DNA from: Pseudoalteromonas sp. N1230-9
Lineage (GTDB): Bacteria; Pseudomonadota; Gammaproteobacteria; Enterobacterales; Alteromonadaceae
NCBI RefSeq assembly: GCF_032716425.1
Contig: NZ_CP090419.1
Span: forward strand, 711,501 to 775,500
Length of the DNA: 64,000 nt
Direction of reading: 5' to 3'
Position numbers and translations under genes: made by a program. This document shows, piece by piece, positions 1 to 64,000 of the stretch. Below the pieces are notes generated by a model. It ran no database searches. It saw nothing but the letters and a program-made list of their open reading frames with translations, and was not told the origin of the DNA. The stretch's first letter is position 1; each line of letters opens with the position of its first letter.

Positions 1-3
1 TTA

Positions 4-3000
4 ATGACTAAGTTTTTATCCAGAATTATCTTCTGTACCATTCTAATAGCCTGTTTATCTAGTCAAATCAGCTTTGCACAGGTCAAACGTTTATCAACAA
101 GTGAAGGCTTATCGCAAAGTTATGTCAACACCATGCTCATCGATAACAGCGGTTACTTATGGCTTTCAACTGAGGGCGGACTTAACCGTTATGATGGTTA
201 TGAAGTTGTTAACATTAAAGGCCCCAACGGTGAGCTTGAAGACGCAATTATTGATCGTATTTATCAAGACCCACAAGGGTATATCTGGATAGCGTCAATA
301 CAAGCAGGGTTATTTCGTTATGACCCTAGCGAAGATTCATATGAGCAATTTATCCCGAAACCGACTACCGAAGAGCAAATATTCATTGAATCGGTATTCA
401 GCATGGTTGCGGTAGATGATAAAACGCTTTGGTTAGGGCGAGGTCAGGATTTTGCAAAGCTTGACTTAGAAACCAAGCAAGTAACCTCATTATTTGAGAT
501 TCCAGAGCGAATAAAAAGCAGTGTCATTCGCGAGCTATACCCTTATAAAGGGTATATTTTTATGGGCACAAGTAACGGAGCATATGTATACCAAATTGCT
601 TCGGGAAAAGTGAGAAAGCTTGAACATTTGCAAGATAAACCAGCCCACATATATCAAAATTATGTAAAGTCTTTCGCTGTCGTCAATGACCAAACCTTAT
701 TAGTGGGTGCTGTGAAAGGCTTGTATAAGGTTGATATTAGCCAGCTTGATAAGATGTTTACAACACCTGATATTGCCTTTAATAATGAGCTGCTTGTACG
801 TGATTTAAATATTTGGAAAATCATTCAACAAGAATCAAAAGTGACCTTAGGAACAGATAAAGGGCTATTTGATTATACCCTAGCAACGAGAGAGTTGATA
901 AAAAATACCCGCCTGAAAAAGAGCGGTTACACGCTTGCTGACACCAGTATTATCGATGTAGTGAAAGATAGATCTGGTGGTATGTGGCTGGCAACTAAAA
1001 ATGATGGCGCATTTTACTTGTCCTACGATAACTATAACTTCATTAATGTTGTTGCTAGCTCAATTAAAGGCGATGGATTATCACATCACTCTATTTGGGG
1101 GCTGACTGAGTATCAAGGCCGCCTTTGGCTTGCCACTCATAATGGGTTAACTGCCGTCGATTTAGATACCTATGAAAGTGAAGTATATCTAAAAAACTAT
1201 CAAGTTGATCTGATCACAACAGAATTTAGCGTTTATCAAATCATGCCTTACAAAGGTAAACTGTGGTTGCACACTAATCGTGGTATTTTTAGCTTTGATC
1301 CGACAACAGGACAAGCTAATCCAGTCAAAACAGCAGATCCTGAACAGCAAGTTCTAATTAATGATTGGGTGCATGGTGTGTTATTGATGCCAACGGGGGA
1401 TCTACTTTATGTCCATCCAGATTATGGCATGTTTGCATATAATATTGATAACCAAAAAGTGACCCGTTTAGGTGGCAAATTTGATGAGTTTGAACCTTTT
1501 TTGGCCTATGGCTTTCTGCCTGCCTTATCAAGTAAACCGGATGCACCTCTTTTTTATAATGCGGGAATTTTGTATCAAGTAGACCCGCAGACCTTTGACT
1601 TAACAACAATTTATACTGTTCCTGAGCAACATGAAAACGTCGCTGTTAATGTTATGTCCTACATTATCGATAACAACAATGTATTGTGGTTATCTTTATC
1701 TAATTTCGGCTTAATAGGTCTTGATGCAACGACTTATGAGCATATCTACACAATCGATTTAGAAAAAAATAAACTCGGCACTTTGCTTTATGACATGGTG
1801 TTAGATGAAGCCGGTATGATTTGGATGAGTTCCCACAAAGGCTTGTGGCGTTTGAACCCCGAAAACTTACATTTCCAACAATTTACAGGGGCTGAAGGGT
1901 TACTTTCAACAGAGTTTAATAGTGGGGCATTCACACAACTAGAATCAGGGCAAATAGTCTATGGTACGCTGAAAGGGTTTACTTATTTTTACCCAATGGA
2001 TAACCACTATCAACAAGCTTTAATTGATCATGTCAATATTACGAACCTTGATCTCATGTCTCGTGATTTACCAGCAGAGCTCAAACAACCCATTGATAGT
2101 GTTGTGCTTGAACACGACGATATCGGCCTTGAAGTGGCCTTTTCAGCGATGGCATTTAACTACCAAGAGCGAATTATTTACGAGTATCAATTAGGGGATG
2201 GCCAAAAAACTTATACTCGCAACAATAATCGCGTTCTTTTTCCTAAATTAAGTGCTGGCAAATATCATTTAAAAGTTTGGGCAAAAGACCCTTTGACAGG
2301 TGAGCTAACGCCACCTGCGATTTTAAATATAGAAGTTAAATACCCCCTTTGGCGAGCCCCTCATTTTATTTTCTTATATATATTGCTGATTGCTCTACTG
2401 GTCGCAACGTGGGCTTACAGACGAAATCGTACGCAACAAATACTCCTTGCTGCCCACAAAGAGAGTAAAGAAAGTGAAGCCCGTCTTAAGCTCGCATTAG
2501 AAGGAAGCCACTCAGGGATGTGGGATTGGTCATCAAAAAGCCTCATTATCTATCAACCAAGGCTTAAGAATGAGCTTGGCTATGATGTTGATGGGGTCAA
2601 CTTGGATGATTACCTAGCCAAGATACATCCTCACGATAAACAAACATTTCGCCTTGAATGGTTAGAGTTTTTATCAACTGAAAAAGGTTACTTTAATTGT
2701 ACTTATCGGCTACGTCATGCGGATGGTCAATGGCGTTGGTATAAAGATTTCGGTAAGGTCGTTGAATGGCATGGGAATGTTCCTGAGAAAGTAGCTGGAA
2801 CTTATACGAATATGACCCGTGAGCTTGTCTTCGAGGAAAACGCGCGCTTGTTTGGTGCAGCCTTTGAACAAACGCGTGATTGGGTCTTTATTTTAGATAA
2901 AAATTTACGTATTCGAGCTACTAATAAATCATTTCAAGATGCCTTTGCTTTCCCTGCGGATCCTCGTTCAAGCCGCTCTCTAACATTAGGCTTATCTATA

Positions 3001-4509
3001 TCTGCACGTATTCATTACTTAAGGATCATGCAAAAATTGCAATCAGGTGAACATTTCTCTGCAGAGGATGTTGTTGCGGTTGCCAGTGGCGAAAAGCGTC
3101 AAGTGCTCATTAAGATAAGTGCAGTCGCTGGCAGTAATCGTCAATTAGATTGCTATGTGATTATTGTTACTGATATTAGTGCACAAAAGCTGGCTGAGAA
3201 TGAGCTTCATCTTCTGGCCAATTATGACAGCTTAACTGGCTTGCCTAACAAAACCTTATTTAGTGATCGTGTTAATCACGCCATTGAGCAAGCAGATTAT
3301 CATCGTACAAAAGCGGCTTTATTGAATGTAGATATAAAGCGTTTTAAAAATTTTAATGATTCGCTAGGACATGAAGAATCTGACGAGCTTATAAAGCGGG
3401 TTGCAAAACGTTTAAAGCAGGTACTACGTCCACAAGATAGTCTTGCTCGGTTTGACGGCAATGAGTTTATGATTCTTGCAGAGGACTTTAAGCGTATAGA
3501 TGAGATACTCGCATTGTGTGCAAGTGTGATGGAGAGTGTTGAAAGCCACATTGAGCTTAGCTTGCAAGCCGTTAAAGTTAATTTGAGTGTTGGCGTTGCA
3601 ATTTACCCTGATGATGCTAACAACACCAAAGCATTACTCAAAGCTGCAAATGTAGCGCTATACCATGCGAAAGGACATGTTGAAGGGAGCTATCAGTTTT
3701 ATAAGCAGGAGATGAACTTGCAAGTTCAACGCACCTTGCATTTAGAATCTCAATTAAGCAAAGCATATCAAGAGCATGAATTTTGTAATTATTATCAGCC
3801 AATTATTAGTGCAAAAACGCAGCAAGTTGCAGGTCTTGAAGTATTACTACGTTGGCCTAGTAATGATAATTACCAACCAGAAGATTTTGCAAACGCCGCT
3901 GAAAGCTCGGGCTTAATCACAAAAATTATGCTGCAAACTTTATCTCGAGCACTGATTGAGCTTCGTCAGTGGCGCATAACACACCCTGAGTTATATGTTT
4001 CAATTAACCTATCAGCGCTTGATTTTGAAAGTACTCATCTCGTTGAGAATATTCATCAGGCACTGGATACATCAGAAATTCCGCCAAGTGCTGTGGTTTT
4101 TGAGATCACAGAGTCCGTGATGATGCATGATTCAAATAAAGCGCAGCAGAGTATGGAAAAACTTAAAGCGTTAGGCTGTCGAATTTATATCGATGATTTT
4201 GGAACTGGCTACGCGTCACTCACCTATTTAAAACGCTTTCCTGTCGATGTGTTGAAAATAGATAAGAGCTTTGTACATGATATTGGTATTGATAAAGATG
4301 ATGAAGCGATTATTAATTCGACACTAACCCTTGCTCGCAGCTTAGGGAAGGAATGTGTCGCTGAGGGGGTCGAAAATAAGACACAACTTCACTTTTTACG
4401 CCAATTAGGGTGCGAATATTTTCAAGGTTATTTATTTAGTAAGCCTGTACCTGGCGACTCGGTTAGCCCATTATTAAACGCCTATTGGCAAGATGAGTTT
4501 ACTGAATAA
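4..4509 (+). CDS. Beta-propeller sensor with PAS, GGDEF and EAL domains
   Basis: A 1501-aa inner-membrane signalling protein predicted to control cyclic-di-GMP. It has a signal peptide (about residues 1-25), a large periplasmic two-component-regulator-type beta-propeller (about 30-680) with repeated 'GYLWLST..GLNRYD'-like blades, a Y_Y_Y-type domain (about 690-775) and one transmembrane helix near residue 787. Two PAS-like domains (about 825-1060), a GGDEF domain (about 1065-1225) and an EAL domain (about 1240-1490) follow. The GGDEF signature reads DGNEF, so cyclase activity is doubtful. The EAL part keeps EVLLRW, the ITES motif and DDFGTGYAS, so phosphodiesterase activity is likely. The ligand sensed by the propeller is unknown. 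The ATG lies 4 bases into the window, so its promoter is not visible. Confidence 0.93.
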   Translation: MTKFLSRIIFCTILIACLSSQISFAQVKRLSTSEGLSQSYVNTMLIDNSGYLWLSTEGGLNRYDGYEVVNIKGPNGELEDAIIDRIYQDPQGYIWIASIQAGLFRYDPSEDSYEQFIPKPTTEEQIFIESVFSMVAVDDKTLWLGRGQDFAKLDLETKQVTSLFEIPERIKSSVIRELYPYKGYIFMGTSNGAYVYQIASGKVRKLEHLQDKPAHIYQNYVKSFAVVNDQTLLVGAVKGLYKVDISQLDKMFTTPDIAFNNELLVRDLNIWKIIQQESKVTLGTDKGLFDYTLATRELIKNTRLKKSGYTLADTSIIDVVKDRSGGMWLATKNDGAFYLSYDNYNFINVVASSIKGDGLSHHSIWGLTEYQGRLWLATHNGLTAVDLDTYESEVYLKNYQVDLITTEFSVYQIMPYKGKLWLHTNRGIFSFDPTTGQANPVKTADPEQQVLINDWVHGVLLMPTGDLLYVHPDYGMFAYNIDNQKVTRLGGKFDEFEPFLAYGFLPALSSKPDAPLFYNAGILYQVDPQTFDLTTIYTVPEQHENVAVNVMSYIIDNNNVLWLSLSNFGLIGLDATTYEHIYTIDLEKNKLGTLLYDMVLDEAGMIWMSSHKGLWRLNPENLHFQQFTGAEGLLSTEFNSGAFTQLESGQIVYGTLKGFTYFYPMDNHYQQALIDHVNITNLDLMSRDLPAELKQPIDSVVLEHDDIGLEVAFSAMAFNYQERIIYEYQLGDGQKTYTRNNNRVLFPKLSAGKYHLKVWAKDPLTGELTPPAILNIEVKYPLWRAPHFIFLYILLIALLVATWAYRRNRTQQILLAAHKESKESEARLKLALEGSHSGMWDWSSKSLIIYQPRLKNELGYDVDGVNLDDYLAKIHPHDKQTFRLEWLEFLSTEKGYFNCTYRLRHADGQWRWYKDFGKVVEWHGNVPEKVAGTYTNMTRELVFEENARLFGAAFEQTRDWVFILDKNLRIRATNKSFQDAFAFPADPRSSRSLTLGLSISARIHYLRIMQKLQSGEHFSAEDVVAVASGEKRQVLIKISAVAGSNRQLDCYVIIVTDISAQKLAENELHLLANYDSLTGLPNKTLFSDRVNHAIEQADYHRTKAALLNVDIKRFKNFNDSLGHEESDELIKRVAKRLKQVLRPQDSLARFDGNEFMILAEDFKRIDEILALCASVMESVESHIELSLQAVKVNLSVGVAIYPDDANNTKALLKAANVALYHAKGHVEGSYQFYKQEMNLQVQRTLHLESQLSKAYQEHEFCNYYQPIISAKTQQVAGLEVLLRWPSNDNYQPEDFANAAESSGLITKIMLQTLSRALIELRQWRITHPELYVSINLSALDFESTHLVENIHQALDTSEIPPSAVVFEITESVMMHDSNKAQQSMEKLKALGCRIYIDDFGTGYASLTYLKRFPVDVLKIDKSFVHDIGIDKDDEAIINSTLTLARSLGKECVAEGVENKTQLHFLRQLGCEYFQGYLFSKPVPGDSVSPLLNAYWQDEFTE

Positions 4510-4532
4510 AACCCTAATGCGCGATTAAAATG

Positions 4533-5480
4533 CTAGTCTTGGCGTTTTCCGCAGTGGCGGCAATAAAGGCTACGGTTACGGTTTTTTAATTCATTATGAA
4601 TCGCTTTATTCGCTTCTTGCTGACTCAGCCCGAGTTTATAGCGCAAGTTCTCTAAGTGCTCTTGCTCAACGGGGGTCAGGTGGCCATCCTCAATCGCTTC
4701 GTGGACGGCATCAGTAAATAGTTGCCTACGTTTACGTAATTGCTCAGAGAAGCTTGACGCGAGTAAACCTGTCGGAATTGCGACCATGCCCATACTCACT
4801 AAGGTGATTGCACCACCAAAGAGCCGCCCGAGTGGAGTTATTGGCACAACGTCGCCATAACCAACCGTTGTCAGTGTAACCATTGCCCACCACATTGCTG
4901 CAGGTATGGAGCCAAATTTATCGGGCTGTACATCATGCTCTATTAAGTAAATGCCGCATGAGGCAATGATTAATACCACTGCCATGATAAAAAATGCGGC
5001 GAGTAAGGAGCTGCTTTCTTCACGAAATGAATTAAGAAGCAGTTGCATGGCACGTGAGTAACGCGTGAGTTTAAAAATACGCATTAGCCTCAGAACACGT
5101 AAGAAGCGTAAATCAACACTCACAAATACCATTAACAGAGTGGGCAAAATAGCAATCAGATCAATTAAGGCTAATGGGGTAAATAAGTACTTTATGCGAA
5201 TTTTAGAGTTCGTTAAGGGGCTTTCTTTATGCACGCTTTTATCCACGCTAGACCAAAGCCTTAATATGTATTCTAAGGTGAAAATGGCGACCGATACCAA
5301 CTCTAAAGTTAAAAACTCCTGATGATATTGCTTTGCCAAAGGACCAACTGACTCTAATACAATAGCAATAACATTGATCATGATAAGTGACATCAAGAAC
5401 ACATCGAGTGCTCGACCTACTCTGCGGTATTTACCATTCCCTTCAAAAACACGGGCAGTATAATTTCTTAAACGATGCAC
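4533..5480 (-). CDS. Voltage-gated-type potassium/ion channel
   Basis: A 315-aa inner-membrane cation channel of the six-transmembrane Kv type. Hydrophobic segments S1-S3 are followed by an arginine-rich S4-like helix (about residues 123-145, RFLRVLRLMRIFK) and then a pore loop with the K+ selectivity motif TVGYGD near residue 203. The C-terminal cytoplasmic tail (about 240-315) is charged and ends with a CRHC pair, which could bind metal. The start is GTG at 5480; there is only a weak Shine-Dalgarno sequence. It converges with the propeller sensor gene (24-bp gap) and lies 16 bp downstream of the acetyltransferase gene, so it may be co-transcribed with it. Potassium selectivity is inferred from the motif. 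Confidence 0.9.
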   Translation of the reverse strand: MHRLRNYTARVFEGNGKYRRVGRALDVFLMSLIMINVIAIVLESVGPLAKQYHQEFLTLELVSVAIFTLEYILRLWSSVDKSVHKESPLTNSKIRIKYLFTPLALIDLIAILPTLLMVFVSVDLRFLRVLRLMRIFKLTRYSRAMQLLLNSFREESSSLLAAFFIMAVVLIIASCGIYLIEHDVQPDKFGSIPAAMWWAMVTLTTVGYGDVVPITPLGRLFGGAITLVSMGMVAIPTGLLASSFSEQLRKRRQLFTDAVHEAIEDGHLTPVEQEHLENLRYKLGLSQQEANKAIHNELKNRNRSLYCRHCGKRQD

Positions 5481-5496
5481 AATAATGATCCGTTTT

Positions 5497-8166
5497 TTAG
5501 TTTAACTGTAGCACCATATTAATGCTGCCTTCTTCAAAGTCGCGAGTGATTTTAAAACCAAGTTTACGGGCAAGCTCTATCATGCCTGTATTTTCCGGTA
5601 ATGTTATACCAGCAATTTGTTTAACTCCTTGGTTTTTGCAGTGCTCAATGGCAGCATTCATTAATATGCTGCCGAGCCCCAAACCTTGGCAGTCTGAGCG
5701 TACCACAATCGCGAATTCTGCCTCTTGTTTGTCAGGGTCCATTAATACCCGAGAAACGCCAAGGGTGCACGCTGAACCATTTTGTTCTTGGCTCACAATA
5801 AACGCCATTTCTCGGTCATAATCAATTTGCGTCATTTTTGCGAGTTGATCGTGATTAAATTGAGGCAGCTCACCAAAAAAGCGCTTGTATCTATCCTCTT
5901 TAGTTAAAGATTGATCAAACTCTAAATGTGCTTGTTCATCTTCTGGCTTTATTGGCCGCAATTGCGCTTGGGTATTGTTTTTAAGCGTTACATCTTTCAC
6001 CAATTCAATAGGGTAAGGACGAATACATAGACGTTTACGGTTTGCCTTGGCTTTATAACGACTGAGTCCTATGGTGGCATCAAGCACTAAAAACTGACCG
6101 TTACTAGCCAAAATAGGGTTAAGCTCAACACTGGTTATATCAGGCTGGTCGATCACTAACTGAGAAATTCGTGTTAGTAGAGCGCATAAACGGTACTTGT
6201 CGACTTTTTCAGGGAGTACTCTATCTTTTAGCACGCCTTTATCGTGTGCCGCAGCAATTAAGTATTTTGCCAGATTCATATTCAAAGGAGGGAGCGCTAC
6301 AGCAGCTTGCCCAAACTCAAGCCCAGTGCCTGCTTCACCCAGCAATATAACGGGACCAAAGTTGGGTTCTGTTTTAATTGCAATGCGCAGTTCATTGGCG
6401 CCAGCCCGCGGTGCCATTTTTTGTAGCGAAAACCCTTCAATATGAGCATCAGGGTAGGTGTTTTTGATACGAAGTAGCATCGCAAAGGCAGTTTGTTCGA
6501 CTTCTTGCGCATCATTTAGGTTAAGTACCACACCGCCTACTTCTGACTTTGATGGAATGCTTGGGCTAATTAACTTTAATGCCACAGGAAAGCCAAGTTC
6601 GATAGCTTGCTCTTTTGCTTCCGTTGGCGTGTAAGCAACCTCAGTTTGAATACAGTCAATGCCATAGTGAGTAAGAATTTGACTTGCTTCGTGGGTTGAT
6701 AAATAGCTTTGTTCTTCCGCTAAAAACTCATTGACTACAGCGCGCGCAGCTTCTTTATTTATTTTAGCATCATCGGTATTGGATTCTGGCGTTTGTGTTA
6801 AGTGCTTTTGATTTCGACGATAACTGACCAAGTGCATAAATGCACCAACCGCCCCTTCAGGGGTGCGGTAAGTTGGAATCGCATTGTTAGCACAGACTTT
6901 GCGTGCTGCATACGCGGCGTCTTCACCCATAAAGTTAGTCATGACATAAGGGCGTGCCATTTTTGGGATTTTTTGTAAGGTTTCGACAATGATCTCTGCG
7001 TAATCCTCACTCGGCGCAAGCGCGGACGGAGTGTGAATAATGAGTAAGTTTTTAACCTCTTTTGCTTGCAGTAAGATTTCGAGTGCTTGCTGATAACGCC
7101 TCGGAGCAGAGTCACCAAAAATATCCACTGGGTTTGAGGTCATCTCTGATTGTGGGATCACTCTATTTAGTGCTGAGCGTGTTTCATCACTTAGCTCCGC
7201 GAGTTTACCAGAGCTTTGCAATAACGTGTCCACAGCCATGACCCCAGGGCCCCCCCCATTTGTTAAAATAGTGAGCTGTTCAACTTTTAGAAGTTTAGGG
7301 TGCATTGCTAGAGTTTGTGTTGCAGCAAATAGCTCTCTAAGGTCATTTACCCTTAGCATACCTGCGCGTTGAAAAAGTGCGTCGTACACTGCGTCTGAGC
7401 TTTGTTTACCCCCAGTGTGAATCTCAGCAGCAAGTGCCCCTGCACTGGTTTTTCCGGTTTTAATCGCAATGACAGGTTTGCTGAATGCGGCTGCCCGTGC
7501 TGCGGAAATAAAGCTGCGGATATCTTCAATGTTATCAATGTATAAAAGAATAGCTTTGGTTTTGGCATCTCGACCTAAAAAGTCGAGTAGTTCATCAAAA
7601 TTGATATCAATGCAGTCACCTACAGAGACAAAATACGAGAAGCCAATTTCTTTATTTTTAGCCCAATCAAGAATTGTGGAGCAAACTGCGGCTGATTGAG
7701 AAACAAAGGCAAGTTTTCCAGGACTTGCAACCGTGTGCGAAAAGCTCGCATTTAAGCCAATGTGAGGAATTAACAACCCCAAACAGTTAGGCCCAAGTAA
7801 CGACACATTTGCTGCCTGTGCAGCGTCTTTTAAATGCTGCTTTTGGTCAGGGTTGAGGCCTGCTGCGATGATGACAGCATGTTTACAGCCAAGCTCACCT
7901 AATTCTTTGATTATGTCTATTAAGGTGTTTTTATTAGTACAAATAACGGCAAGGTCTGGCACTTTTGGTAAACTGGCGATACTCGGGTAAGCGAGCACAC
8001 CATGCACTGCGCTGTGATTTAAACTCACCGGCATAATTGGGCCTTTGAATCCACCCTGTAGCAAATTACGCATAACCACAAAACCAGCACGATTAGGTGA
8101 GTTTGACGCGCCAATGACAGCGACTGAAGATGGATTAAAAAATTGGCTAATACGTTTAACGCTCAT
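5497..8166 (-). CDS. pat: Protein lysine acetyltransferase Pat (NDP-forming acyl-CoA synthetase fused to GNAT)
   Basis: An 889-aa protein close in length and layout to the enterobacterial Pat/PatZ (YfiQ) enzyme, which acetylates lysines of metabolic enzymes such as acetyl-CoA synthetase. A CoA-binding domain (about residues 1-140, with the VIGAS nucleotide loop), succinyl-CoA-ligase-like domains including an HTGGK segment near residue 250, and an ATP-grasp region (about 480-700) precede a C-terminal GNAT domain (about 730-889). The GNAT acetyl-CoA loop reads CQGLGLGSILM. In this family the synthetase half is usually a regulatory acyl-CoA sensor. The ATG has a good AAGGAA ribosome binding site 5 bases upstream. 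It is divergent from the SIMPL gene. Confidence 0.92.
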   Translation of the reverse strand: MSVKRISQFFNPSSVAVIGASNSPNRAGFVVMRNLLQGGFKGPIMPVSLNHSAVHGVLAYPSIASLPKVPDLAVICTNKNTLIDIIKELGELGCKHAVIIAAGLNPDQKQHLKDAAQAANVSLLGPNCLGLLIPHIGLNASFSHTVASPGKLAFVSQSAAVCSTILDWAKNKEIGFSYFVSVGDCIDINFDELLDFLGRDAKTKAILLYIDNIEDIRSFISAARAAAFSKPVIAIKTGKTSAGALAAEIHTGGKQSSDAVYDALFQRAGMLRVNDLRELFAATQTLAMHPKLLKVEQLTILTNGGGPGVMAVDTLLQSSGKLAELSDETRSALNRVIPQSEMTSNPVDIFGDSAPRRYQQALEILLQAKEVKNLLIIHTPSALAPSEDYAEIIVETLQKIPKMARPYVMTNFMGEDAAYAARKVCANNAIPTYRTPEGAVGAFMHLVSYRRNQKHLTQTPESNTDDAKINKEAARAVVNEFLAEEQSYLSTHEASQILTHYGIDCIQTEVAYTPTEAKEQAIELGFPVALKLISPSIPSKSEVGGVVLNLNDAQEVEQTAFAMLLRIKNTYPDAHIEGFSLQKMAPRAGANELRIAIKTEPNFGPVILLGEAGTGLEFGQAAVALPPLNMNLAKYLIAAAHDKGVLKDRVLPEKVDKYRLCALLTRISQLVIDQPDITSVELNPILASNGQFLVLDATIGLSRYKAKANRKRLCIRPYPIELVKDVTLKNNTQAQLRPIKPEDEQAHLEFDQSLTKEDRYKRFFGELPQFNHDQLAKMTQIDYDREMAFIVSQEQNGSACTLGVSRVLMDPDKQEAEFAIVVRSDCQGLGLGSILMNAAIEHCKNQGVKQIAGITLPENTGMIELARKLGFKITRDFEEGSINMVLQLN

Positions 8167-8308
8167 GCTATTTCCTTCGCTTGCGCTTAGTTGTAAACAT
8201 TTCAGGGTCTGTTAAGTTTATATACATAAGATAACCCTTTTATATAAGATAACCTGTTTACTGCGACTTTTCGAGTCAAAAACAGTGACCTACATCAAGG
8301 AGATAAGC

Positions 8309-9025
8309 ATGAATAAAGCGCAGCCGTTTAATGTCATAATTGCCGCGATTGCATTAACGATTGGTTTATTGGGGCTGGGCTTTATTTTAAAAAGTGCTGC
8401 GCTTGATGTAAAAGCCATGGAGCGTACTGTACAAGTTAAAGGCTTGGCTGAAATGGAAGTTGCCGCAGACACCGTTATTTGGCCGTTACAGTTTTCTGAT
8501 GCCGATAATAACCTTGAAAAGTTAGTCGGGCGTGTTGAAAATAAAAACGATGCGGTCGTTGCGTTTTTGAAGTTAAATGGCTTTAGCGATGAAGAAATTA
8601 GCACGGGCAGCCAGTCAATAATTGACAAGCAAGCACGCGAATATGGTGGAGAAAATCAGCAATTTCGTTATATCGCTCGTTCCAATGTTATCGTCTATTC
8701 TAATGATATTGAAAAAGTTCAACACGCACTGAGTCAAGTTAATCAGTTGGCAAAGCAAGGAATTGCTATAGTGCAAGACAATTACGAAACACGCATTCAA
8801 TACTTATTTAATGGCCTTAATGAGATAAAGCCTGCCATGGTTCAGCAAGCGACAGAAAAAGCCCGCGAAGTGGCGATGAAATTTGCCAAAGACTCACAGT
8901 CTAAACTTGGTAAAATCAAAACAGCTCGTCAAGGTCAGTTTTCGATTTCAGATAGGGATTCTAATACACCGCAGCTTAAAAAGGTGCGAGTCGTTACCAG
9001 CGTTGAATATTACTTATCTGACTAA
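8309..9025 (+). CDS. SIMPL (DUF541) domain protein
   Basis: A 238-aa predicted periplasmic or membrane-anchored protein of the SIMPL/DUF541 family. An N-terminal hydrophobic helix (about residues 8-30) acts as signal or anchor, followed by the family core with VQVKGLAEMEVAADTVIWPL. I chose the ATG at 8309 because AAGGAG sits 6 bases upstream; an in-frame GTG at 8285 has no such site. Family members have been linked to oxidative stress resistance and outer-membrane integrity, but no catalytic activity is established and I see no active-site signature. It is monocistronic, divergent from pat and convergent with the ankyrin-like gene 5 bp away. Confidence 0.85.
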   Translation: MNKAQPFNVIIAAIALTIGLLGLGFILKSAALDVKAMERTVQVKGLAEMEVAADTVIWPLQFSDADNNLEKLVGRVENKNDAVVAFLKLNGFSDEEISTGSQSIIDKQAREYGGENQQFRYIARSNVIVYSNDIEKVQHALSQVNQLAKQGIAIVQDNYETRIQYLFNGLNEIKPAMVQQATEKAREVAMKFAKDSQSKLGKIKTARQGQFSISDRDSNTPQLKKVRVVTSVEYYLSD

Positions 9026-9030
9026 TTAAC

Positions 9031-9711
9031 CTAGCGTAGTGTAGCGACAATCATATTAGTTGGAGTTTGTAAGTAGGCTGCACACAGGAGTATCTTAGAC
9101 TCTGTTAAGCTTGGTTTATTAACACCATAAAAGCGCTTTAAAGCGGTGAGTAAAGCATGACTTGCACTTTTATGATGTGTTTGATCTACTTCCATCATTG
9201 CCAGTAAAGCAGAAAACTCATGTTTTGCTGGCATCTGTGTGTTGTTATTACAAGCAATGTAACATCCTATCGGGGTTAACCCTTGTTGGTTTTGCGCTTT
9301 TAGTGCGACAGCTAAGCTTTCATTGCTTTCAAATAACATCAGAGAGCGTAAGTAATTAAAGGGGAGTTTATTTGCTTGGCAATGGCTAAACAGGTGATGT
9401 AATAGGTTGTTACCCTGTTGATCTGTAATATTAAAAGCGTTTTGAAATTTGAGCCCTGGCGTGAAAAAACTGAGTTTGTCGATATCATCAATAAAGCCGA
9501 CAGCTTCGTTAGGAAGTGGGCTTGCTTCGAGCAAATGTGCAGCAACATTTTGTAAAAATAGGTATTTTACTTCGCTGCTATTTGCTAATTGATATAGGTG
9601 TTGTAACTGCGCTGCTTGCAATACGCTCGACAAACCTTGGTAATCAGTGAGTAATTCTTTTAACTGATGATGTTGGAGTCGGCTGTTAAGTTGTTCAATA
9701 GCGCTTAGCAT
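9031..9711 (-). CDS. Ankyrin-like hypothetical protein
   Basis: A 226-aa soluble, leucine-rich helical protein with no signal peptide. The segments around 'NITDQQGNNLLHHLFSHC' and 'KAQNQQGLTPIGCYIACNN' (about residues 100-175) resemble ankyrin repeats (a G-N/T-P-L/I-type helix start), which suggests a protein-binding role. I selected the ATG at 9711, preceded by GAGAG, over an in-frame TTG at 9723. It lies downstream of the DUF885 gene in the same direction but beyond that gene's terminator, so it is probably its own unit. The function is not recognised. Confidence 0.65.
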   Translation of the reverse strand: MLSAIEQLNSRLQHHQLKELLTDYQGLSSVLQAAQLQHLYQLANSSEVKYLFLQNVAAHLLEASPLPNEAVGFIDDIDKLSFFTPGLKFQNAFNITDQQGNNLLHHLFSHCQANKLPFNYLRSLMLFESNESLAVALKAQNQQGLTPIGCYIACNNNTQMPAKHEFSALLAMMEVDQTHHKSASHALLTALKRFYGVNKPSLTESKILLCAAYLQTPTNMIVATLR

Positions 9712-9773
9712 GAAGTCTCTCAATTATTATTCTTTGGGGTAGGTATAGCTATTTATAGCGTGTTTATCAGTAA

Positions 9774-9799
9774 TAAAAAAGGCCGCAAAGCGGCCTTTT
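9774..9799 (-). terminator. Intrinsic terminator of the DUF885 gene
   Basis: A perfect hairpin AAGGCCGC-TTT-GCGGCCTT followed on the minus strand by a T run, 14 bp after the stop of the DUF885 lipoprotein gene. Confidence 0.85.
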
Positions 9800-9813
9800 A
9801 ATCAATTATGCTA

Positions 9814-11649
9814 TTAAGCGGCTTGTTTTTTAGCAACCCACTGATCAACAAATTGCTCTAGAACGTTAAGTGGTACAGCACCATTTTTAAGTACAACATC
9901 ATGGAACTCACGAATATCGAACTTTTCACCAAGTTTTTCTTTTGCTGCTTCACGCAACTCTAAAATCTTTAGCATACCCACTTTGTAAGCGGTTGCTTGA
10001 GAAGGCATTACGATGTGACGCTCAACCATTTTAACGGCATCAGAGGTCGCATTTGGCGTATTATTAACGTAATAATCGATGCCTTCTTGACGTGTCCACT
10101 TCATTGCATGGATACCCGTATCTACAACTAAGCGACAAGCTCGCCATAACTCCATAGAAAGGCGTCCAAAATCAGAGTATGGGTCTTCGTATAAGCCCAT
10201 TTCTTTTGGTACTAGCTCAGAGTACAAACCCCAGCCTTCAATGTAGGCTGTGTAGCCACCAAACTTGCGGAACTTAGGTACACCGTCAAGCTCTTGTGCG
10301 ATGGCAATCTGCATGTGGTGACCTGGAATACCTTCATGATAAGCAAGTGCTTCCATTTGGTATGTTGGCATCGCTTCCATATCGTACAGGTTTGCGTAGT
10401 AAATACCTGGGCGTGAGCCGTCTGGTGCAGGTTGTTGGTAGAAGGCTTTACCCGCTGCTTTTTCGCGGAATGCTTCAACAGCTTTCACTTTCAGACCTGC
10501 TTTAGGTTTAACAATGAATAACTCATCTAAGCGTGTCTTCATGTTATCGATAAGTGCTGTTGCTTCGTCAAGGTAACGTTGTTTACCTTCTGCTGTATTT
10601 GGGTAGTAGAACTGCTTATCTGTTTTCATGAATTGCATGAATGCTTGAAGGTCGCCTTCAAAGCCTACTTTATCTTTGATAGCGCGCATTTCATCATGAA
10701 TACGTGCAACCTCAGCTAAGCCAATAGAGTGAATTTCTTTTGCTGTTAGCTCAGTGGTTGTTGTACGTGCTAATGCGTTGTTATAGAAGGTTTCACCATC
10801 AGGAAACTTCCATGCACCATCACGCTCATCGGCACGTTTTTCTAGCTGAGCTAAGAAGTTGATTAACTTAGTGTAAGAAGGCTTCACAGCTGCTTTTAGG
10901 GCTTTTTCAGCATCGCTGATTAGCGCTGATTTCTCACTGTCGGCAATATCCAGTGTTGCAACTTTACGTTTAAAGTCAGCAAGAAGTGTTGAGTCATCAC
11001 CAGAATCAAATGGTGCGCCATGTAAAATGTTTTTACTTGAATCAACAACATGTGGGAACACAAACTTAGGTGCAATAATGCCCTTGTCTGCACGTACTTC
11101 AAGGTCTTTGATTAGTTGATCAATAACCGTTGTGACACCGTTTAAACGCGAGATATATGCTTTCGCATCAGAGACATCAGTAATTTGATGTTGGTTGATT
11201 AGAAAAGCAGGGATCATTGAGTGAACGCCAAACATTTGGTTTACAGGGTAGTTGTAATAACGCCATTTGAAATCAGCTATGTCATTTTCAAGATCTTGTT
11301 TTTTTAAGTCGTAACTAACTTTTGTGGCGTCATCAAGTAAGTCGCGGTTAATTGCATTCAGTGCGACTAGGTCTGCTTTTTTTTGTTCAAAGTCAGCTAA
11401 AGCACGCTCTTCGCTACCATCATCCCATTTGCCGTAATCTTTTTTAATACCCATATAGGTTTGAGATACAGGGCTGTTCATTATATCGCGATTAAAAGTG
11501 TCTTCGAAAAACGCATTGGCTTTATCTATTTCACTTTGCACAGGCTGGCTTTGTACACTTGGCGCTGATGTCGGTTGCTCTTGCATTTGTTGGCAACCGC
11601 CAAGTAATGCAACACTGACCGCAGCTGCGATGAAGGTTAGTTTACGCAT
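9814..11649 (-). CDS. DUF885 family lipoprotein (putative metallopeptidase)
   Basis: A 611-aa exported lipoprotein. The signal peptide ends in the lipobox LGGC (cysteine near residue 19), so it should be lipidated and membrane anchored. DUF885 proteins are helical and resemble zinc carboxypeptidases; the HEGIPGHH sequence near residue 436 is the expected metal-binding HExxH-like site, with downstream acidic residues in a YIEGW segment. The substrate is unknown and peptidase activity is inferred from the family. A clear AAGGAA Shine-Dalgarno precedes the ATG. It lies 40 bp downstream of hemW on the same strand and ends at a strong terminator, so read-through from the yggS-hemW operon is possible. 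Confidence 0.88.
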   Translation of the reverse strand: MRKLTFIAAAVSVALLGGCQQMQEQPTSAPSVQSQPVQSEIDKANAFFEDTFNRDIMNSPVSQTYMGIKKDYGKWDDGSEERALADFEQKKADLVALNAINRDLLDDATKVSYDLKKQDLENDIADFKWRYYNYPVNQMFGVHSMIPAFLINQHQITDVSDAKAYISRLNGVTTVIDQLIKDLEVRADKGIIAPKFVFPHVVDSSKNILHGAPFDSGDDSTLLADFKRKVATLDIADSEKSALISDAEKALKAAVKPSYTKLINFLAQLEKRADERDGAWKFPDGETFYNNALARTTTTELTAKEIHSIGLAEVARIHDEMRAIKDKVGFEGDLQAFMQFMKTDKQFYYPNTAEGKQRYLDEATALIDNMKTRLDELFIVKPKAGLKVKAVEAFREKAAGKAFYQQPAPDGSRPGIYYANLYDMEAMPTYQMEALAYHEGIPGHHMQIAIAQELDGVPKFRKFGGYTAYIEGWGLYSELVPKEMGLYEDPYSDFGRLSMELWRACRLVVDTGIHAMKWTRQEGIDYYVNNTPNATSDAVKMVERHIVMPSQATAYKVGMLKILELREAAKEKLGEKFDIREFHDVVLKNGAVPLNVLEQFVDQWVAKKQAA

Positions 11650-11689
11650 TTTAGTTCCTTTGTCGTTGTTAGAAATTTAATTTTTGTTG

Positions 11690-12826
11690 TTAAACGAATA
11701 ATTCTAGCAGGTCATTTAAATAACGATGGCCTTTTTGGCTCACCTGCCAAGTTTCTGTGTTATCTATTAGTAGCCCTTTTGCGATGGCTGTATTTAAGGC
11801 TCGCTGCAGACTTTGCTGCGATAAACCTGTCAGTGACGATAAGTCTTCTTTAGGGCATGACTCGACAAGGCGAAAGCGGTTCATAAAAAACTCAAACGCT
11901 AAATCATCTTCCTCTACGCGCCATTGCTTATATAAATAAGGCTTTGCTAAGTCCATGTATCCGCGAGGATGCTTGACTTTTTCAGTGCGAGTGATAACCC
12001 CTGTTTTTATGTCGGTGACTTTACCATGGGCGCCACAGCCAATACCGAGATAATCGCCAAATCGCCAATAATTTAAGTTATGCTGACATTGGTAGCCAGG
12101 TTTTGCATAGCCTGAAATTTCGTATTGCTCATAACCTGCTTCGGCTAGCAATGCTTGCCCTTGCTCTTGGATATCCCACAATATATCGTCTTGGGGTAAC
12201 GTCGGTGGTTTCGAGGCAAATTGTGTATTGGGTTCTATGGTTAATTGGTACCAAGAAATATGTGGCGGATTTAATGCAATAATTTTTTTAAGGTCGTTCA
12301 GTGCATCCTCAAGAGATTGCCCTGGAAGCCCATGCATTAAATCTAGGTTGAAACTGTTTAATCCTGCTTGGTGAGCCTGTTCAGCCGCATAGTTTGCTTC
12401 ATCGGCACCATGAATGCGGCCAAGCGCTTTTAGCTTATCGTTTTGCATGCTTTGCACGCCAATCGAAATACGATTGATGCCAGCACCAACATACTCTTTA
12501 AAACGGCCTGTTTCGACAGTGCCAGGGTTTGCCTCAAGCGTGATTTCACAGTTATCGCTTAGGCCTATTAATCTGTCGACTTCGCTAAGTAGGCGAGTAT
12601 AAGCATCACCCGTTAATAAGCTCGGGGTGCCGCCGCCAATAAAAATGCTGTGGATTTTACGCCCTTGCACTAAATGCAGATCGGCTTTGAGATCATCAAT
12701 TAGGTGCTGAACATACTCTTTTTCGGGGATCGTGCCTTTTTGGCCATGACTATTAAAGTCACAGTAAGGGCACTTTTGCACGCACCAAGGTACGTGCACA
12801 TATAAACTCAAAGGCGGTAAATTCAC
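11690..12826 (-). CDS. hemW: Radical SAM heme chaperone HemW
   Basis: A 378-aa cytoplasmic radical-SAM protein, formerly called coproporphyrinogen III oxidase-like (YggW), that binds heme and delivers it to target enzymes. The iron-sulfur motif CVQKCPYC lies at residues 15-22, followed by the glycine-rich [11 protein letters not shown] segment. Length and domain order (TIM-barrel then HemN C-terminal domain) are normal. HemW proteins have the CxxxCxxC cluster but lack true CPO activity. The ATG overlaps the rdgB stop by 4 bases, so translation is coupled. It is the last gene of the yggS-proC-yggT-DUF4426-rdgB-hemW unit. Confidence 0.95.
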
Positions 12827-13422
12827 AGGCCGCCTTTTTGCTGCAATTGCGCAAGGAGTTGTTTAAGAGCTTGACCACGGTGACTCAGTGCGTTCTTTTG
12901 CTCTTTAGTTAGTTGTGCGCTGGTGCACTGCTCAGAAGGCACATAAAACACCGGATCATAACCAAAACCACCTTGACCGTCTTGGCTTTGGGTGATTTCG
13001 CCTTCCCAGCTTGCACTACAAATAAGTGGCGTTGGGTCATCTGCATGGCGCATCAGTACCAATACACACCAAAAGCGTGCGCTACGTATAGGGTTATCAG
13101 CAAGTTCTTTTAATAGTTTGTCGATATTATCTTGATCGCTAGCACCTTCTTTGGCAAAACGTGCTGAGTAAACGCCAGGTGCACCATTTAGGCCATCTAC
13201 TTCAAGCCCCGAGTCATCGGCAATGGCTGGCATACCCGTGATTTTCGCCGCATGACGCGCTTTAATGATGGCATTTTCAACAAATGTGGTGCCTGTTTCT
13301 GGCACGTCTGGAACTTGAAAATCGCTTTGTGGAACCACGTTAATATTAAGCGGGCTGAGCATGCTTGCCAGCTCTTTTACTTTGCCAGGGTTACCCGTGG
13401 CTAAAACCAAGGTGTTGTTCAT
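12823..13422 (-). CDS. rdgB: XTP/dITP diphosphatase RdgB
   Basis: A 199-aa cytoplasmic house-cleaning nucleotide pyrophosphatase of the Ham1/RdgB family. It hydrolyses dITP, dXTP and ITP to monophosphates and keeps deaminated purines out of DNA. The N-terminal [11 protein letters not shown] loop (substrate phosphate binding), the [10 protein letters not shown] motif near residue 68 with the catalytic aspartates, the [11 protein letters not shown] segment and a C-terminal SHRGQAL are all present. It lies 8 bp after the DUF4426 gene and overlaps hemW by 4 bases, the standard order in gammaproteobacteria. Confidence 0.96.
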
Positions 13423-13429
13423 ATGAGAG

Positions 13430-13870
13430 TTAGTCTACGTAAAATTTTTGCTGAAACTTCAGTGTTTGTATTTGGCCGTTTTTATTGATTTCGATGTTAA
13501 AACGGTAAATCTCTTCGTTGCTGTAGTCGATTTGCGCTAAGTAATAAATCGCATCGCCTTCAATAACTTCTTTAAACTCAAGCTGTTTACTATTACCAAG
13601 TAAATTGCGTGCGGTGCCTGTTAAGGTCGCTGTTTGTGCTGTTTTGTCGCTGTTTTTTAATACCGAAATATTGATAACCCCTTTGCTCGGGCTACGGTCT
13701 AAATCGTAATTTTTGGCGATATTAGGCTGAATAAAGGTGGATGGAAAGGCAATATAGTGAACCTCCCAAGGGCCAAGCTGTTTAAATTGAGCGCCTGTTT
13801 GTTCATTCGCCTTAGCAAAGTTTAAAAATAAACTTAGGCAGAGGAAGGTAAAAAGAATAATTTGCTTCAT
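13430..13870 (-). CDS. DUF4426 periplasmic protein
   Basis: A 146-aa exported protein. A signal peptide (about residues 1-22, hydrophobic [14 protein letters not shown]) precedes a small beta-rich domain with the family segment '[16 protein letters not shown]'. DUF4426 genes typically sit between yggT and rdgB, as here; the function is unknown. I place the start at the ATG at 13870, which has an AGTGAG site 7 bases upstream; the alternative GTG at 13882 lies inside that site. A hairpin sits between it and yggT, so it may be expressed partly on its own. Confidence 0.8.
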
Positions 13871-13886
13871 GGAATATCTCACTTAA

Positions 13887-13909
13887 CAAAAGAGGCCTAG
13901 CGGCCTCTT
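13887..13909 (-). terminator. Hairpin terminator after yggT
   Basis: Stem AGAGGCC-GCTA-GGCCTCT followed by TTTTGTT on the minus strand, 16 bp downstream of the yggT stop. It probably attenuates transcription into the DUF4426-rdgB-hemW part. Confidence 0.65.
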
Positions 13910-13924
13910 AATTCACAAATGGCG

Positions 13925-14458
13925 TTAGCCTATAAAATCCATTAACAGGATTTGTAAAAACTGCAAACCAATGATGAGTACTAGAATCGATAAGTCTAAG
14001 CCCCCTAATGGTGGAATTACTTTACGAATCGGACGCAGCATAGGTTCGGTTAGTTGATGGAAAACAGCTTCAATAGGGTTATAGCCCTGACTTACCCAGC
14101 TTAGTAATGCACGGATAATTAAAACCCAAAATAACAGGTTTAAGCCTTCTTTTATCACCGTCATAAATGCCGAAACAAAGACAGGTGCTGCTGACCATCC
14201 GCCATAAAACATCAACATAATGACACTTATTTTTGCTACTGCCACTAAATAAGCAAGTAGTAAAGAAGCCATGTCAAAGCCACCAAACCCAGGGATGATT
14301 TTACGTAATGGGTTAACAGCAAATGAAGTGGCTTTTACCACAAACTGGCTCATAGGATTATAAAAGTCAGCTTTTGCCGCTTGTAACCAAAAGCGTAAAA
14401 GGACCACCATTAAAAAGAGATCAAAAATAATCTCAACTAAAAATTGCATGGCTTGCAT
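13925..14458 (-). CDS. yggT: YggT family membrane protein
   Basis: A 177-aa inner-membrane protein with two YggT repeats, each with a hydrophobic helix pair and the signature 'NP(L/M)RKI(I/V)PxxGG(F/L)D' (about residues 50-62 and 140-152). Members are found beside proC and yggS in most proteobacteria and in plastids, where relatives act in thylakoid membrane or division functions; the bacterial role is not settled, though links to ion homeostasis have been proposed. AAGGT precedes the ATG. It is 24 bp downstream of proC in the same operon. Confidence 0.9.
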   Translation of the reverse strand: MQAMQFLVEIIFDLFLMVVLLRFWLQAAKADFYNPMSQFVVKATSFAVNPLRKIIPGFGGFDMASLLLAYLVAVAKISVIMLMFYGGWSAAPVFVSAFMTVIKEGLNLLFWVLIIRALLSWVSQGYNPIEAVFHQLTEPMLRPIRKVIPPLGGLDLSILVLIIGLQFLQILLMDFIG

Positions 14459-14482
14459 AGTTTTACCTTCAAAAAAGTAAGC

Positions 14483-15304
14483 TTAAAGTTCTTTTTCCAT
14501 TTCTTCTGCACGAGCAATACAGGCATCCATTGCATCTGCAACAGTACCTACAAGACCTTGGTCTTTTAGGTGCTCAACAGCCGCATGGGTTGTTCCGCCT
14601 TTTGATGTAACATTGGCACGTAGCTGAGAAATACTAATGTCTTGCTGCGAAAGCGTCATTTCGGCTGCGCCTAGCGCGGTTTGTTGTACTAAACGGCGTG
14701 CATCTTCATCGCTAAAACCAAGTGCTTTGGCTTTTTCTTCAATCGCTTCCATAAATAAGAAGAAGTAAGCTGGAGATGAACCTGTTACCGCAATGATATC
14801 ATTGATTTGCGATTCGTTTTCTACCCACACAACAATACCTGTACATTCAAAAACTTGTTGTACAAATTCATGCTCTTGCACGGTTTCGCCAGCGCCATAT
14901 AGACCAGACACACCACGACCAAGTAATGATGGTGTGTTAGGCATACAACGGACCATTTTAACGTCTTGACCTAGCATTTCACGTAGACGTTGTACGGTTA
15001 AACCAGCGGCCACAGAAATAAATAGTTTATCGCTGAAGTCTATGCCTGAATCTTGGAATGATTGGCATAAATCACCCATCATTTGTGGTTTAACAGACAA
15101 TACAATCACATCTGCATCGCGAAGTGCCGCGTTGTTGTCCGCGGTTGTTTGCACCCCGAAATCAGCAGCAACCTTCGCTAATTTTTCTTGGTTGCGATTG
15201 GTTGCAATGATGTTTTTAGCTGCAAAACCGTTCTTTACCATGCCGCCAATAATGGCGTAGCTCATGTTACCCGTGCCTATAAATGCGATTTTTTTATCTG
15301 ACAT
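14483..15304 (-). CDS. proC: Pyrroline-5-carboxylate reductase
   Basis: A 273-aa cytoplasmic enzyme catalysing the NAD(P)H-dependent last step of proline biosynthesis, reduction of pyrroline-5-carboxylate to L-proline. The N-terminal Rossmann motif is IAFIGTGNMSYAI, followed by the SVKPQ segment and the C-terminal P5CR dimerisation signature near residues 220-245, which contains the SKGGTT motif (an SPGGTT variant) and HLKDQG. Length is typical of the family (about 270). It lies between yggS and yggT with short gaps (17 and 24 bp), the conserved arrangement. Confidence 0.96.
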   Translation of the reverse strand: MSDKKIAFIGTGNMSYAIIGGMVKNGFAAKNIIATNRNQEKLAKVAADFGVQTTADNNAALRDADVIVLSVKPQMMGDLCQSFQDSGIDFSDKLFISVAAGLTVQRLREMLGQDVKMVRCMPNTPSLLGRGVSGLYGAGETVQEHEFVQQVFECTGIVVWVENESQINDIIAVTGSSPAYFFLFMEAIEEKAKALGFSDEDARRLVQQTALGAAEMTLSQQDISISQLRANVTSKGGTTHAAVEHLKDQGLVGTVADAMDACIARAEEMEKEL

Positions 15305-15321
15305 ATGTCTGTTATCACCTT

Positions 15322-16008
15322 TTAATTTCGTTGGCCAAATATATCCGTGCCAATGCGTACCATAGTTGAACCTGCGGCAATCGCTGCTTCAACATCATTA
15401 CTCATACCCATCGACAAGGTGTCTACTTGGGGATATTGGGCCTTTAGTTTATCAAAGCAAGCGCTTAATTGCTCAAAATATTGTAATTGTAGCTGGCTAT
15501 CGTCGGTTTTTGCAGGGATAGCCATGACACCACGTAGACATAAATTGTCGCACTGACTAATAAATTCAGCCAGCGTCATTAGCTCGTCTGGGTGGCAGCC
15601 TGACTTTGCCTCTTCTAAACTAATATTAACTTGAATTAATACGTTGAGTGGCGCTTTATCGGCTGGTCGTTGTTCATTCAGGCGTTTCGCTATTTTTGTT
15701 CGGTCAACACTTTGTACCCAATCAAAGTTAGCAGCGACAAGTGCGCTTTTATTTGATTGAATAGGGCCGATAAAATGCCAGACTATCTCGTTGTAGTCTT
15801 GCAGTGCAGCTACCTTTTCAACGGCCTCTTGCACATAGGACTCACCAAATAGGCGTTGTCCATGTTGATAGGCTGAGATGATATCAGCGGTAGGCTTGGT
15901 TTTTGAAACAGCGAGTAAGCTAATCGTTTGCTCATCACGGTGATTATTTTTTGCCGCTTGAGTTATTCTTGCGTAGGCGGATGTAAGTCGTTCTGCTATT
16001 GTAACCAT
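15322..16008 (-). CDS. yggS: PLP homeostasis protein YggS/PLPBP
   Basis: A cytoplasmic pyridoxal-5'-phosphate-binding protein of the COG0325 family that buffers free PLP; no enzymatic activity is known. The fold is an alanine-racemase-like TIM barrel. The PLP lysine lies in LLAVSKTKP near the N terminus, and the phosphate-binding segment is LSMGMSNDVEAAI near the C terminus. I prefer the ATG at 16008 (228 aa, starting MVTIAERL, the usual family start). An in-frame ATG at 16035 would leave 2 bp to the divergent pilT start codon. First gene of the minus-strand operon. Confidence 0.92.
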   Translation of the reverse strand: MVTIAERLTSAYARITQAAKNNHRDEQTISLLAVSKTKPTADIISAYQHGQRLFGESYVQEAVEKVAALQDYNEIVWHFIGPIQSNKSALVAANFDWVQSVDRTKIAKRLNEQRPADKAPLNVLIQVNISLEEAKSGCHPDELMTLAEFISQCDNLCLRGVMAIPAKTDDSQLQLQYFEQLSACFDKLKAQYPQVDTLSMGMSNDVEAAIAAGSTMVRIGTDIFGQRN

Positions 16009-16037
16009 ATAATTATCAGTTGGTTGTGGAGTCATAA

Positions 16038-17078
16038 ATGGATATTACCGAATTATTGGCCTTTAGTGTGCAACATAAGGCCTCGGATTTACACTTATCA
16101 TCGGGTGTATCACCTATGATACGCGTCGATGGCGATGTACGTCGTATTAATATTCCAGCATTAGAACAAAAAGATGTAAACAGTCTGGTTTACGATATTA
16201 TGAACGATAATCAGCGTAAGGACTATGAGCAAAATCTCGAAGTGGATTTTTCTTTTGAAGTGCCTAATCTTGCTCGTTTTCGTGTTAACGCGTTTAATTC
16301 AAACCGAGGACCCGCAGCTGTATTTCGTACAATCCCCAGTGATGTGTTAACACTTGATGATTTAGGTGCACCGGAAATATTTAAGACTATTGCTGATAAC
16401 CCACGCGGTTTGGTTTTAGTCACTGGGCCAACAGGTTCAGGTAAATCAACCACCTTAGCAGCGATGGTTGATTACATTAATCAGACCAAGCACCATCATA
16501 TTTTAACGATTGAAGATCCAATCGAATTTGTTCACGACAATAAGCTGAGCCTTATTAACCAACGCGAAGTTCATCGTGATACTCACAGCTTCTCTAATGC
16601 TTTACGTAGTGCGTTACGTGAAGATCCTGATGTAATTCTGGTGGGTGAGCTACGAGATTTAGAAACGATTCGCTTAGCCATGACGGCCGCAGAAACAGGT
16701 CATTTAGTGTTCGGCACTTTGCATACCACATCTGCACCAAAGACTATTGACCGTATTATCGATGTATTCCCAGGTGAAGAAAAAGACATGGTGCGCTCAA
16801 TGCTTTCAGAATCGTTGCGTGCCGTTATTTCGCAAACATTACTTAAAAAAGTAGGGGGTGGGCGAGTGGCAGCGCACGAGATTATGATAGGGATCCCTGC
16901 TATTCGAAATCTTATTCGTGAGGATAAAATTGCACAGATGTACTCATCGATTCAAACTGGCGCATCACATGGTATGCAAACGATGGATCAATGTTTAGGT
17001 AATTTAGTGAACTACGGCATTGTTACTACAGCAGATGCTAGAGCTAAAGCGCAAGATAAAACTCAGTTTGGTGGCTAA
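16038..17078 (+). CDS. pilT: Type IV pilus retraction ATPase PilT
   Basis: A 346-aa cytoplasmic hexameric ATPase of the GspE/PulE secretion superfamily that depolymerises type IV pili and drives twitching motility. Walker A is GPTGSGKST (residues 130-138). An Asp box, a Walker B (DVILVGELRD) and a His box (TGHLVFGTLHT) follow in order, and the PilT-specific AIRNLIRE motif is present near residue 288. TGGAG lies 6 bases before the ATG. Its start almost abuts the divergent yggS gene, so its promoter must overlap yggS coding sequence. pilU follows after 14 bp. Confidence 0.97.
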   Translation: MDITELLAFSVQHKASDLHLSSGVSPMIRVDGDVRRINIPALEQKDVNSLVYDIMNDNQRKDYEQNLEVDFSFEVPNLARFRVNAFNSNRGPAAVFRTIPSDVLTLDDLGAPEIFKTIADNPRGLVLVTGPTGSGKSTTLAAMVDYINQTKHHHILTIEDPIEFVHDNKLSLINQREVHRDTHSFSNALRSALREDPDVILVGELRDLETIRLAMTAAETGHLVFGTLHTTSAPKTIDRIIDVFPGEEKDMVRSMLSESLRAVISQTLLKKVGGGRVAAHEIMIGIPAIRNLIREDKIAQMYSSIQTGASHGMQTMDQCLGNLVNYGIVTTADARAKAQDKTQFGG

Positions 17079-17092
17079 CGGAGCACTTAATT

Positions 17093-18226
17093 ATGACAAT
17101 ACCTTTAAATCGCTTTTTACAGGTGATGATCGACAAGAATGGTTCCGATTTATTTGTGTCCAGTGGCTTACCTGTTAGTGCCAAAATTAACGGTGAACTA
17201 CAGCCGCTGACCGACGATAAGTTATCTGATGAGCAGGCACTGGCTATGGTTGAGTCTGCGATGAACGAAAAGCAACGTAATGAGTTTCACGCAACAAAAG
17301 AATGTAACTTTGCTATTGCAACAGAAGAAGGCCGGTTTCGTGTTTCTGCATTTTGGCAGCGAGACCAAGCGGGTATGGTTATTCGCCGAATTGTGACGCA
17401 AATTCCTGATGTAAACGATTTAGGATTACCGTCTATTCTTACCGATGTGATAATGGCAAAACGAGGCTTGGTGCTGTTTGTAGGGGGGACCGGTACCGGT
17501 AAGTCAACCTCGCTTGCTGCGCTTTTAGGTTATCGAAATCGTAATCAACGTGGGCACATTCTTACTATTGAAGATCCTATCGAGTTTGTGCATGAACACC
17601 AAAAAAGTATTATTACTCAACGCGAAGTAGGTCTTGATACTGAAAGCTTTGAGTCAGCGTTGAAAAGCTCATTACGCCAAGCACCTGATGTTATTTTAAT
17701 TGGTGAAATTCGTTCACAAGAAACCATGGAATATGCCTTAAGCTTTGCTGAAACAGGGCATTTATGTGTCGCCACCCTGCATGCTAATAATGCTAACCAA
17801 GCCATTGACCGTATTATGCACTTAGTGCCAAAAGAAAAACACGATAAGTTAAAATACGACTTAGCACTGAACCTACGCGCAATTGTTGCACAGCAACTGG
17901 TGCCAACAGCGGATGGGGAAGGCCGTGTGGCTGCTATCGAGATCTTGCTTAATTCTCCTATGGTCGCAGAGCTTATAAAACGCGGTGACATTGGTTCAAT
18001 TAAAGAAACTATGGCGAAATCAAAAGAAATGGGTATGCAGACTTTTGACCAAGCCTTGTTTGAGCTTTATAAACACCAGCGTATTAATTATGCCGATGCC
18101 TTGCATCATGCCGACTCGCCAAACGATTTACGTTTGATGATCAAGTTACAAAATAACGAGCAAAAAGGGGCTGGCTTTTTACAAGGTGTGACTATTGACG
18201 GCCTTGATGAAAAGGGTAATAGCTGA
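17093..18226 (+). CDS. pilU: PilT-dependent retraction ATPase PilU
   Basis: A 377-aa paralogue of PilT, longer at the C terminus, that supports forceful pilus retraction in a PilT-dependent way. Walker A is GGTGTGKST (about residues 127-135), the Walker B region is DVILIGEIRSQET, and the His box is TGHLCVATLHANN. The AIRNLIRE motif is absent, replaced by a VAELIKRGDIGSIK segment, as usual for PilU. It forms an operon with pilT and overlaps the next gene by one base (TGATG). Confidence 0.96.
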   Translation: MTIPLNRFLQVMIDKNGSDLFVSSGLPVSAKINGELQPLTDDKLSDEQALAMVESAMNEKQRNEFHATKECNFAIATEEGRFRVSAFWQRDQAGMVIRRIVTQIPDVNDLGLPSILTDVIMAKRGLVLFVGGTGTGKSTSLAALLGYRNRNQRGHILTIEDPIEFVHEHQKSIITQREVGLDTESFESALKSSLRQAPDVILIGEIRSQETMEYALSFAETGHLCVATLHANNANQAIDRIMHLVPKEKHDKLKYDLALNLRAIVAQQLVPTADGEGRVAAIEILLNSPMVAELIKRGDIGSIKETMAKSKEMGMQTFDQALFELYKHQRINYADALHHADSPNDLRLMIKLQNNEQKGAGFLQGVTIDGLDEKGNS

Positions 18227-19095
18227 TGTTGATGCGGATAAAAATAGCATGCATTTTTTTTATTTTGAGTGCTTTTCCTACAAAAGCAAGCAACTTAAAT
18301 GACATCGTTATTTTTATCCGTGACGATGTGTATGACGATTATAATCGCTTCTTAAATGGCCGTCAGCCCAGTGAAGTGAAAGACTTTACTGGGGCATATA
18401 TCCGCCGTGATGTGGTGGATATGATTATCGCGCAGCAAGCTTTGATGCTGGGTGGCTTTACTAAGTCGTTTAGCTACCATACAGGGAATGTGAATTTTCG
18501 TAAGACTAAGTTACTTGAAGACGGTAAGTTACTGATTAGTTTTGATAGTGTGTGGTCCCTTGATGCTGAGCAGCTCGCTAAAGATGTTTATATTTCTGAC
18601 GCGGTTATTCGCAAGGGGGAGTACTATGCTGGTGTATTTACTTCACCGTCTAATCATCGTGTATTAAAACTACAAAAACGTGAAGACTTCAAATCGTTGA
18701 CTGCTGTATCTACACCTAAATGGCTAACAGACTGGCAAACCTTGTCTGCGCTGCCATTAAAAGAGCTGCTGAGAGAAGACGAGTGGTTGAGTCAAGTTCG
18801 TATGGTGTCTATGAAGTGGGTTGATTTTGTGATGATGCCACTGATGCCAAGCCTCAAAAATCAATATCATTTGGAAGACATTCGTTTAGTCGCGGTGCCA
18901 AATATAGTCTTACAGCTCAATGATAGCCGTCATTTTATTATTTCTAAGCATCACCCTGATGCAATCCAAGCGTATGCTGCGCTGCAAGCTGGGCTCAAGC
19001 AATTGCGTAAACAGGGGGCAATAGAAAAAGCCTACAAAGAGGCAGGCTTCATCCCTAACTTAAACGATTACACCGTGATTAACAGTACAGATTAA
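18226..19095 (+). CDS. Exported protein coupled to pilU, periplasmic-binding-protein-like
   Basis: A 289-aa protein with an N-terminal signal peptide (about residues 1-21, ending near TKA-SN). The mature part contains segments typical of bacterial solute-binding-protein-3-like folds (for example '[27 protein letters not shown]' near the C terminus), so a ligand-binding or degenerate SBP role is possible. I do not recognise a named family. Its ATG overlaps the pilU stop (TGATG), so translation is coupled to the retraction ATPases and a link to pilus function is a reasonable inference. It converges with ruvX, overlapping by 4 bases. Confidence 0.7.
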
Positions 19096-19541
19096 TCACC
19101 ATAAAATTGTTCAAAAAAGCTCTCAAGAATAATCACAGCAGACATATTATCCACATTCCCTTTGCCTAAGTTGCGATAGCCACCTTGTTCAAATAAGCGT
19201 GCTTTAGCGTCTGCGGTGGTTAAGCGTTCATCCTGAGTTTCAACAGGAATTGCAAAATGATTATGTAGGCGGTTCGCAAATTTCTTCGCTTTGAACGTCA
19301 CTTCTTGCGTGGTGCCATCCATATTGAGCGGCAAGCCAACAACCATAAGATCAGGTTGCCATTCATCCACTTGTTTTTTAATTTGCTGCCAATCAGGAAT
19401 ACCATCTTTAGCTTTGACTGCTTGTAGGCTTGACGCCGTACCTGTTAACTCTTGGCCGATGGCAATACCGATACTTTTGGTACCAAAGTCAAAGCCCATA
19501 ACGGTTCGCTCGCCTACAGGCTTAAACGTTCTTTTTGTCAT
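19092..19541 (-). CDS. ruvX: Pre-16S rRNA processing nuclease YqgF/RuvX
   Basis: A 149-aa RNase H-fold protein of the YqgF family, implicated in 5' maturation of 16S rRNA and historically described as a putative Holliday junction resolvase. The signature [16 protein letters not shown] supplies the first catalytic aspartate (about residue 16). [18 protein letters not shown] and the terminal [10 protein letters not shown] segment carry the other acidic residues. It forms a minus-strand operon with yqgE, gshB and rsmE (30-bp gap to yqgE), the usual order. Confidence 0.95.
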
Positions 19542-19571
19542 AATGAATCAATTAAAATAAGGCAGTAAAAA

Positions 19572-20129
19572 TTAGGCATGACCAGCTTCGGAACTTAACT
19601 GACTGACGTCAAAGCCCAGCATTGAGACTGCTTTTTCCCAGCGCTTTTCTACTGGGGTGTTAAAGATGATCTCAGGATCTGCTTTGATGATCAGCCACGA
19701 ATTTTCAAGTAGTTCTTGTTCAAGCTGACCTTGCTCCCAACCGGCATAACCCAGTGTAATAATAAATTGCTCGGGTGCTTCTGCTGTCGTTAAGCTTGCC
19801 AGTACATCTTTTGATGTGGTGATCATAATATCACTACTAAGCTTTTGGCTTGCAGCATAGCCTGGCTTTGGGGAGTGCAGTACAAAACCTCTGTCTGTTT
19901 TTACTGGGCCACCGGCATAGACAGCAAGGCTTGCCGCATCTTGGCTTTTATCGTTATCGATCTCAATTTTATCGAGTAACTCACCCACTGTGATATTGAT
20001 GGGTTGGTTAATCACCAAACCCATTGCACCATCTTGGTTATGCTCACAAATGTACGTTACAGCATGCTTAAAGAAAGGGTCTTGCATGCTAGGCGTTGCA
20101 ATTAAGAAATGATTCTCTAATGACTGCAT
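19572..20129 (-). CDS. yqgE: YqgE/AlgH family protein
   Basis: A 185-aa cytoplasmic protein of the UPF0301 (YqgE/AlgH) family. The N-terminal signature 'LIATPSMQDPFFKHAVTYICEH' with GAMGLVINQP, and the later YAGWEQGQLE segment, are all diagnostic. AlgH was named for an effect on alginate production in Pseudomonas; the biochemical role is unknown. The length is normal. It is placed between gshB and ruvX as in most gammaproteobacteria. Confidence 0.94.
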   Translation of the reverse strand: MQSLENHFLIATPSMQDPFFKHAVTYICEHNQDGAMGLVINQPINITVGELLDKIEIDNDKSQDAASLAVYAGGPVKTDRGFVLHSPKPGYAASQKLSSDIMITTSKDVLASLTTAEAPEQFIITLGYAGWEQGQLEQELLENSWLIIKADPEIIFNTPVEKRWEKAVSMLGFDVSQLSSEAGHA

Positions 20130-20153
20130 AGGTCGCCCCTTTTGTTGTTTAAA

Positions 20154-21107
20154 TTAAGTATGGCTCAGTTTTCTTTCAATGGCATCAAATAAGTAGCCAG
20201 TGATTGAAATGTCATAAGCTGCTTCAATCTCTTTTACACAGGTTGGTGCTGTTACATTAATTTCGGTTAAGCGGTCACCAATGATATCCAGCCCCACAAA
20301 AATGAGACCTTTTGCTTTAAGTGTAGGTGCTACCGCTTCTGCGATTTTACGATCTGAGTCGCTTATTGGGCGAGCTTCACCACGACCACCTGCGGCTAAA
20401 TTACCACGTGTTTCACCGTTTTGTGGTATACGAGCAAGACAGTATGGCATGACTTCACCATCGACAACCAAGACGCGTTTATCGCCTTGTTTAATCTCTG
20501 GGATATAATTTTGTGCCATGGCAAAACGGTTACCATGCTCGGTTAATGTTTCGCAAATTACACCGATATTGGCATCGTCTTCTTTGACACGAAAGATTGA
20601 CGCACCACCCATGCCATCTAGCGGTTTTAAAATGATATCTTTATGTTCAGCTAAAAATGCACGAATGTCTGCTTGGCTGCGGGTTACCAATGTATCTGGC
20701 GTGTGTTCGCTAAACCATGCTGTAAATAGCTTCTCGTTTGCATCGCGAAGGCTTTGCGGCTTATTAACAATGAGCGTTCCAGCTTGCTCTGCGCGCTCTA
20801 AAATATAGGTCGCGTAAATATATTCAGTATCAAAAGGCGGATCTTTACGCATTAAAATAACGTCTAAATCGGCAAGGGCAATTGTTGATTTTTCTTCAAG
20901 CTCATACCAATGATTAACATCATCGAAAACACGTGCTTTTGATGCAGTTGCATAACCTTGGCCTTGACGTAGCGATAGGTCGTCCATTTCCATGTAGTAA
21001 AGTTCGTAACCACGTTTTTGCGCTTCCATCATCATTGCGAAGCCCGTGTCTTTTTTAATATTAAAGCCACTAATTGGATCAGAGATTATGCCTAACTTAA
21101 TTGCCAT
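20154..21107 (-). CDS. gshB: Glutathione synthetase
   Basis: A 317-aa cytoplasmic ATP-grasp ligase that joins gamma-glutamylcysteine and glycine to make glutathione. The N-terminal domain holds MRKDPPFDTEYIYATYILE. The ATP-grasp core contains ILKPLDGMGGASIFR, the RVLVVDGE segment and the metal-binding C-terminal INVTAPTC. Length matches E. coli GshB (316). It lies 68 bp downstream of rsmE and 24 bp upstream of yqgE. Confidence 0.97.
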   Translation of the reverse strand: MAIKLGIISDPISGFNIKKDTGFAMMMEAQKRGYELYYMEMDDLSLRQGQGYATASKARVFDDVNHWYELEEKSTIALADLDVILMRKDPPFDTEYIYATYILERAEQAGTLIVNKPQSLRDANEKLFTAWFSEHTPDTLVTRSQADIRAFLAEHKDIILKPLDGMGGASIFRVKEDDANIGVICETLTEHGNRFAMAQNYIPEIKQGDKRVLVVDGEVMPYCLARIPQNGETRGNLAAGGRGEARPISDSDRKIAEAVAPTLKAKGLIFVGLDIIGDRLTEINVTAPTCVKEIEAAYDISITGYLFDAIERKLSHT

Positions 21108-21175
21108 GTTTTTGCCTTAGAATAGAATGACTACACTGTGTCGGTTACTTTTATATATGGGTGTTTTTATGGTTT

Positions 21176-21910
21176 TCAATTCGCTAAATCACCAAACTGC
21201 AGTTGCAGTGCGCTGAGTACTGTTAGCGCAGCAGTTTCAGTACGTAGTACACGTGGGCCTAAGCGGATATCGACAAAAGCTTGTTGCTTAGCAATATTAA
21301 TTTCCTCATCCGTAAACCCGCCCTCTGGGCCAACTAAAAAGCGCACCCCCTCGCTTGGAACTTGAATGGTTTTTATACTGTGTTCTGCGCGTGGGTGTAG
21401 AGTAAGTTTCAGAGCATCGCTTGTTTGCTCTAACCACTCTTTTATATCGATAGGCGGGTGTACGACAGGCACAAAGTTGCGACCAGATTGCTCTGCGGCA
21501 GCAATCGCTATTTTTTGCCATTGTTGATGTTTTTTAGCAAGGCGATCACCGCTTAGTTTGACACCACAGCGTTGGCTAAAAATAGGTGTGATCTCAGTAA
21601 TTCCCAGCTCTACAGATTTCTGAATAGTAAAGTCCATTTTATCGCCACGTGAAATTCCTTGGCCTAAGTGAATTTTAAGCGGTGACTCTACATCATGATT
21701 GATAAACTCTTGCGGCTCTACAATCACGCTCTTTTTACTTACTTCAATAATTTCACTTAAGTACTCTCCGCCTTCGCCATTGAAGATAGAGACTTTTTCT
21801 CCAGCTTTCATGCGAAGTACTCGACCGATATGACCGGCAGCATCATCATCAAGTGCTACTTGGGTGTTTAAAGAAATTGCTGATGGTTGGTAAATATGAG
21901 GAATTCGCAT
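21176..21910 (-). CDS. rsmE: 16S rRNA m3U1498 methyltransferase RsmE
   Basis: A 244-aa SPOUT-class methyltransferase that methylates N3 of U1498 in 16S rRNA within the assembled 30S subunit. An N-terminal PUA-like RNA-binding domain (about residues 1-70) precedes the trefoil-knot catalytic domain, with the SAM-binding knot LVGPEGGFTDEE near residue 191 and the GPRVLRTETA loop near the C terminus. It heads the rsmE-gshB-yqgE-ruvX operon. Confidence 0.96.
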   Translation of the reverse strand: MRIPHIYQPSAISLNTQVALDDDAAGHIGRVLRMKAGEKVSIFNGEGGEYLSEIIEVSKKSVIVEPQEFINHDVESPLKIHLGQGISRGDKMDFTIQKSVELGITEITPIFSQRCGVKLSGDRLAKKHQQWQKIAIAAAEQSGRNFVPVVHPPIDIKEWLEQTSDALKLTLHPRAEHSIKTIQVPSEGVRFLVGPEGGFTDEEINIAKQQAFVDIRLGPRVLRTETAALTVLSALQLQFGDLAN

Positions 21911-21969
21911 TGGATGTCGCTTATCAAATAATTTAGCAATATGGTAAGTATACAGCGCGATGGGTGCAA

Positions 21970-22434
21970 TTAATTATTTAAATCTTCACTTAATGTAAGA
22001 ATATCGGCTGTCGTTTGAGCGATGTCTGTTTGGCAAGATAAGTGGTTTATATGAGCGGCGTCTGGGCAAGGTATAAAATTAAATCCTTGCTCATTTTGGT
22101 GTATTAAAAAGCGTACTTTATGCAGCGAGTTGTAAATAAATTTTTGAGCGTCATCGGCAAGTTGGTAGTCAGTATGGTTAATTAAAACGCCTTTTATATC
22201 ATGGTGCTCATGCAGGTAACTTGCCAATTCGGAAACACTTATTTCATTGCTAAAGTCGCAGTAACAATAATCTTTTATTAGCTCGTCAAACATCAGTTTA
22301 ACCATGTGCCGGCTATTCGCTCCCGCAACGACTAACGTAGAGCCGCCTTTACCTGCAAAATAATGATGCGTAAAAGCATGGCTAAACTCATTGTCGACAT
22401 CAACTAACAAATAATTATTAACTTTAAAGGGCAT
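21970..22434 (-). CDS. Hypothetical protein, 154 aa
   Basis: A small soluble protein without signal peptide or membrane helix. It begins 'NYLLVDVDNEFSHAFTHHYF' and has a glycine-containing 'GKGGSTLVVAGANSRHMVKLMFDEL' stretch (about residues 29-53) and many histidines and aspartates. The alternating strand/helix pattern resembles a Rossmann-like fold, but I see no convincing cofactor motif and do not recognise the family. It lies 28 bp downstream of the membrane protein gene on the same strand, so the two are probably co-transcribed. Confidence 0.6.
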   Translation of the reverse strand: MPFKVNNYLLVDVDNEFSHAFTHHYFAGKGGSTLVVAGANSRHMVKLMFDELIKDYCYCDFSNEISVSELASYLHEHHDIKGVLINHTDYQLADDAQKFIYNSLHKVRFLIHQNEQGFNFIPCPDAAHINHLSCQTDIAQTTADILTLSEDLNN

Positions 22435-22462
22435 ACTGCCTCACTTATTATGTATTTCCATA

Positions 22463-23356
22463 TTAAATCGAAAACATACTAATTAGTAGATAGCCTATCG
22501 CGCCGTAAACGGCAAACTCGATACAGGCAATACCTATGTTATCTTGATGATCCACCTCTAACGATGTATTAATATTCGGTAATGAAATATATTTAATGAT
22601 ATAACTCAAAACATATAACAGTACCCACATAGCACCGCAATGAGAGACTAGCGTGAATAGGTTTTCTACCATCTTACCACTAATAAATGATGCACTGGCA
22701 AGACCAGCATACCCCGCTAAGGCAAGGCCAATGGATTTGCCCGCATAACGAATACCAATAGAGGTATTTTCAAGGTTAAAATTGCTCTGTAAAGAAGCTC
22801 CTTGGTTAGCCTTAGCAAAGCGGTACTCGCGAATTTTACTATCCAGGGCAAACATGCCTTGTAATACAAAAAAGCTAACAGTGGCTATTAGTAAGCTGCT
22901 GTAACCTTGAGTATGGCACCAATTATAAAGGCCTAAACTAATAATACAGTTTGCGATTAACATGCCTGAGTCAACCAAAGCAGCACAGACATTTTGTTTT
23001 AAAATAGCGGCTTCTTCGTTAAAGCGATATAAAATCCACTTGCGATGAATGAGATGGCCCACTTTAATGAAGGTAAATAACAAAGCGATTAAAATGACCA
23101 CCTTCAGTGGATTTGATTGAGCCGCACTTAAACTGATTTCATCAAAAATATAAGCAATGGTCGCAATCACGACGAGAATTTCACTGGCAAAGCTAATCCC
23201 CATTGCAAAATTATCATGTTGTGCGAGCTCTTCTTTAAGCGCTTGTTTTGCTTTAATTTGCGTTAAGATACGAAGAAGTACTATGGTTATGCAAATTACA
23301 GCAAAACTAATAGCAATCGCGACTAAACTAGTGTTAGATAATGATAAATAATGCAT
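22463..23356 (-). CDS. DUF350-like polytopic membrane protein
   Basis: A 297-aa inner-membrane protein with about eight hydrophobic helices in two similar halves. Each half carries a 'N(F/T)(A/S)(M/I)GI..A' signature (DNFAMGISFASEI near residue 48 and ENTSIGIRYAGKSIG near residue 197), resembling the duplicated DUF350 (YjfL) family. The function is unknown; DUF350 genes often accompany envelope stress or polyamine-type enzymes. AGGGA is 6 bases before the ATG. It is divergent from glnE and followed by the 154-aa gene. Confidence 0.65.
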   Translation of the reverse strand: MHYLSLSNTSLVAIAISFAVICITIVLLRILTQIKAKQALKEELAQHDNFAMGISFASEILVVIATIAYIFDEISLSAAQSNPLKVVILIALLFTFIKVGHLIHRKWILYRFNEEAAILKQNVCAALVDSGMLIANCIISLGLYNWCHTQGYSSLLIATVSFFVLQGMFALDSKIREYRFAKANQGASLQSNFNLENTSIGIRYAGKSIGLALAGYAGLASASFISGKMVENLFTLVSHCGAMWVLLYVLSYIIKYISLPNINTSLEVDHQDNIGIACIEFAVYGAIGYLLISMFSI

Positions 23357-23428
23357 GCAGATCCCTGCTAAATAATTCTTTGATAATCATTCTAGTACGG
23401 TTATTGATAAGTTAAAAGAGAGTATTTA

Positions 23429-26221
23429 ATGAGTAATTCACAACCGCTTCCTGACGCGCTTTATCAATTAGGACAAACTCGTTTTAACGGTTTGTACCCT
23501 GAGCAGCCTGTAGACCCGTTGATTGCTAAATTACTGTCTTTGAGTGACTTCGCTTGGAGTTGCTTACAATCTCAACCCGACTTGAAAGATTGGTTGCTAG
23601 ATGAAAGCACATTGGCTTGCCGTAACCCGCAACCGCCACTTACTGATGATGACTTTACTGAGTTAGATGATGCCGCAGCGATGGCCAAGTTGCGATTATA
23701 CCGAGAAAAATATTGGCTTAAGGTTGCGTTCTTAGATGTCTGTTGCGATAACCCAATTGAAGACAGCATCGCTTATATTTCTGCACTTGCTGAGCAGTTA
23801 ATTGATTGTGCAAATCAATGGGCATTCGCACAAGTTGCAAAAGTCAGTGGCATGCCAACAGATGCGTTTGGAAATGCTATTCCAATGCTTGTACTAGGCA
23901 TGGGAAAACTTGGGGGAGGGGAGTTAAATTACTCCTCAGATATCGATCTCATTTTTTCTTACCCAACAGATGTGCCAACTCAAGGTGGACGCCGTTCTAT
24001 TGAAGCGCAAGTTTTTTACACTAAGGTTGCGCAAAAATTAATTATGGCGCTCAACCAAACCACTGTTAACGGCCAAGTTTTCCGTGTTGATATGCGCTTG
24101 AGACCTTTTGGTGAAAGTGGCCCTTTGGTAATGAGCTTTAATGCAATGGAAGATTATTACCAAGAGCAAGGCCGAGAGTGGGAACGTTATGCCATGCTAA
24201 AAGGGCGTTTGATAGGCGCTGAAAATAGCTATTGGGCTGAGTTCTATGAGTTATTAAGACCATTTGTTTATCGTCGATATATTGACTTTTCGGTGATCGA
24301 ATCTTTACGAAAAATGAAACAGATGATTGCTCAAGAAGTGCGACGAAAGCGTTTAACTAACAATATAAAACTGGGCGCTGGTGGTATTCGCGAAGTTGAA
24401 TTTGTGGTGCAAGCATTGCAAATGGTGCGTGGTGGCCGTGAGGCAAACTTACAAACACAATCACTTTTATCAGCCTTACAAGAGCTTACTAACAATCAGG
24501 TTATTGACGCTAAAGAAGCGTCGCTGCTTAGGCATAATTACCTCACATTGCGTCGTATTGAGCAATACTTACAAATATTTGATGATAAGCAAACTCAAAC
24601 ATTGCCCGATGATGAGCAAGACCAGCAACGCTTATGTGTGCTGCTTAATAAAGCCAACTTTGATGAGTGCCTAAAAGCGATTAATGAAACAATGGCCTCA
24701 ATACACAGTGAGTTTGAGCAGGTAATTGGCTTTGAAAGTGACAACGTTGATCCATGTGAAAGTGCATTTATTAGTGCGTGGGAAATGGCCGATGTGTCCT
24801 TGATGGATGATGGTAATTTAGCGTGGCAACAGGCACTTGATGACTTTAAAACACGTTTAACAAAAGCAAAAGTTGGTAGCCGTGGGCGAGATATTCTCGA
24901 CAAGTTGATGCCTTTACTGCTTAAGCAGTTGACAGTGAGTAAAGCCAGTAGTGATGCCTTCACTATGATTTGCCAAGTGCTCAATAAAATCATTTCTCGT
25001 ACAGCTTATTTAGAGCTCTTATATGAAAACCCTGGCGCGTTAAATCAACTGGTTGCTTTGTGCTGTCACAGCAAATGGATAGGTGAACATATCTCTCGTT
25101 ACCCAATTTTGCTTGATGAGTTGATTGATCCCCAAGTACTTTATAAGCCTACTCCGTTATCGGCTTATAAAGACGAAATAAGACAGTACTTCCTTCGTAT
25201 AGAATACGATGATTTAGAGCTGCAAATGGAAGCCTTACGCCAATTTAAACAAACACACCAACTGCGAATTGCCGCAGCGGATGCGACAGGTGTTCTTGAT
25301 GTAATGAAAGTGAGTGACCACTTAACGGCGTTGGCAGAGGCGATTGTTGAGCAGGCTGTGAACATTGCGTGGCATGCGTGTGTTGCACGTTTTGGCCAAC
25401 CAACCAATACCACAGAGCAAGAAAAAGGCTTCGCGGTTATTGCTTACGGTAAAACAGGTGGCTTTGAAGTAGGTTATGACTCTGATTTAGATTTAGTGTT
25501 TGTGCATAATCACGATGGTAGTAGTTATACCGATGGTGATAAGGCGATTGATTCAAGACAGTTCTATTTAAAATTAGCACAGCGTCTAATGCATCTATTT
25601 AACACACGCACTGCATCTGGCATTTTGTACGAGCTTGATACACGCTTGAGGCCTGAAGGAGCGTCAGGGCTGTTGGCAATAAACCTAGAAAGCTTTTATC
25701 ACTATCAACAAACCCAAGCATGGACTTGGGAGCATCAAGCCTTAGTTCGCTCGAGAATGATTTATGGGCAGGCGTCGCTTCATTCTAGATTTGATGAGAT
25801 CAGAGCAATTATTTTGTGCCAAGCACGTGATGATGAAAAATTGAAAAAAGATGTCATAGAAATGCGTGAAAAAATGCGCAATCACTTAGCGAAAGGTAAT
25901 AGTGAATTATTTGACTTAAAACAAGACCATGGTGGAATGACTGATATTGAGTTTATTACACAATATTTAGTCTTAAAATATGCCCCGCAGTATCAAGAGT
26001 TAACGACATGGCCTGATAATGTTCGTATTTTAGAGGATGCAGCTAAGCTTGGCTGTATTGATTCTGAAATGCAACATCAGCTAGTGGCTGCTTACATTGA
26101 ATACCGTTCACGTTATCATGTCATGAGCTTAAACCAGCAAGGTCGATGTGCGCCGCGCACTGAGCTCAAAGAGCATATAAGTTTGGTACAAAGTGCGTGG
26201 CAGCAAGTGTTAGCTTCTTAA
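23429..26221 (+). CDS. glnE: Glutamine synthetase adenylyltransferase/adenylyl-removing enzyme
   Basis: A 930-aa bifunctional cytoplasmic enzyme that adenylylates and deadenylylates the tyrosine of glutamine synthetase in response to PII and glutamine. Two nucleotidyltransferase domains are visible. The N-terminal one (AR) has GMGKLGGGELNYSSDIDLIF near residue 152 and the C-terminal one (AT) has GGFEVGYDSDLDLVF near residue 676; each keeps the paired aspartates. Linker and PII-deamidylase-like helical domains follow each. The length is normal. The 3' end overlaps the convergent TcpQ-like gene by 12 bases. Confidence 0.96.
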   Translation: MSNSQPLPDALYQLGQTRFNGLYPEQPVDPLIAKLLSLSDFAWSCLQSQPDLKDWLLDESTLACRNPQPPLTDDDFTELDDAAAMAKLRLYREKYWLKVAFLDVCCDNPIEDSIAYISALAEQLIDCANQWAFAQVAKVSGMPTDAFGNAIPMLVLGMGKLGGGELNYSSDIDLIFSYPTDVPTQGGRRSIEAQVFYTKVAQKLIMALNQTTVNGQVFRVDMRLRPFGESGPLVMSFNAMEDYYQEQGREWERYAMLKGRLIGAENSYWAEFYELLRPFVYRRYIDFSVIESLRKMKQMIAQEVRRKRLTNNIKLGAGGIREVEFVVQALQMVRGGREANLQTQSLLSALQELTNNQVIDAKEASLLRHNYLTLRRIEQYLQIFDDKQTQTLPDDEQDQQRLCVLLNKANFDECLKAINETMASIHSEFEQVIGFESDNVDPCESAFISAWEMADVSLMDDGNLAWQQALDDFKTRLTKAKVGSRGRDILDKLMPLLLKQLTVSKASSDAFTMICQVLNKIISRTAYLELLYENPGALNQLVALCCHSKWIGEHISRYPILLDELIDPQVLYKPTPLSAYKDEIRQYFLRIEYDDLELQMEALRQFKQTHQLRIAAADATGVLDVMKVSDHLTALAEAIVEQAVNIAWHACVARFGQPTNTTEQEKGFAVIAYGKTGGFEVGYDSDLDLVFVHNHDGSSYTDGDKAIDSRQFYLKLAQRLMHLFNTRTASGILYELDTRLRPEGASGLLAINLESFYHYQQTQAWTWEHQALVRSRMIYGQASLHSRFDEIRAIILCQARDDEKLKKDVIEMREKMRNHLAKGNSELFDLKQDHGGMTDIEFITQYLVLKYAPQYQELTTWPDNVRILEDAAKLGCIDSEMQHQLVAAYIEYRSRYHVMSLNQQGRCAPRTELKEHISLVQSAWQQVLAS

Positions 26222-26785
26222 GCGGCGGCAGTTTTCGCGTATGTAAGGAGAGGGCAGCTCTGTAATAACAGCCGCTCTTTGCTTGAAACAAAAGAAGGTA
26301 TAAACCTCATTTTCAAAGTCGTCGTTGATAGCACGTCCCACTTGATATAAAGCGGACACAAAGTTGCTATCAACACGAAAGTGATCTTTGACGACATAAT
26401 CTTTGCTGAGGTACCAGTAAAGCTCAATTTCTTCATTTCGAGCGTAGTCTGATAACACGTCTTTTAATGTTGTTCCGCTTTCAAAGCGACGTGGTAATAC
26501 ATCACCAGTCCAGTTTGGAGATGAGGGCTGAACTATCTTGCCACGCTCAAACAGAGCCATGTCTAGGCTTGTTTCAGGCTCTTTTAATTTAAGTACGTAT
26601 TTATCACGCTCGTTATTTTTACTGTTAACTTGATTTCTTAGTGACGAATAAAAACGAGAAAGCCCTTGTGCGGCGGCATTTTGAGTATTTTTAATATCGA
26701 TAACAGGCCCTTTACCGAATAAAAAATAAAGAGCTGCTGCAATCAAAATAATAGCTAATGATAAATGCTTAACCCAAAACCACAT
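26210..26785 (-). CDS. TcpQ-like membrane-anchored protein
   Basis: A 191-aa protein with one N-terminal transmembrane helix (about residues 7-24) and a periplasmic remainder. The C-terminal part (about 105-185), with 'FESGTTLKDVLSDYARNEEIELYWYLSKDYVV' and a paired-cysteine tail (FCFKQ...ENC), resembles the toxin-coregulated-pilus Q (TcpQ)/secretin-associated fold, in which a small domain engages outer-membrane partners. This family assignment is from pattern only. It is downstream of the lpxL-like gene on the same strand (58-bp gap) and convergent with glnE. Confidence 0.55.
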   Translation of the reverse strand: MWFWVKHLSLAIILIAAALYFLFGKGPVIDIKNTQNAAAQGLSRFYSSLRNQVNSKNNERDKYVLKLKEPETSLDMALFERGKIVQPSSPNWTGDVLPRRFESGTTLKDVLSDYARNEEIELYWYLSKDYVVKDHFRVDSNFVSALYQVGRAINDDFENEVYTFFCFKQRAAVITELPSPYIRENCRRLRS

Positions 26786-26843
26786 TTCTAATACTCTTGT
26801 TGTTAATTAGATTTATAAAACCACACAATTTAACAAATGTCAC

Positions 26844-27770
26844 TCACTTATAATAAGAAGGGGCATTCTTATCAGGGCGCGTTTTAAAACGTCGATGTAA
26901 CCACATATATTGTTCAGGTGCTCTATTAACCGCTTGCTCCATGCGTTGATTGACACGTGTTACGTCATCAAGGTTATCACCACTTGGAAAGTTTTCCATA
27001 ATCGGGAGTACTTCTAAGTGGTAGCGACCTTGCTCATCACGGCGGCTAGCAAGACTCACTGTTTCACAGTGTTTACTGTTCGCAAAAAGTAGTGTGCCAG
27101 TTGTTGTTGCAGCATCTTTTACTGCATAAAATGGCGCGAATTCACAGCGGTTACGGCCGTAATCTTGATCGGGTAAGTAATAGCAAATCTTTTTATTTTT
27201 TAGTGCTTTTAGCAACCCTTTAACATCACGCTTTCCAACTAAGAACTCATTAGAACGTAAACGGCCATTGGTCGTAAAATATTCCATCAAGGGATTATTG
27301 TGTGGGCGATAAAAACCAATACCTTGATACTTCAACCCCATCACTCGGCTTGCCATTTCTAAATGAAGAATGTGTGGCACGAGCATTAAAACGCCTTTGC
27401 CTGATTGTTGAATTTGTTCAAAGTATTCAAGGCCCTTGATTGAGCCATAGCACTTTCTTACACGCCAATCGGGCCACCACCATGCCATGCCTGTTTCCAT
27501 CATAGCGATACCGGTGTTTTCCATATTCTTAAGCACTAGCTCTTTTTGTTCTTGCTCTGGCATGTCTGGGAAACATAGGCGGATATTGACCTCGGCTATG
27601 TGACGACGACGTTTCATAAAGCGATGAACTAATCTACCTAAACATTTTCCAAGGAATAATTGAAACTTATGTGGTAACCAAGAGATCAAAAATAAGAAGA
27701 AAACGCCAACCCATGTGAGCCAATAACGAGGACCCAAAAAGGATACTTTGAAAGGAGATGAACTAACCAC
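26844..27770 (-). CDS. lpxL: LpxL/HtrB-type lipid A acyltransferase
   Basis: A 308-aa inner-membrane enzyme that adds a secondary (lauroyl or similar) chain to Kdo2-lipid IVA on the cytoplasmic face. An N-terminal hydrophobic helix (about residues 15-32) anchors it; the catalytic HxxxxE box is HILHLE (near residue 129), and the later FYRPHNNP and YYLPDQDYG segments are characteristic. The only plausible start is GTG at 27770, and no strong ribosome binding site precedes it. LpxL, LpxM and LpxP paralogues are hard to separate by eye, so the exact acyl specificity is uncertain. Confidence 0.88.
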   Translation of the reverse strand: MVSSSPFKVSFLGPRYWLTWVGVFFLFLISWLPHKFQLFLGKCLGRLVHRFMKRRRHIAEVNIRLCFPDMPEQEQKELVLKNMENTGIAMMETGMAWWWPDWRVRKCYGSIKGLEYFEQIQQSGKGVLMLVPHILHLEMASRVMGLKYQGIGFYRPHNNPLMEYFTTNGRLRSNEFLVGKRDVKGLLKALKNKKICYYLPDQDYGRNRCEFAPFYAVKDAATTTGTLLFANSKHCETVSLASRRDEQGRYHLEVLPIMENFPSGDNLDDVTRVNQRMEQAVNRAPEQYMWLHRRFKTRPDKNAPSYYK

Positions 27771-27824
27771 TGAAAAGTCTCTAAAAAAATAAAAAGTAAG
27801 TTTAACCGCAAGTCTTTAAAAATA

Positions 27825-27852
27825 CAAAAGCCAGCGAGAGGCTGGCTTTAAA
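27825..27852 (-). terminator. Intrinsic terminator of tolC
   Basis: Stem AAAGCCAGC-CTCTC-GCTGGCTTT with TTTGTATTTTT on the minus strand, 25 bp past the tolC stop. Confidence 0.8.
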
Positions 27853-27876
27853 GTAAGGACCCTATAAAAGAAATAC

Positions 27877-29217
27877 TTAGATTTCTTTTAAACCTTGGTT
27901 AATTGCAGCAAGATCCTCAGCTGTTAATGTACCAGCGGCTTGCTTTAAACGCAGTGTTGAAACAACATAGCGGTAACGCACGTTAGCAAGGTTGCTTTTG
28001 GCGTTGTAAAGGTTTTGTGTGCTGATAAGTACGTCAACGATTGTACGTGTACCTACCTCAAAGCCAGCCTCTGTTGCTTTAAGCGCACTTTCTGCTGAAA
28101 CAACCGCTTGTTGCAACGCTTTGTAAGTTGCGATATCCGATACAACTTGGTTGTAAGAAGTAATCACAGAGCGTGTAACTGCACGCAGGCTTGCTTCTAA
28201 ATCTTCACTGGCTGCTACATAGAATGCACGAGCTTGTTCAGTTGCTGCGACAGTTGCGCCACCAGAATAAATAGGTAGGCTAAAGTTAACGCCCACTGAG
28301 GCACTGTCCGCACGAGGCTCGTGTGAATTTCTGTTTAAGTCAGTTAGGCTGTCGCCGTACGAGGCGTTTAAAGTCAGCTTAGGGTAGTGGCCAGCTTTTG
28401 CTAAGTCGATTTGATCTTTTGCAATATCAACGGTTACTTTTGATACTTGCAAGTTTAAGTTGTTCTCTTCTGCGATTTTTATGTAGTCGGTTGACTGTTT
28501 GTTAGGCGCAACAGTTGAAAACGTGTCAGTATTTAACATGTCTAACTTTGCATGGTATTTGCCTGTGATCTCACGAAGTTGTTCGCGGGCCGTTTCAACG
28601 CTGTTTTTCGCAACAATTTCTTTTGCTACAGAGTTGTCGTACTGTGCTTGTGCTTCATGTACGTCGGTAATCGCTGTCAAACCAACTGCGTAACGTTCTT
28701 TTGTTTGTTGTAATTGACGTTCAATGGCACGTTTTTCAGCCTGTACAAACTCTAAGTTGTCAATTGCGCTAAGTACATTGAAATAACCATCAGCAACACG
28801 AACAATGAGGTCTTGTCTAGCAAAGTCGTACCGTGCGTTTGCTTGCAAAGCTTGTTTATCAGCAATGCCTAATGAATTCCACGCACCCAAGTCAAACAAT
28901 GTTTGGCTCAGACTAATACCGCGGCTAAATACATCTGTATCACGGTCAAATTCAATGTAACCGGTTGTATCGTTGCCTTCGTATAATGTTGCGTCGGTTT
29001 TTTCGTACCCTAAACTTAAACCTAATTGTGGCAATAGCGCACTTAACGCGCGATCGCTCTCATAAGCTTGCGCATCTGCTTGGGCTTTTGCTTTAAGTAC
29101 GGTAGGATCATTTGCTGTAGCAATCTCGTATACTTGGAGTAAATCTTCAGCGTAAGTGGCAGTAGCAGTCAAAGCGCTCGAAAAACCGATCAGCGCAGCG
29201 AGTAGTGTTTTTTTCAT
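27877..29217 (-). CDS. tolC: TolC outer-membrane efflux channel
   Basis: A 446-aa trimeric outer-membrane channel used by tripartite drug efflux pumps and type I secretion. A signal peptide (cleavage near ATYA-EDL, residue 23) precedes two homologous OEP repeats rich in long alpha-helix. The family segment 'YEIATANDPTVLKAKAQADA' starts the mature chain, and 'VGTRTIVDVLISTQNLYNAKSNLANVRYRYV' marks the second repeat. AGGACTG precedes the ATG. It is divergent from nudF, as in E. coli, and ends at a terminator. Confidence 0.94.
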   Translation of the reverse strand: MKKTLLAALIGFSSALTATATYAEDLLQVYEIATANDPTVLKAKAQADAQAYESDRALSALLPQLGLSLGYEKTDATLYEGNDTTGYIEFDRDTDVFSRGISLSQTLFDLGAWNSLGIADKQALQANARYDFARQDLIVRVADGYFNVLSAIDNLEFVQAEKRAIERQLQQTKERYAVGLTAITDVHEAQAQYDNSVAKEIVAKNSVETAREQLREITGKYHAKLDMLNTDTFSTVAPNKQSTDYIKIAEENNLNLQVSKVTVDIAKDQIDLAKAGHYPKLTLNASYGDSLTDLNRNSHEPRADSASVGVNFSLPIYSGGATVAATEQARAFYVAASEDLEASLRAVTRSVITSYNQVVSDIATYKALQQAVVSAESALKATEAGFEVGTRTIVDVLISTQNLYNAKSNLANVRYRYVVSTLRLKQAAGTLTAEDLAAINQGLKEI

Positions 29218-29369
29218 TATTCGTTCAGTCCTTAGACAATTTTCGTACTGTCACCATGGTACTCTTTTTTAGTGAATAACCAAAAAAAAAATGCGTAAAT
29301 CTACATGTCCAAGTGTAACAGAATATAATTGAGTAAATTTTTAGCACAAAACCTAAAGGAATTAGTGTA

Positions 29370-30002
29370 ATGAAAGTAACAGCAATCTCACAGTTTAGCC
29401 ATGATGATATTGAGCTTAAACCTGTTGAACGTGCATATGATGGCTTTTTTAAAGTTAATTTATACCGCTTTCGCCACGCATTATTTTCAGGTGGTGAGTC
29501 AGTAGAGATTAAACGTGAAATCTTAGAGCGTGGTCATGCTGTTGCTGTGCTTCCATATGATCCTGTAACCGATCAGGTTTTGCTTGTTGAACAAGTGCGT
29601 ATTGGTGCACTTGCATCTAAGCAGTCACCTTGGTTACTTGAGTGTATCGCCGGCATGGCCGATGGAAGTACGGACTATGAGCAAGTTGCTAAGCGTGAAG
29701 CATTGGAAGAAGCGGGCATCGAGCTTGATGAGCTTGAATTTATGATGTCTTATCTTTCAAGTCCGGGTGGCACAACAGAACGTTTATACTTGTATTTAGC
29801 GCGCACAGACTTATCTCACTATCAAGAGGGGATTTTTGGCCTTGATAATGAAGATGAAGATATTAAAACACATGTAATGTCATACACAGAAGCCATGCTC
29901 CGCTTAGAGCAAGGAGAAATCGACAATGCAGCGACAGTTATCTCGTTACAGTGGTTAGCACTGAATAAGCAACGTATACTGTCTGATTGGCAAACTGCTT
30001 AA
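29370..30002 (+). CDS. nudF: ADP-ribose diphosphatase NudF
   Basis: A 210-aa cytoplasmic Nudix hydrolase that splits ADP-ribose into AMP and ribose-5-phosphate. The Nudix box runs from GMADGSTDYEQ through REALEEAGIELDEL (about residues 96-125), with the catalytic glutamates of the REXXEEXG core intact, and the SPGGTTERLYLYLA segment that follows is typical of the ADP-ribose subfamily. AAGGA precedes the ATG. It heads the conserved nudF-yqiB-cpdA-yqiA-parE gene string divergent from tolC. Confidence 0.95.
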   Translation: MKVTAISQFSHDDIELKPVERAYDGFFKVNLYRFRHALFSGGESVEIKREILERGHAVAVLPYDPVTDQVLLVEQVRIGALASKQSPWLLECIAGMADGSTDYEQVAKREALEEAGIELDELEFMMSYLSSPGGTTERLYLYLARTDLSHYQEGIFGLDNEDEDIKTHVMSYTEAMLRLEQGEIDNAATVISLQWLALNKQRILSDWQTA

Positions 30003-30029
30003 CTTACATTTTAATAATGGGGAATTATT

Positions 30030-30488
30030 TTGACGTACGTAACAGCTGAACAACGTTACATTCAAAGCTTACCTAAGTATTTAACTTTGTGTGAGCATAA
30101 TTATGTGCGTGCGCTCAAATTACTCCCCAAAGAACGTCAAATAGGCCATGTACGTAAAGTGCAACTCGGTAATAGCACATTTGTGGTTAAAATAGATGAT
30201 ACAGCAAAGTACACCATGGATATTTCTATCTCGCAAGAGACAGGAAACCTGCATGTTGTTACCCCGCTTTATCTAACTGTGCGTATGTATCATGATGCAA
30301 AAGTGGCTGAAATAGTTCATCACGATTTTCATCAACGGATAAAGCCATCTTACGCATACCCGAATCCGAATATGCATCAAAAAGATGAAAAGTATCAACT
30401 AAATGCTTTTTTGTATGACTGGCTTGTTGCGTGTGTAGAAAATGGCCGTGCAGCGCTACACTGGGATGTAAACAATGGCTTGGTTTAG
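30030..30488 (+). CDS. yqiB: DUF1249 family protein YqiB
   Basis: A 152-aa cytoplasmic protein of the DUF1249 (YqiB) family, always found in this operon between nudF and cpdA; its function is unknown. Family features seen are 'LCEHNYVRALKLLP' near the N terminus, 'PLYLTVRMYHDAKVAEI' and the C-terminal 'YPNPNMHQKDEKYQLNAFLYDWL'. Translation appears to start at a TTG (30030), since GGGGA lies 6-7 bases upstream and no ATG is available. The end overlaps cpdA by 14 bases, so the two are coupled. Confidence 0.9.
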   Translation: MTYVTAEQRYIQSLPKYLTLCEHNYVRALKLLPKERQIGHVRKVQLGNSTFVVKIDDTAKYTMDISISQETGNLHVVTPLYLTVRMYHDAKVAEIVHHDFHQRIKPSYAYPNPNMHQKDEKYQLNAFLYDWLVACVENGRAALHWDVNNGLV

Positions 30489-31257
30489 TGATGCTTATCA
30501 TTTTGACAAAACAACATTAAAAATTGCACATATTACAGATTGTCATTTATCAAAAGACAGGCAAGGTGAGTATTTTAATGTAAATACCGCTGAGTATTTT
30601 TCGCGTTGCTTAGCTGCCATGGCAAACTTACAACTTGATTGCGTGATCTTTGGGGGTGATTTAACACAAGATCACAGCAGTGAATCGTATCAACTATTTG
30701 CTGAACTTATTGATGATTCGGCACTGTCTTGTCCTGTGTTTTGGCTACCAGGGAATCATGATGAGCTTGCTGAATATGAAGCGCTTTCAAACTCGCAAAT
30801 TTTAAACAGTAAACGTATTACCTTTTTAGCTGGACAATTGCTTTTAACAAACTCAAAAGGCGCGACCCCAGCAGGTTGGATAACACAAACCCACTTAAGC
30901 GAGTTAAGCGAAGCAATAGGGCAAATACCGAGTGTAGTGTTTTGTCATCATAACCCGCTACCTATTCAAGCCTACTTAGATAAGCATATGCTAGAAAATG
31001 GCCCGCAGTTTTTAAACGCTTGCGTCAATAGTGAGCAATGCATTGGCGTGTTTCATGGTCACGTACATCATGAGTATACGCACAATTACCGTGACCTTAG
31101 CGTGTTTGCGACACCTGCCAGCTCAATACAATTTACTAAGCATACTATGGCGTGGCAGCAAGAAGATTTAGGGCCTGCGTTTCGTGTGATTAACTTAAAT
31201 GTTGATAAGCAACAAAGCGTGCAGTTAACAACGGATGTAGTATGGCTAAACGGGTAA
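30475..31257 (+). CDS. cpdA: 3',5'-cyclic-AMP phosphodiesterase CpdA
   Basis: A 260-aa cytoplasmic class III metallophosphoesterase that hydrolyses cAMP to AMP. The five metal-binding blocks are in order: DCHL (about residue 22), GGDLTQD, GNHDE, CHHNP and HGHVHHEY (about 195-202). Length is near the E. coli enzyme (275). It overlaps yqiB upstream by 14 bases and yqiA downstream by 16, so translation should be tightly coupled. Confidence 0.94.
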   Translation: MAWFSDAYHFDKTTLKIAHITDCHLSKDRQGEYFNVNTAEYFSRCLAAMANLQLDCVIFGGDLTQDHSSESYQLFAELIDDSALSCPVFWLPGNHDELAEYEALSNSQILNSKRITFLAGQLLLTNSKGATPAGWITQTHLSELSEAIGQIPSVVFCHHNPLPIQAYLDKHMLENGPQFLNACVNSEQCIGVFHGHVHHEYTHNYRDLSVFATPASSIQFTKHTMAWQQEDLGPAFRVINLNVDKQQSVQLTTDVVWLNG

Positions 31258-31802
31258 TTTATATTCATGGTTTCAATAGCTCTGAGCAATCGTACAAAGC
31301 CGTTCGTTTTGGCGAGCATATGGCTCAGTTTGATGTTGATTATAAAGTGCCGCGATTAACCCATGAGCCGTTACATGCAATTTTACAATTAGAACAACTG
31401 TTAAATGATGATACTGTATTACTCGGTAGTTCATTAGGCGGTTTTTATGCGACCTATTTGTCGCAACGTTATTCGATACCAGCGGTGGTCATTAACCCCG
31501 CGGTGCGCCCATTTGAGTTACTTGATAACTATTTAGGGCCAAACTATAACCCGTATCAAGACACCCATTACGAACTTGATACTCGTCACATGGATGCATT
31601 GCGCAGTTTATATTTGTCGCAATTAGACACCCCTTCATTGATTTATTTGCTACAGCAAACAGGCGATGAAGTACTGCCTTTTCAGCAGGCGGTTAACTAT
31701 TATTCTCAGTGTAAGCAACACGTTGAATTTGGAGGCGATCATAGTTTTATCGGCTTCGAACAAACCTTTGCAAGTATTGTAGATTTTCTTAAAATCACGT
31801 AA
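31242..31802 (+). CDS. yqiA: YqiA alpha/beta-hydrolase esterase
   Basis: A 186-aa cytoplasmic esterase of the UPF0227/YqiA family. The nucleophile elbow GSSLGG (serine near residue 67) and the histidine in GGDHSF (near residue 166) are visible; 'YIHGFNSSEQSYKA' forms the oxyanion-hole region. The physiological ester is unknown. It lies between cpdA and parE in the conserved operon. Confidence 0.92.
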   Translation: MAKRVIYIHGFNSSEQSYKAVRFGEHMAQFDVDYKVPRLTHEPLHAILQLEQLLNDDTVLLGSSLGGFYATYLSQRYSIPAVVINPAVRPFELLDNYLGPNYNPYQDTHYELDTRHMDALRSLYLSQLDTPSLIYLLQQTGDEVLPFQQAVNYYSQCKQHVEFGGDHSFIGFEQTFASIVDFLKIT

Positions 31803-31835
31803 AACATAGCTAAGCGCATAAAAGATATAAAAACT

Positions 31836-33725
31836 ATGAGTCAGCAAAATTATAACGCCGAAGCAATTGAAGTCTTAAACGGGTTAGAACCTGTAAAACG
31901 CCGCCCAGGTATGTACACCGACACGGTTCGTCCTAACCACTTAGGCCAAGAGGTTATCGATAATAGTGTCGATGAAGCAATGGCAGGTCATGCAACAAAA
32001 ATAGATGTCATTCTTCATGAAGATAACTCGCTTGAAGTTATTGATGATGGCCGTGGTATGCCGATTGATATTCACCCCGAAGAGGGTATTCCTGGGGTGG
32101 AGCTTATTTTTACCAAGCTGCATGCCGGTGGTAAGTTCTCAAATAAAAACTATCAATTTTCAGGTGGTTTACACGGTGTTGGTATTTCAGTTGTAAATGC
32201 GCTGTCAACGCGTGTTGAAGTGACCGTACGCCGTGATGCACAGCAGTTTCGTATGGCCTTTGAGAATGGCGATAAAGTCGAAGACTTAAACGTAATTGGC
32301 ACTGTGGGTAAGCGTAACACAGGGACTACCGTACGTTTTTGGCCAGATGCCAGTTATTTTGATTCTGCTAATTTCTCGATTACTAAGCTTAATCATTTAT
32401 TAAAAGCCAAAGCCGTACTCTGCCCAGGCCTGCGCATTAAGTTTACCAATAAACAAACCAAAGAAAGCCAAGAGTGGTACTACGAAACGGGCTTAAAAGA
32501 TTACTTAGTTGAAGCGGTGAAAGGTTTTGAAGTATTACCAAAAGAGCCGTTTATTGGTGATTTTTCAAGTTCAACAGAAGGCGCTGACTGGGCTGTTGTA
32601 TGGTTACCTGAGGGCGGTGAATCCATTGCTGAAAGTTATGTAAACTTAATTCCGACTGCGCAAGGTGGTACGCATGTTAATGGTTTACGCCAAGGCTTAC
32701 TTGAAGCAATGCGTGAATTCTGTGAATTTAGAAACTTATTGCCCCGTGGCGTAAAGTTAACGCCAGATGATATTTGGGAGCGTTGTAGCTATGTGTTGTC
32801 GGTGAAAATGCAAGACCCACAATTTGCTGGCCAAACCAAAGAAAAATTATCATCTCGTTCTTGCGCGGCGTTTGTATCGGGTGTGGTGAAAGACTCATTT
32901 AGTTTATGGTTAAACGAACACACAGAGACTGCTGAATTATTAGCTGAGCTATGTATCTCAAATGCACAGCGCCGATTACGTGCTGCTAAAAAAGTTGTTC
33001 GAAAGCGCATTACCTCTGGCCCCGCGTTACCGGGTAAATTAACCGATTGTAGTGCCCAAGATAATGACCGTACTGAATTATTCTTAGTAGAGGGTGACTC
33101 TGCGGGCGGCTCGGCTAAACAAGCTCGCGACCGTGAATTTCAAGCAATAATGCCACTGCGCGGTAAAATTCTTAATACATGGGAAGTCGAATCAGGACAG
33201 ATTTTAGCATCGCAAGAGGTGCATGATATTTCAGTGGCTCTAGGTATCGACCCTGATTCAAGTGATTTATCGGGTCTGCGTTATAACAAGATTTGTATTT
33301 TGGCTGATGCTGACTCGGATGGATTACACATTGCCACATTATTGTGCGCACTGTTTGTTCGTCATTTCCCTGCGCTCATTAAAGAAGGTCATGTATTTGT
33401 AGCCATGCCACCGCTGTTTCGTATTGATATCGGTAAAGAGGTGTATTACGCCCTCGATGAAGATGAGAAGAATGGTATTTTGGCTCGCATCGAAGCTGAG
33501 AAAAAGCGTGGTAAAGTGAATGTTCAACGCTTCAAAGGGTTAGGTGAAATGAACCCGTTGCAGTTAAGAGAAACAACGATGGATCCAAATACCCGTCGTT
33601 TGGTGCAATTAACACTCGATGAAGAAGAGCAAACCATGGAAATGATGGATATGTTACTTGCGAAGAAACGTTCATCAGATCGCCGTCAGTGGTTAGAAGA
33701 TCACGGTAACCGCGCGCAAGTTTAA
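31836..33725 (+). CDS. parE: DNA topoisomerase IV subunit B
   Basis: A 629-aa ATPase subunit of topoisomerase IV, which with ParC decatenates daughter chromosomes. The GHKL ATPase domain shows RRPGMYTD, DNSVDEAMAG and DGRGMPIDIHPEEG, then the GLHGVGISVVNALS lid. The C-terminal TOPRIM domain has EGDSAGGSAKQARDR and the DADSDG metal site. Length equals that of E. coli ParE (630). It is 33 bp after yqiA; parC follows after one intervening gene. Confidence 0.97.
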   Translation: MSQQNYNAEAIEVLNGLEPVKRRPGMYTDTVRPNHLGQEVIDNSVDEAMAGHATKIDVILHEDNSLEVIDDGRGMPIDIHPEEGIPGVELIFTKLHAGGKFSNKNYQFSGGLHGVGISVVNALSTRVEVTVRRDAQQFRMAFENGDKVEDLNVIGTVGKRNTGTTVRFWPDASYFDSANFSITKLNHLLKAKAVLCPGLRIKFTNKQTKESQEWYYETGLKDYLVEAVKGFEVLPKEPFIGDFSSSTEGADWAVVWLPEGGESIAESYVNLIPTAQGGTHVNGLRQGLLEAMREFCEFRNLLPRGVKLTPDDIWERCSYVLSVKMQDPQFAGQTKEKLSSRSCAAFVSGVVKDSFSLWLNEHTETAELLAELCISNAQRRLRAAKKVVRKRITSGPALPGKLTDCSAQDNDRTELFLVEGDSAGGSAKQARDREFQAIMPLRGKILNTWEVESGQILASQEVHDISVALGIDPDSSDLSGLRYNKICILADADSDGLHIATLLCALFVRHFPALIKEGHVFVAMPPLFRIDIGKEVYYALDEDEKNGILARIEAEKKRGKVNVQRFKGLGEMNPLQLRETTMDPNTRRLVQLTLDEEEQTMEMMDMLLAKKRSSDRRQWLEDHGNRAQV

Positions 33726-33778
33726 TACAGGTACATTTGCAACCTAACGGTTGCTAAACGAATTAAAGGGCAAGAAAA

Positions 33779-34879
33779 ATGAAAAAACTACTGACCTCAT
33801 TTTTATCGCTGAGCTTACTATCAGCGCCAGCAATGGCTGAAGATATTCTTGATAAACTAACGGTTGCTGAAGGCTTCAAAGTAAGCTTATTCGCCGATGA
33901 TGTTGAAAATGCACGACAAATTGCCGTATCAAAAAAAGGCATAGTGTACGCAGGTTCGCGCAAAGCAGGTAATGTATATGCACTGATTGATCATAACAGC
34001 GATGGTGTAGCCGATAAGAAAATTGTTATTGCTAAAGGATTAGAAATGCCATCGGGCTTGGCAATAAAAGAGGGTGATTTATATGTTGCTGAAGTGTCGC
34101 GTATTATTCGCTTTAAAGACATTGATAAACACCTCAAAGCCCCTAAGTTTGAGGTGGTGTATGATAAATTCCCAACTGACCGCCATCATGGTTGGAAATT
34201 TATTAGCTTTGCCCCAACAGGTGAGTTAATTGTGCCTGTTGGCGTGCCATGTAATATTTGTGCTGAAGATGACAAGTACGGTCGCATTTTTTCACTTAAT
34301 GTTGATACCAAAGAAATCAAAACCATTGCTCAGGGCGTTCGTAACTCAGTGGGTTTTGACTATCACCCAACAACAAATGCGTTTTGGTTCAGTGATAATG
34401 GCCGTGACATGATGGGCGATGATATCCCGCCTTGTGAAATTAACCGAGTTGGTGAAGGTGAAGAGGGGGCGCATTATGGTTTCCCTTATGTTCACGCAGG
34501 GGCGATTTTAGATCCTGAGTTTGGTAAAGGTAAAAATATCGCTGATTATAAATCGCCTGCGCTTGCACTGGGTGCGCATGTTGCACCATTAGGCATTCAT
34601 TTTTACAACGGTAAGCAGTTCCCAGCTAAATACAAAGAACAGTTATTTGTTGCTGAACATGGTTCTTGGAATCGCAGTAAAAAATCGGGTTACAGAGTTA
34701 TGCTAGCTAATGTTGAACAAGGTCGTATTACTAAATACACCCCATTCATCACAGGCTTTATGCAAAACGAAGAAACATTTGGTCGCCCAGTTGCATTTGC
34801 AGAGCTTGCAGATGGCAGCTTATTGATCTCAGACGACTTTGCTAACGTGATCTATCGTGTTAGTGCTAAGAAAAAATAG
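33779..34879 (+). CDS. PQQ-dependent sugar dehydrogenase-like beta-propeller protein
   Basis: A 366-aa exported protein with a signal peptide (cleaved near AMA-ED, residue 20) and a six-bladed beta-propeller of the soluble glucose/sorbosone dehydrogenase type. Characteristic segments are DRHHGWKFISFAP (containing the His-His pair expected near the PQQ site), NSVGFDYHP, DNGRDMMGDD and 'LFVAEHGSWNR'. Two cysteines (CNIC, near residue 157) could form a disulfide. It is a periplasmic aldose or aldehyde dehydrogenase by inference; the substrate is unknown and no PQQ biosynthesis genes are in the window. It sits between parE and parC, 53 bp and 10 bp away. Confidence 0.85.
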   Translation: MKKLLTSFLSLSLLSAPAMAEDILDKLTVAEGFKVSLFADDVENARQIAVSKKGIVYAGSRKAGNVYALIDHNSDGVADKKIVIAKGLEMPSGLAIKEGDLYVAEVSRIIRFKDIDKHLKAPKFEVVYDKFPTDRHHGWKFISFAPTGELIVPVGVPCNICAEDDKYGRIFSLNVDTKEIKTIAQGVRNSVGFDYHPTTNAFWFSDNGRDMMGDDIPPCEINRVGEGEEGAHYGFPYVHAGAILDPEFGKGKNIADYKSPALALGAHVAPLGIHFYNGKQFPAKYKEQLFVAEHGSWNRSKKSGYRVMLANVEQGRITKYTPFITGFMQNEETFGRPVAFAELADGSLLISDDFANVIYRVSAKKK

Positions 34880-34889
34880 GTAAGCGTTA

Positions 34890-37190
34890 ATGAGTGATAC
34901 AGATACCTTGCTGATGCAAGGCATAGAACAACAAACGATGGGGCGTTTTACCGAAGACGCCTACTTAAACTACTCAATGTACGTCATCATGGATCGCGCT
35001 TTACCGCATGTAGGTGACGGTCTTAAACCTGTACAGCGTCGTATCATTTATGCAATGAGCGAACTGGGATTATCGGCGCAGGCAAAATATAAAAAATCAG
35101 CGCGAACCGTAGGTGATGTACTGGGTAAATACCACCCACATGGTGATAGCGCTTGTTATGAAGCCATGGTATTGATGGCGCAACCATTTTCTTACCGCTA
35201 CCCGCTGGTGGACGGTCAAGGTAACTGGGGTGCTGCGGATGATCCTAAGTCATTTGCAGCGATGCGTTACACTGAAGCGCGTTTATCAAAGTTCTCGGAA
35301 GTTCTACTAAAAGAGCTTGGTCAAGGCACTGTTGATTGGACCGCCAACTTCGATGGTACACTTGATGAGCCAATGGTACTACCTGCGCGTTTACCGCACA
35401 TTTTACTCAATGGTGTGACCGGTATTGCGGTGGGTATGGCAACCGATATTCCACCACATAATGTGCGTGAGGTGGCCAGTGCCTGTTGCTTATTACTTGA
35501 TAAGCCAAAAACTGAAATCGAAGAGCTGCTTGAGTTAGTGCATGCGCCTGACTATCCTACAGAAGCTGAGATAATCACACCCAAAGACGATATCCGTAAG
35601 ATTTATCAAACGGGACGCGGCTCTATTAAAATGCGTGCAATTTACACTGAAGAGCAGGGCGATATTGTTATCACAGCATTACCGCACCAGTGTTCAGGGG
35701 CAAAGGTTTTAGAGCAAATTGCAGCACAAATGAATGCTAAAAAGCTGCCGATGGTGGCTGATTTACGTGATGAATCTGATCACGAAAACCCAACCCGTAT
35801 TGTGATAGTGCCACGCTCGAACCGTATTAAAGCTGAGCCGTTAATGGCGCACTTATTTGCAACCACAGATTTAGAAAAGAACTACCGCGTAAACTTAAAC
35901 ATGCTTGGCCTAGATGGTCGTCCGCAAGTGAAAGATTTACGTAGTATTTTAACTGAGTGGCTGACGTTTCGCCGTGAAACAGTCAGACGCCGCTTACAGT
36001 ATCGCTTAGATAAAGTGCTTGCACGTTTGCATATTTTAGAAGGTTTATTAACGGCCTTTTTAAATATCGACGAAGTCATAGAAATTATTCGTACTGAAGA
36101 TAAGCCAAAACCTGTATTAATGGAACGCTTTGGTATTACGGATATTCAAGCCGAAGCGATTTTAGAGTTAAAACTACGTCACTTAGCTAAACTCGAAGAA
36201 TTCAAGATCAAAGGCGAGCAAGATGAACTTGCCCTTGAGCGTGACAAATTAGAGCAAATTCTGGGCTCTGAACGTCGCATGTCGACGTTGATGAAAAAAG
36301 AAATCCAAGAAGCCGCTGACATGTATGGTGATGATAGACGTTCCCCCGTTGTTGAACGTTTGGAAGCAAAAGCGCTGAGCGAAAAAGATTTAATCCCTTC
36401 TGAATCGGTGACGGTTGTATTGTCAGAAAAAGGCTGGGCGCGTGTTGGTAAAGGGCATGACTTAGATGTAGAAGGTTTAAGTTATAAGTCAGGTGACAGT
36501 TACAAAGCCTCTGCGCGTGGTAAGAGTAATCAGCCTGCGGTATTCCTTGATTCAAATGGGCGTGCTTTTGCGACTGATGCGCATAGTTTACCTTCTGCAC
36601 GTAGCCAAGGTGAGCCTATGACGGGTCGCTTTAATTTAAGTGCGGGTGCTAACTTTGAGCATGTTGTGATGGCCGAAGATAATCAAGAACTCTTGATGGC
36701 ATCAGACGCGGGTTATGGTTTCATCAGTGACTTTAAAGATCTCGTGAGTAAAAATAAAAATGGTAAAGCATTGGTCAGTGTTCCGAAAGGGGGTGAACTA
36801 CTTGCGCCAATTCGCATTACTGATATTGCCACTGACTATTGTATGGCTATTTCAAACGAAGGCCGTATGTTGTTGTTCCCACTACGTGATTTGCCTAAAC
36901 TAGGTAAAGGTAAAGGCAATAAAATTATTTCTATTCCAAGTGCGAAAGTACAGGCGAGGGAAGAGTTTGTAAAAGTGCTGGCTGTAGTGCCCGAGGGGAG
37001 CAGTGTAACGCTTCATGCTGGTAAGCGTAAATTGACCTTAAAGCCAAGTGACCTTGAGCATTATCATGGCGAGCGTGGGCGAAGAGGGAATAAGTTACCA
37101 CGTGGCTTACAGCGAGTAGATGAAGCTGTAATAGAAGCAACGCAGACCGATGACATAACGGAGCCATCGGTTGATGATATAACAGAATAA
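34890..37190 (+). CDS. parC: DNA topoisomerase IV subunit A
   Basis: A 766-aa breakage-rejoining subunit of topoisomerase IV. The winged-helix domain has the quinolone-region sequence [13 protein letters not shown] and the catalytic tyrosine in [12 protein letters not shown] (near residue 130). A tower and coiled coil follow, then a C-terminal beta-pinwheel (about residues 500-740). At the E. coli Ser80-equivalent position there is a serine (HGDSA), as in quinolone-sensitive alleles. Length is near that of E. coli ParC (752). It ends at a strong terminator. Confidence 0.97.
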
Positions 37191-37193
37191 TAC

Positions 37194-37217
37194 AAGGCCT
37201 GCTTAGCAGGCCTTTTT
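37194..37217 (+). terminator. Intrinsic terminator of parC
   Basis: Stem AAGGCCTGC-TTA-GCAGGCCTT followed by TTTT, 4 bp after the parC stop. Confidence 0.9.
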
Positions 37218-37244
37218 TATTGGGGTAGATTATTGTTCTAATAT

Positions 37245-37408
37245 TATACCAATCCGCAATAATACTTAATCATTTTGAGGGATTAAACCTGTCGCTATCT
37301 GCGTTAAAAATTTCTGATTTAGAGCAACTAAATAACGAAATTTTTGCCTTGCTATCAACGAGGTTTTATTGCCTCAAAATAGACCACTTAATTAAGCGAA
37401 TTGGTATA
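37245..37408. mobile_element. MITE-like repeat element (about 164 bp)
   Basis: A non-coding element bounded by 13-bp terminal inverted repeats, TATACCAATCCGC on the left and GCGAATTGGTATA on the right, which are complementary with one mismatch. The interior has no ORF of note. Flanking TTA/TAA bases may be a short target duplication. Repeats with ataccaatt..c ends are common in Pseudoalteromonas, Shewanella and relatives, so a nonautonomous transposon remnant is likely. It lies between the parC terminator and the plsC promoter. Confidence 0.75.
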
Positions 37409-37505
37409 AAAAGATATATTTTTAGCGCACACATGTAAGCTAAAAGCTATTGCAGAGGCACTTTTCACGTTATAATGCGCGCTGATTTACCCGAGGAGAA
37501 TCCGT

Positions 37506-38219
37506 TTGTTAGCTGTTTTTCGTATTATTATCATGGCTTTATTTATCGTGTTTAGCTGCCTTTTTGGCTTAGTCTTATGCATCATTAAGCCATTTCATAC
37601 CAATAACGTACATATTATTTCTGGCTGGTTTAGCAAAATGGCTAAGTTGCTGGGGGTAAAACTTGAATTACGTTACCATGCGGATGCAAAAACAGTTGGC
37701 CCTGCAGTGTATGTGGCTAATCATCAGAATAACTACGATCTATTTACCTTGCCTGCGATGGTGCCTGAAAATTGTGTGAGTCTTGGAAAGAAAAGCCTCA
37801 AATGGATCCCATTCTTTGGGCAGCTATATTGGTTATCAGGTAATATTTTAATTGATCGCGCCAATCGTTCAAAAGCTGCAGGCACGATTTCAAAATCAGC
37901 TGAGAAAATTAAGCAAAAAGGTCTATCGGTTTGGATGTTCCCTGAGGGCACGCGAAGCTATGGCCGTGGTTTATTACCCTTCAAAACAGGGGCTTTTCAC
38001 ACTGCAATGAGTGCTGATGTACCTGTTGTGCCAGTTTGCATGAGCACAACGCATAAAACTATTAAGCTAAATCGCTGGGATAATGGTACAATTTACCTCG
38101 AAATGTTAGCGCCAATTTATCTTGATAAAGACGTATCTGCTCGTGATCATGCATCGCATGTTCATCAGATTATGGCCGCTAAAATAACTGAATTAGATGC
38201 TCAAGTGAGAAATAAATAA
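37506..38219 (+). CDS. plsC: 1-acyl-sn-glycerol-3-phosphate acyltransferase
   Basis: A 237-aa inner-membrane enzyme converting lysophosphatidic acid to phosphatidic acid in phospholipid synthesis. Two N-terminal hydrophobic helices are followed by the acyltransferase blocks NHQNNYD (HxxxxD motif, near residue 77) and FPEGTRS (near residue 148). Translation starts at TTG (37506) with GAGGAG 7 bases upstream. It is commonly found beside parC in this order; here a MITE separates them. Its stop overlaps the rraB start (TAATG). Confidence 0.94.
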   Translation: MLAVFRIIIMALFIVFSCLFGLVLCIIKPFHTNNVHIISGWFSKMAKLLGVKLELRYHADAKTVGPAVYVANHQNNYDLFTLPAMVPENCVSLGKKSLKWIPFFGQLYWLSGNILIDRANRSKAAGTISKSAEKIKQKGLSVWMFPEGTRSYGRGLLPFKTGAFHTAMSADVPVVPVCMSTTHKTIKLNRWDNGTIYLEMLAPIYLDKDVSARDHASHVHQIMAAKITELDAQVRNK

Positions 38220-38554
38220 TGGAAAATTGGCGCGAGATTACTGAAGACATCGTTACTTCATTACTTGAAGATGGCTCAGATCCTGAAGTACTGTACGAAG
38301 TAGAACACCACTTTGTTAGCGAAAATTTTGAACAGTTAGAGCAAGCCGCTTTAGCTGCTTTTAAACTCGGTTACGATGTTGAAGAGCCTGCTGAACTTGA
38401 GCTAGAAGATGGCGAAAAAGTATGGAGCTTTGATGTGGTTGTTGAGTGTGAGCTTGACGTCGAAGCCATTATGGAAGATGTCGATAAGCTTGAAGCGCTC
38501 GCTCAACAATCAAACGTTGAATATGATGGTTGGGGAACTTACTTTCAAGAGTAA
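38219..38554 (+). CDS. rraB: Ribonuclease E inhibitor RraB
   Basis: A 111-aa acidic cytoplasmic protein that binds RNase E and remodels degradosome activity. The family pattern is clear: 'EDIVTSLLEDGSDPEVLYEVEHHF', 'SFDVVVECELDV' and the ending 'YDGWGTYFQE'. It is translationally coupled to plsC (TAATG overlap). Confidence 0.92.
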   Translation: MENWREITEDIVTSLLEDGSDPEVLYEVEHHFVSENFEQLEQAALAAFKLGYDVEEPAELELEDGEKVWSFDVVVECELDVEAIMEDVDKLEALAQQSNVEYDGWGTYFQE

Positions 38555-38580
38555 TTTTGTAAGCGTGAAATTTATTTTGT

Positions 38581-38599
38581 GCGCGATTTAAAGTCGCGC
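38581..38599. repeat. Short palindrome GCGCGA-N7-TCGCGC (REP-like)
   Basis: A hairpin GCGCGA-TTTAAAG-TCGCGC downstream of rraB without a T run. A near copy lies at 41904-41922. It may be a REP-type repeat or a weak terminator. Confidence 0.4.
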
Positions 38600-38717
38600 C
38601 TATGATCTGAAGTCTTTTTGTCTCGTACTAATTTCGTATTTGCCCTCCTTGCTATAGACATTTTTAACCAATTGGCGATAATAAAAAACTCGATGTTTTT
38701 ATAAACTAAGCTCACAT

Positions 38718-39926
38718 ATGCTTGTAACCTTACCCATTGCCGAACTAGTACCAGGGATGTTTGTTGACAGTGTCAGTAAGCAGCACGAGCACATTAATAG
38801 CGTTAAAATTAAAACCCGTGGGTTAGTTAGAGATAAAAGTATTATTCAACGTCTGGTGTCTGAAGGTGTTGAAGAACTCCTCATTGACTTCACTCAAAGT
38901 GATGTTGCGCTTCCGGCTAAATACCAGCCTAAACCTGTAGAAAAACCCAAGCTAAAAAAAGAAAAAAAAGTTGCTGAAAAAGGCATATCGGTCGAACAAG
39001 AGTTCGTGAAAGCGAGTGTTAACTACGAACAGCACAGTCGTAAGTTGCAAGTTTTATATTCAGATATCACATCAGGTTTGAAAATGAATATGACACTGCT
39101 TGATGAAGTCGTGGTTGATATCGTTAGTTCTGTATTTCGTAATCACAACGCCATGACGATTCTTACTCGTCTTAGAGACAAGCATATTTACAACTGGCGA
39201 CATATGATCAATACGGCCATTTTGGTGAGTGTATTCGCTAAATATCTTGGATATAAAGAGCAAACTGTTAAAGAATTGGCAATGGGAGCGCTACTGCACG
39301 ATATTGGGCAAGCTAAAATGCCACAGGGTGTACTGTCTAAGCCAAGTCAGCTTAATGACAATGAAATGCAGGTTGTGAAAAAACATGTTGCGCAGAGCCT
39401 AGGCTTAGTCAAAGGTGAAAAGGGCATTACGCCGTTAATGCTTGATATGATTGTTAATCATCATGAACGATTAGACGGAAGTGGTTACCCAAGAGGCATT
39501 ACAGCCGAAAAGCTAAGTCGTCCTGCCAGAATAATGGCAATTGTTGATGTTTATGATGCAATTACTGCTGATAGACCTCACCAAATGGGAGAGGAGCCTA
39601 TTTCGGCACTGCGTTATTTATTAGCAAATAAACAGTTATTTGACTCAGAACTCGTACAGCGATTTATAAAGTGTTTGGGTGTGCATCCTGTCGGATCGAT
39701 TGTGAAGTTAAACAATGAACGTTTAGCGTTAGTTATGGAAGGCAATCAGGACAACCCGATAAAGCCAAAAGTGAAAATCTTTTATAATGCGAAGCACAAA
39801 CATCACATTACAGCGAAAGATGTTCACTTAAGTGAAGAGCATGATCTAAAAATAATATCGAGTATTAAGCCCCTTGATTATCAACTTAATTTGGCTCGTT
39901 TGTTAAAAGAGCATCTTCTTGTTTAG
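38718..39926 (+). CDS. HD-GYP phosphodiesterase with DUF3391 domain
   Basis: A 402-aa cytoplasmic protein predicted to hydrolyse cyclic-di-GMP (or related dinucleotides) to pGpG/GMP. An N-terminal DUF3391 domain (about residues 1-110) with a lysine-rich linker precedes the HD-GYP domain, whose catalytic motifs are intact: LLHDIGQAKMP (near residue 193), HHERLDGSGYPRG (near 252) and VDVYDAITADRP (near 277). No membrane helix or phosphoreceiver domain is present. Its 3' end overlaps the convergent small membrane protein gene by 41 bases. Confidence 0.93.
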   Translation: MLVTLPIAELVPGMFVDSVSKQHEHINSVKIKTRGLVRDKSIIQRLVSEGVEELLIDFTQSDVALPAKYQPKPVEKPKLKKEKKVAEKGISVEQEFVKASVNYEQHSRKLQVLYSDITSGLKMNMTLLDEVVVDIVSSVFRNHNAMTILTRLRDKHIYNWRHMINTAILVSVFAKYLGYKEQTVKELAMGALLHDIGQAKMPQGVLSKPSQLNDNEMQVVKKHVAQSLGLVKGEKGITPLMLDMIVNHHERLDGSGYPRGITAEKLSRPARIMAIVDVYDAITADRPHQMGEEPISALRYLLANKQLFDSELVQRFIKCLGVHPVGSIVKLNNERLALVMEGNQDNPIKPKVKIFYNAKHKHHITAKDVHLSEEHDLKIISSIKPLDYQLNLARLLKEHLLV

Positions 39927-40254
39927 ACTTTACACAGCGCTTTTTAGCGTTTCGTTTTGCAGAAATAAATGCACCACTAAAACAACTCGTCATTAATACT
40001 AGCCATAGCAATGTGCCTTTCTCTACGTGCAGTGCCACACAGCATAACACCAGCGATAATACAGAGCTGAGCATGGCACCTAACCAGTAGTGGTTAACAG
40101 GGTTATCACAGTCACCAGCCTTAGTGCATGCGCAATAATTTGCCTTACAGAAATAGTGCACGCTTAAACCACATAGAATTAATGCTGCGATTATCAATGC
40201 AATAACCATAACTTTTGCCCAAATAATTTCAATTGCGTTTAGTTTAAGGGGCAT
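39886..40254 (-). CDS. Small cysteine-rich membrane protein
   Basis: A 122-aa protein with about three hydrophobic helices and a cysteine-rich loop (CKANYCACTKAGDC, about residues 35-48) that would suit metal binding or disulfides. I do not recognise the family. The ATG at 40254 is preferred to an in-frame TTG at 40269; neither has a good ribosome binding site. It overlaps the end of the HD-GYP gene on the other strand, which weakens confidence, but the composition is typical of a real membrane protein. Confidence 0.55.
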   Translation of the reverse strand: MPLKLNAIEIIWAKVMVIALIIAALILCGLSVHYFCKANYCACTKAGDCDNPVNHYWLGAMLSSVLSLVLCCVALHVEKGTLLWLVLMTSCFSGAFISAKRNAKKRCVKSKQEDALLTNEPN

Positions 40255-40546
40255 AAAATAACATGTCAATCTAAATGATAATTACTATCGTTTGGTGTTT
40301 TTGTAACTAGACATCGGACGAGTTTTAAAAAGTTGTTATCTTGTTGTTAAAATGTGGTTTTTTTACCTCTTTCTAACGAAAAGTTACAGTTTTTTGATCT
40401 TAATTAAGGTAATGTTCGAAAGTTTGTAATTATTAGAATAATACATCTAATACCAACGCACAGCATTGACCTTTATGCTTAAATAATAGGTTGCCTCTGT
40501 GTTTGTTGGTTTAGCTAACATACAAGTTTGCAAGAGGACACAGATT

Positions 40547-41824
40547 ATGAAATTCACTAGAACATTGATTGCAGCATCACTTGCTGTTGTTTCTGCTGAC
40601 AGCTTTGCTGCAGCCTTCCAATTAGCAGAGCAAAACGTATCAGGCTTAGGCCGTGCTTATGCTGGTGAAGCAGCGGTTGCTGATGATGCGTCAGTAGTAG
40701 CGCGTAACCCTGCACTTATGTCTTTATTTAAAACTAAGCAAATCTCAGTTGCGGGTATTGCTGTTATTCCAGATGTAAGCTTAGAAGGTGAATCAGCTGC
40801 ATACGGTTTAGATGAGAATGTGCTTGATGATAGTAGCATTGCTCCTTCAGCATTTATCCCTGCGGGTTATTTCACAATGCCATTAAACGACAAAGTATCG
40901 TTAGGTTTTGGTGCATTTTCTAACTTCGGTCTTTCAACAGAATTTAATAATAATTACGCGGCTGGCTCAATTGCTGGTGAAACTGAAATCGTTACAGTTA
41001 ACATGAATGCAAGTGCATCATATAAGTTCAACGAACAGTTCAGCTTAGGCCTTGGCTTAAACTATGTATATGCCGATGCGAAAGTAGTTCGTAATGCGGG
41101 TGTTAATCCACTTGGTGTACCAGCAGAGACTGAAATTGTTCACCTTGAAGGTGATGATTACGGCTTTGGTTGGAATATTGGTGCTATGTATCAATTAGAC
41201 GAAAACAACCGTTTTGGTTTTAACTACCGTAGCGAAACAGACATCGACTTTGATGGTGAGTACGCAAATGGCTTACCTGCTGCATTTGGTGGCACTGCGG
41301 GCGTTAAAGTACCAGGCGCACTTGAGTTAACGCTTCCAGCTATTGCTGAGTTTTCTGGTTCACACCAGTTAGATAAAAAACTAGGCGTACACTACAGCAT
41401 TCAATGGACTGGTTGGGATAGCTTCCAAAAATTAGAAGCTTATGTACCAGGTAACGAAGCACCAGTATTTAGAAAAGAAGAAAACTTCTCTGATGCAATG
41501 CGTTACTCTATCGGTACAGACTATCAGTACAGCGATGCATTACTTCTTCGTGCCGGTATTGCTTACGATGAGTCACCAGTTGATCAATCTCACTTATCAA
41601 TCTCTATTCCTGATACAGATCGTTTCTGGTTCTCATTTGGTGGTAACTACGCATTTAGTGAAAACTCAAACGTTGACTTAGGTGTGAGTATTCTTCGCGG
41701 TAAAACACAGAACTTTACAGAAGAAGATAGCTTTGCAAAAGCATTAGGCCAAGAAGCATCATGGGACTTTGAATCGAAAGGTCACGCAGTGCTAATTGGT
41801 GCTCAGTATAACTACACGTTTTAA
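40547..41824 (+). CDS. FadL-like outer-membrane hydrophobic-substrate transporter
   Basis: A 425-aa outer-membrane beta-barrel of the OmpP1/FadL/TodX family that passes long-chain fatty acids or other hydrophobic compounds. The signal peptide (cleaved near SFAA-AFQ) is followed by the family N terminus FQLAEQNVSGLGRAYAGEAA and the NPALM segment, and the protein ends in the barrel signature aromatic residue (YNYTF). The ATG at 40547 has AAGAGG 9 bases upstream; an in-frame GTG at 40499 is inside the leader. An AT-rich 292-bp region upstream should contain its promoter. Confidence 0.92.
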   Translation: MKFTRTLIAASLAVVSADSFAAAFQLAEQNVSGLGRAYAGEAAVADDASVVARNPALMSLFKTKQISVAGIAVIPDVSLEGESAAYGLDENVLDDSSIAPSAFIPAGYFTMPLNDKVSLGFGAFSNFGLSTEFNNNYAAGSIAGETEIVTVNMNASASYKFNEQFSLGLGLNYVYADAKVVRNAGVNPLGVPAETEIVHLEGDDYGFGWNIGAMYQLDENNRFGFNYRSETDIDFDGEYANGLPAAFGGTAGVKVPGALELTLPAIAEFSGSHQLDKKLGVHYSIQWTGWDSFQKLEAYVPGNEAPVFRKEENFSDAMRYSIGTDYQYSDALLLRAGIAYDESPVDQSHLSISIPDTDRFWFSFGGNYAFSENSNVDLGVSILRGKTQNFTEEDSFAKALGQEASWDFESKGHAVLIGAQYNYTF

Positions 41825-41860
41825 TAGTAATGCGACGTAAAGTCGCTGCTATAGAGCATT

Positions 41861-41901
41861 AAAAAGCCGCGCTATAACATTGTTATAGCGCGGCTTTTTT
41901 G
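41861..41901. terminator. Bidirectional intrinsic terminator (fadL-like gene / valS)
   Basis: A long perfect stem AAAAAGCCGCGCTATAAC-ATT-GTTATAGCGCGGCTTTTTT with T runs on both strands, between the convergent FadL-like gene and valS. Confidence 0.92.
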
Positions 41902-41903
41902 TA

Positions 41904-41922
41904 AGCGCGAATAAATCGCGCT
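41904..41922. repeat. Short palindrome AGCGCGA-N5-TCGCGCT (REP-like)
   Basis: A hairpin AGCGCGA-ATAAA-TCGCGCT similar to the one at 38581-38599, preceded in both places by a GTAAGCG-like sequence. Confidence 0.35.
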
Positions 41923-41934
41923 ATGCGTATGCTG

Positions 41935-44790
41935 TTATAGACTTTCGATTTTCGCTTTTTGCGCTAATAGTTTGTCTTTCGCATCGGTAAACTCAGCCAG
42001 TTTAGCATGCTCTTTAGCAAGTACGGCTTCTGGGGCGTTGTTTACAAACTTCTCGTTAGCCAACTTGTTTTGAACCTGTGCTAAGCCTTTTTCTGCTTTT
42101 TCAAGCTGCTTCGCGATACGAGCTAATTCAGCTTCAACATCGATTAGGCCAGCCATTGGGATCATGATCTCAAGGTTACCAACATACGATGTTGCACACG
42201 CTGGTGCATCGTCTTTGTTATCAAGAAGCGTGAACTCTTCAAGCTTAGCGAGAGACGCTAAGAATGCTTCGTTTTCAGTTAAACGTCGCTTGTCTTCATC
42301 AGACGCATTAGCAAGTAACACAGATAGTGGCTTACTTGGGCTGATATCCATTTCACCACGGATGTTACGGATCGCAAGAATGAATTGTTTAACCCATTCA
42401 AGGTCGTCCATCGCTTGACTATCAACATTTGCTTCATTGTACACAGGGAAGCCTTGTACCATGATGCTGGTGTTGGCTGTTTCGATGCCCGCAAGCGGTG
42501 CAACACGTTGCCAAATCGTTTCTGTGATATAAGGCATCATTGGGTGCATTAAGCGAAGTAAGCTTTCTAATACCGTGATTAGGGTATGACGCGTACCACG
42601 TTGTTGTGCTTCGTTACCTTTAAATAATACTGGTTTAGTAAGTTCTAGGTACCAGTCACAGAATTGGTTCCAAGTGAACTCATAAATCGTATTTGCTGCT
42701 AGGTCAAAGCGGTAGTTTTCTAAGTGCTCAGTGTAGGTTTTAACAGTTGCTTCAAATTGGCCTAAAATCCAACGATCAGCAAGTGAGTACTGTTTTTCAG
42801 CATCTGTAGCGAAGCCACAGTCTTGCTCTTCTGTATTCATTAATACATAACGGCTCGCGTTCCATAGTTTGTTACAGAAGTTACGGTAACCTTCAAGGCG
42901 GTTCATATCCCAGTTGATGTCACGACCGGTTGATGCCATTGCTGCAAGGGTGAAGCGTAGCGCGTCTGTACCGTGTGCTTCGATGCCGTTTTCGAATGTT
43001 TTACGAGTGTTCTTTTCAATCTTCTTCGCTAGTTGTGGCTGCATCATATTACCAGTGCGCTTTTCAACTAGGCTTTCAAGATCGATACCGTCAATCATGT
43101 CGATAGGATCAAGTACGTTACCTTTCGATTTAGACATCTTATCGCCGTTTTCATCGCGGATAAGGCCAGTTACGTAAACGGTTTTGAATGGTACTTGTGG
43201 CTTGCCGTCTTCATCTTTGATGAAGTGCATGGTCATCATGATCATACGAGCAACCCAGAAGAAGATGATGTCGAAACCTGTTACCAATACATCAGACGGG
43301 TGGAAAGTTTTTAAATCGTCTGTGTTTGCAGGCCAGCCTTGCGTTGAGAAAGTCCAAAGCGCAGACGAGAACCACGTATCTAAAACGTCTTCATCTTGCT
43401 TAAGTGCAACATCATCAGCAAGGTTGTTATCGCGGCGTACTTCAGCTTCGTCACGACCAACGTATACGTTGCCTTCGTTGTCGTACCAAGCAGGGATGCG
43501 GTGACCCCACCAAAGCTGACGTGAAATACACCAGTCTTGTACGTCGTTCATCCACGAGAAGTACATATTCTCGTATTGTTGAGGTACAAATTTAATGTCG
43601 CCATTTCTAACTGCTTCTTTTGCAGGCTCAGCAAGTGGTGCTACGCGCACGTACCACTGATCAGTAAGAAGAGGCTCAATCACGACACCAGAACGGTCAC
43701 CGTAAGGTACAGTTAGGCTGTGATCTTCGATTTTTTCTAATAGGCCAAGTTCTTCAAACTCGCTCACAATCGCTTTACGTGCATCAAAGCGGTCAAGGCC
43801 GTGTAGACGCTCAGGAATTGGCGCATCTAATTCAAGCTCTTTACCGTCGAATGTATAGCTTTCGCCTTCGCTTAATACCGCAGCATCTTTGTTGAAGATG
43901 TTGATCATTGGTAGTTGGTGACGTTTACCTACTTCGTTATCGTTAAAGTCGTGGGCAGGCGTGATTTTCACACAACCTGTGCCTTTTTCCATGTCTGCAT
44001 GCTCATCGGCAACAATTGGAATGCGACGGTTAACGATAGGGAGTAAAATGTCTTTACCGATCAGGTCTTGGTAACGTTCATCATCAGGGTTAACTGCAAC
44101 ACCTGTATCACCTAGCATTGTTTCAGGACGTGTTGTGGCAACAATGATGTAGTCTTTACCATCTTTGGTTTTTACGCCGTCAGCAAGTGGGTAACGTAAG
44201 TTCCACATGTGACCTTGTTTGTCTTTGTTTTCAACTTCAAGATCAGAAATCGCCGTGTGAAGTTTAGGATCCCAGTTAACTAGACGCTTACCACGGTAGA
44301 TTAAGTCTTCTTTGTGAAGACGTACGAATACTTCTTTAACCGCTTCAGAAAGGCCTTCGTCCATAGTGAAACGCTCACGGTCCCAATCTACTGACGCACC
44401 TAAGCGACGTAATTGTTTGGTGATAGTGCCACCTGAGTGGTTTTTCCACTCCCAGATTTTATCGATAAATGCATCACGGCCTAAGTCGTGACGTGTTTTA
44501 CCTTCTTCAGCTGCAAGCTTACGCTCAACAAGCATTTGCGTTGCGATACCCGCGTGATCAGTACCTACTTGCCATAAAGTGTTATTGCCTTGCATACGCT
44601 TTAAGCGTGTTAGCGTATCCATAATGGTATCTTGGAACGCATGGCCCATGTGTAAGCTACCTGTGACGTTTGGTGGCGGAATCATGATTGAGTAAGCGTC
44701 ACCTTGGCCAGACGGTTTAAAGTAGCCTTTTTCTTCCCAGTCTTGATATAAAGACTGTTCAATATCTTGCGGATTGTAGGTTTTATCCAT
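41935..44790 (-). CDS. valS: Valyl-tRNA synthetase
   Basis: A 951-aa class I aminoacyl-tRNA synthetase that charges tRNA-Val. The HIGH-type motif is SLHMGHAF (near residue 45) in the family block [13 protein letters not shown]. An editing (CP1) domain is followed by KMSKSKGN (near 553), an anticodon-binding domain and a C-terminal coiled coil (about 880-951) with heptad leucines. Length equals E. coli ValRS (951). It lies 23 bp downstream of holC, the conserved pepA-holC-valS order. Confidence 0.98.
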
Positions 44791-44813
44791 TACACAGAAC
44801 CTTAAATAAATGC

Positions 44814-45260
44814 TTAAATGTCAATTTCTTGCGTTGCAATATGGGCGCCCAGTTGGCGAAGCTTTTTAAACCGCTCACGGGCGGCTTGTTTAGCGTTAGG
44901 CTCAACGGGGACAAAATCAAAAACCTGCTGAAAACGACGAATAAAATCCGGTAGGTGTTCAGCTAAGTTGATTAATATTTTTCTGTTGCCGACAGGTGGA
45001 GTCATACCAATTTCAACCGGAGCGCCACCTTTGGGGCCTTCACCTTGTAGGTTGTGTGGTATAAAGCTATCTGGCTCAAATGACCAGATGATGTCGTCGA
45101 TTGTGTGGGCCGTGTCAGTGTTATCGGCGTAAATAAATACGCGATGACCAAGACGATACTGATCTGCTGCTATTTTTGCGGCAAGATCAAAACATGCTTT
45201 ATCAGCTTGCTGGCTGTTACCATCTTGTTTTAGAACGTAAAATTGTGCGTTCATGCTCAT
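44814..45260 (-). CDS. holC: DNA polymerase III chi subunit
   Basis: A 148-aa chi subunit of the clamp-loader complex, which binds SSB and links the replicase to lagging-strand synthesis. Family segments seen are 'AQFYVLKQ', '[12 protein letters not shown]', 'LLINLA'-type ([24 protein letters not shown]) and the ending '[15 protein letters not shown]'. I chose the ATG at 45260, since E. coli HolC is 147 aa; an upstream in-frame start at 45329 would run into the pepA terminator. Confidence 0.93.
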
Positions 45261-45331
45261 TGTGACTTTCGTCCCCACAGATACACAGATCAAAGCAGAG
45301 ATTTTGACATAGAACGCGTGTTGCTTCAATT

Positions 45332-45356
45332 AATAAGGCGCCATTTGGCGCCTTAT
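45332..45356 (-). terminator. Hairpin terminator after pepA
   Basis: Perfect stem AATAAGGCGCC-AAAT-GGCGCCTTATT on the minus strand, 31 bp after the pepA stop. Its T run is weak, so partial read-through to holC-valS is likely. Confidence 0.7.
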
Positions 45357-45386
45357 TTAGGGTTAGTTGTAAGCTTGCGATAAGGC

Positions 45387-46901
45387 TTAGTCGTGACTTG
45401 CTTCACTCACGCCTGCGCGGTTTAGTAAATACTGAGTCAGCATAGGTACCGGACGACCGGTTGCACCTTTGTTTTTACCGCCGCTGCGCCATGCTGTACC
45501 TGCGATATCTAAATGCGCCCAATTGTATTTTTTGGTGAATTTAGATAAGAAGCATGCAGCTGTAATCGTACCTGCAGCACGACCACCTAAGTTGGTGAAA
45601 TCAGCGAATGGGCTTTCAAGTTGCTCTTGATAGTCATCCCAAAGCGGTAGCTGCCATGCACGATCGCCACTTTGCTCAGACGCTTTTAGTAGGTCATGGG
45701 CAAGAGGGTTATGGTTTGATAGTAAACCTGTGGCATGTGAACCCAGCGCAATAATACACGCGCCGGTTAGCGTTGCTACGTCAACTACGGTATCAGGGTC
45801 AAAACGCTCAACATAAGTGAGTGCATCACACAGTACTAAACGGCCTTCGGCATCGGTGTTTAACACTTCAACTGTTTGACCCGACATAGTTGTTAAAATG
45901 TCACCAGGGCGATAAGCATTTGAGCCAGGCATGTTTTCACACCCCGCTAAAACACCGACAACGTTAATCGGTAACTGCATTTGCACTAATGCGCGCATCG
46001 TACCAATAACACCTGCTGCACCACCCATGTCGTATTTCATTTCATCCATGGCTTCGCCTGGCTTGATTGAAATACCACCTGAGTCAAAGGTTAAGCCTTT
46101 ACCCACTAACACGATTGGCGCTTGATCTTTGTCGCCACCTTGATAGTTGATTACCGACATAACCGATTCATTTGCGCTACCACGGCCAACTGCTAGGTAT
46201 GAATTCATGCCCAGCTCTGCCATTTTTTCTTCGCCGATAATATCAACCGTTACATTATCGAAGTTATCAGCAATTTCTTGTGCTTGTTCACCTAAATACG
46301 CTGGATTACAGATATTTGGTGGCATATTGGCAACGTCTTTACATAATTTGCTACCCGCTGCGATGGCTAGGCCATGCTCAATTGCACTTTCGCCAATCGT
46401 TAACTCGCGACGTGTTGGTACGTTAAAAACGATTTTACGTAGTGGACGGCGAGGGTCGCTTTTTTTACTTTTCAGTTGATTGAAGGTGTATAAGCAGTCT
46501 TGTGTTGTTTCAACTGCTTGACGCACCTTCCAATAGGTGTCACGACTTTTAACATGCTGCTCTGTTAAAAAGCATACCGCTTCCATCGAACCGGTTTCGT
46601 TTAGTGTATTAATTGTTTTAGAGATGATCTGCTTATATTGCTTGTCATCTAACTCACGTTCTTTACCACAACCAACAAGCAATACGCGCTCGCTCAGTAC
46701 ATTAGGTACATGATGTAGTAATAATACTTGTCCTGGCTTTCCTTCAAGATCACCGCGGCGAAGTAAGTTAGAGATATAACCATCGCTAATTTTATCTAGC
46801 TGCTCACCAATGGGGGATAAACGACGTGGCTCATAAACGCCAACTACAATACATGCGCTACGTTGCTTTTCTGGACTACCACTTTTTACGCTAAATTCCA
46901 T
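45387..46901 (-). CDS. pepA: Leucyl aminopeptidase PepA
   Basis: A 504-aa hexameric M17 metallo-aminopeptidase of the cytosol; in enterobacteria it also binds DNA in Xer recombination and gene regulation. The active-site blocks are [12 protein letters not shown] (metal lysine/aspartate), the [13 protein letters not shown] segment and the family signature NTDAEGRL near residue 349. ATG at 46901 is chosen because AGGAG lies 5 bases upstream; the alternative GTG at 46907 directly abuts that site. It heads the pepA-holC-valS unit, divergent from lptFG. Confidence 0.97.
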
Positions 46902-47223
46902 TGTCACTCCTAGTGTTGAGTCATTTAACCTTTAAAAATAAGGGCAAGAAATTCATTTTTTAGTCCTTTCTTACATTTTTTAGTTTATTAATACTAATAT
47001 TAGCTCATAAACTATGACTCTATTTACGTGTTTTTGAACTTTATCTTATTGTGAATATCAATATCACATAATTGAGGCCATCTGTACCATTTATGCAAGA
47101 TTATATGTTCTTGCTAGGTATGATATTTCACTATGATGGCATATAATAAAGTGAGTAAAATAACTAGTTTACTCAAAATTTCTTACTATTCCAGTGAAAC
47201 ACGATGTTTAACAGGGGCGAGCA
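46902..47223. other. Divergent intergenic region pepA/lptF
   Basis: An AT-rich 322-bp gap between divergent genes. A TATAAT hexamer at 47142-47147 is a possible -10 for lptF, but no good -35 is at the right distance. I see no ORF, repeat or riboswitch-like structure. Promoters for both directions must lie here. Confidence 0.5.
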
Positions 47224-48336
47224 TTGCTAATTTTTCGTTATTTGACCACTGAAGTCTTAAAGTCGCAGGTCGCCGTATTTCTAACTTTGATGACCATTTT
47301 TGTGTCACAAAAGTTTGTTGTTATTTTAGGGGATGCCTCCGAAGGGGGACTTCCTGCAAAACTTGTACTATCCATGATCGCGCTAAAGCTCCCTCAGCTT
47401 GCCTCGCTTATTCTACCTCTAAGTATTTTCTTGGGGATTATATTAGCCTATAGCCGCATTTATGCTGACAGTGAAATGACCGTGCTTAAGGCATGTGGAG
47501 TGAGTGAGTGGTATGTGGTACGTGTAACACTTATTTCAAGCGTGGTTCTTGCCATACTAGCGGGTGTATTAACCTTATATGTTGCTCCGTGGGCAAGCGA
47601 ACAAGAATACCAGTTAAAAGAGCAGGCAAAAGCGGATGCCGGTTTATCAGCACTAAGGGCGGGACGTTTTCAACAAACCGGTAACGAAAAAGCAGTCGTG
47701 TTTATTCATAATATTGAAAACAGTGGAAAAGAGTTACATAAAGTGTTTGTTGCCCAGCTACCTGAACGTGAAAAAGGTGATTTAGCACGTTTAGTTTATG
47801 CAGAGCGTGGTGTTGTTATTGAACAAGAAAATGGCGAGCAACAACTCGTTCTTAACGATGGTAAGCGCTACGAAACAGATGGCGAGTCAGCTGCTTTAAA
47901 CCTAACAGAGTTTGATGGTTACAGTGTGCAAATTCAAGATCAAGAAATTGAGCACCAACGCCGTAAGCTAGAAGCGGTTCCTACTTTTGATTTATTTAAA
48001 ATGAAAACTTCTGAGGCAATCGCGCAATGGCAATGGCGTATTGCTATACCGCTTTCAATACCTTTACTTACTTTGCTAGCTGTGCCTTTAAGTGTTGTTA
48101 ATCCACGCCAAGGTAAATTTGCTAAACTAGTGCCTGCGATAAGCTTATATTTGGGTTACTTTATTTTATTAAATGCGGCTAAGTTTGCAGTTGAAGATGG
48201 CAAAATCCCTCCTTCAATAGGTCTTTGGTGGATTCATTTATCAGCATTATTTATAGGTGGATTATTGATTATTAAGGGTCGCCCACTAGGCGCTTGGTTA
48301 AAGGCTGTTGTGACTAAGCGGGAGTTAAGCGCATGA
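47224..48336 (+). CDS. lptF: LPS export ABC permease LptF
   Basis: A 370-aa inner-membrane permease of the LptB2FG transporter, which extracts lipopolysaccharide and hands it to LptC. It has the YjgP/YjgQ layout: three N-terminal helices, a periplasmic jellyroll (about residues 110-260) and three C-terminal helices. The N terminus 'LIFRYLTTEVLKSQVAVFL' is typical. Translation starts at TTG, with AGGGG at about 6 bases upstream. It overlaps lptG by 4 bases. Confidence 0.95.
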   Translation: MLIFRYLTTEVLKSQVAVFLTLMTIFVSQKFVVILGDASEGGLPAKLVLSMIALKLPQLASLILPLSIFLGIILAYSRIYADSEMTVLKACGVSEWYVVRVTLISSVVLAILAGVLTLYVAPWASEQEYQLKEQAKADAGLSALRAGRFQQTGNEKAVVFIHNIENSGKELHKVFVAQLPEREKGDLARLVYAERGVVIEQENGEQQLVLNDGKRYETDGESAALNLTEFDGYSVQIQDQEIEHQRRKLEAVPTFDLFKMKTSEAIAQWQWRIAIPLSIPLLTLLAVPLSVVNPRQGKFAKLVPAISLYLGYFILLNAAKFAVEDGKIPPSIGLWWIHLSALFIGGLLIIKGRPLGAWLKAVVTKRELSA

Positions 48337-49400
48337 TGAAAACACTCGATTGGTACTTGGGCCGCAGCATTATTCAAACAACAGGTTTTGCATTAATGGT
48401 GCTGGTTGGTATCAGTACGTTAATAAAGTTTATTGAGCAGCTTAAATCGGTTGGTCGTGGTAGTTACGATATTGCGACTGCACTTATCTACACCTTGTAT
48501 AGCATGCCGGGTGATTTAGTTATATTTTTTCCAATGGCTGCGCTCATTGGTGGTTTAACAGGACTGGGTGCACTGGCATCAAATAGTGAGTTAGTTGTTA
48601 TGCAGGCTGCGGGAATGTCGCGCTTGCAAATTATTGCCTCTGTAATGAAAACCGCTATGTTCATGGCTATTTGTATGATGGCCTTAGGTGAGTGGGGTGC
48701 GCCAGAAGCGCAGTTAAAAGCCAAAGAGATACGTAACCATGCTATTTACGGTGGTGATGTGTTTAGTGCTCAGCAAGGTGTATGGGCAAAAGATGGTAGC
48801 AATTTTATTAATATAGAAGACGTTGATCAGCAAGGTATTTTACGTGGTGTTCATATGTATCACTTCGATAAATCTTTGCAATTAACGCAAATCACTAAAG
48901 CTGAAGAAGCAGTTAACCGTCAAGATGGTTGGCTACTTCGCGATGTAAATAAAGTGAAGATCACACCAGAAAAAATCACCACAGAACAGCAAGATGAAGA
49001 GTTTTACGACTCACAGCTGACGGCCGAAAAGTTGGGGGTCGTATCTGTAAAACCAGAGTCACTTTCATTTACAGGGCTCTGGTCTTATTTAAGTTATTTA
49101 CAACAAAATGAGCAAGACACAAGTACATATGAGCTTGCATTGTGGCGTAAGTTTATGCAGCCGATATCTATCGCAGTAATGTTATTAGTGGCTTTATCGT
49201 TTATTTTTGGCCCGCTACGCACAGTAACTATGGGCGCACGCATCATCATGGGTGTTATAACGGGGATCACTTTTCACCTAACAAACGAAATTTTTGGCCC
49301 TGTTGTCATGGTTTATCAAATACCTGCCGTAATAGGAGCCGTGTTGCCAAGTATCTTGTTTATTGGTTTTGCAACCTATTTATTGAACAAACGAGTGTAA
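48333..49400 (+). CDS. lptG: LPS export ABC permease LptG
   Basis: A 355-aa partner of LptF in the LptB2FG complex. The N terminus LDWYLGRSIIQTT, three N-terminal helices, a periplasmic domain (about residues 100-270) and three C-terminal helices with 'FIFGPLRTVTMGARI' match the family. It is translationally coupled to lptF (ATGA overlap) and ends at a bidirectional terminator. Confidence 0.95.
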   Translation: MMKTLDWYLGRSIIQTTGFALMVLVGISTLIKFIEQLKSVGRGSYDIATALIYTLYSMPGDLVIFFPMAALIGGLTGLGALASNSELVVMQAAGMSRLQIIASVMKTAMFMAICMMALGEWGAPEAQLKAKEIRNHAIYGGDVFSAQQGVWAKDGSNFINIEDVDQQGILRGVHMYHFDKSLQLTQITKAEEAVNRQDGWLLRDVNKVKITPEKITTEQQDEEFYDSQLTAEKLGVVSVKPESLSFTGLWSYLSYLQQNEQDTSTYELALWRKFMQPISIAVMLLVALSFIFGPLRTVTMGARIIMGVITGITFHLTNEIFGPVVMVYQIPAVIGAVLPSILFIGFATYLLNKRV

Positions 49401-49406
49401 CACTCA

Positions 49407-49445
49407 GCACAAAAAAAGCGTGGTTTTGAAGCCACGCTTTTTGTG
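49407..49445. terminator. Bidirectional terminator between lptG and RDD gene
   Basis: A long stem formed by GCACAAAAAAAGCGTGG and CCACGCTTTTTGTGC around a TTTTGAAG loop, giving T runs on both strands. Confidence 0.88.
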
Positions 49446-49457
49446 CTTGTATGCAGC

Positions 49458-49958
49458 TTAATCTAATGAGCGATAAATGCGCTTGTTTTCTTCTTTTGTA
49501 AGCGTGATCACTTCTGTTTTAGCTACATAATCTTGCAGTGCCCGCTTATTTTTAAAATCAATTAATACCACTAAATTACCCAACCCCAGTAGTGCGCTAA
49601 TTGCTCTAAGAGCGCCCTGAGGCCAGCTTATTAGATTACCATCGAGTGTTTGTACTTTTAAACGCCATGCGCGCATACCAATCGTTTGACCACTTTTAGC
49701 CCAAAAATAGCTAAAGAAAGCGACGCTCACTAACACCAATAAAGCGCTGCGAATCCCATAAAGAAGCGGTGAGTTTTGAATATAAGCTGAGACATCTTCT
49801 GCATCTCCAACAGTTAATATGTCTAGCGAAATTAAAGCTTGAATAGCAAGTAGATAAAGCACAGTTGTCAGCATCGCAAAAGCAATGACAACTAATGTAT
49901 CGTAGATTAAAGAAGCAAAACGGCGCCAAAAACCGGCACGTGGAAACTCAGCTGACAT
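49458..49958 (-). CDS. RDD family membrane protein
   Basis: A 166-aa inner-membrane protein of the RDD family. Family landmarks are the N-terminal 'PRAGFWRRFASLIYDTLVV' (Arg and Asp residues) and 'SGQTIGMRAWRLKVQTLDG' near residue 107. About three helices are predicted. Some RDD proteins act as Na+(Li+)/H+ antiporters, but most are uncharacterised. I prefer the ATG at 49958, with GGATGAG 7 bases before it, over the ATG at 49970. It is convergent with lptG. Confidence 0.88.
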   Translation of the reverse strand: MSAEFPRAGFWRRFASLIYDTLVVIAFAMLTTVLYLLAIQALISLDILTVGDAEDVSAYIQNSPLLYGIRSALLVLVSVAFFSYFWAKSGQTIGMRAWRLKVQTLDGNLISWPQGALRAISALLGLGNLVVLIDFKNKRALQDYVAKTEVITLTKEENKRIYRSLD

Positions 49959-50096
49959 AGACAATCTCATCCAATTAAATTGCGCAGTAGTTTAGCAAAG
50001 TACTCACAAAACAAGAAATACTTAGCGATTGTTTAGTAATTCGACAAACAGGTCTGACCTGCTATAGTTGAGAAAATAATAAAAAGAGCACACACA

Positions 50097-51755
50097 ATGT
50101 CTATTTCAAAAAGTGAAACTCATCACGTTTTTAATCAGCCTCAACCATTAGAAAACTATAATGTTTATCAAGCCGATGATGTTTTGAAATATTGGCAAAA
50201 GCAATTTTCAGGTCAGTGGGGAACTGAGCATCTAACTGCATTTGGGGAGCAAGTGGGTGGTGTATTACTAAAAGCTGGATTCTTAGCAAACAAGCACTTA
50301 CCTGAACTAACGACTCACAGTCGGTTTGGCGAACGCATAGATCAAGTTGACTATCACCCGAGTTACCACCAATTAATGCAGCATGCTATTGAGCAAGGGC
50401 ATTGCGCTTTACCTTGGCAGCAAAAAAAGCCTGGCAGTCATGTAGTAAGAGCTGTAATGGCGGTGCTGCACAATCATGCAGATCCAGGCTCAGGTTGTCC
50501 CCTCACCATGACATTTGCCAGTGTGCCAGCGATTGCCTGCCAAGCCAATGTGGCACAAAAGTGGCTGCCAAAAATACTTTCAAAGCATTACGATGGCGGC
50601 AATAAACCTTGGTTTGAAAAACAAGGTGTTACTATTGGTATGGCAATGACCGAAAAACAAGGTGGTTCTGATGTGCGTGCAAATACTACAAAAGCTGCGC
50701 CATTAACGACTGCAGGAGCAGGTGAGCTTTATAGCTTAGAGGGGCATAAGTGGTTTTGCTCAGCGCCTATGAGTGACGCATTCTTAGTACTTGCAAATAC
50801 GGATGAAAAACAACTCTCATGCTTTTTAGTACCTAGGTGGCTCGAAAATGGCGAAAAAAATGCCATGTATATTCAGCGCTTAAAAAATAAGTTAGGTAAT
50901 CAATCGAACGCCAGTTCAGAAATAGAGTTCAGGGGTGCACATGGTTGGCTTTTAGGTGAACCAGGACGAGGTATTGCTACTATTATTCAAATGGTGGCAC
51001 TCACTCGTTACGATTGTATGTTAGGCTCGAGCTCGTTAATGCTTCAAGCTGTAAAAGAAGCGATATGGCATACCGCAGGGCGAAGTGTATTTGGTAAAAA
51101 TTTACACCAACAACCTCTCATGTTAAATGTACTGGCTGATTTAGCGATCGAGGCTGAAGCCGCTTTGGCAATCTCTATGCGTATAGCTCATGCCCTTGAT
51201 AATCAAAATGATAACAGCGAAGTGTTATTGGTTCGAAGTGCCACCGCAATTGGCAAATACTGGATTTGCAAGCGTGCTATTCAACATACCTATGAGGCGA
51301 TGGAGTGTATTGGTGGCGTGGGTTATGTGCAGGACAATGTCACTAGTCGTCTTTATAAAGAAGCACCGGTTAACTCTATTTGGGAAGGTTCAGGTAATGT
51401 ACAGTGCTTAGACTTATTACGCGTTTTTAAGCGTGAACCTGAGTCGTTAAAAGCACTTATAAATGAACTTGAGAAAGCGCGAACACTTAACGAAGAGTTT
51501 GCGATTAAACTTGATGAATTAAAGCTTATGCTCAATGAAGCTAAACATCTGGAAATGCATGCTCGGCGTATAATGGAGCACCTAGCACAGCTTTGGCAAG
51601 CCGCAACCTTGCTACAGTTTGGCGAGCCAATTATCGCTGATGCGTTTGTTAAAAGCCGCTTAAAAGGAACAGGGTTTTCGCAGTATGGTTGCTTGAGCCA
51701 TGAGATTGATTGTGAGGCTATCGTCCTGCGAATGATGCCAAAACATCAAAGTTAA
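50097..51755 (+). CDS. aidB: AidB-like acyl-CoA dehydrogenase
   Basis: A 552-aa FAD-dependent protein of the AidB branch of acyl-CoA dehydrogenases; E. coli AidB (541 aa) binds DNA and protects it from alkylation. FAD and fold segments visible are 'GMAMTEKQGGSDVRANTT', 'GHKWFCSAPMSDAFLVLA' and 'YEAMECIGGVGYVQD', with 'SRLYKEAPVNSIWEGSGNV' carrying the AidB-type ACAD active-site region. It is alone on its strand between the RDD gene and the tRNA. Whether it acts in alkylation repair or as a short-chain dehydrogenase is not decided by sequence. Confidence 0.9.
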   Translation: MSISKSETHHVFNQPQPLENYNVYQADDVLKYWQKQFSGQWGTEHLTAFGEQVGGVLLKAGFLANKHLPELTTHSRFGERIDQVDYHPSYHQLMQHAIEQGHCALPWQQKKPGSHVVRAVMAVLHNHADPGSGCPLTMTFASVPAIACQANVAQKWLPKILSKHYDGGNKPWFEKQGVTIGMAMTEKQGGSDVRANTTKAAPLTTAGAGELYSLEGHKWFCSAPMSDAFLVLANTDEKQLSCFLVPRWLENGEKNAMYIQRLKNKLGNQSNASSEIEFRGAHGWLLGEPGRGIATIIQMVALTRYDCMLGSSSLMLQAVKEAIWHTAGRSVFGKNLHQQPLMLNVLADLAIEAEAALAISMRIAHALDNQNDNSEVLLVRSATAIGKYWICKRAIQHTYEAMECIGGVGYVQDNVTSRLYKEAPVNSIWEGSGNVQCLDLLRVFKREPESLKALINELEKARTLNEEFAIKLDELKLMLNEAKHLEMHARRIMEHLAQLWQAATLLQFGEPIIADAFVKSRLKGTGFSQYGCLSHEIDCEAIVLRMMPKHQS

Positions 51756-51791
51756 TAATTTGTATATTAATTGTTCGGTTGAAAGGGCGAG

Positions 51792-51875
51792 ATGAATAAA
51801 ACGCTTGCTGCCATACCCATTCTTTGTATAATGCTTGGCATAGAGACAAAGGCAGTAAATAAGTTTTTGCTCTAA
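51792..51875 (+). CDS. Possible 27-aa micro-ORF before the tRNA
   Basis: ATG with AAGGG 4-5 bases upstream, coding MNKTLAAIPILCIMLGIETK and a short tail. The hydrophobic core resembles a signal or small membrane peptide. It is short enough to arise by chance. Confidence 0.25.
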   Translation: MNKTLAAIPILCIMLGIETKAVNKFLL

Positions 51876-51924
51876 AGTGGTTTTTCTTTATCTTCTCGTG
51901 TTTAGAAGGTGAAAGAAAAATGAA

Positions 51925-52009
51925 GCCAGTATGATGGAATTGGTAGACATGACGGATTCAAAATCCGTTGCCTTCGGGCGTGGCGGTTCAAGTCCGCCTA
52001 CTGGTACCA
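51925..52009 (+). tRNA. tRNA-Leu (anticodon CAA)
   Basis: An 85-nt gene folds as a full cloverleaf with a long variable arm. The acceptor is GCCAGTA/TACTGGT (G1-U72 wobble), the anticodon stem ACGGA/TCCGT encloses TTCAAAA with CAA at 51959-51961, the variable arm is GCC-TTCG-GGC, and the T arm is GGCGG-TTCAAGT-CCGCC. The CCA end is encoded. It is the integration site of the adjacent island. Confidence 0.96.
51956..51982 (+). repeat. att core, left copy (within tRNA-Leu)
   Basis: 27 bases of the tRNA, from the 3' end of the anticodon-arm 5' strand through the variable arm, identical to 57658-57684. This is the probable crossover segment. Confidence 0.8.
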
Positions 52010-52015
52010 CTTTTG

Positions 52016-52044
52016 AACCCTAGCCAATTGGTTAGGGTTTTTTT
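52016..52044 (+). terminator. Intrinsic terminator of tRNA-Leu
   Basis: Stem AACCCTAGCC-AATT-GGTTAGGGTT (one G-U pair) followed by TTTTTT. The same sequence, one base shorter, recurs at the far end of the island (57843-57871). Confidence 0.85.
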
Positions 52045-52136
52045 ATGCCTGAAAAAGTAGTGTGCGGACTTAAGCGCCACGCGAGGCGAGGCACTAAAGC
52101 AAGTAAAAGTCCGCCTACTGGTACCACTTTTATGAC
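52045..52136 (+). repeat. Long nested repeat, left copy
   Basis: About 92 bases running from ATGCCTGAAAAAGT through GCACTAAAGCAAGTAAAA to the tRNA 3' end (GTCCGCCTACTGGTACCAC) and CTTTTATGAC. It is nearly identical to 57756-57841 and shares its last 40 bases or so with 57685-57730. Confidence 0.85.
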
Positions 52137-52261
52137 CGTCGATTTTAAAGGGGGTTTTCTTTTCTGTAATGTGGTTTTTCTTAGTCTCATCCATCTTTAT
52201 AAAACTTACTCAAACTGTAACGATTTTTGTCACAGTTTGTTTCTGCTTTTTACGTGTCACA

Positions 52262-52665
52262 ATGGCCATGAGTTGTTTTTGCTAAAGCTCACTTCTATTA
52301 GCTTGGATTCTTGTAAGTGATATTTCAGAGCCCCTCACAGAGCCTGTTTCGCTAATTGATATTAATAACAACTTGGCTTTGTCAGAGTCAATATCGAGTA
52401 CAGATGAATGCCATGTAAACCACACAGGCCATAGTTTCATGTTATTGGATGAAGGTGGGATCATAACGTTTGATGACGACCACGGTGCGTCAGACTGGGG
52501 ATTTGATGATGCAGGTATCAGTGATAATACAGATTTTTAGGTAGTGAAGGAAGGGGGGTGGTGGATACCATTTTAGGCAGGTGTAGCAACAATCATCTTA
52601 TTCGCTGCGGTTTATTATCTGATCAAAGAAATTTTGAAAAGAAAATACACTTCGAATAAGAAATA
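52262..52665 (+). pseudogene. Decayed exported/membrane protein gene
   Basis: One reading frame of about 134 codons is open except for TAA at 52283 and TAG at 52538 and 52574. It begins at ATG 52262; a hydrophobic leader (LLLAWILV) follows, then an acidic segment 'SEPLTEPVSLIDINNNLAL', a 'DDDHGASDWGFDDAGISDNTDF' stretch, WWIPF, a transmembrane helix (AGVATIILFAAVYYLIKEIL) and a lysine-rich tail. The layout of leader, short ectodomain, helix and basic tail suggests a small bitopic membrane protein. The family is not recognised. The stops fit decay. Confidence 0.5.
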
Positions 52666-53191
52666 GTTTGTACTAGATCTGACTGTTACCTATTTTTCAA
52701 TCGGTGACTGTTAGTTTAGATTTGAGCAAAATTCTTCTCAGCAAATAAAAAAAGTTGGTAATCAAATTCTCGTTAGTTAGTGTCCTTACCAAAGCCCATA
52801 TCAGTGGGCTTTTTTGTGTTCAAATCTGGTTACTGTTCCAATAAGGTCTGTTTTATATGTATTTACGACTTCGCCCAGTTTCTATCTTAAGTGCTCAATT
52901 CTAAAATAGGGATAACGTAAATTCTTTAAAGATATTTTATGAGAGGTAGCTGGGCATTAAAAGATTAAATTTACTTCTACATATTTGACTAAAAGTTTAA
53001 TTTTTACAATAACATTATTAAGCGCCGTTTTTGCAATATAACAAGTTGAACACCTAGTTGTTTTAATAGTTTATTTACAAATGTAATTTTTGGTGGGATC
53101 ATCATGATATGTAATACGCACTATTTTGATGTGTTATAAATCATCACAATGGTTTCAATAAGTTTCTATTTTTAAAGGAGTAAGCATATTA
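52666..53191. other. Intergenic region upstream of the membrane coiled-coil gene
   Basis: 526 AT-rich bases without a credible ORF. It contains one intrinsic terminator (52791-52815) and must carry the promoter of the following gene. I see no other repeat or RNA structure. Confidence 0.5.
52791..52815 (+). terminator. Intrinsic terminator within the island
   Basis: Stem AAAGCCCA-TATCAG-TGGGCTTT followed by a T run. No intact gene precedes it; it probably served the decayed gene at 52262-52665. Confidence 0.75.
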
Positions 53192-54361
53192 ATGGAAGAG
53201 TATTATCCAATTTGGTTATCTATTATTCTGGGAATTCCATTGGGTTGTGGGATAAGTTTCGCTGTTTGCAGTTTAAAAGGTAAGGCAAAGCAAGCGTTTT
53301 TATTAGGGAGTGGGGGCTCAATTACAGGGGTACTTATTGTACAAGCAACTACGATGACTGAAGTGGAGGTTTCTTTAAGCTTCTTATCTCTTTCATTAAC
53401 GGCATTAGTTACCGCAAGTTTATTGATATATTTTTATGTGTCTGACTTGAAAAAAAAGTGCCCAACCCTTCCTTTTAATATTTCATATCTTATTTCCTCA
53501 GACAGTAGATTAACGGAGATATATGAACAATACATCGAATCTGAGACACAAGGTATAGCTCGTAAAGATGAACTAGATATAAAAAGTAAAGAACTTAAAG
53601 AAAAAGAAGATGCTCTAAACCTTAAATCAAAAGAATTAGAAAAACAGCGAAAAGCTCAGGAAGAAATGGAGGAGAATATTAAGGAAAGAGTAAAAAATGG
53701 ATACACACTTAGCCTACCTGACTCAAAAAATATTCCTTTGAGTGAATCTATGGTTCGCTCATTACCTCGATATTTTGAGCATATTCTTAGATTTTTAGAT
53801 GAAGTAGGCTTACAATTTGAGCAACTTAATGCAAGATTTCCTTCTACGGATGACTTTCCAAAGGAAATTTTAATAAAATCTAGTCTTGAGGTTATAGCCC
53901 GTAGTATTCGAAGTCATCTGATTCAAGATTCATCGGCCAGAGTAACATTCAGGATTTTAGATGGTAATCACTTTAAAGCTTTTGCTGTCGATTCTAGAGG
54001 TGGCGCTGCTAAAAGTGTTTCTGACATTCCTAATGATAGTACAAACATGATCAAAGCTTCGGCAGGAGTCAAAAGAGGGTTGGTTAAAAGCATAAATCCT
54101 GAATATGACTATAATTCAAATGGGATTGGTTCTAAATGGGATGATTACCTGACTAGTACATTTGAACAATATGTCCTTGACGAACATCCACTTATTTCTA
54201 TGAATATATCTATTCAAGGATCAAGCTCGGAATTATCAAACTTTTTAAAATTCATGTCGTATATAAAGTTTGAAATTTTAATTGAAGATTTGTTAGATAT
54301 GGTTGATGACAACTATTCGTTGAAAAGTTTTTTATTATCTCTACAGAAGGAAGCCGCATAA
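53192..54361 (+). CDS. Membrane-anchored coiled-coil protein with possible GAF-like domain
   Basis: A 389-aa protein I cannot assign to a named family. Two or three N-terminal transmembrane helices (about residues 7-27, 33-52 and 62-86) are followed by a charged coiled coil (about 122-172, with repeated KSKELKEKE-type heptads). A C-terminal alpha/beta domain (about 215-385) has the pattern 'ARVTFRILDGNHFKAFAVDSRGG ... PLISMNISIQG', which resembles a GAF-type sensor. AAAGGAG lies about 11 bases before the ATG. The TAA overlaps the next ATG (TAATG). A membrane sensor or effector in a defence cassette is inferred from context only. Confidence 0.72.
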   Translation: MEEYYPIWLSIILGIPLGCGISFAVCSLKGKAKQAFLLGSGGSITGVLIVQATTMTEVEVSLSFLSLSLTALVTASLLIYFYVSDLKKKCPTLPFNISYLISSDSRLTEIYEQYIESETQGIARKDELDIKSKELKEKEDALNLKSKELEKQRKAQEEMEENIKERVKNGYTLSLPDSKNIPLSESMVRSLPRYFEHILRFLDEVGLQFEQLNARFPSTDDFPKEILIKSSLEVIARSIRSHLIQDSSARVTFRILDGNHFKAFAVDSRGGAAKSVSDIPNDSTNMIKASAGVKRGLVKSINPEYDYNSNGIGSKWDDYLTSTFEQYVLDEHPLISMNISIQGSSSELSNFLKFMSYIKFEILIEDLLDMVDDNYSLKSFLLSLQKEAA

Positions 54362-54582
54362 TGTCAAAAGTTTCTTTGGGTTCAGCATTAACAGCACCTA
54401 GCTTTTATGATTACATCGGAGACAAGGAAAAAGCTAAAAAAGCTGAAATATTAGTTGAGGAACATCTTGCAAACCACAGTAGTTCTGATGGGGATGAATA
54501 TCTGTTTATTGAGGTAAGCCGAGCGGATAAAGCACTCTTAGAGGCGTATAAGAAATATAACAAGCAAATTAATAAAGGCTAA
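54361..54582 (+). CDS. Small protein coupled to the membrane coiled-coil gene
   Basis: A 73-aa soluble protein, rich in Lys and Glu, without signal or membrane helix. It reads as two helices with a hinge ('AEILVEEHLANHSSSDGDEYLFIEVSRADKALLEAYKKY'). Its ATG overlaps the stop of the preceding gene by one base, so the two are almost certainly translated together and may interact. The family is not recognised. Confidence 0.65.
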   Translation: MSKVSLGSALTAPSFYDYIGDKEKAKKAEILVEEHLANHSSSDGDEYLFIEVSRADKALLEAYKKYNKQINKG

Positions 54583-54641
54583 ATATAGTTTGCTCTTGCC
54601 CCACCGTTGCTTATTTTAACTAACAGTTTTTAGAGTGTTAT

Positions 54642-54671
54642 TTGAGCATTATCAGTATTTACTACTAATAT
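54642..54671 (+). promoter_or_regulatory. Candidate promoter of the OLD-family gene
   Basis: TTGAGC, an 18-base spacer and TAATAT, about 90 bases before the ATG at 54761. It is a pattern match only; the gene could also be read from the upstream pair. Confidence 0.35.
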
Positions 54672-54760
54672 TTTAATTGGAAAGTGGGTAATAGCATGAG
54701 ATAAAAATGCGCAAGTCTCGCATAATTAGTGTTAAGCCTTCAATCAAGGTTCAGGGAACG

Positions 54761-56373
54761 ATGAAAATATCAAAAGTAACCATCAAAAACTTTAGATCGA
54801 AAATGCAGTTTTTGACTTCAAAGATTTTAATGTTTTTGTAGGTCAAAATAATGCTGGCAAAACAAACCTTTTTGAAGCAATAGGATGGTTCTTTAAAGGA
54901 TTACCAAAAGGAAAATCAATAAGAGATTTATACCCAAATAGAAATACCTCTAAAGAGATTTCAGTGGAAATTGAATTCGAAGGTGCTCTGCATGGCGCTG
55001 AGAATATGCGTAATGAAGCTAATAAAACGAAAATGTTAAACGTTCTAGATGGTAACGATACACTTACAGTAAAGAGAACAAGCACTGAACCTACCAAAAG
55101 GAAATTAACCATTGGTGGGTTGGAGTTAGCTAGAAACCCAGCAGGTTTTGATAAAGCATTCAACGATTTCTTACCTAAATTTGAGTATATTCATACAAAG
55201 CAATATTTTGATGAGGTTGCAAAATATTCATCTAAAACACCTGTTGGAATAATGCTCTCTTCAGTGTTAGAAGAAATCCTTCAAGATGATCCTCAGTATA
55301 GTGCTTTTAGAACTAAATTTGATGAGTTGTTTGATGATGAAAATTCGGCGGTAAAAGTTGAATTTGATAAGCTTGGTGATAGCGTCAAGACACACTTGGA
55401 GAAACAGTTTGCAGAGTGTACAAAGGTCTGTTTCGAGGTCACTAGTCCTGAGTTTGACGATTTATTGAAAAATTTCCAAACAAAGGTGGATGATGGTGTA
55501 GAAACTTATGCTTCGGAGAAAGGTGATGGTATGCAGAGAGCGTTAATGCTCGCAATAATCCAAGCTTATGCGGAGTATAGAAAAAACCGTGATGATGCAG
55601 GTAAATCATTTCTTTTCTTCATAGATGAGGCCGAACTACATTTGCATCCAACCGCACAAAGAAAGCTGAAGAATGTTTTATTGGAACTTTGCGAAGATCT
55701 CGATCAAGTATTTATAAACACACATTCTTCTGTATTTGTAGCAGATGAACATGCCGCACAAAAAATTTTTAAAGTCGAAAAAGAGGATAGTCATACCAAT
55801 TTCAGGCCTGTGGACACTTTCGATAAACCATATGTGGTTTTTGAATTGTTAGGAGGAAGCCCTTCAGACTTACTATTACCTCGTAACTTCATAATTGTTG
55901 AGGGCCCCAGTGAAGTCGAATTGTTAACTAGAGTTATTCGTCGTTTTTATCCGGATAAGCCGTGTGTTCAAGTAATTTCTGCCGAAGGTGATACTCATCA
56001 AGCCAAACGTTCTATCAATGCAATTAAAAAGGCGTTTAAACCGCTAGAGAGCTCAATTTTCGAAGAAAAAATGGTGGTTTTGTGTGATGCACCCACAAAT
56101 AAGGCGCAAGCTGGATTTGATGATTTTATTAAGACTTTCAAAACCTTTAAAGATAGAGGGCAAATAATTGTCTTAGAGCGAGGTTCACTTGAAGAGTGTT
56201 ATCCAGACCATGAAGATTGGAAGCGCACAGAAGAACAAGTTTCTGAAATGAGCGGCAAACAAAAGACAAAACTATCAAAACGGGTAGGTGATCATATTAC
56301 GAAAGAACAATTTGAGAATGAAATGCCAACATTGTTTAACACTCTCGAAACCGCGTGGGAATTAGCGTATTGA
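54761..56373 (+). pseudogene. OLD-family ATPase/TOPRIM endonuclease, frameshifted near the start
   Basis: The ATG at 54761 (AGGGA just upstream) begins MKISKVTIKNFRS, the classic N terminus of SMC/OLD-type ATPases, but this frame stops at 54839. The rest continues in another frame: IENAVFDFKDFNVFV, Walker A GQNNAGKT (about 54841-54864), an ABC-signature-like EKGDGMQRALM, Walker B FFIDEAELHLHP, a switch INTHSSV, then a TOPRIM domain (IIVEGPSEVELL; CDAPTNK). Restoring one ATCG unit after 54799 would give FRSIENA and a protein of about 537 aa. No in-frame ATG or TTG exists between the shift and GTG 54964, which lies past Walker A. Probably inactivated, or a sequencing error. Confidence 0.8.
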
Positions 56374-56452
56374 AAATTAACAAGTCGTTCCAGGTGATGC
56401 CTATAGCGCAATTAGAACAAACGTTAGCCTTAATTTGAAGATGTAATTTGCT

Positions 56453-56481
56453 TTGACATTTATTTCTAGTCGCTCCATAAT
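56453..56481 (+). promoter_or_regulatory. Promoter of the type III antitoxin RNA
   Basis: TTGACA (56453-56458), a 17-base spacer and CATAAT (56476-56481): a near-consensus sigma-70 promoter just before the tandem repeats. Confidence 0.8.
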
Positions 56482-56500
56482 TAGAATGTAGTCAGTGGCG

Positions 56501-56604
56501 GTAGGAGCACCCCACGTAAAAAACTGAAGCGTCCAAACAGAATGTTGTGGAGGTAGGAGCACCCCACGTAAAAAACTGAAGCATCCAAACAGAATTGACT
56601 ACCG
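56501..56604 (+). ncRNA. tenpI: Type III antitoxin RNA repeats (TenpI/ToxI type)
   Basis: Two tandem 52-bp units (56501-56552 and 56553-56604), identical over the first 30 bases (GTAGGAGCACCCCACGTAAA and on) with one substitution before position 45. They are preceded by a partial unit from about 56484 (AGAATGTAGTCAGTGG). A near-consensus promoter lies upstream, and an intrinsic terminator and the toxin gene follow. In type III systems each repeat is cut by the toxin and the RNA monomers bind and inhibit it. The GGAG/CCCAC and later segments could form pseudoknot pairs. Confidence 0.78.
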
Positions 56605-56605
56605 A

Positions 56606-56629
56606 AAGCCTCCGAAAGGAGGTTTTTTC
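56606..56629 (+). terminator. Attenuating terminator between antitoxin RNA and toxin gene
   Basis: Stem GCCTCC-GAAA-GGAGGT followed by TTTTTT, 19 bases before the toxin start. In type III loci such a terminator limits toxin mRNA relative to antitoxin RNA. Confidence 0.88.
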
Positions 56630-56647
56630 GTTTAGGGAAGTATATTT

Positions 56648-57118
56648 GTGCAATTAAAAAAATTAGACAGCTCTTTTTATACTGAAAACTCACATTTAAA
56701 AGAAGCATTAGATAACCATAATGGGAATTGGGCTCAAGGCAAGATCCGAGGCTATGGAATCGTACTTATTACAATAAACAGCTTATCTTTTGCAATCCCG
56801 CTTAGGTCAAACATAAAGCATAAGTCCTCTTATATCACCGTAAAATCTAACCAAGCCAATATTGAAGGTAAAGGATTGGATTTCACTAAAGCTCTTGTAA
56901 TAGCTGATCAAAAGTATATATCAAACTTACCTTTCAAAATATCATCCTCAGAACATCAAAAACTGGCGAATAAAGAGTATTACATTACCAAAAAATTTGA
57001 GAAATATGTCGAAAAATATATTAATGCAGTTAGCAAGCCTGATGAAAATATTTTAGGCAGTGTGGACTACCGTTTTTCTACTCTTTGTAACTATCATGCC
57101 GAGTTAGGTTTACTGTAA
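56648..57118 (+). CDS. tenpN: Type III toxin-antitoxin endoribonuclease toxin, TenpN-like
   Basis: A 156-aa basic cytoplasmic protein that resembles the TenpN branch of ToxN/AbiQ-type endoribonuclease toxins. The family-like core is 'RGYGIVLITINSLSFAIPLRSNIKH' (about residues 34-58), a beta-rich segment with the conserved Pro-Leu-Arg-Ser, then 'GLDFTKALVIADQKYI' and a helical C-terminus. The start is GTG (56648) with AGGGAAG about 8 bases upstream. It directly follows antitoxin RNA repeats and a terminator, the defining order of type III loci. Toxicity, neutralisation and phage abortive infection are family knowledge; the TenpN assignment is from recall. Confidence 0.8.
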   Translation: MQLKKLDSSFYTENSHLKEALDNHNGNWAQGKIRGYGIVLITINSLSFAIPLRSNIKHKSSYITVKSNQANIEGKGLDFTKALVIADQKYISNLPFKISSSEHQKLANKEYYITKKFEKYVEKYINAVSKPDENILGSVDYRFSTLCNYHAELGLL

Positions 57119-57272
57119 AGTCAACAAAGCTTCAACCAAGTACGAAAAACAGCATATTGTGCTCCTTTTCCATTAAGTTTAGCCTGCGATCTTACGCCGC
57201 GATTAGTAAAAATTTGCCAAAGTCTGGCTCTGACACTTAAGAGGAAATAAAAAATATAAATAAGGAAATTCA

Positions 57273-57563
57273 ATGGTTACAAAGGATGAAGAAAAAGAGC
57301 TACCAATCCCCTTTGAGTGGCGACAAACATTATACACCGTTGTAGAGCGCCTCGTTAAAAATAACCATCACTCAATAGGTAAAATTCCATTAGTGTCAAA
57401 ATTACCTGAGGCTACCTCAATCCAAATCAATTCTTACATTGAAGATTACGGTGAAAAGTTGATTAGCTTACCTGAATTCGCATGGGATTCATCTGTTTAT
57501 GTTTGGCATAAAGCCCGTGATTGCAAGTGTTTATCTTCAAGTAAATTATATAAAAAACTGTGA
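57273..57563 (+). CDS. Small island protein, 96 aa
   Basis: A soluble 96-aa protein with a good AAGGA ribosome binding site 6 bases before the ATG. It begins with an acidic stretch and then PIPFEWRQTLYTVVERLVKN, and ends in a lysine-rich tail with a CKC pair. The 'PIPFEWR' opening recalls a small uncharacterised family seen in accessory regions (DUF7668-like), but I hold this loosely. It lies 154 bp after the toxin gene, in the same direction. Confidence 0.55.
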   Translation: MVTKDEEKELPIPFEWRQTLYTVVERLVKNNHHSIGKIPLVSKLPEATSIQINSYIEDYGEKLISLPEFAWDSSVYVWHKARDCKCLSSSKLYKKL

Positions 57564-57657
57564 CGATTTTTTGCCATTGTGACAATGTTTTGTCAAAGCA
57601 TTAAAAATTAAAATCTTAAATATCAATAATTTAAGTTTCACCTATGCTGTTACACAA

Positions 57658-57684
57658 ATTCAAAATCCGTTGCCTTCGGGCGTG
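57658..57684 (+). repeat. att core, right copy (tRNA-Leu fragment)
   Basis: 27 bases identical to the tRNA anticodon-to-variable-arm segment, followed by ACACTAAAGCGAATAAAAG and then the tRNA 3' end (TTCGCCTACTGGTACCAC). The 5' half of a tRNA is missing, so it is not a functional gene. Confidence 0.8.
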
Positions 57685-57728
57685 ACACTAAAGCGAATAA
57701 AAGTTCGCCTACTGGTACCACTTTTATG

Positions 57729-57755
57729 ACCTCAGCAGTTTTGCTGGGTTTTTTT
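57729..57755 (+). terminator. Terminator inside the right att array
   Basis: Stem CAGCA-GTTT-TGCTG (within CTCAGCAGTTTTGCTGGG) plus seven Ts, in the place where the left end has the tRNA terminator. Confidence 0.7.
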
Positions 57756-57841
57756 ATGCCTGAAAAAGTGGTGTGCGGTCTTAAGCGCCACGCGGGCGTG
57801 GCACTAAAGCAAGTAAAAGTCCGTCTACTGGTACCACTTTT
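57756..57841 (+). repeat. Long nested repeat, right copy
   Basis: About 86 bases almost identical to 52045-52131, including the palindrome GCCACGCGGGCGTGGC and the tRNA 3' end (GTCTACTGGTACCAC). It is followed by GAACCCTAGCCAATTGG, the same sequence that follows the intact tRNA. Confidence 0.85.
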
Positions 57842-58155
57842 GAACCCTAGCCAATTGGTTAGGTTTTTTATGCCTGCAAGGAACTACAGTGCAAGCCTAT
57901 TTGTGACTTTCAGATAGCTTCAGAGCCTACCAGCTAATTCTTTCTCACGCTCGTTTTGTTCTATTTATAAACGAATAAATGTAAACGGTGCTTGGTATTT
58001 AAATAACCTTAAAATAAGTGTGCTTATTTGTATGGAAAGTAATCGTTTTAGACTAGGGTAGCATGGCGTTTTTACTCATCTTATAATACAATTTGCAGCC
58101 TGAAGTTTAAGTGAAGTCAATCACTTAGTGCACAAAATCGGTAGGGTGGCAAAGC
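57842..58155. other. Intergenic region downstream of the island
   Basis: 314 bases: a terminator copy at 57843-57871, then AT-rich DNA with no ORF I trust. It should contain the promoter of the GAF/GGDEF/EAL gene, but no consensus is clear. Confidence 0.5.
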
Positions 58156-60327
58156 GTGGGGACATACGACTTAAAGCGTATTGTTGAAAGTATATCTAAT
58201 CTTAAAAGTGAAAACTTTTATAATGCAATATGCCTTTCACTGTCGGAAGTACTTGGTGCATCTCATGTTTTTTTAGCCCAAGTTGATGAATCGACAATGC
58301 ATGCATCAACAATTGCACTGGCTGCGTATGACGAAATAGTGGATAACATTAGCTATGATATTCGCTGTACTCCATGTAATGATGTTAGGTGTGGCGGCAT
58401 TTCAAGCTACAGCTCGGGTGTGCAAGCATTGTTTCCAGATGATCGCCTACTCGTAGATATGGGAATTGAAGCTTATGTTGGTGTGCCATTACAAAGTTTA
58501 TCAGGTAAAACCGACACGATTTTAGTGGCTCTTTTTCAGCATGAGATAGGTGATGCGCTTCAGGTTGAATCCTTTTTTTCTTTATTCACAGGCTTAATTC
58601 AACGTGAAATAGATAAAGATCGCTTTATTGCTAAGCTAGATTTTGCAAATCAACTTATAGAACAAAGCCATGAAGCAATTTTTATTTGCAATAAAAATGT
58701 CGAGATCACTTACGTAAATACTGCCTTTACAAAAATGACAGGGTATACCCTTGATGAAGTACTTGGGCAAAACCCGAAAGTATTAAGCTCCAACCAACAT
58801 GATCAGCATTTTTATCGCGCTATGTGGCATCAAATAGATAAAAAAGGTAAATGGTCAGGGGAAATAACAAACAAAACGAAACAGGGTACTCTTTACACTC
58901 AGTTTTTATCAATCACTCAAATGCAAACGAATGGTGAAATTTGTTATGTTGCGTTTATTCTCGATATTACCGAGAAGAAAGAAGCAGAACAAAAAATCTA
59001 TTTTCATGCTAACCATGATCAGTTAACCGGCCTAACAAATCGCTTCTATTTCAAAGAGCGCATATCCGAGTTAGTTTCTTCGTTGTCTTATCAAGATGAA
59101 GAGAGTACTAATTTAGCGGTTATTTATTTTGATGTAGATAAGTTTCAAGATATTAATACGGTTTATGGCTTGAGCTTTGGTGATAAGGTGTTGTGCCAGC
59201 TAGCCGAGCGATTGGAAAGCAGCTTTAAAGAATGTGCTTTTTCACGTATTGATGGTGATAGTTTTGCCGTACTACAAACTTATCAGCAAGTAAGTGAGTT
59301 AGAGCTTGTATGCAAGCAGGTTTCAGCCTTGTTAGTGGAGCCTTTTTTAATCGGTGGGATTAGCCAACAAGTGTCGGTGACGCTGGGAGTGAGTACGTAT
59401 CAGCAAGCAAAATCAATATCATCACAAGACAGAGTTGAAAAAATCGCTCGCCGGTTAGTGAGGCAGGCAGAGTTGGCCACGTTAAACGCCAAGCAAGTTG
59501 GTGCGCCGTTCTTGCACTTTTGCAAGGAAATGGATGATAAAGTAAAAAAGCACAACTTACTGGTTGAGCAATTAACCCAAGCTGTTAAAAATGATGAGTT
59601 AGACGTCCACTTTCAACCTATTATCGATGTTCAAAGTAACACGGTTGCAAAGTTTGAAAGTCTAGTTCGCTGGCGCAATCAAGGGCAGTGGGTATCACCC
59701 GCCGTGTTTATCCCATTAGCTGAAGAGTCTCGTGTGATCATTGAGTTGGGTGAGCTTGTTCTTCGAAAAACGTGCCAACAAATAAAATATCTAGAAGCAC
59801 AAGGCTATAATCAATTTGTATTCAATGTAAATCGCTCGTTGTTTGAGTTTACTGAGTTTAATCCGCACCGCAACGCATGGCTTGAGATCATTACTGAACA
59901 GAACGTCAATCCGTCACAAATTTCTTTTGAATTAACTGAAAGCGTGCTTGCTCCAGAAAACACAAACCACCTTGAAGTATTAACTCAGCTTAAATCTGCT
60001 GGCTGTTTAATCTCTTTGGATGACTTTGGGACTGGTTACTCGTCGTTGAGTTATTTACGTCGTTTTCCTGTTGATGTGTTAAAGCTTGATAAATCATTCA
60101 TTGACGAAATACATACTAACTCAGGTGATGAAGCATTGGTTAAGTCGATAATACAAATGAGCCAAGTACTTGGTATTAAAGTGGTTGCTGAAGGTGTTGA
60201 ATTGCAACAACAGTTGGCAGTTTTGAAAGAGGCAGGGTGTGACTTTATTCAAGGTTATTATTTTTCAAAGCCTCTTCCAGGCGATGAAATACAAGCATTT
60301 TTAACACAATTAGCTAGAGAGCATTGA
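58156..60327 (+). CDS. GAF-PAS-GGDEF-EAL cyclic-di-GMP protein
   Basis: A 723-aa cytoplasmic signalling protein: an N-terminal GAF domain (about residues 1-155), PAS (about 165-280), GGDEF (about 290-455) and EAL (about 470-715). The GGDEF signature is RIDGDSF, degenerate and probably inactive. The EAL domain retains ESLVRW, ELTES and DDFGTGYSSLSYL (near residue 621), so phosphodiesterase activity is likely. The start is GTG at 58156 with AGGGTGG 6 bases upstream. It is the first chromosomal gene past the island; 46 bp later comes the desaturase, so co-transcription is possible. Confidence 0.92.
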   Translation: MGTYDLKRIVESISNLKSENFYNAICLSLSEVLGASHVFLAQVDESTMHASTIALAAYDEIVDNISYDIRCTPCNDVRCGGISSYSSGVQALFPDDRLLVDMGIEAYVGVPLQSLSGKTDTILVALFQHEIGDALQVESFFSLFTGLIQREIDKDRFIAKLDFANQLIEQSHEAIFICNKNVEITYVNTAFTKMTGYTLDEVLGQNPKVLSSNQHDQHFYRAMWHQIDKKGKWSGEITNKTKQGTLYTQFLSITQMQTNGEICYVAFILDITEKKEAEQKIYFHANHDQLTGLTNRFYFKERISELVSSLSYQDEESTNLAVIYFDVDKFQDINTVYGLSFGDKVLCQLAERLESSFKECAFSRIDGDSFAVLQTYQQVSELELVCKQVSALLVEPFLIGGISQQVSVTLGVSTYQQAKSISSQDRVEKIARRLVRQAELATLNAKQVGAPFLHFCKEMDDKVKKHNLLVEQLTQAVKNDELDVHFQPIIDVQSNTVAKFESLVRWRNQGQWVSPAVFIPLAEESRVIIELGELVLRKTCQQIKYLEAQGYNQFVFNVNRSLFEFTEFNPHRNAWLEIITEQNVNPSQISFELTESVLAPENTNHLEVLTQLKSAGCLISLDDFGTGYSSLSYLRRFPVDVLKLDKSFIDEIHTNSGDEALVKSIIQMSQVLGIKVVAEGVELQQQLAVLKEAGCDFIQGYYFSKPLPGDEIQAFLTQLAREH

Positions 60328-60373
60328 TGATTCGCGGTATGATTTTGCCATTACGAAAAGAGCACATTGATGT

Positions 60374-61375
60374 ATGTCAAAATTAACCGCAAAGCAAAAC
60401 ATTCAAGCGATTGTTGCTGCTATAAAAGTTGAAGAGCAGCAACTTAGAGCACGGTATCCAGTGTTGCAAAAGCAAAATGGCATTGCGCTAGGTATTTTAT
60501 TTTTATCATTATCTGCTCTAGTTGGTGTTGCGCTACTTTATTATTACGCATTCATTCCCGCTTGGTTATGCATTATTTTAGCTGCTTTTATAACCTCAAT
60601 ATCCCATGAACTTGAGCACGATCTCATTCATAAGCAATACTTTAGCAAACAGCCGCTTATACATAATTTTATGATGTTAACAGTGTGGCTAATGCGCCCA
60701 AATACAGTAAACCCTTGGTATCGGCGTAAAATTCACTTACACCATCACAAAGTTTCAGGAACCGAGCAAGATTTAGAAGAGCGTCTTGTTGGCAATGGTA
60801 TCAAAAACCCCTTTTTAAGAGCGGTTGTAATCAGTGACGGGCTACTTGGTTTGCTTATTAATAGTCAACGCTTTAGTAAAGAAATTAGAGGCTTTAAGTT
60901 TTTGCGAGTATTTAATGCTGGTTTTCCAATCGCAACGGCATACTTTGCTATTTTATATGGCCTGATTGGTTATTATGGTGTGCAGTTTGTTAGCCCTTTT
61001 GCCTTACCAACATGGGGCGCTCACTTGCTTGCTGGTGCTGAATTTCTCATGGTTGTTCTTATATTGCCAAATATCATTCGCTCAATATCACTTAACCTTG
61101 TTACCTCTTCTATGCATTACTATGGTGGGGTTAATAATGTACTTGAGCAAACACATGTTATAAGTAGCCGTTGGTTTTTACCTTTTCAATTATTTTGCTT
61201 TGACTTTGGGCGCACTCACACTATTCATCATTTTGTGCCCAATCAACCCTTTTATATTCGCCAGTTAATTAGTAAAAAAATACGTCCTGTTATGAAACAG
61301 TACGGAGTACGCTTTAATGATTTAAATAGCATCAAGCTGGCTAATCGATATCCAGTAAATAAAGAGGGAGTTTAA
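60374..61375 (+). CDS. Membrane fatty acid desaturase family protein
   Basis: A 333-aa integral membrane di-iron enzyme. Four hydrophobic helices frame the three histidine boxes: HELEHDLIH (residues 78-86), HLHHH (121-125) and HTIHH (282-286). The same fold covers acyl-lipid desaturases, alkane hydroxylases and carotenoid hydroxylases, so the substrate is unknown; membrane-lipid desaturation is the first guess for a marine bacterium. It is one base upstream of the GFA gene and likely in one operon with it. Confidence 0.88.
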   Translation: MSKLTAKQNIQAIVAAIKVEEQQLRARYPVLQKQNGIALGILFLSLSALVGVALLYYYAFIPAWLCIILAAFITSISHELEHDLIHKQYFSKQPLIHNFMMLTVWLMRPNTVNPWYRRKIHLHHHKVSGTEQDLEERLVGNGIKNPFLRAVVISDGLLGLLINSQRFSKEIRGFKFLRVFNAGFPIATAYFAILYGLIGYYGVQFVSPFALPTWGAHLLAGAEFLMVVLILPNIIRSISLNLVTSSMHYYGGVNNVLEQTHVISSRWFLPFQLFCFDFGRTHTIHHFVPNQPFYIRQLISKKIRPVMKQYGVRFNDLNSIKLANRYPVNKEGV

Positions 61376-61376
61376 T

Positions 61377-61787
61377 ATGCACATAACCGGTCGTTGTCAT
61401 TGCGGTGAAGTTACATACCGTGCTGAAGTTGATGAAAATAAAGTGATTAATTGCCACTGCACTGACTGTCAAATTATCTCGGGTGCGCCTTTTCGTACTG
61501 TGGTTGTATCTAAACCTGATGCGGTTACTTTCACAGCAGCTGCACCAAAAGAATATATAAAAGTTGCCGAAAGTGGCAATCAGCGAGCACAAGGGTTTTG
61601 TGCTAATTGTGGTACGGCCTTGTACGCTACTTCAGTGGGCGAAGGCGAACGTGTTTATGGCTTACGACTCGGCGCTGTCGAGCAAGCTGATGAGCTTATT
61701 CCAAAAGCCCATATTTGGTATCGCTCACACAAGCCTTGGCTAGATAACCTAAGTAATATGAGCGCCTTTGAAACCACACCTAAATAG
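61377..61787 (+). CDS. GFA family zinc protein
   Basis: A 136-aa cytoplasmic protein of the glutathione-dependent formaldehyde-activating (GFA/CENP-V) family. Zinc-binding cysteines are placed as expected: CHCG (residues 7-10), CHCTDC (near 27-32) and CANCG (near 72-76). The family name is historical and formaldehyde activity is unproven for most members. It follows the desaturase gene with no spacing to speak of and converges with the MFS transporter gene. Confidence 0.9.
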   Translation: MHITGRCHCGEVTYRAEVDENKVINCHCTDCQIISGAPFRTVVVSKPDAVTFTAAAPKEYIKVAESGNQRAQGFCANCGTALYATSVGEGERVYGLRLGAVEQADELIPKAHIWYRSHKPWLDNLSNMSAFETTPK

Positions 61788-61801
61788 CTGCGATTTTATT
61801 T

Positions 61802-62986
61802 TTACTGTTGGCCGATAGTGATATTTCGGCCACTTAAATAACCAAACAAAGCACACAACAGACTTGATGCAATACATAGCCAAAGTGCTCCGGCCCAACT
61901 ATTAAAGTAGCTATGTAGCGCGCCTGCAACAATAGGCCCTGTTGCGGCTAATAAATAACCGATACATTGTGCCATCCCAGAGAGTGCCGCCGCTTGTAGT
62001 GCATTGTGCGTGCGTAGGCTGACAAACGATAAACCCAAAATAAAACAGGCACCTGAACAAAAGCCTAAAGTAATAGACCAAAGTAAGGCAAAGCTAGGTG
62101 CAGTGAGCAACCCGAATGAGCAAAGTGCGCCTAATAGGGCAAGGCTTAGCGTAAGAATGCGTTGATCTTTTAACTTTGCAAGTAATGGAATAAGTACAAT
62201 ACCTGGCAGCGCAGAAGCAGCTTGGAAAGCGCCTTGTAGTGCGCCAGCATGTTGCGCACTATGGCCACCTTCAACCAGAATGCTCGGTAACCAGCCAAGC
62301 ATGATATAAGTGAAAAACGAGTTAAAGCCGAGTAAAAGTGTTATTTGCCATGCCAATGACGAATGCCAGACTCTATTTTGTGTCGCATTCGATATTGATG
62401 TTTCTTTGGGCATGGTGTGCTGTCTAAGTTGTGGTAACCAAACTAGCACAGCAAGTAAAACTAACAGCGCGTAACTTGCCAGTGCTATCTGCCAGCCTAG
62501 TTCTTTATACTCTGCAAGTGGAATGATAAGTGTTGAGTAGCTGCCACCAAATATACCCATTGCCAACACGTAGCTTGATGTCATCACTGCAACTTTATGC
62601 GGAAAGTCACGTTTAATCAGGCTTGGCAACAAAACATTACCAATTGCAATACCGACCCCAATCACTGCGGTGCCTATAAACAAAATATTGGCAGAATTTA
62701 TGATGCGTGACATCACGCCTGCGCCTATCAAGAGCAGGGCAATAAACAGCGACAGCTCAAGGCCACATTTTTTTGCAAGCCCAGCAGCCATCGGAGAAGC
62801 AACCGCAAAGGCGATGAGTGGTAATGTAGTCAGCATACCCGCTTGAGAAGCAGTTAAGTGAAACTGCTCAATTATTTGTTCGAGTACGGGAGCAATGCCT
62901 GTAATCGGCGCGCGTAGGCAAGCCGCAATCAGAAAAATGCCTAGCACCAATAGCGCTTTGTTAATTAGGTTTTGAGAGGGTGACAC
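61802..62986 (-). CDS. CynX/NimT-like MFS transporter
   Basis: A 394-aa inner-membrane transporter with about 12 helices, of the CynX/NimT/YycB branch of the major facilitator superfamily. The N-terminal 'ACLRAPITGIAPVLEQI' (residues near 22-38) and 'SQAGMLTTLPLIAFAVASPMAAGLAKK' are typical. Members export or import small anions or nitroimidazole-like compounds. The annotated start is GTG at 62986, which has no Shine-Dalgarno and sits in the arm of an inverted repeat, so the real start may differ. Confidence 0.88.
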   Translation of the reverse strand: MSPSQNLINKALLVLGIFLIAACLRAPITGIAPVLEQIIEQFHLTASQAGMLTTLPLIAFAVASPMAAGLAKKCGLELSLFIALLLIGAGVMSRIINSANILFIGTAVIGVGIAIGNVLLPSLIKRDFPHKVAVMTSSYVLAMGIFGGSYSTLIIPLAEYKELGWQIALASYALLVLLAVLVWLPQLRQHTMPKETSISNATQNRVWHSSLAWQITLLLGFNSFFTYIMLGWLPSILVEGGHSAQHAGALQGAFQAASALPGIVLIPLLAKLKDQRILTLSLALLGALCSFGLLTAPSFALLWSITLGFCSGACFILGLSFVSLRTHNALQAAALSGMAQCIGYLLAATGPIVAGALHSYFNSWAGALWLCIASSLLCALFGYLSGRNITIGQQ

Positions 62987-63045
62987 GCTGTTTAGTCGAT
63001 TAGGTAAAAGTTATTACTATCATACCTAATTACTAAACAGCGTGT
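62983..63045. repeat. Large imperfect inverted repeat at the MFS start
   Basis: Arms 62983-63006 (ACACGCTGTTTAGTCGATTAGGTA) and 63023-63045, whose complement is ACACGCTGTTTAGTAATTAGGTA, differ by one small indel around a 16-base AT-rich loop. It lies between the receptor stop and the MFS start, overlapping the MFS GTG. It could be an operator, a transcript hairpin or a repeat remnant. Confidence 0.75.
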
Positions 63046-63082
63046 GTCAACTATGAGACAGCTAACAAAATAATGCGGTTAC

Positions 63083-64000
63083 TTAAAACTGGTAACTTGC
63101 TGATAACATTGCATTGCGTGGCCGACCTGGAAAGTAACGGTCACCGCTAAAGGTTGTGTAGTCAGCGCGCTCTGCATAATGTTCATCAGTAAGGTTATTA
63201 ATTCGCGCAGTCACCGTAAGCTTAGGAGTGAGCTGCCATGCGGCTCTTAAATTAACAAGAGAGTGGCCTTCATAGCTGTGCTGATTTTCGGGGTCTGTAA
63301 AGTAGCTGCTAGTGGTATGCAGCTCAAGCCCAATACGTGTCATGTCGTTTGCTTGCCAAAGTAGCTGCAAGTTTGCGATGTTACGTGGTGCGGTATCAAT
63401 AAGATTGCCATTGATATTAACCCCACCGAGCACTTGATTGTAACTGTAAGTGTGCTTGGCATGGCTCGCGGCAAACTGCATCGATAGGCTTGATGTGATG
63501 GCATAGGCAAGTTCAAGCTCAATTCCACGATGTTGAGTTTGACCATCATTGACATAATAAAAATCACTGTCGCGGAAAATTGTGTTCTTTTTGTTCATGG
63601 CGTAAATGCTCAATACATAATGCAGCTTTGCTTGTTGGCCTTTTAAACCAAGCTCTAAGTTTTTAGCTATTTCAGACTTAAGATCTGCCACATTTTGTTC
63701 GCGTTGCAACTGATAAAGCTCAGCCGCTTGCGGGGCTCGGTAACCTTCAGAAGCATTGGCGTAGAAAAACTGGTTATCAGCATATTGATAGCTCAAGCCA
63801 AGCTTCGGTGAAAAGTTAGTAAAGCGATTAACATCACTTGCAGGGCGAGAGTAGCGACACCCGCCCATTGTGCACTGTGTTCCGTCTTCTTTAGTACGTC
63901 CAGCGAGCATTTGATTTTGATAATCATAGCGCATACGTTCGTATCTACCGCCAAGGCTAATGAGTAAGTCATTCAATTGCCAGTCAAGGTTAATGAAGGG
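63083..64000 (-). CDS. TonB-dependent outer-membrane receptor (C-terminal part)
   Basis: The reading frame stays open to the window edge (its upstream codons before 63976 read PFINLDWQL), so only the last 306 residues or so are visible. They are typical of a TonB-dependent receptor barrel: 'SPKLGLSYQYADNQFFYANASEGYRAPQAAELYQL', 'RGIELELAYAITSSLSMQFAASHA', 'VNLRAAWQLTPKLTVTARINNLTDEHYAERADY', and a terminal aromatic (ASYQF). The two CxMGGC-like cysteines near 63870 may form a disulfide. The substrate (siderophore, vitamin or glycan) cannot be told without the plug domain. Confidence 0.9.
   Translation of the reverse strand, partial: PFINLDWQLNDLLISLGGRYERMRYDYQNQMLAGRTKEDGTQCTMGGCRYSRPASDVNRFTNFSPKLGLSYQYADNQFFYANASEGYRAPQAAELYQLQREQNVADLKSEIAKNLELGLKGQQAKLHYVLSIYAMNKKNTIFRDSDFYYVNDGQTQHRGIELELAYAITSSLSMQFAASHAKHTYSYNQVLGGVNINGNLIDTAPRNIANLQLLWQANDMTRIGLELHTTSSYFTDPENQHSYEGHSLVNLRAAWQLTPKLTVTARINNLTDEHYAERADYTTFSGDRYFPGRPRNAMLSASYQF

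Follow-up and report, generated by a model that had tools for sequence, protein, structure and literature searches.

A TenpIN-family type III toxin-antitoxin locus on a Pseudoalteromonas tRNA-Leu island and toxin-free TenpI-like pseudoknots in phages

The window analysed here is a 64,000-nt stretch of the Pseudoalteromonas sp. N1230-9 genome (NZ_CP090419.1, positions 711,501 to 775,500). The promoter of an antitoxin-toxin operon, TTGACA-17-CATAAT, was located at 56453..56481 (+). It matched the consensus at 11 of 12 positions, in agreement with the near-consensus promoter proposed in a first-pass annotation of this DNA, and promoter-like sites in the region numbered 2 against a shuffled mean of 0.5. 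The segment GTAGTCA at 56488..56494 (+), predicted to be the transcript 5' end with the start placed from the -10 box, formed the 5' strand of a helix designated P0. It was followed by two antitoxin (TenpI) units at 56495..56546 (+) and 56547..56595 (+), which scored 50.5 and 46.7 bits with the RNA model. In unit 1, stem S1 joined 56495-56501 with 56510-56515 (+). Stem S2 joined 56504-56508 with 56529-56534 (+) through 3 bp, a bulged base and 2 bp, with an A-rich loop between. Unit 2 folded as unit 1. The 3' strand of P0, TGACTAC at 56596..56602 (+), pairs with GTAGTCA. An intrinsic terminator occupied the gap between antitoxin and toxin at 56604..56628 (+). It had been claimed in the first reading, and the fold gave a 10-bp hairpin (56604-56627) running into a T stretch, though a simple terminator scan of the region listed none. 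The toxin gene tenpN lay at 56648..57118 (+). Its ORF was intact, began with GTG, contained the core motif quoted earlier and encodes a 156-aa predicted endoribonuclease of the ToxN/AbiQ fold. The two 52-bp tandem repeats were recovered by TRF at 56495-56595 (period 52, 1.9 copies, 95% match), and a separate repeat search gave two 49-nt copies that were 96% identical. A partial third repeat had also been claimed, but just a few bases (AGAAT) were common to the flanks, which form helix P0 instead.

A profile search placed the 156-aa protein inside the TenpIN family, as had been proposed. The toxin scored 132.9 bits against NF047358 (cut-off 90) over model positions 1-141 of 141. It also matched PHROG 8049 at 144 bits, and no Pfam, PADLOC or PDB sequence match was obtained for it. 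A PDB sequence search with the single protein and with a 50-row profile returned nothing meaningful, and one of 50 relatives of the toxin gave a weak AbiQ match (E 0.011). In the predicted structure model, the protein had a ToxN-like endoribonuclease fold. Foldseek on this model returned nothing at E 0.001 or better and ranked MazF chains first and ToxN 4ato twelfth. Because PHROG 8049 has no assigned function and PADLOC has no matching model, annotation of this kind can miss a TenpIN system.

TenpN was rare in the genomes scanned. With the own genome counted in each case, it was found in 2 of 108 genomes of the genus, 2 of 369 in the class and 2 of 398 in the phylum; in the order, 4 of 394 genomes were above the cut-off and 6 were at E 0.001. 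It was more visible among plasmids, where 93 of 72,556 records carried relatives. Of 50,697 phage records 14 had it, and 13 of those were Streptococcus records. Two single records were also observed. In a 13.7-kb Vibrio phage record of the Vinavirales (PM2-like capsid; PQ189334.1, 1384-2012), TenpIN was directly behind an integrase-like gene. In a gammaproteobacterial MAG (497-967), an 87% toxin relative was near an ORF reading as glmU.

The antitoxin was compared across 42 distinct toxin-bearing loci. Two units spaced 48-53 nt were found upstream of the toxin in 33 of them, so that conserved repeats do precede the orthologues and two units are the norm of the clade. The description of the window locus as a compact two-repeat variant was therefore ruled out. 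The remaining nine comprised six with another RNA (L016-L021), two pieces that lacked the array region (L005, L047) and one frame-broken toxin behind two units (L040). The order within a unit was S1 (GUGGnGG with CCnCAC), a 2-nt loop, S2a, S1b, an A-rich loop (GUAAAAAAC..AA) and S2b. Since MAFFT alignments of the units shifted S2 by one column between two groups, S2 was tested by comparing cognate with swapped partners. Over 13 S2 types, cognate partners paired at a mean of 3.62 of 4 positions against 2.89 (sd 0.14) when permuted, and none of 20,000 permutations was as high. The covarying pairs were GGA/UCC, GGG/CCC, GGU/ACC, GGC/GCC, GAA/UUC, GAGG/CCUC, GAGU/ACUC and CUGG/CCAG. S2 paired 4 of 4 in 59 of 66 units. 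The window's own units were among the seven that fell short (3 bp, a bulged purine, 2 bp), and their S2 is one of the weaker ones in the family. S1 was 98.1% paired across 35 units, of which 21 came from bacteria and 14 from phages; the pattern that retrieved several of the phage units itself fixes most of S1. Three of its six pairs changed on both sides, which was equalled in 1 of 500 shuffles, and its covariation score was higher than in any of the 500 shuffles or any slid version. The count of further pair types did not exceed the shuffles (78 of 500). On the covariation of S1 and S2 across the family, the TenpI unit is an H-type pseudoknot. This agreed with the pseudoknot anticipated for the 52-nt units in the first-pass annotation. 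Rfam gave no RNA match in the window.

The RNA model from the wider set of units (R1) did not recognise L016, L019, L021 and L025. L016-L020 are more distant TenpN relatives of the kind seen in Streptococcus phages, with a clearly different upstream RNA. R1 found no unit in L016 and L019 and their upstream RNA differs; thus two or more types of antitoxin accompany this toxin family.

In helix P0, the leader before unit 1 pairs with the trailer, the stretch that separates unit 2 from the terminator. A helix of at least 6 bp was present in 25 of the 33 loci. Roughly ten distinct cores occurred among them, fewer than the 13 labels assigned because certain labels have the same core. Among 29 distinct leaders, own partners beat all 20,000 permutations (mean 14.4 against 11.4, sd 0.42). 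The minimum-energy fold of the window RNA included P0 (z -3.5). P0 was absent from eight of the 33 loci, those of Acidobacteriota and Priestia included, so it is not essential to TenpIN. In the window it begins 7 nt past the -10 box, and it probably forms the transcript 5' end. The compensated changes favour an RNA helix over an inverted repeat acting at the DNA level. Among the literature matches listed, no P0 or phage TenpI-like RNA was recognised from titles and abstract starts. Blower 2012 (NAR), the paper reported to have defined TenpIN, may mention the flanking inverted repeat.

Toxin family, upstream tandem repeats, terminator, pseudoknot and predicted fold all agreed with TenpIN. The window finding is right and ordinary, one clean member of this family. 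The gene order, the family, the fold match, the covariation of pseudoknot and P0 and the island context come from the present analysis. From characterised relatives we infer cutting, neutralisation, release and phage defence, and we regard it as very probable that the locus is a TenpIN-family type III module working in the following way. A single promoter would give an RNA with two pseudoknotted antitoxin units, and partial read-through of the terminator would give the toxin mRNA. TenpN would cut the RNA between the units, and the two pseudoknots would hold TenpN inactive, probably in a small closed complex. P0, the leader-trailer pairing of most relatives examined, may tie the two units together and shield the 5' end. 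When the RNA supply stops, for example upon phage shut-off of host transcription, TenpN would be freed and growth would be arrested.

The module lay on an island at 52055..57953 (+), inserted at a tRNA-Leu (CAA) gene at 51925..52009 (+). The island was absent from three related genomes. Their match to the window stopped at about 52.05-52.14 kb and resumed at 57.95 kb; they had just 0.1-0.4 kb of their own DNA in the gap and carried the same tRNA-Leu at the insertion point. Partial copies of the tRNA 3' region were found near the right end of the island at 57658-57684 (exact), 57701-57794 (83%) and 57817-57910 (71%). The tRNA-linked island of the first reading was confirmed by these relatives and copies. 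The 11.4 kb around the locus was 100% identical to another genome (G082). Further cargo possibly includes a gene at 53192-54361 (389 aa, which looks like a membrane coiled-coil protein), one at 54361-54582 (73 aa) and one at 57273-57563 (96 aa, DUF7668 at 34.2 bits); the first two had no curated family match. Upstream of tenpIN, at 54761-56373, is a gene for an OLD-like ATPase-TOPRIM nuclease (PADLOC Old, E 4.9e-41). Its start is frame-broken, with the ATG at 54761 and Walker A near 54841 in different frames. The listed 469-aa ORF begins only past Walker A, and the same ORF was seen in a second strain (L002).

The setting bears on the role of the module. It might serve solely to stabilise the island by addiction and not for defence. 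The small size of the island and its position at a tRNA, the lack of an integrase among its ORFs in length and family scans, and the relatives in 93 plasmid records are consistent with this. However, a gene of the OLD-like anti-phage nuclease family adjoins the module, though with a broken start, and the TenpIN of Photorhabdus aborts phages. In addition, addiction and defence are compatible roles, and addiction as the sole role is considered rather unlikely.

The pseudoknot was then a means of finding antitoxin-like RNA in phages. The unit core was searched as a DNA pattern in 2.9 million viral contigs, which gave 15 stretches. Four of these were TenpIN loci, and the other 11 had no TenpN in the piece or in the whole IMG/VR record, although these records are possibly fragments. 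Two further viral scans gave no new stretch, and another gave L087 alone. L087 was not counted as an orphan, its contig beginning inside the unit and continuing into a TenpN-like ORF. A blastn search of phages with the window unit gave a single record, itself TenpIN-bearing. Searches with the orphan units led to named phages. With the AS4 unit, 27 records were matched, all from Aeromonas phages or IME13 and with RefSeq duplicates in the count. Other blastn matches (Staphylococcus, Bacillus, Cellulophaga and others) were mostly short. The initial E-values were weak (0.003 for the AS4 group; 0.4-3 for phiAS4, Serratia, D479 and VpP_43), and acceptance of the orphans therefore rests on their stems and the RNA model. 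TenpN was absent from all seven named phage records searched whole, while the positive controls were detected in 3 of 3. The orphans, antitoxin-like RNAs in phages that lack the toxin, thus make up 13 lineages with no TenpN in any record searched (11 IMG/VR and 7 named phage records). These are L072, L073, L074, L075/76, L077, L078, L082/86, L083, L084, L088 (VpP_43), the Aeromonas group L089-91, the Serratia pair L092-93 and L094 (D479). Individual proteins supported phage identity, for example a terminase (L084), a replicative helicase (L082), a DNA polymerase (L078) and a primase (L074). The test protein of L077 had no match in this check, and the phage nature of L083 is less sure because its proteins were a homing endonuclease and a flagellin-like protein (likeness read by eye).

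A covariance model, R2, was built solely from the 21 bacterial units. Applied to 17 orphan pieces and to T4's tRNA region, it recovered a unit from every one of the 17. Fourteen matches, two of them in L074, scored 42.6-56.6 bits (E 3e-8 or less). Lower scores were obtained for VpP_43 (30.4), 92A1 (24.1), SP1 (19.4) and D479 (19.2 bits). The SP1 and D479 values, with E near 0.02, were little above the best chance matches (13.5 bits), and these two units rest mainly on their compensated stems. In D479 both stems were rewritten with compensation, GUG-A-GAG with CUCCAC and UUGAU with AUCAA. S2 had at least four contiguous pairs in 14 of 16 orphan sequences; L083 and L084 failed, and L078 needed G-U pairs. 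Own S2 partners beat all 50,000 permutations (14 distinct sequences). Rfam on 15 phage pieces brought only tRNA families to threshold. The stable RNAs rnaC and rnaD of the T4 tRNA cluster (T4 69000-74500) were rejected as relatives, with a best score of 9.7 bits with R1 and nothing with R2, against at least 31.9 bits with R1 for counted units. Every unit that R1 detected in bacterial genomes, across 108 from the genus and 99 from a further genus, was linked to TenpN. These scans ran with strict filters that lose weak matches. One divergent TenpIN array (G1192) escaped them, and weak bacterial orphans could have done so as well.

By plain count, an orphan unit lay on the same strand as a phage tRNA gene and no more than 300 nt from it in 8 of 13 lineages. 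These were L073, L076, L077, L082, L083, L088, Aeromonas and L094. In seven of the eight, the pieces held at least four tRNAs, and L076 had one. The D479 unit sat between two tRNAs and took up nearly all of the space there, leaving 7 nt at one end and 3 nt at the other. No tRNA was found in the pieces of L072, L074, L078, L084 and the two Serratia ones, and the Serratia units were near the rIII lysis-inhibition gene. A 19-20-bp helix enclosed the orphan unit in three Aeromonas pieces (L089, 2476-2586; L090; L091). It was not accepted as a general trait, since only these three beat all shuffles. The bacterial tail CAAACAGAA after S2 was kept in L072, L075, L083 and L084, and TenpN is expected to cut there.

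We consider it fairly probable that the orphans are RNA decoys, in which a TenpI-like pseudoknot would bind freed TenpN and keep it inactive. The pseudoknot would often be released from a tRNA-array transcript by tRNA-processing enzymes. The toxin-free units in 13 lineages, their own S2 pairing and the same-strand position near phage tRNAs are consistent with such decoys. In the excerpted text of PMC4627078, one CptI repeat was fully antitoxic alone, so a single unit can suffice. The pseudo-ToxI of phiTE is a proven functional relative, as described in excerpts of PMC3475682. T4-like Serratia phages are aborted by the Photorhabdus TenpIN, according to the excerpted PMC5449768, and selective pressure on phages can therefore exist. 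Named TenpIN loci were found in Vibrio and Serratia, the hosts of some orphan phages. On the other side stand the two lineages L083 and L084, which lack four contiguous S2 pairs, the possible fragmentation of IMG/VR records, and the Serratia and D479 copies, which came from weak blastn matches (E 0.4-2) and were weak with the bacteria-only model (19-24 bits). The support from selection and array context is circumstantial.

Two other origins were weighed. TenpI could have been recruited from an older phage RNA in which this pseudoknot did another job, such as RNA processing or stabilisation within tRNA arrays. The presence of the pseudoknot in the tRNA arrays of unrelated phages and the enclosing helix of the Aeromonas phages would fit this origin. 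However, the tail at which TenpN is expected to cut was kept in four pieces, and no match came from the T4 tRNA cluster that holds rnaC and rnaD. We regard recruitment from such an RNA as improbable. It is still less probable that the orphans are TenpIN remnants that lost the toxin and were kept by chance: TenpIN does occur on phages and phage-like elements (e.g. Vibrio phage 10N.286.49.B11_PE001) and L074 retains two units, but the orphans are mostly single units, their S2 changes are compensated, they lie near tRNAs in unrelated phages, one element was kept throughout the Aeromonas/IME13 records, and none was seen in the 207 bacterial genomes where decay should leave some, under filters that lose weak matches.

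For the decoys, a wider reading leans only slightly toward being correct as a whole. Diverse phages, including T4-like phages of Aeromonas and Serratia and large Vibrio phages, would carry complete toxin-free TenpI pseudoknots, often in tRNA arrays, as ready-made toxin inhibitors. The arrays would be anti-defence islands, and the RNAs would be co-processed with the tRNAs, their dosage raisable by the homing endonucleases of the array. A Seg-like endonuclease was present in the Aes508 array. In the excerpted PMC13096335, the homing endonuclease SegB, encoded beside the T-even tRNA array, amplifies anti-defence genes.

The locus was also compared with known systems. It was similar to the TenpIN type locus of Photorhabdus luminescens in gene order, toxin family model, repeat array and terminator before the toxin. 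It differed in that the Pseudoalteromonas copy is on a tRNA-Leu island and that the pseudoknot and P0 were drawn here from covariation among relatives. CptIN of Eubacterium rectale has a 45-nt pseudoknot, compared with the 52-nt repeat here, and gave no sequence match; P0 is not mentioned in the excerpted CptIN description. ToxIN/AbiQ systems have 34-36-nt repeats in 2.8-5.5 copies, as given in excerpts of PMC5086642, in contrast to two 52-nt repeats here. For the phage orphans, the closest precedent is pseudo-ToxI of phiTE, likewise a phage-borne antitoxin-like RNA without a toxin, for which toxin suppression has been shown. Wild-type phiTE has 1.5 pseudo-ToxI repeats, and a full pseudo-ToxI RNA is encoded only after their expansion in escape mutants (excerpts of PMC3475682). 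However, pseudo-ToxI belongs to the ToxI family, whereas the orphans are TenpI-like, complete as found in nature and often near tRNAs.

What this work mainly contributes is the antitoxin fold, together with the phage copies found through it. The TenpI antitoxin now has a covariation-tested fold where Rfam matches nothing, and P0 closes the two-unit RNA. The toxin-free copies suggest that phages may disarm a bacterial suicide switch. If the decoy reading is true, phages would encode natural inhibitory RNAs against type III toxins in genes that are fixed, and not just in rare escape mutants, and the gaps between phage tRNAs would be a place to seek anti-defence RNAs.
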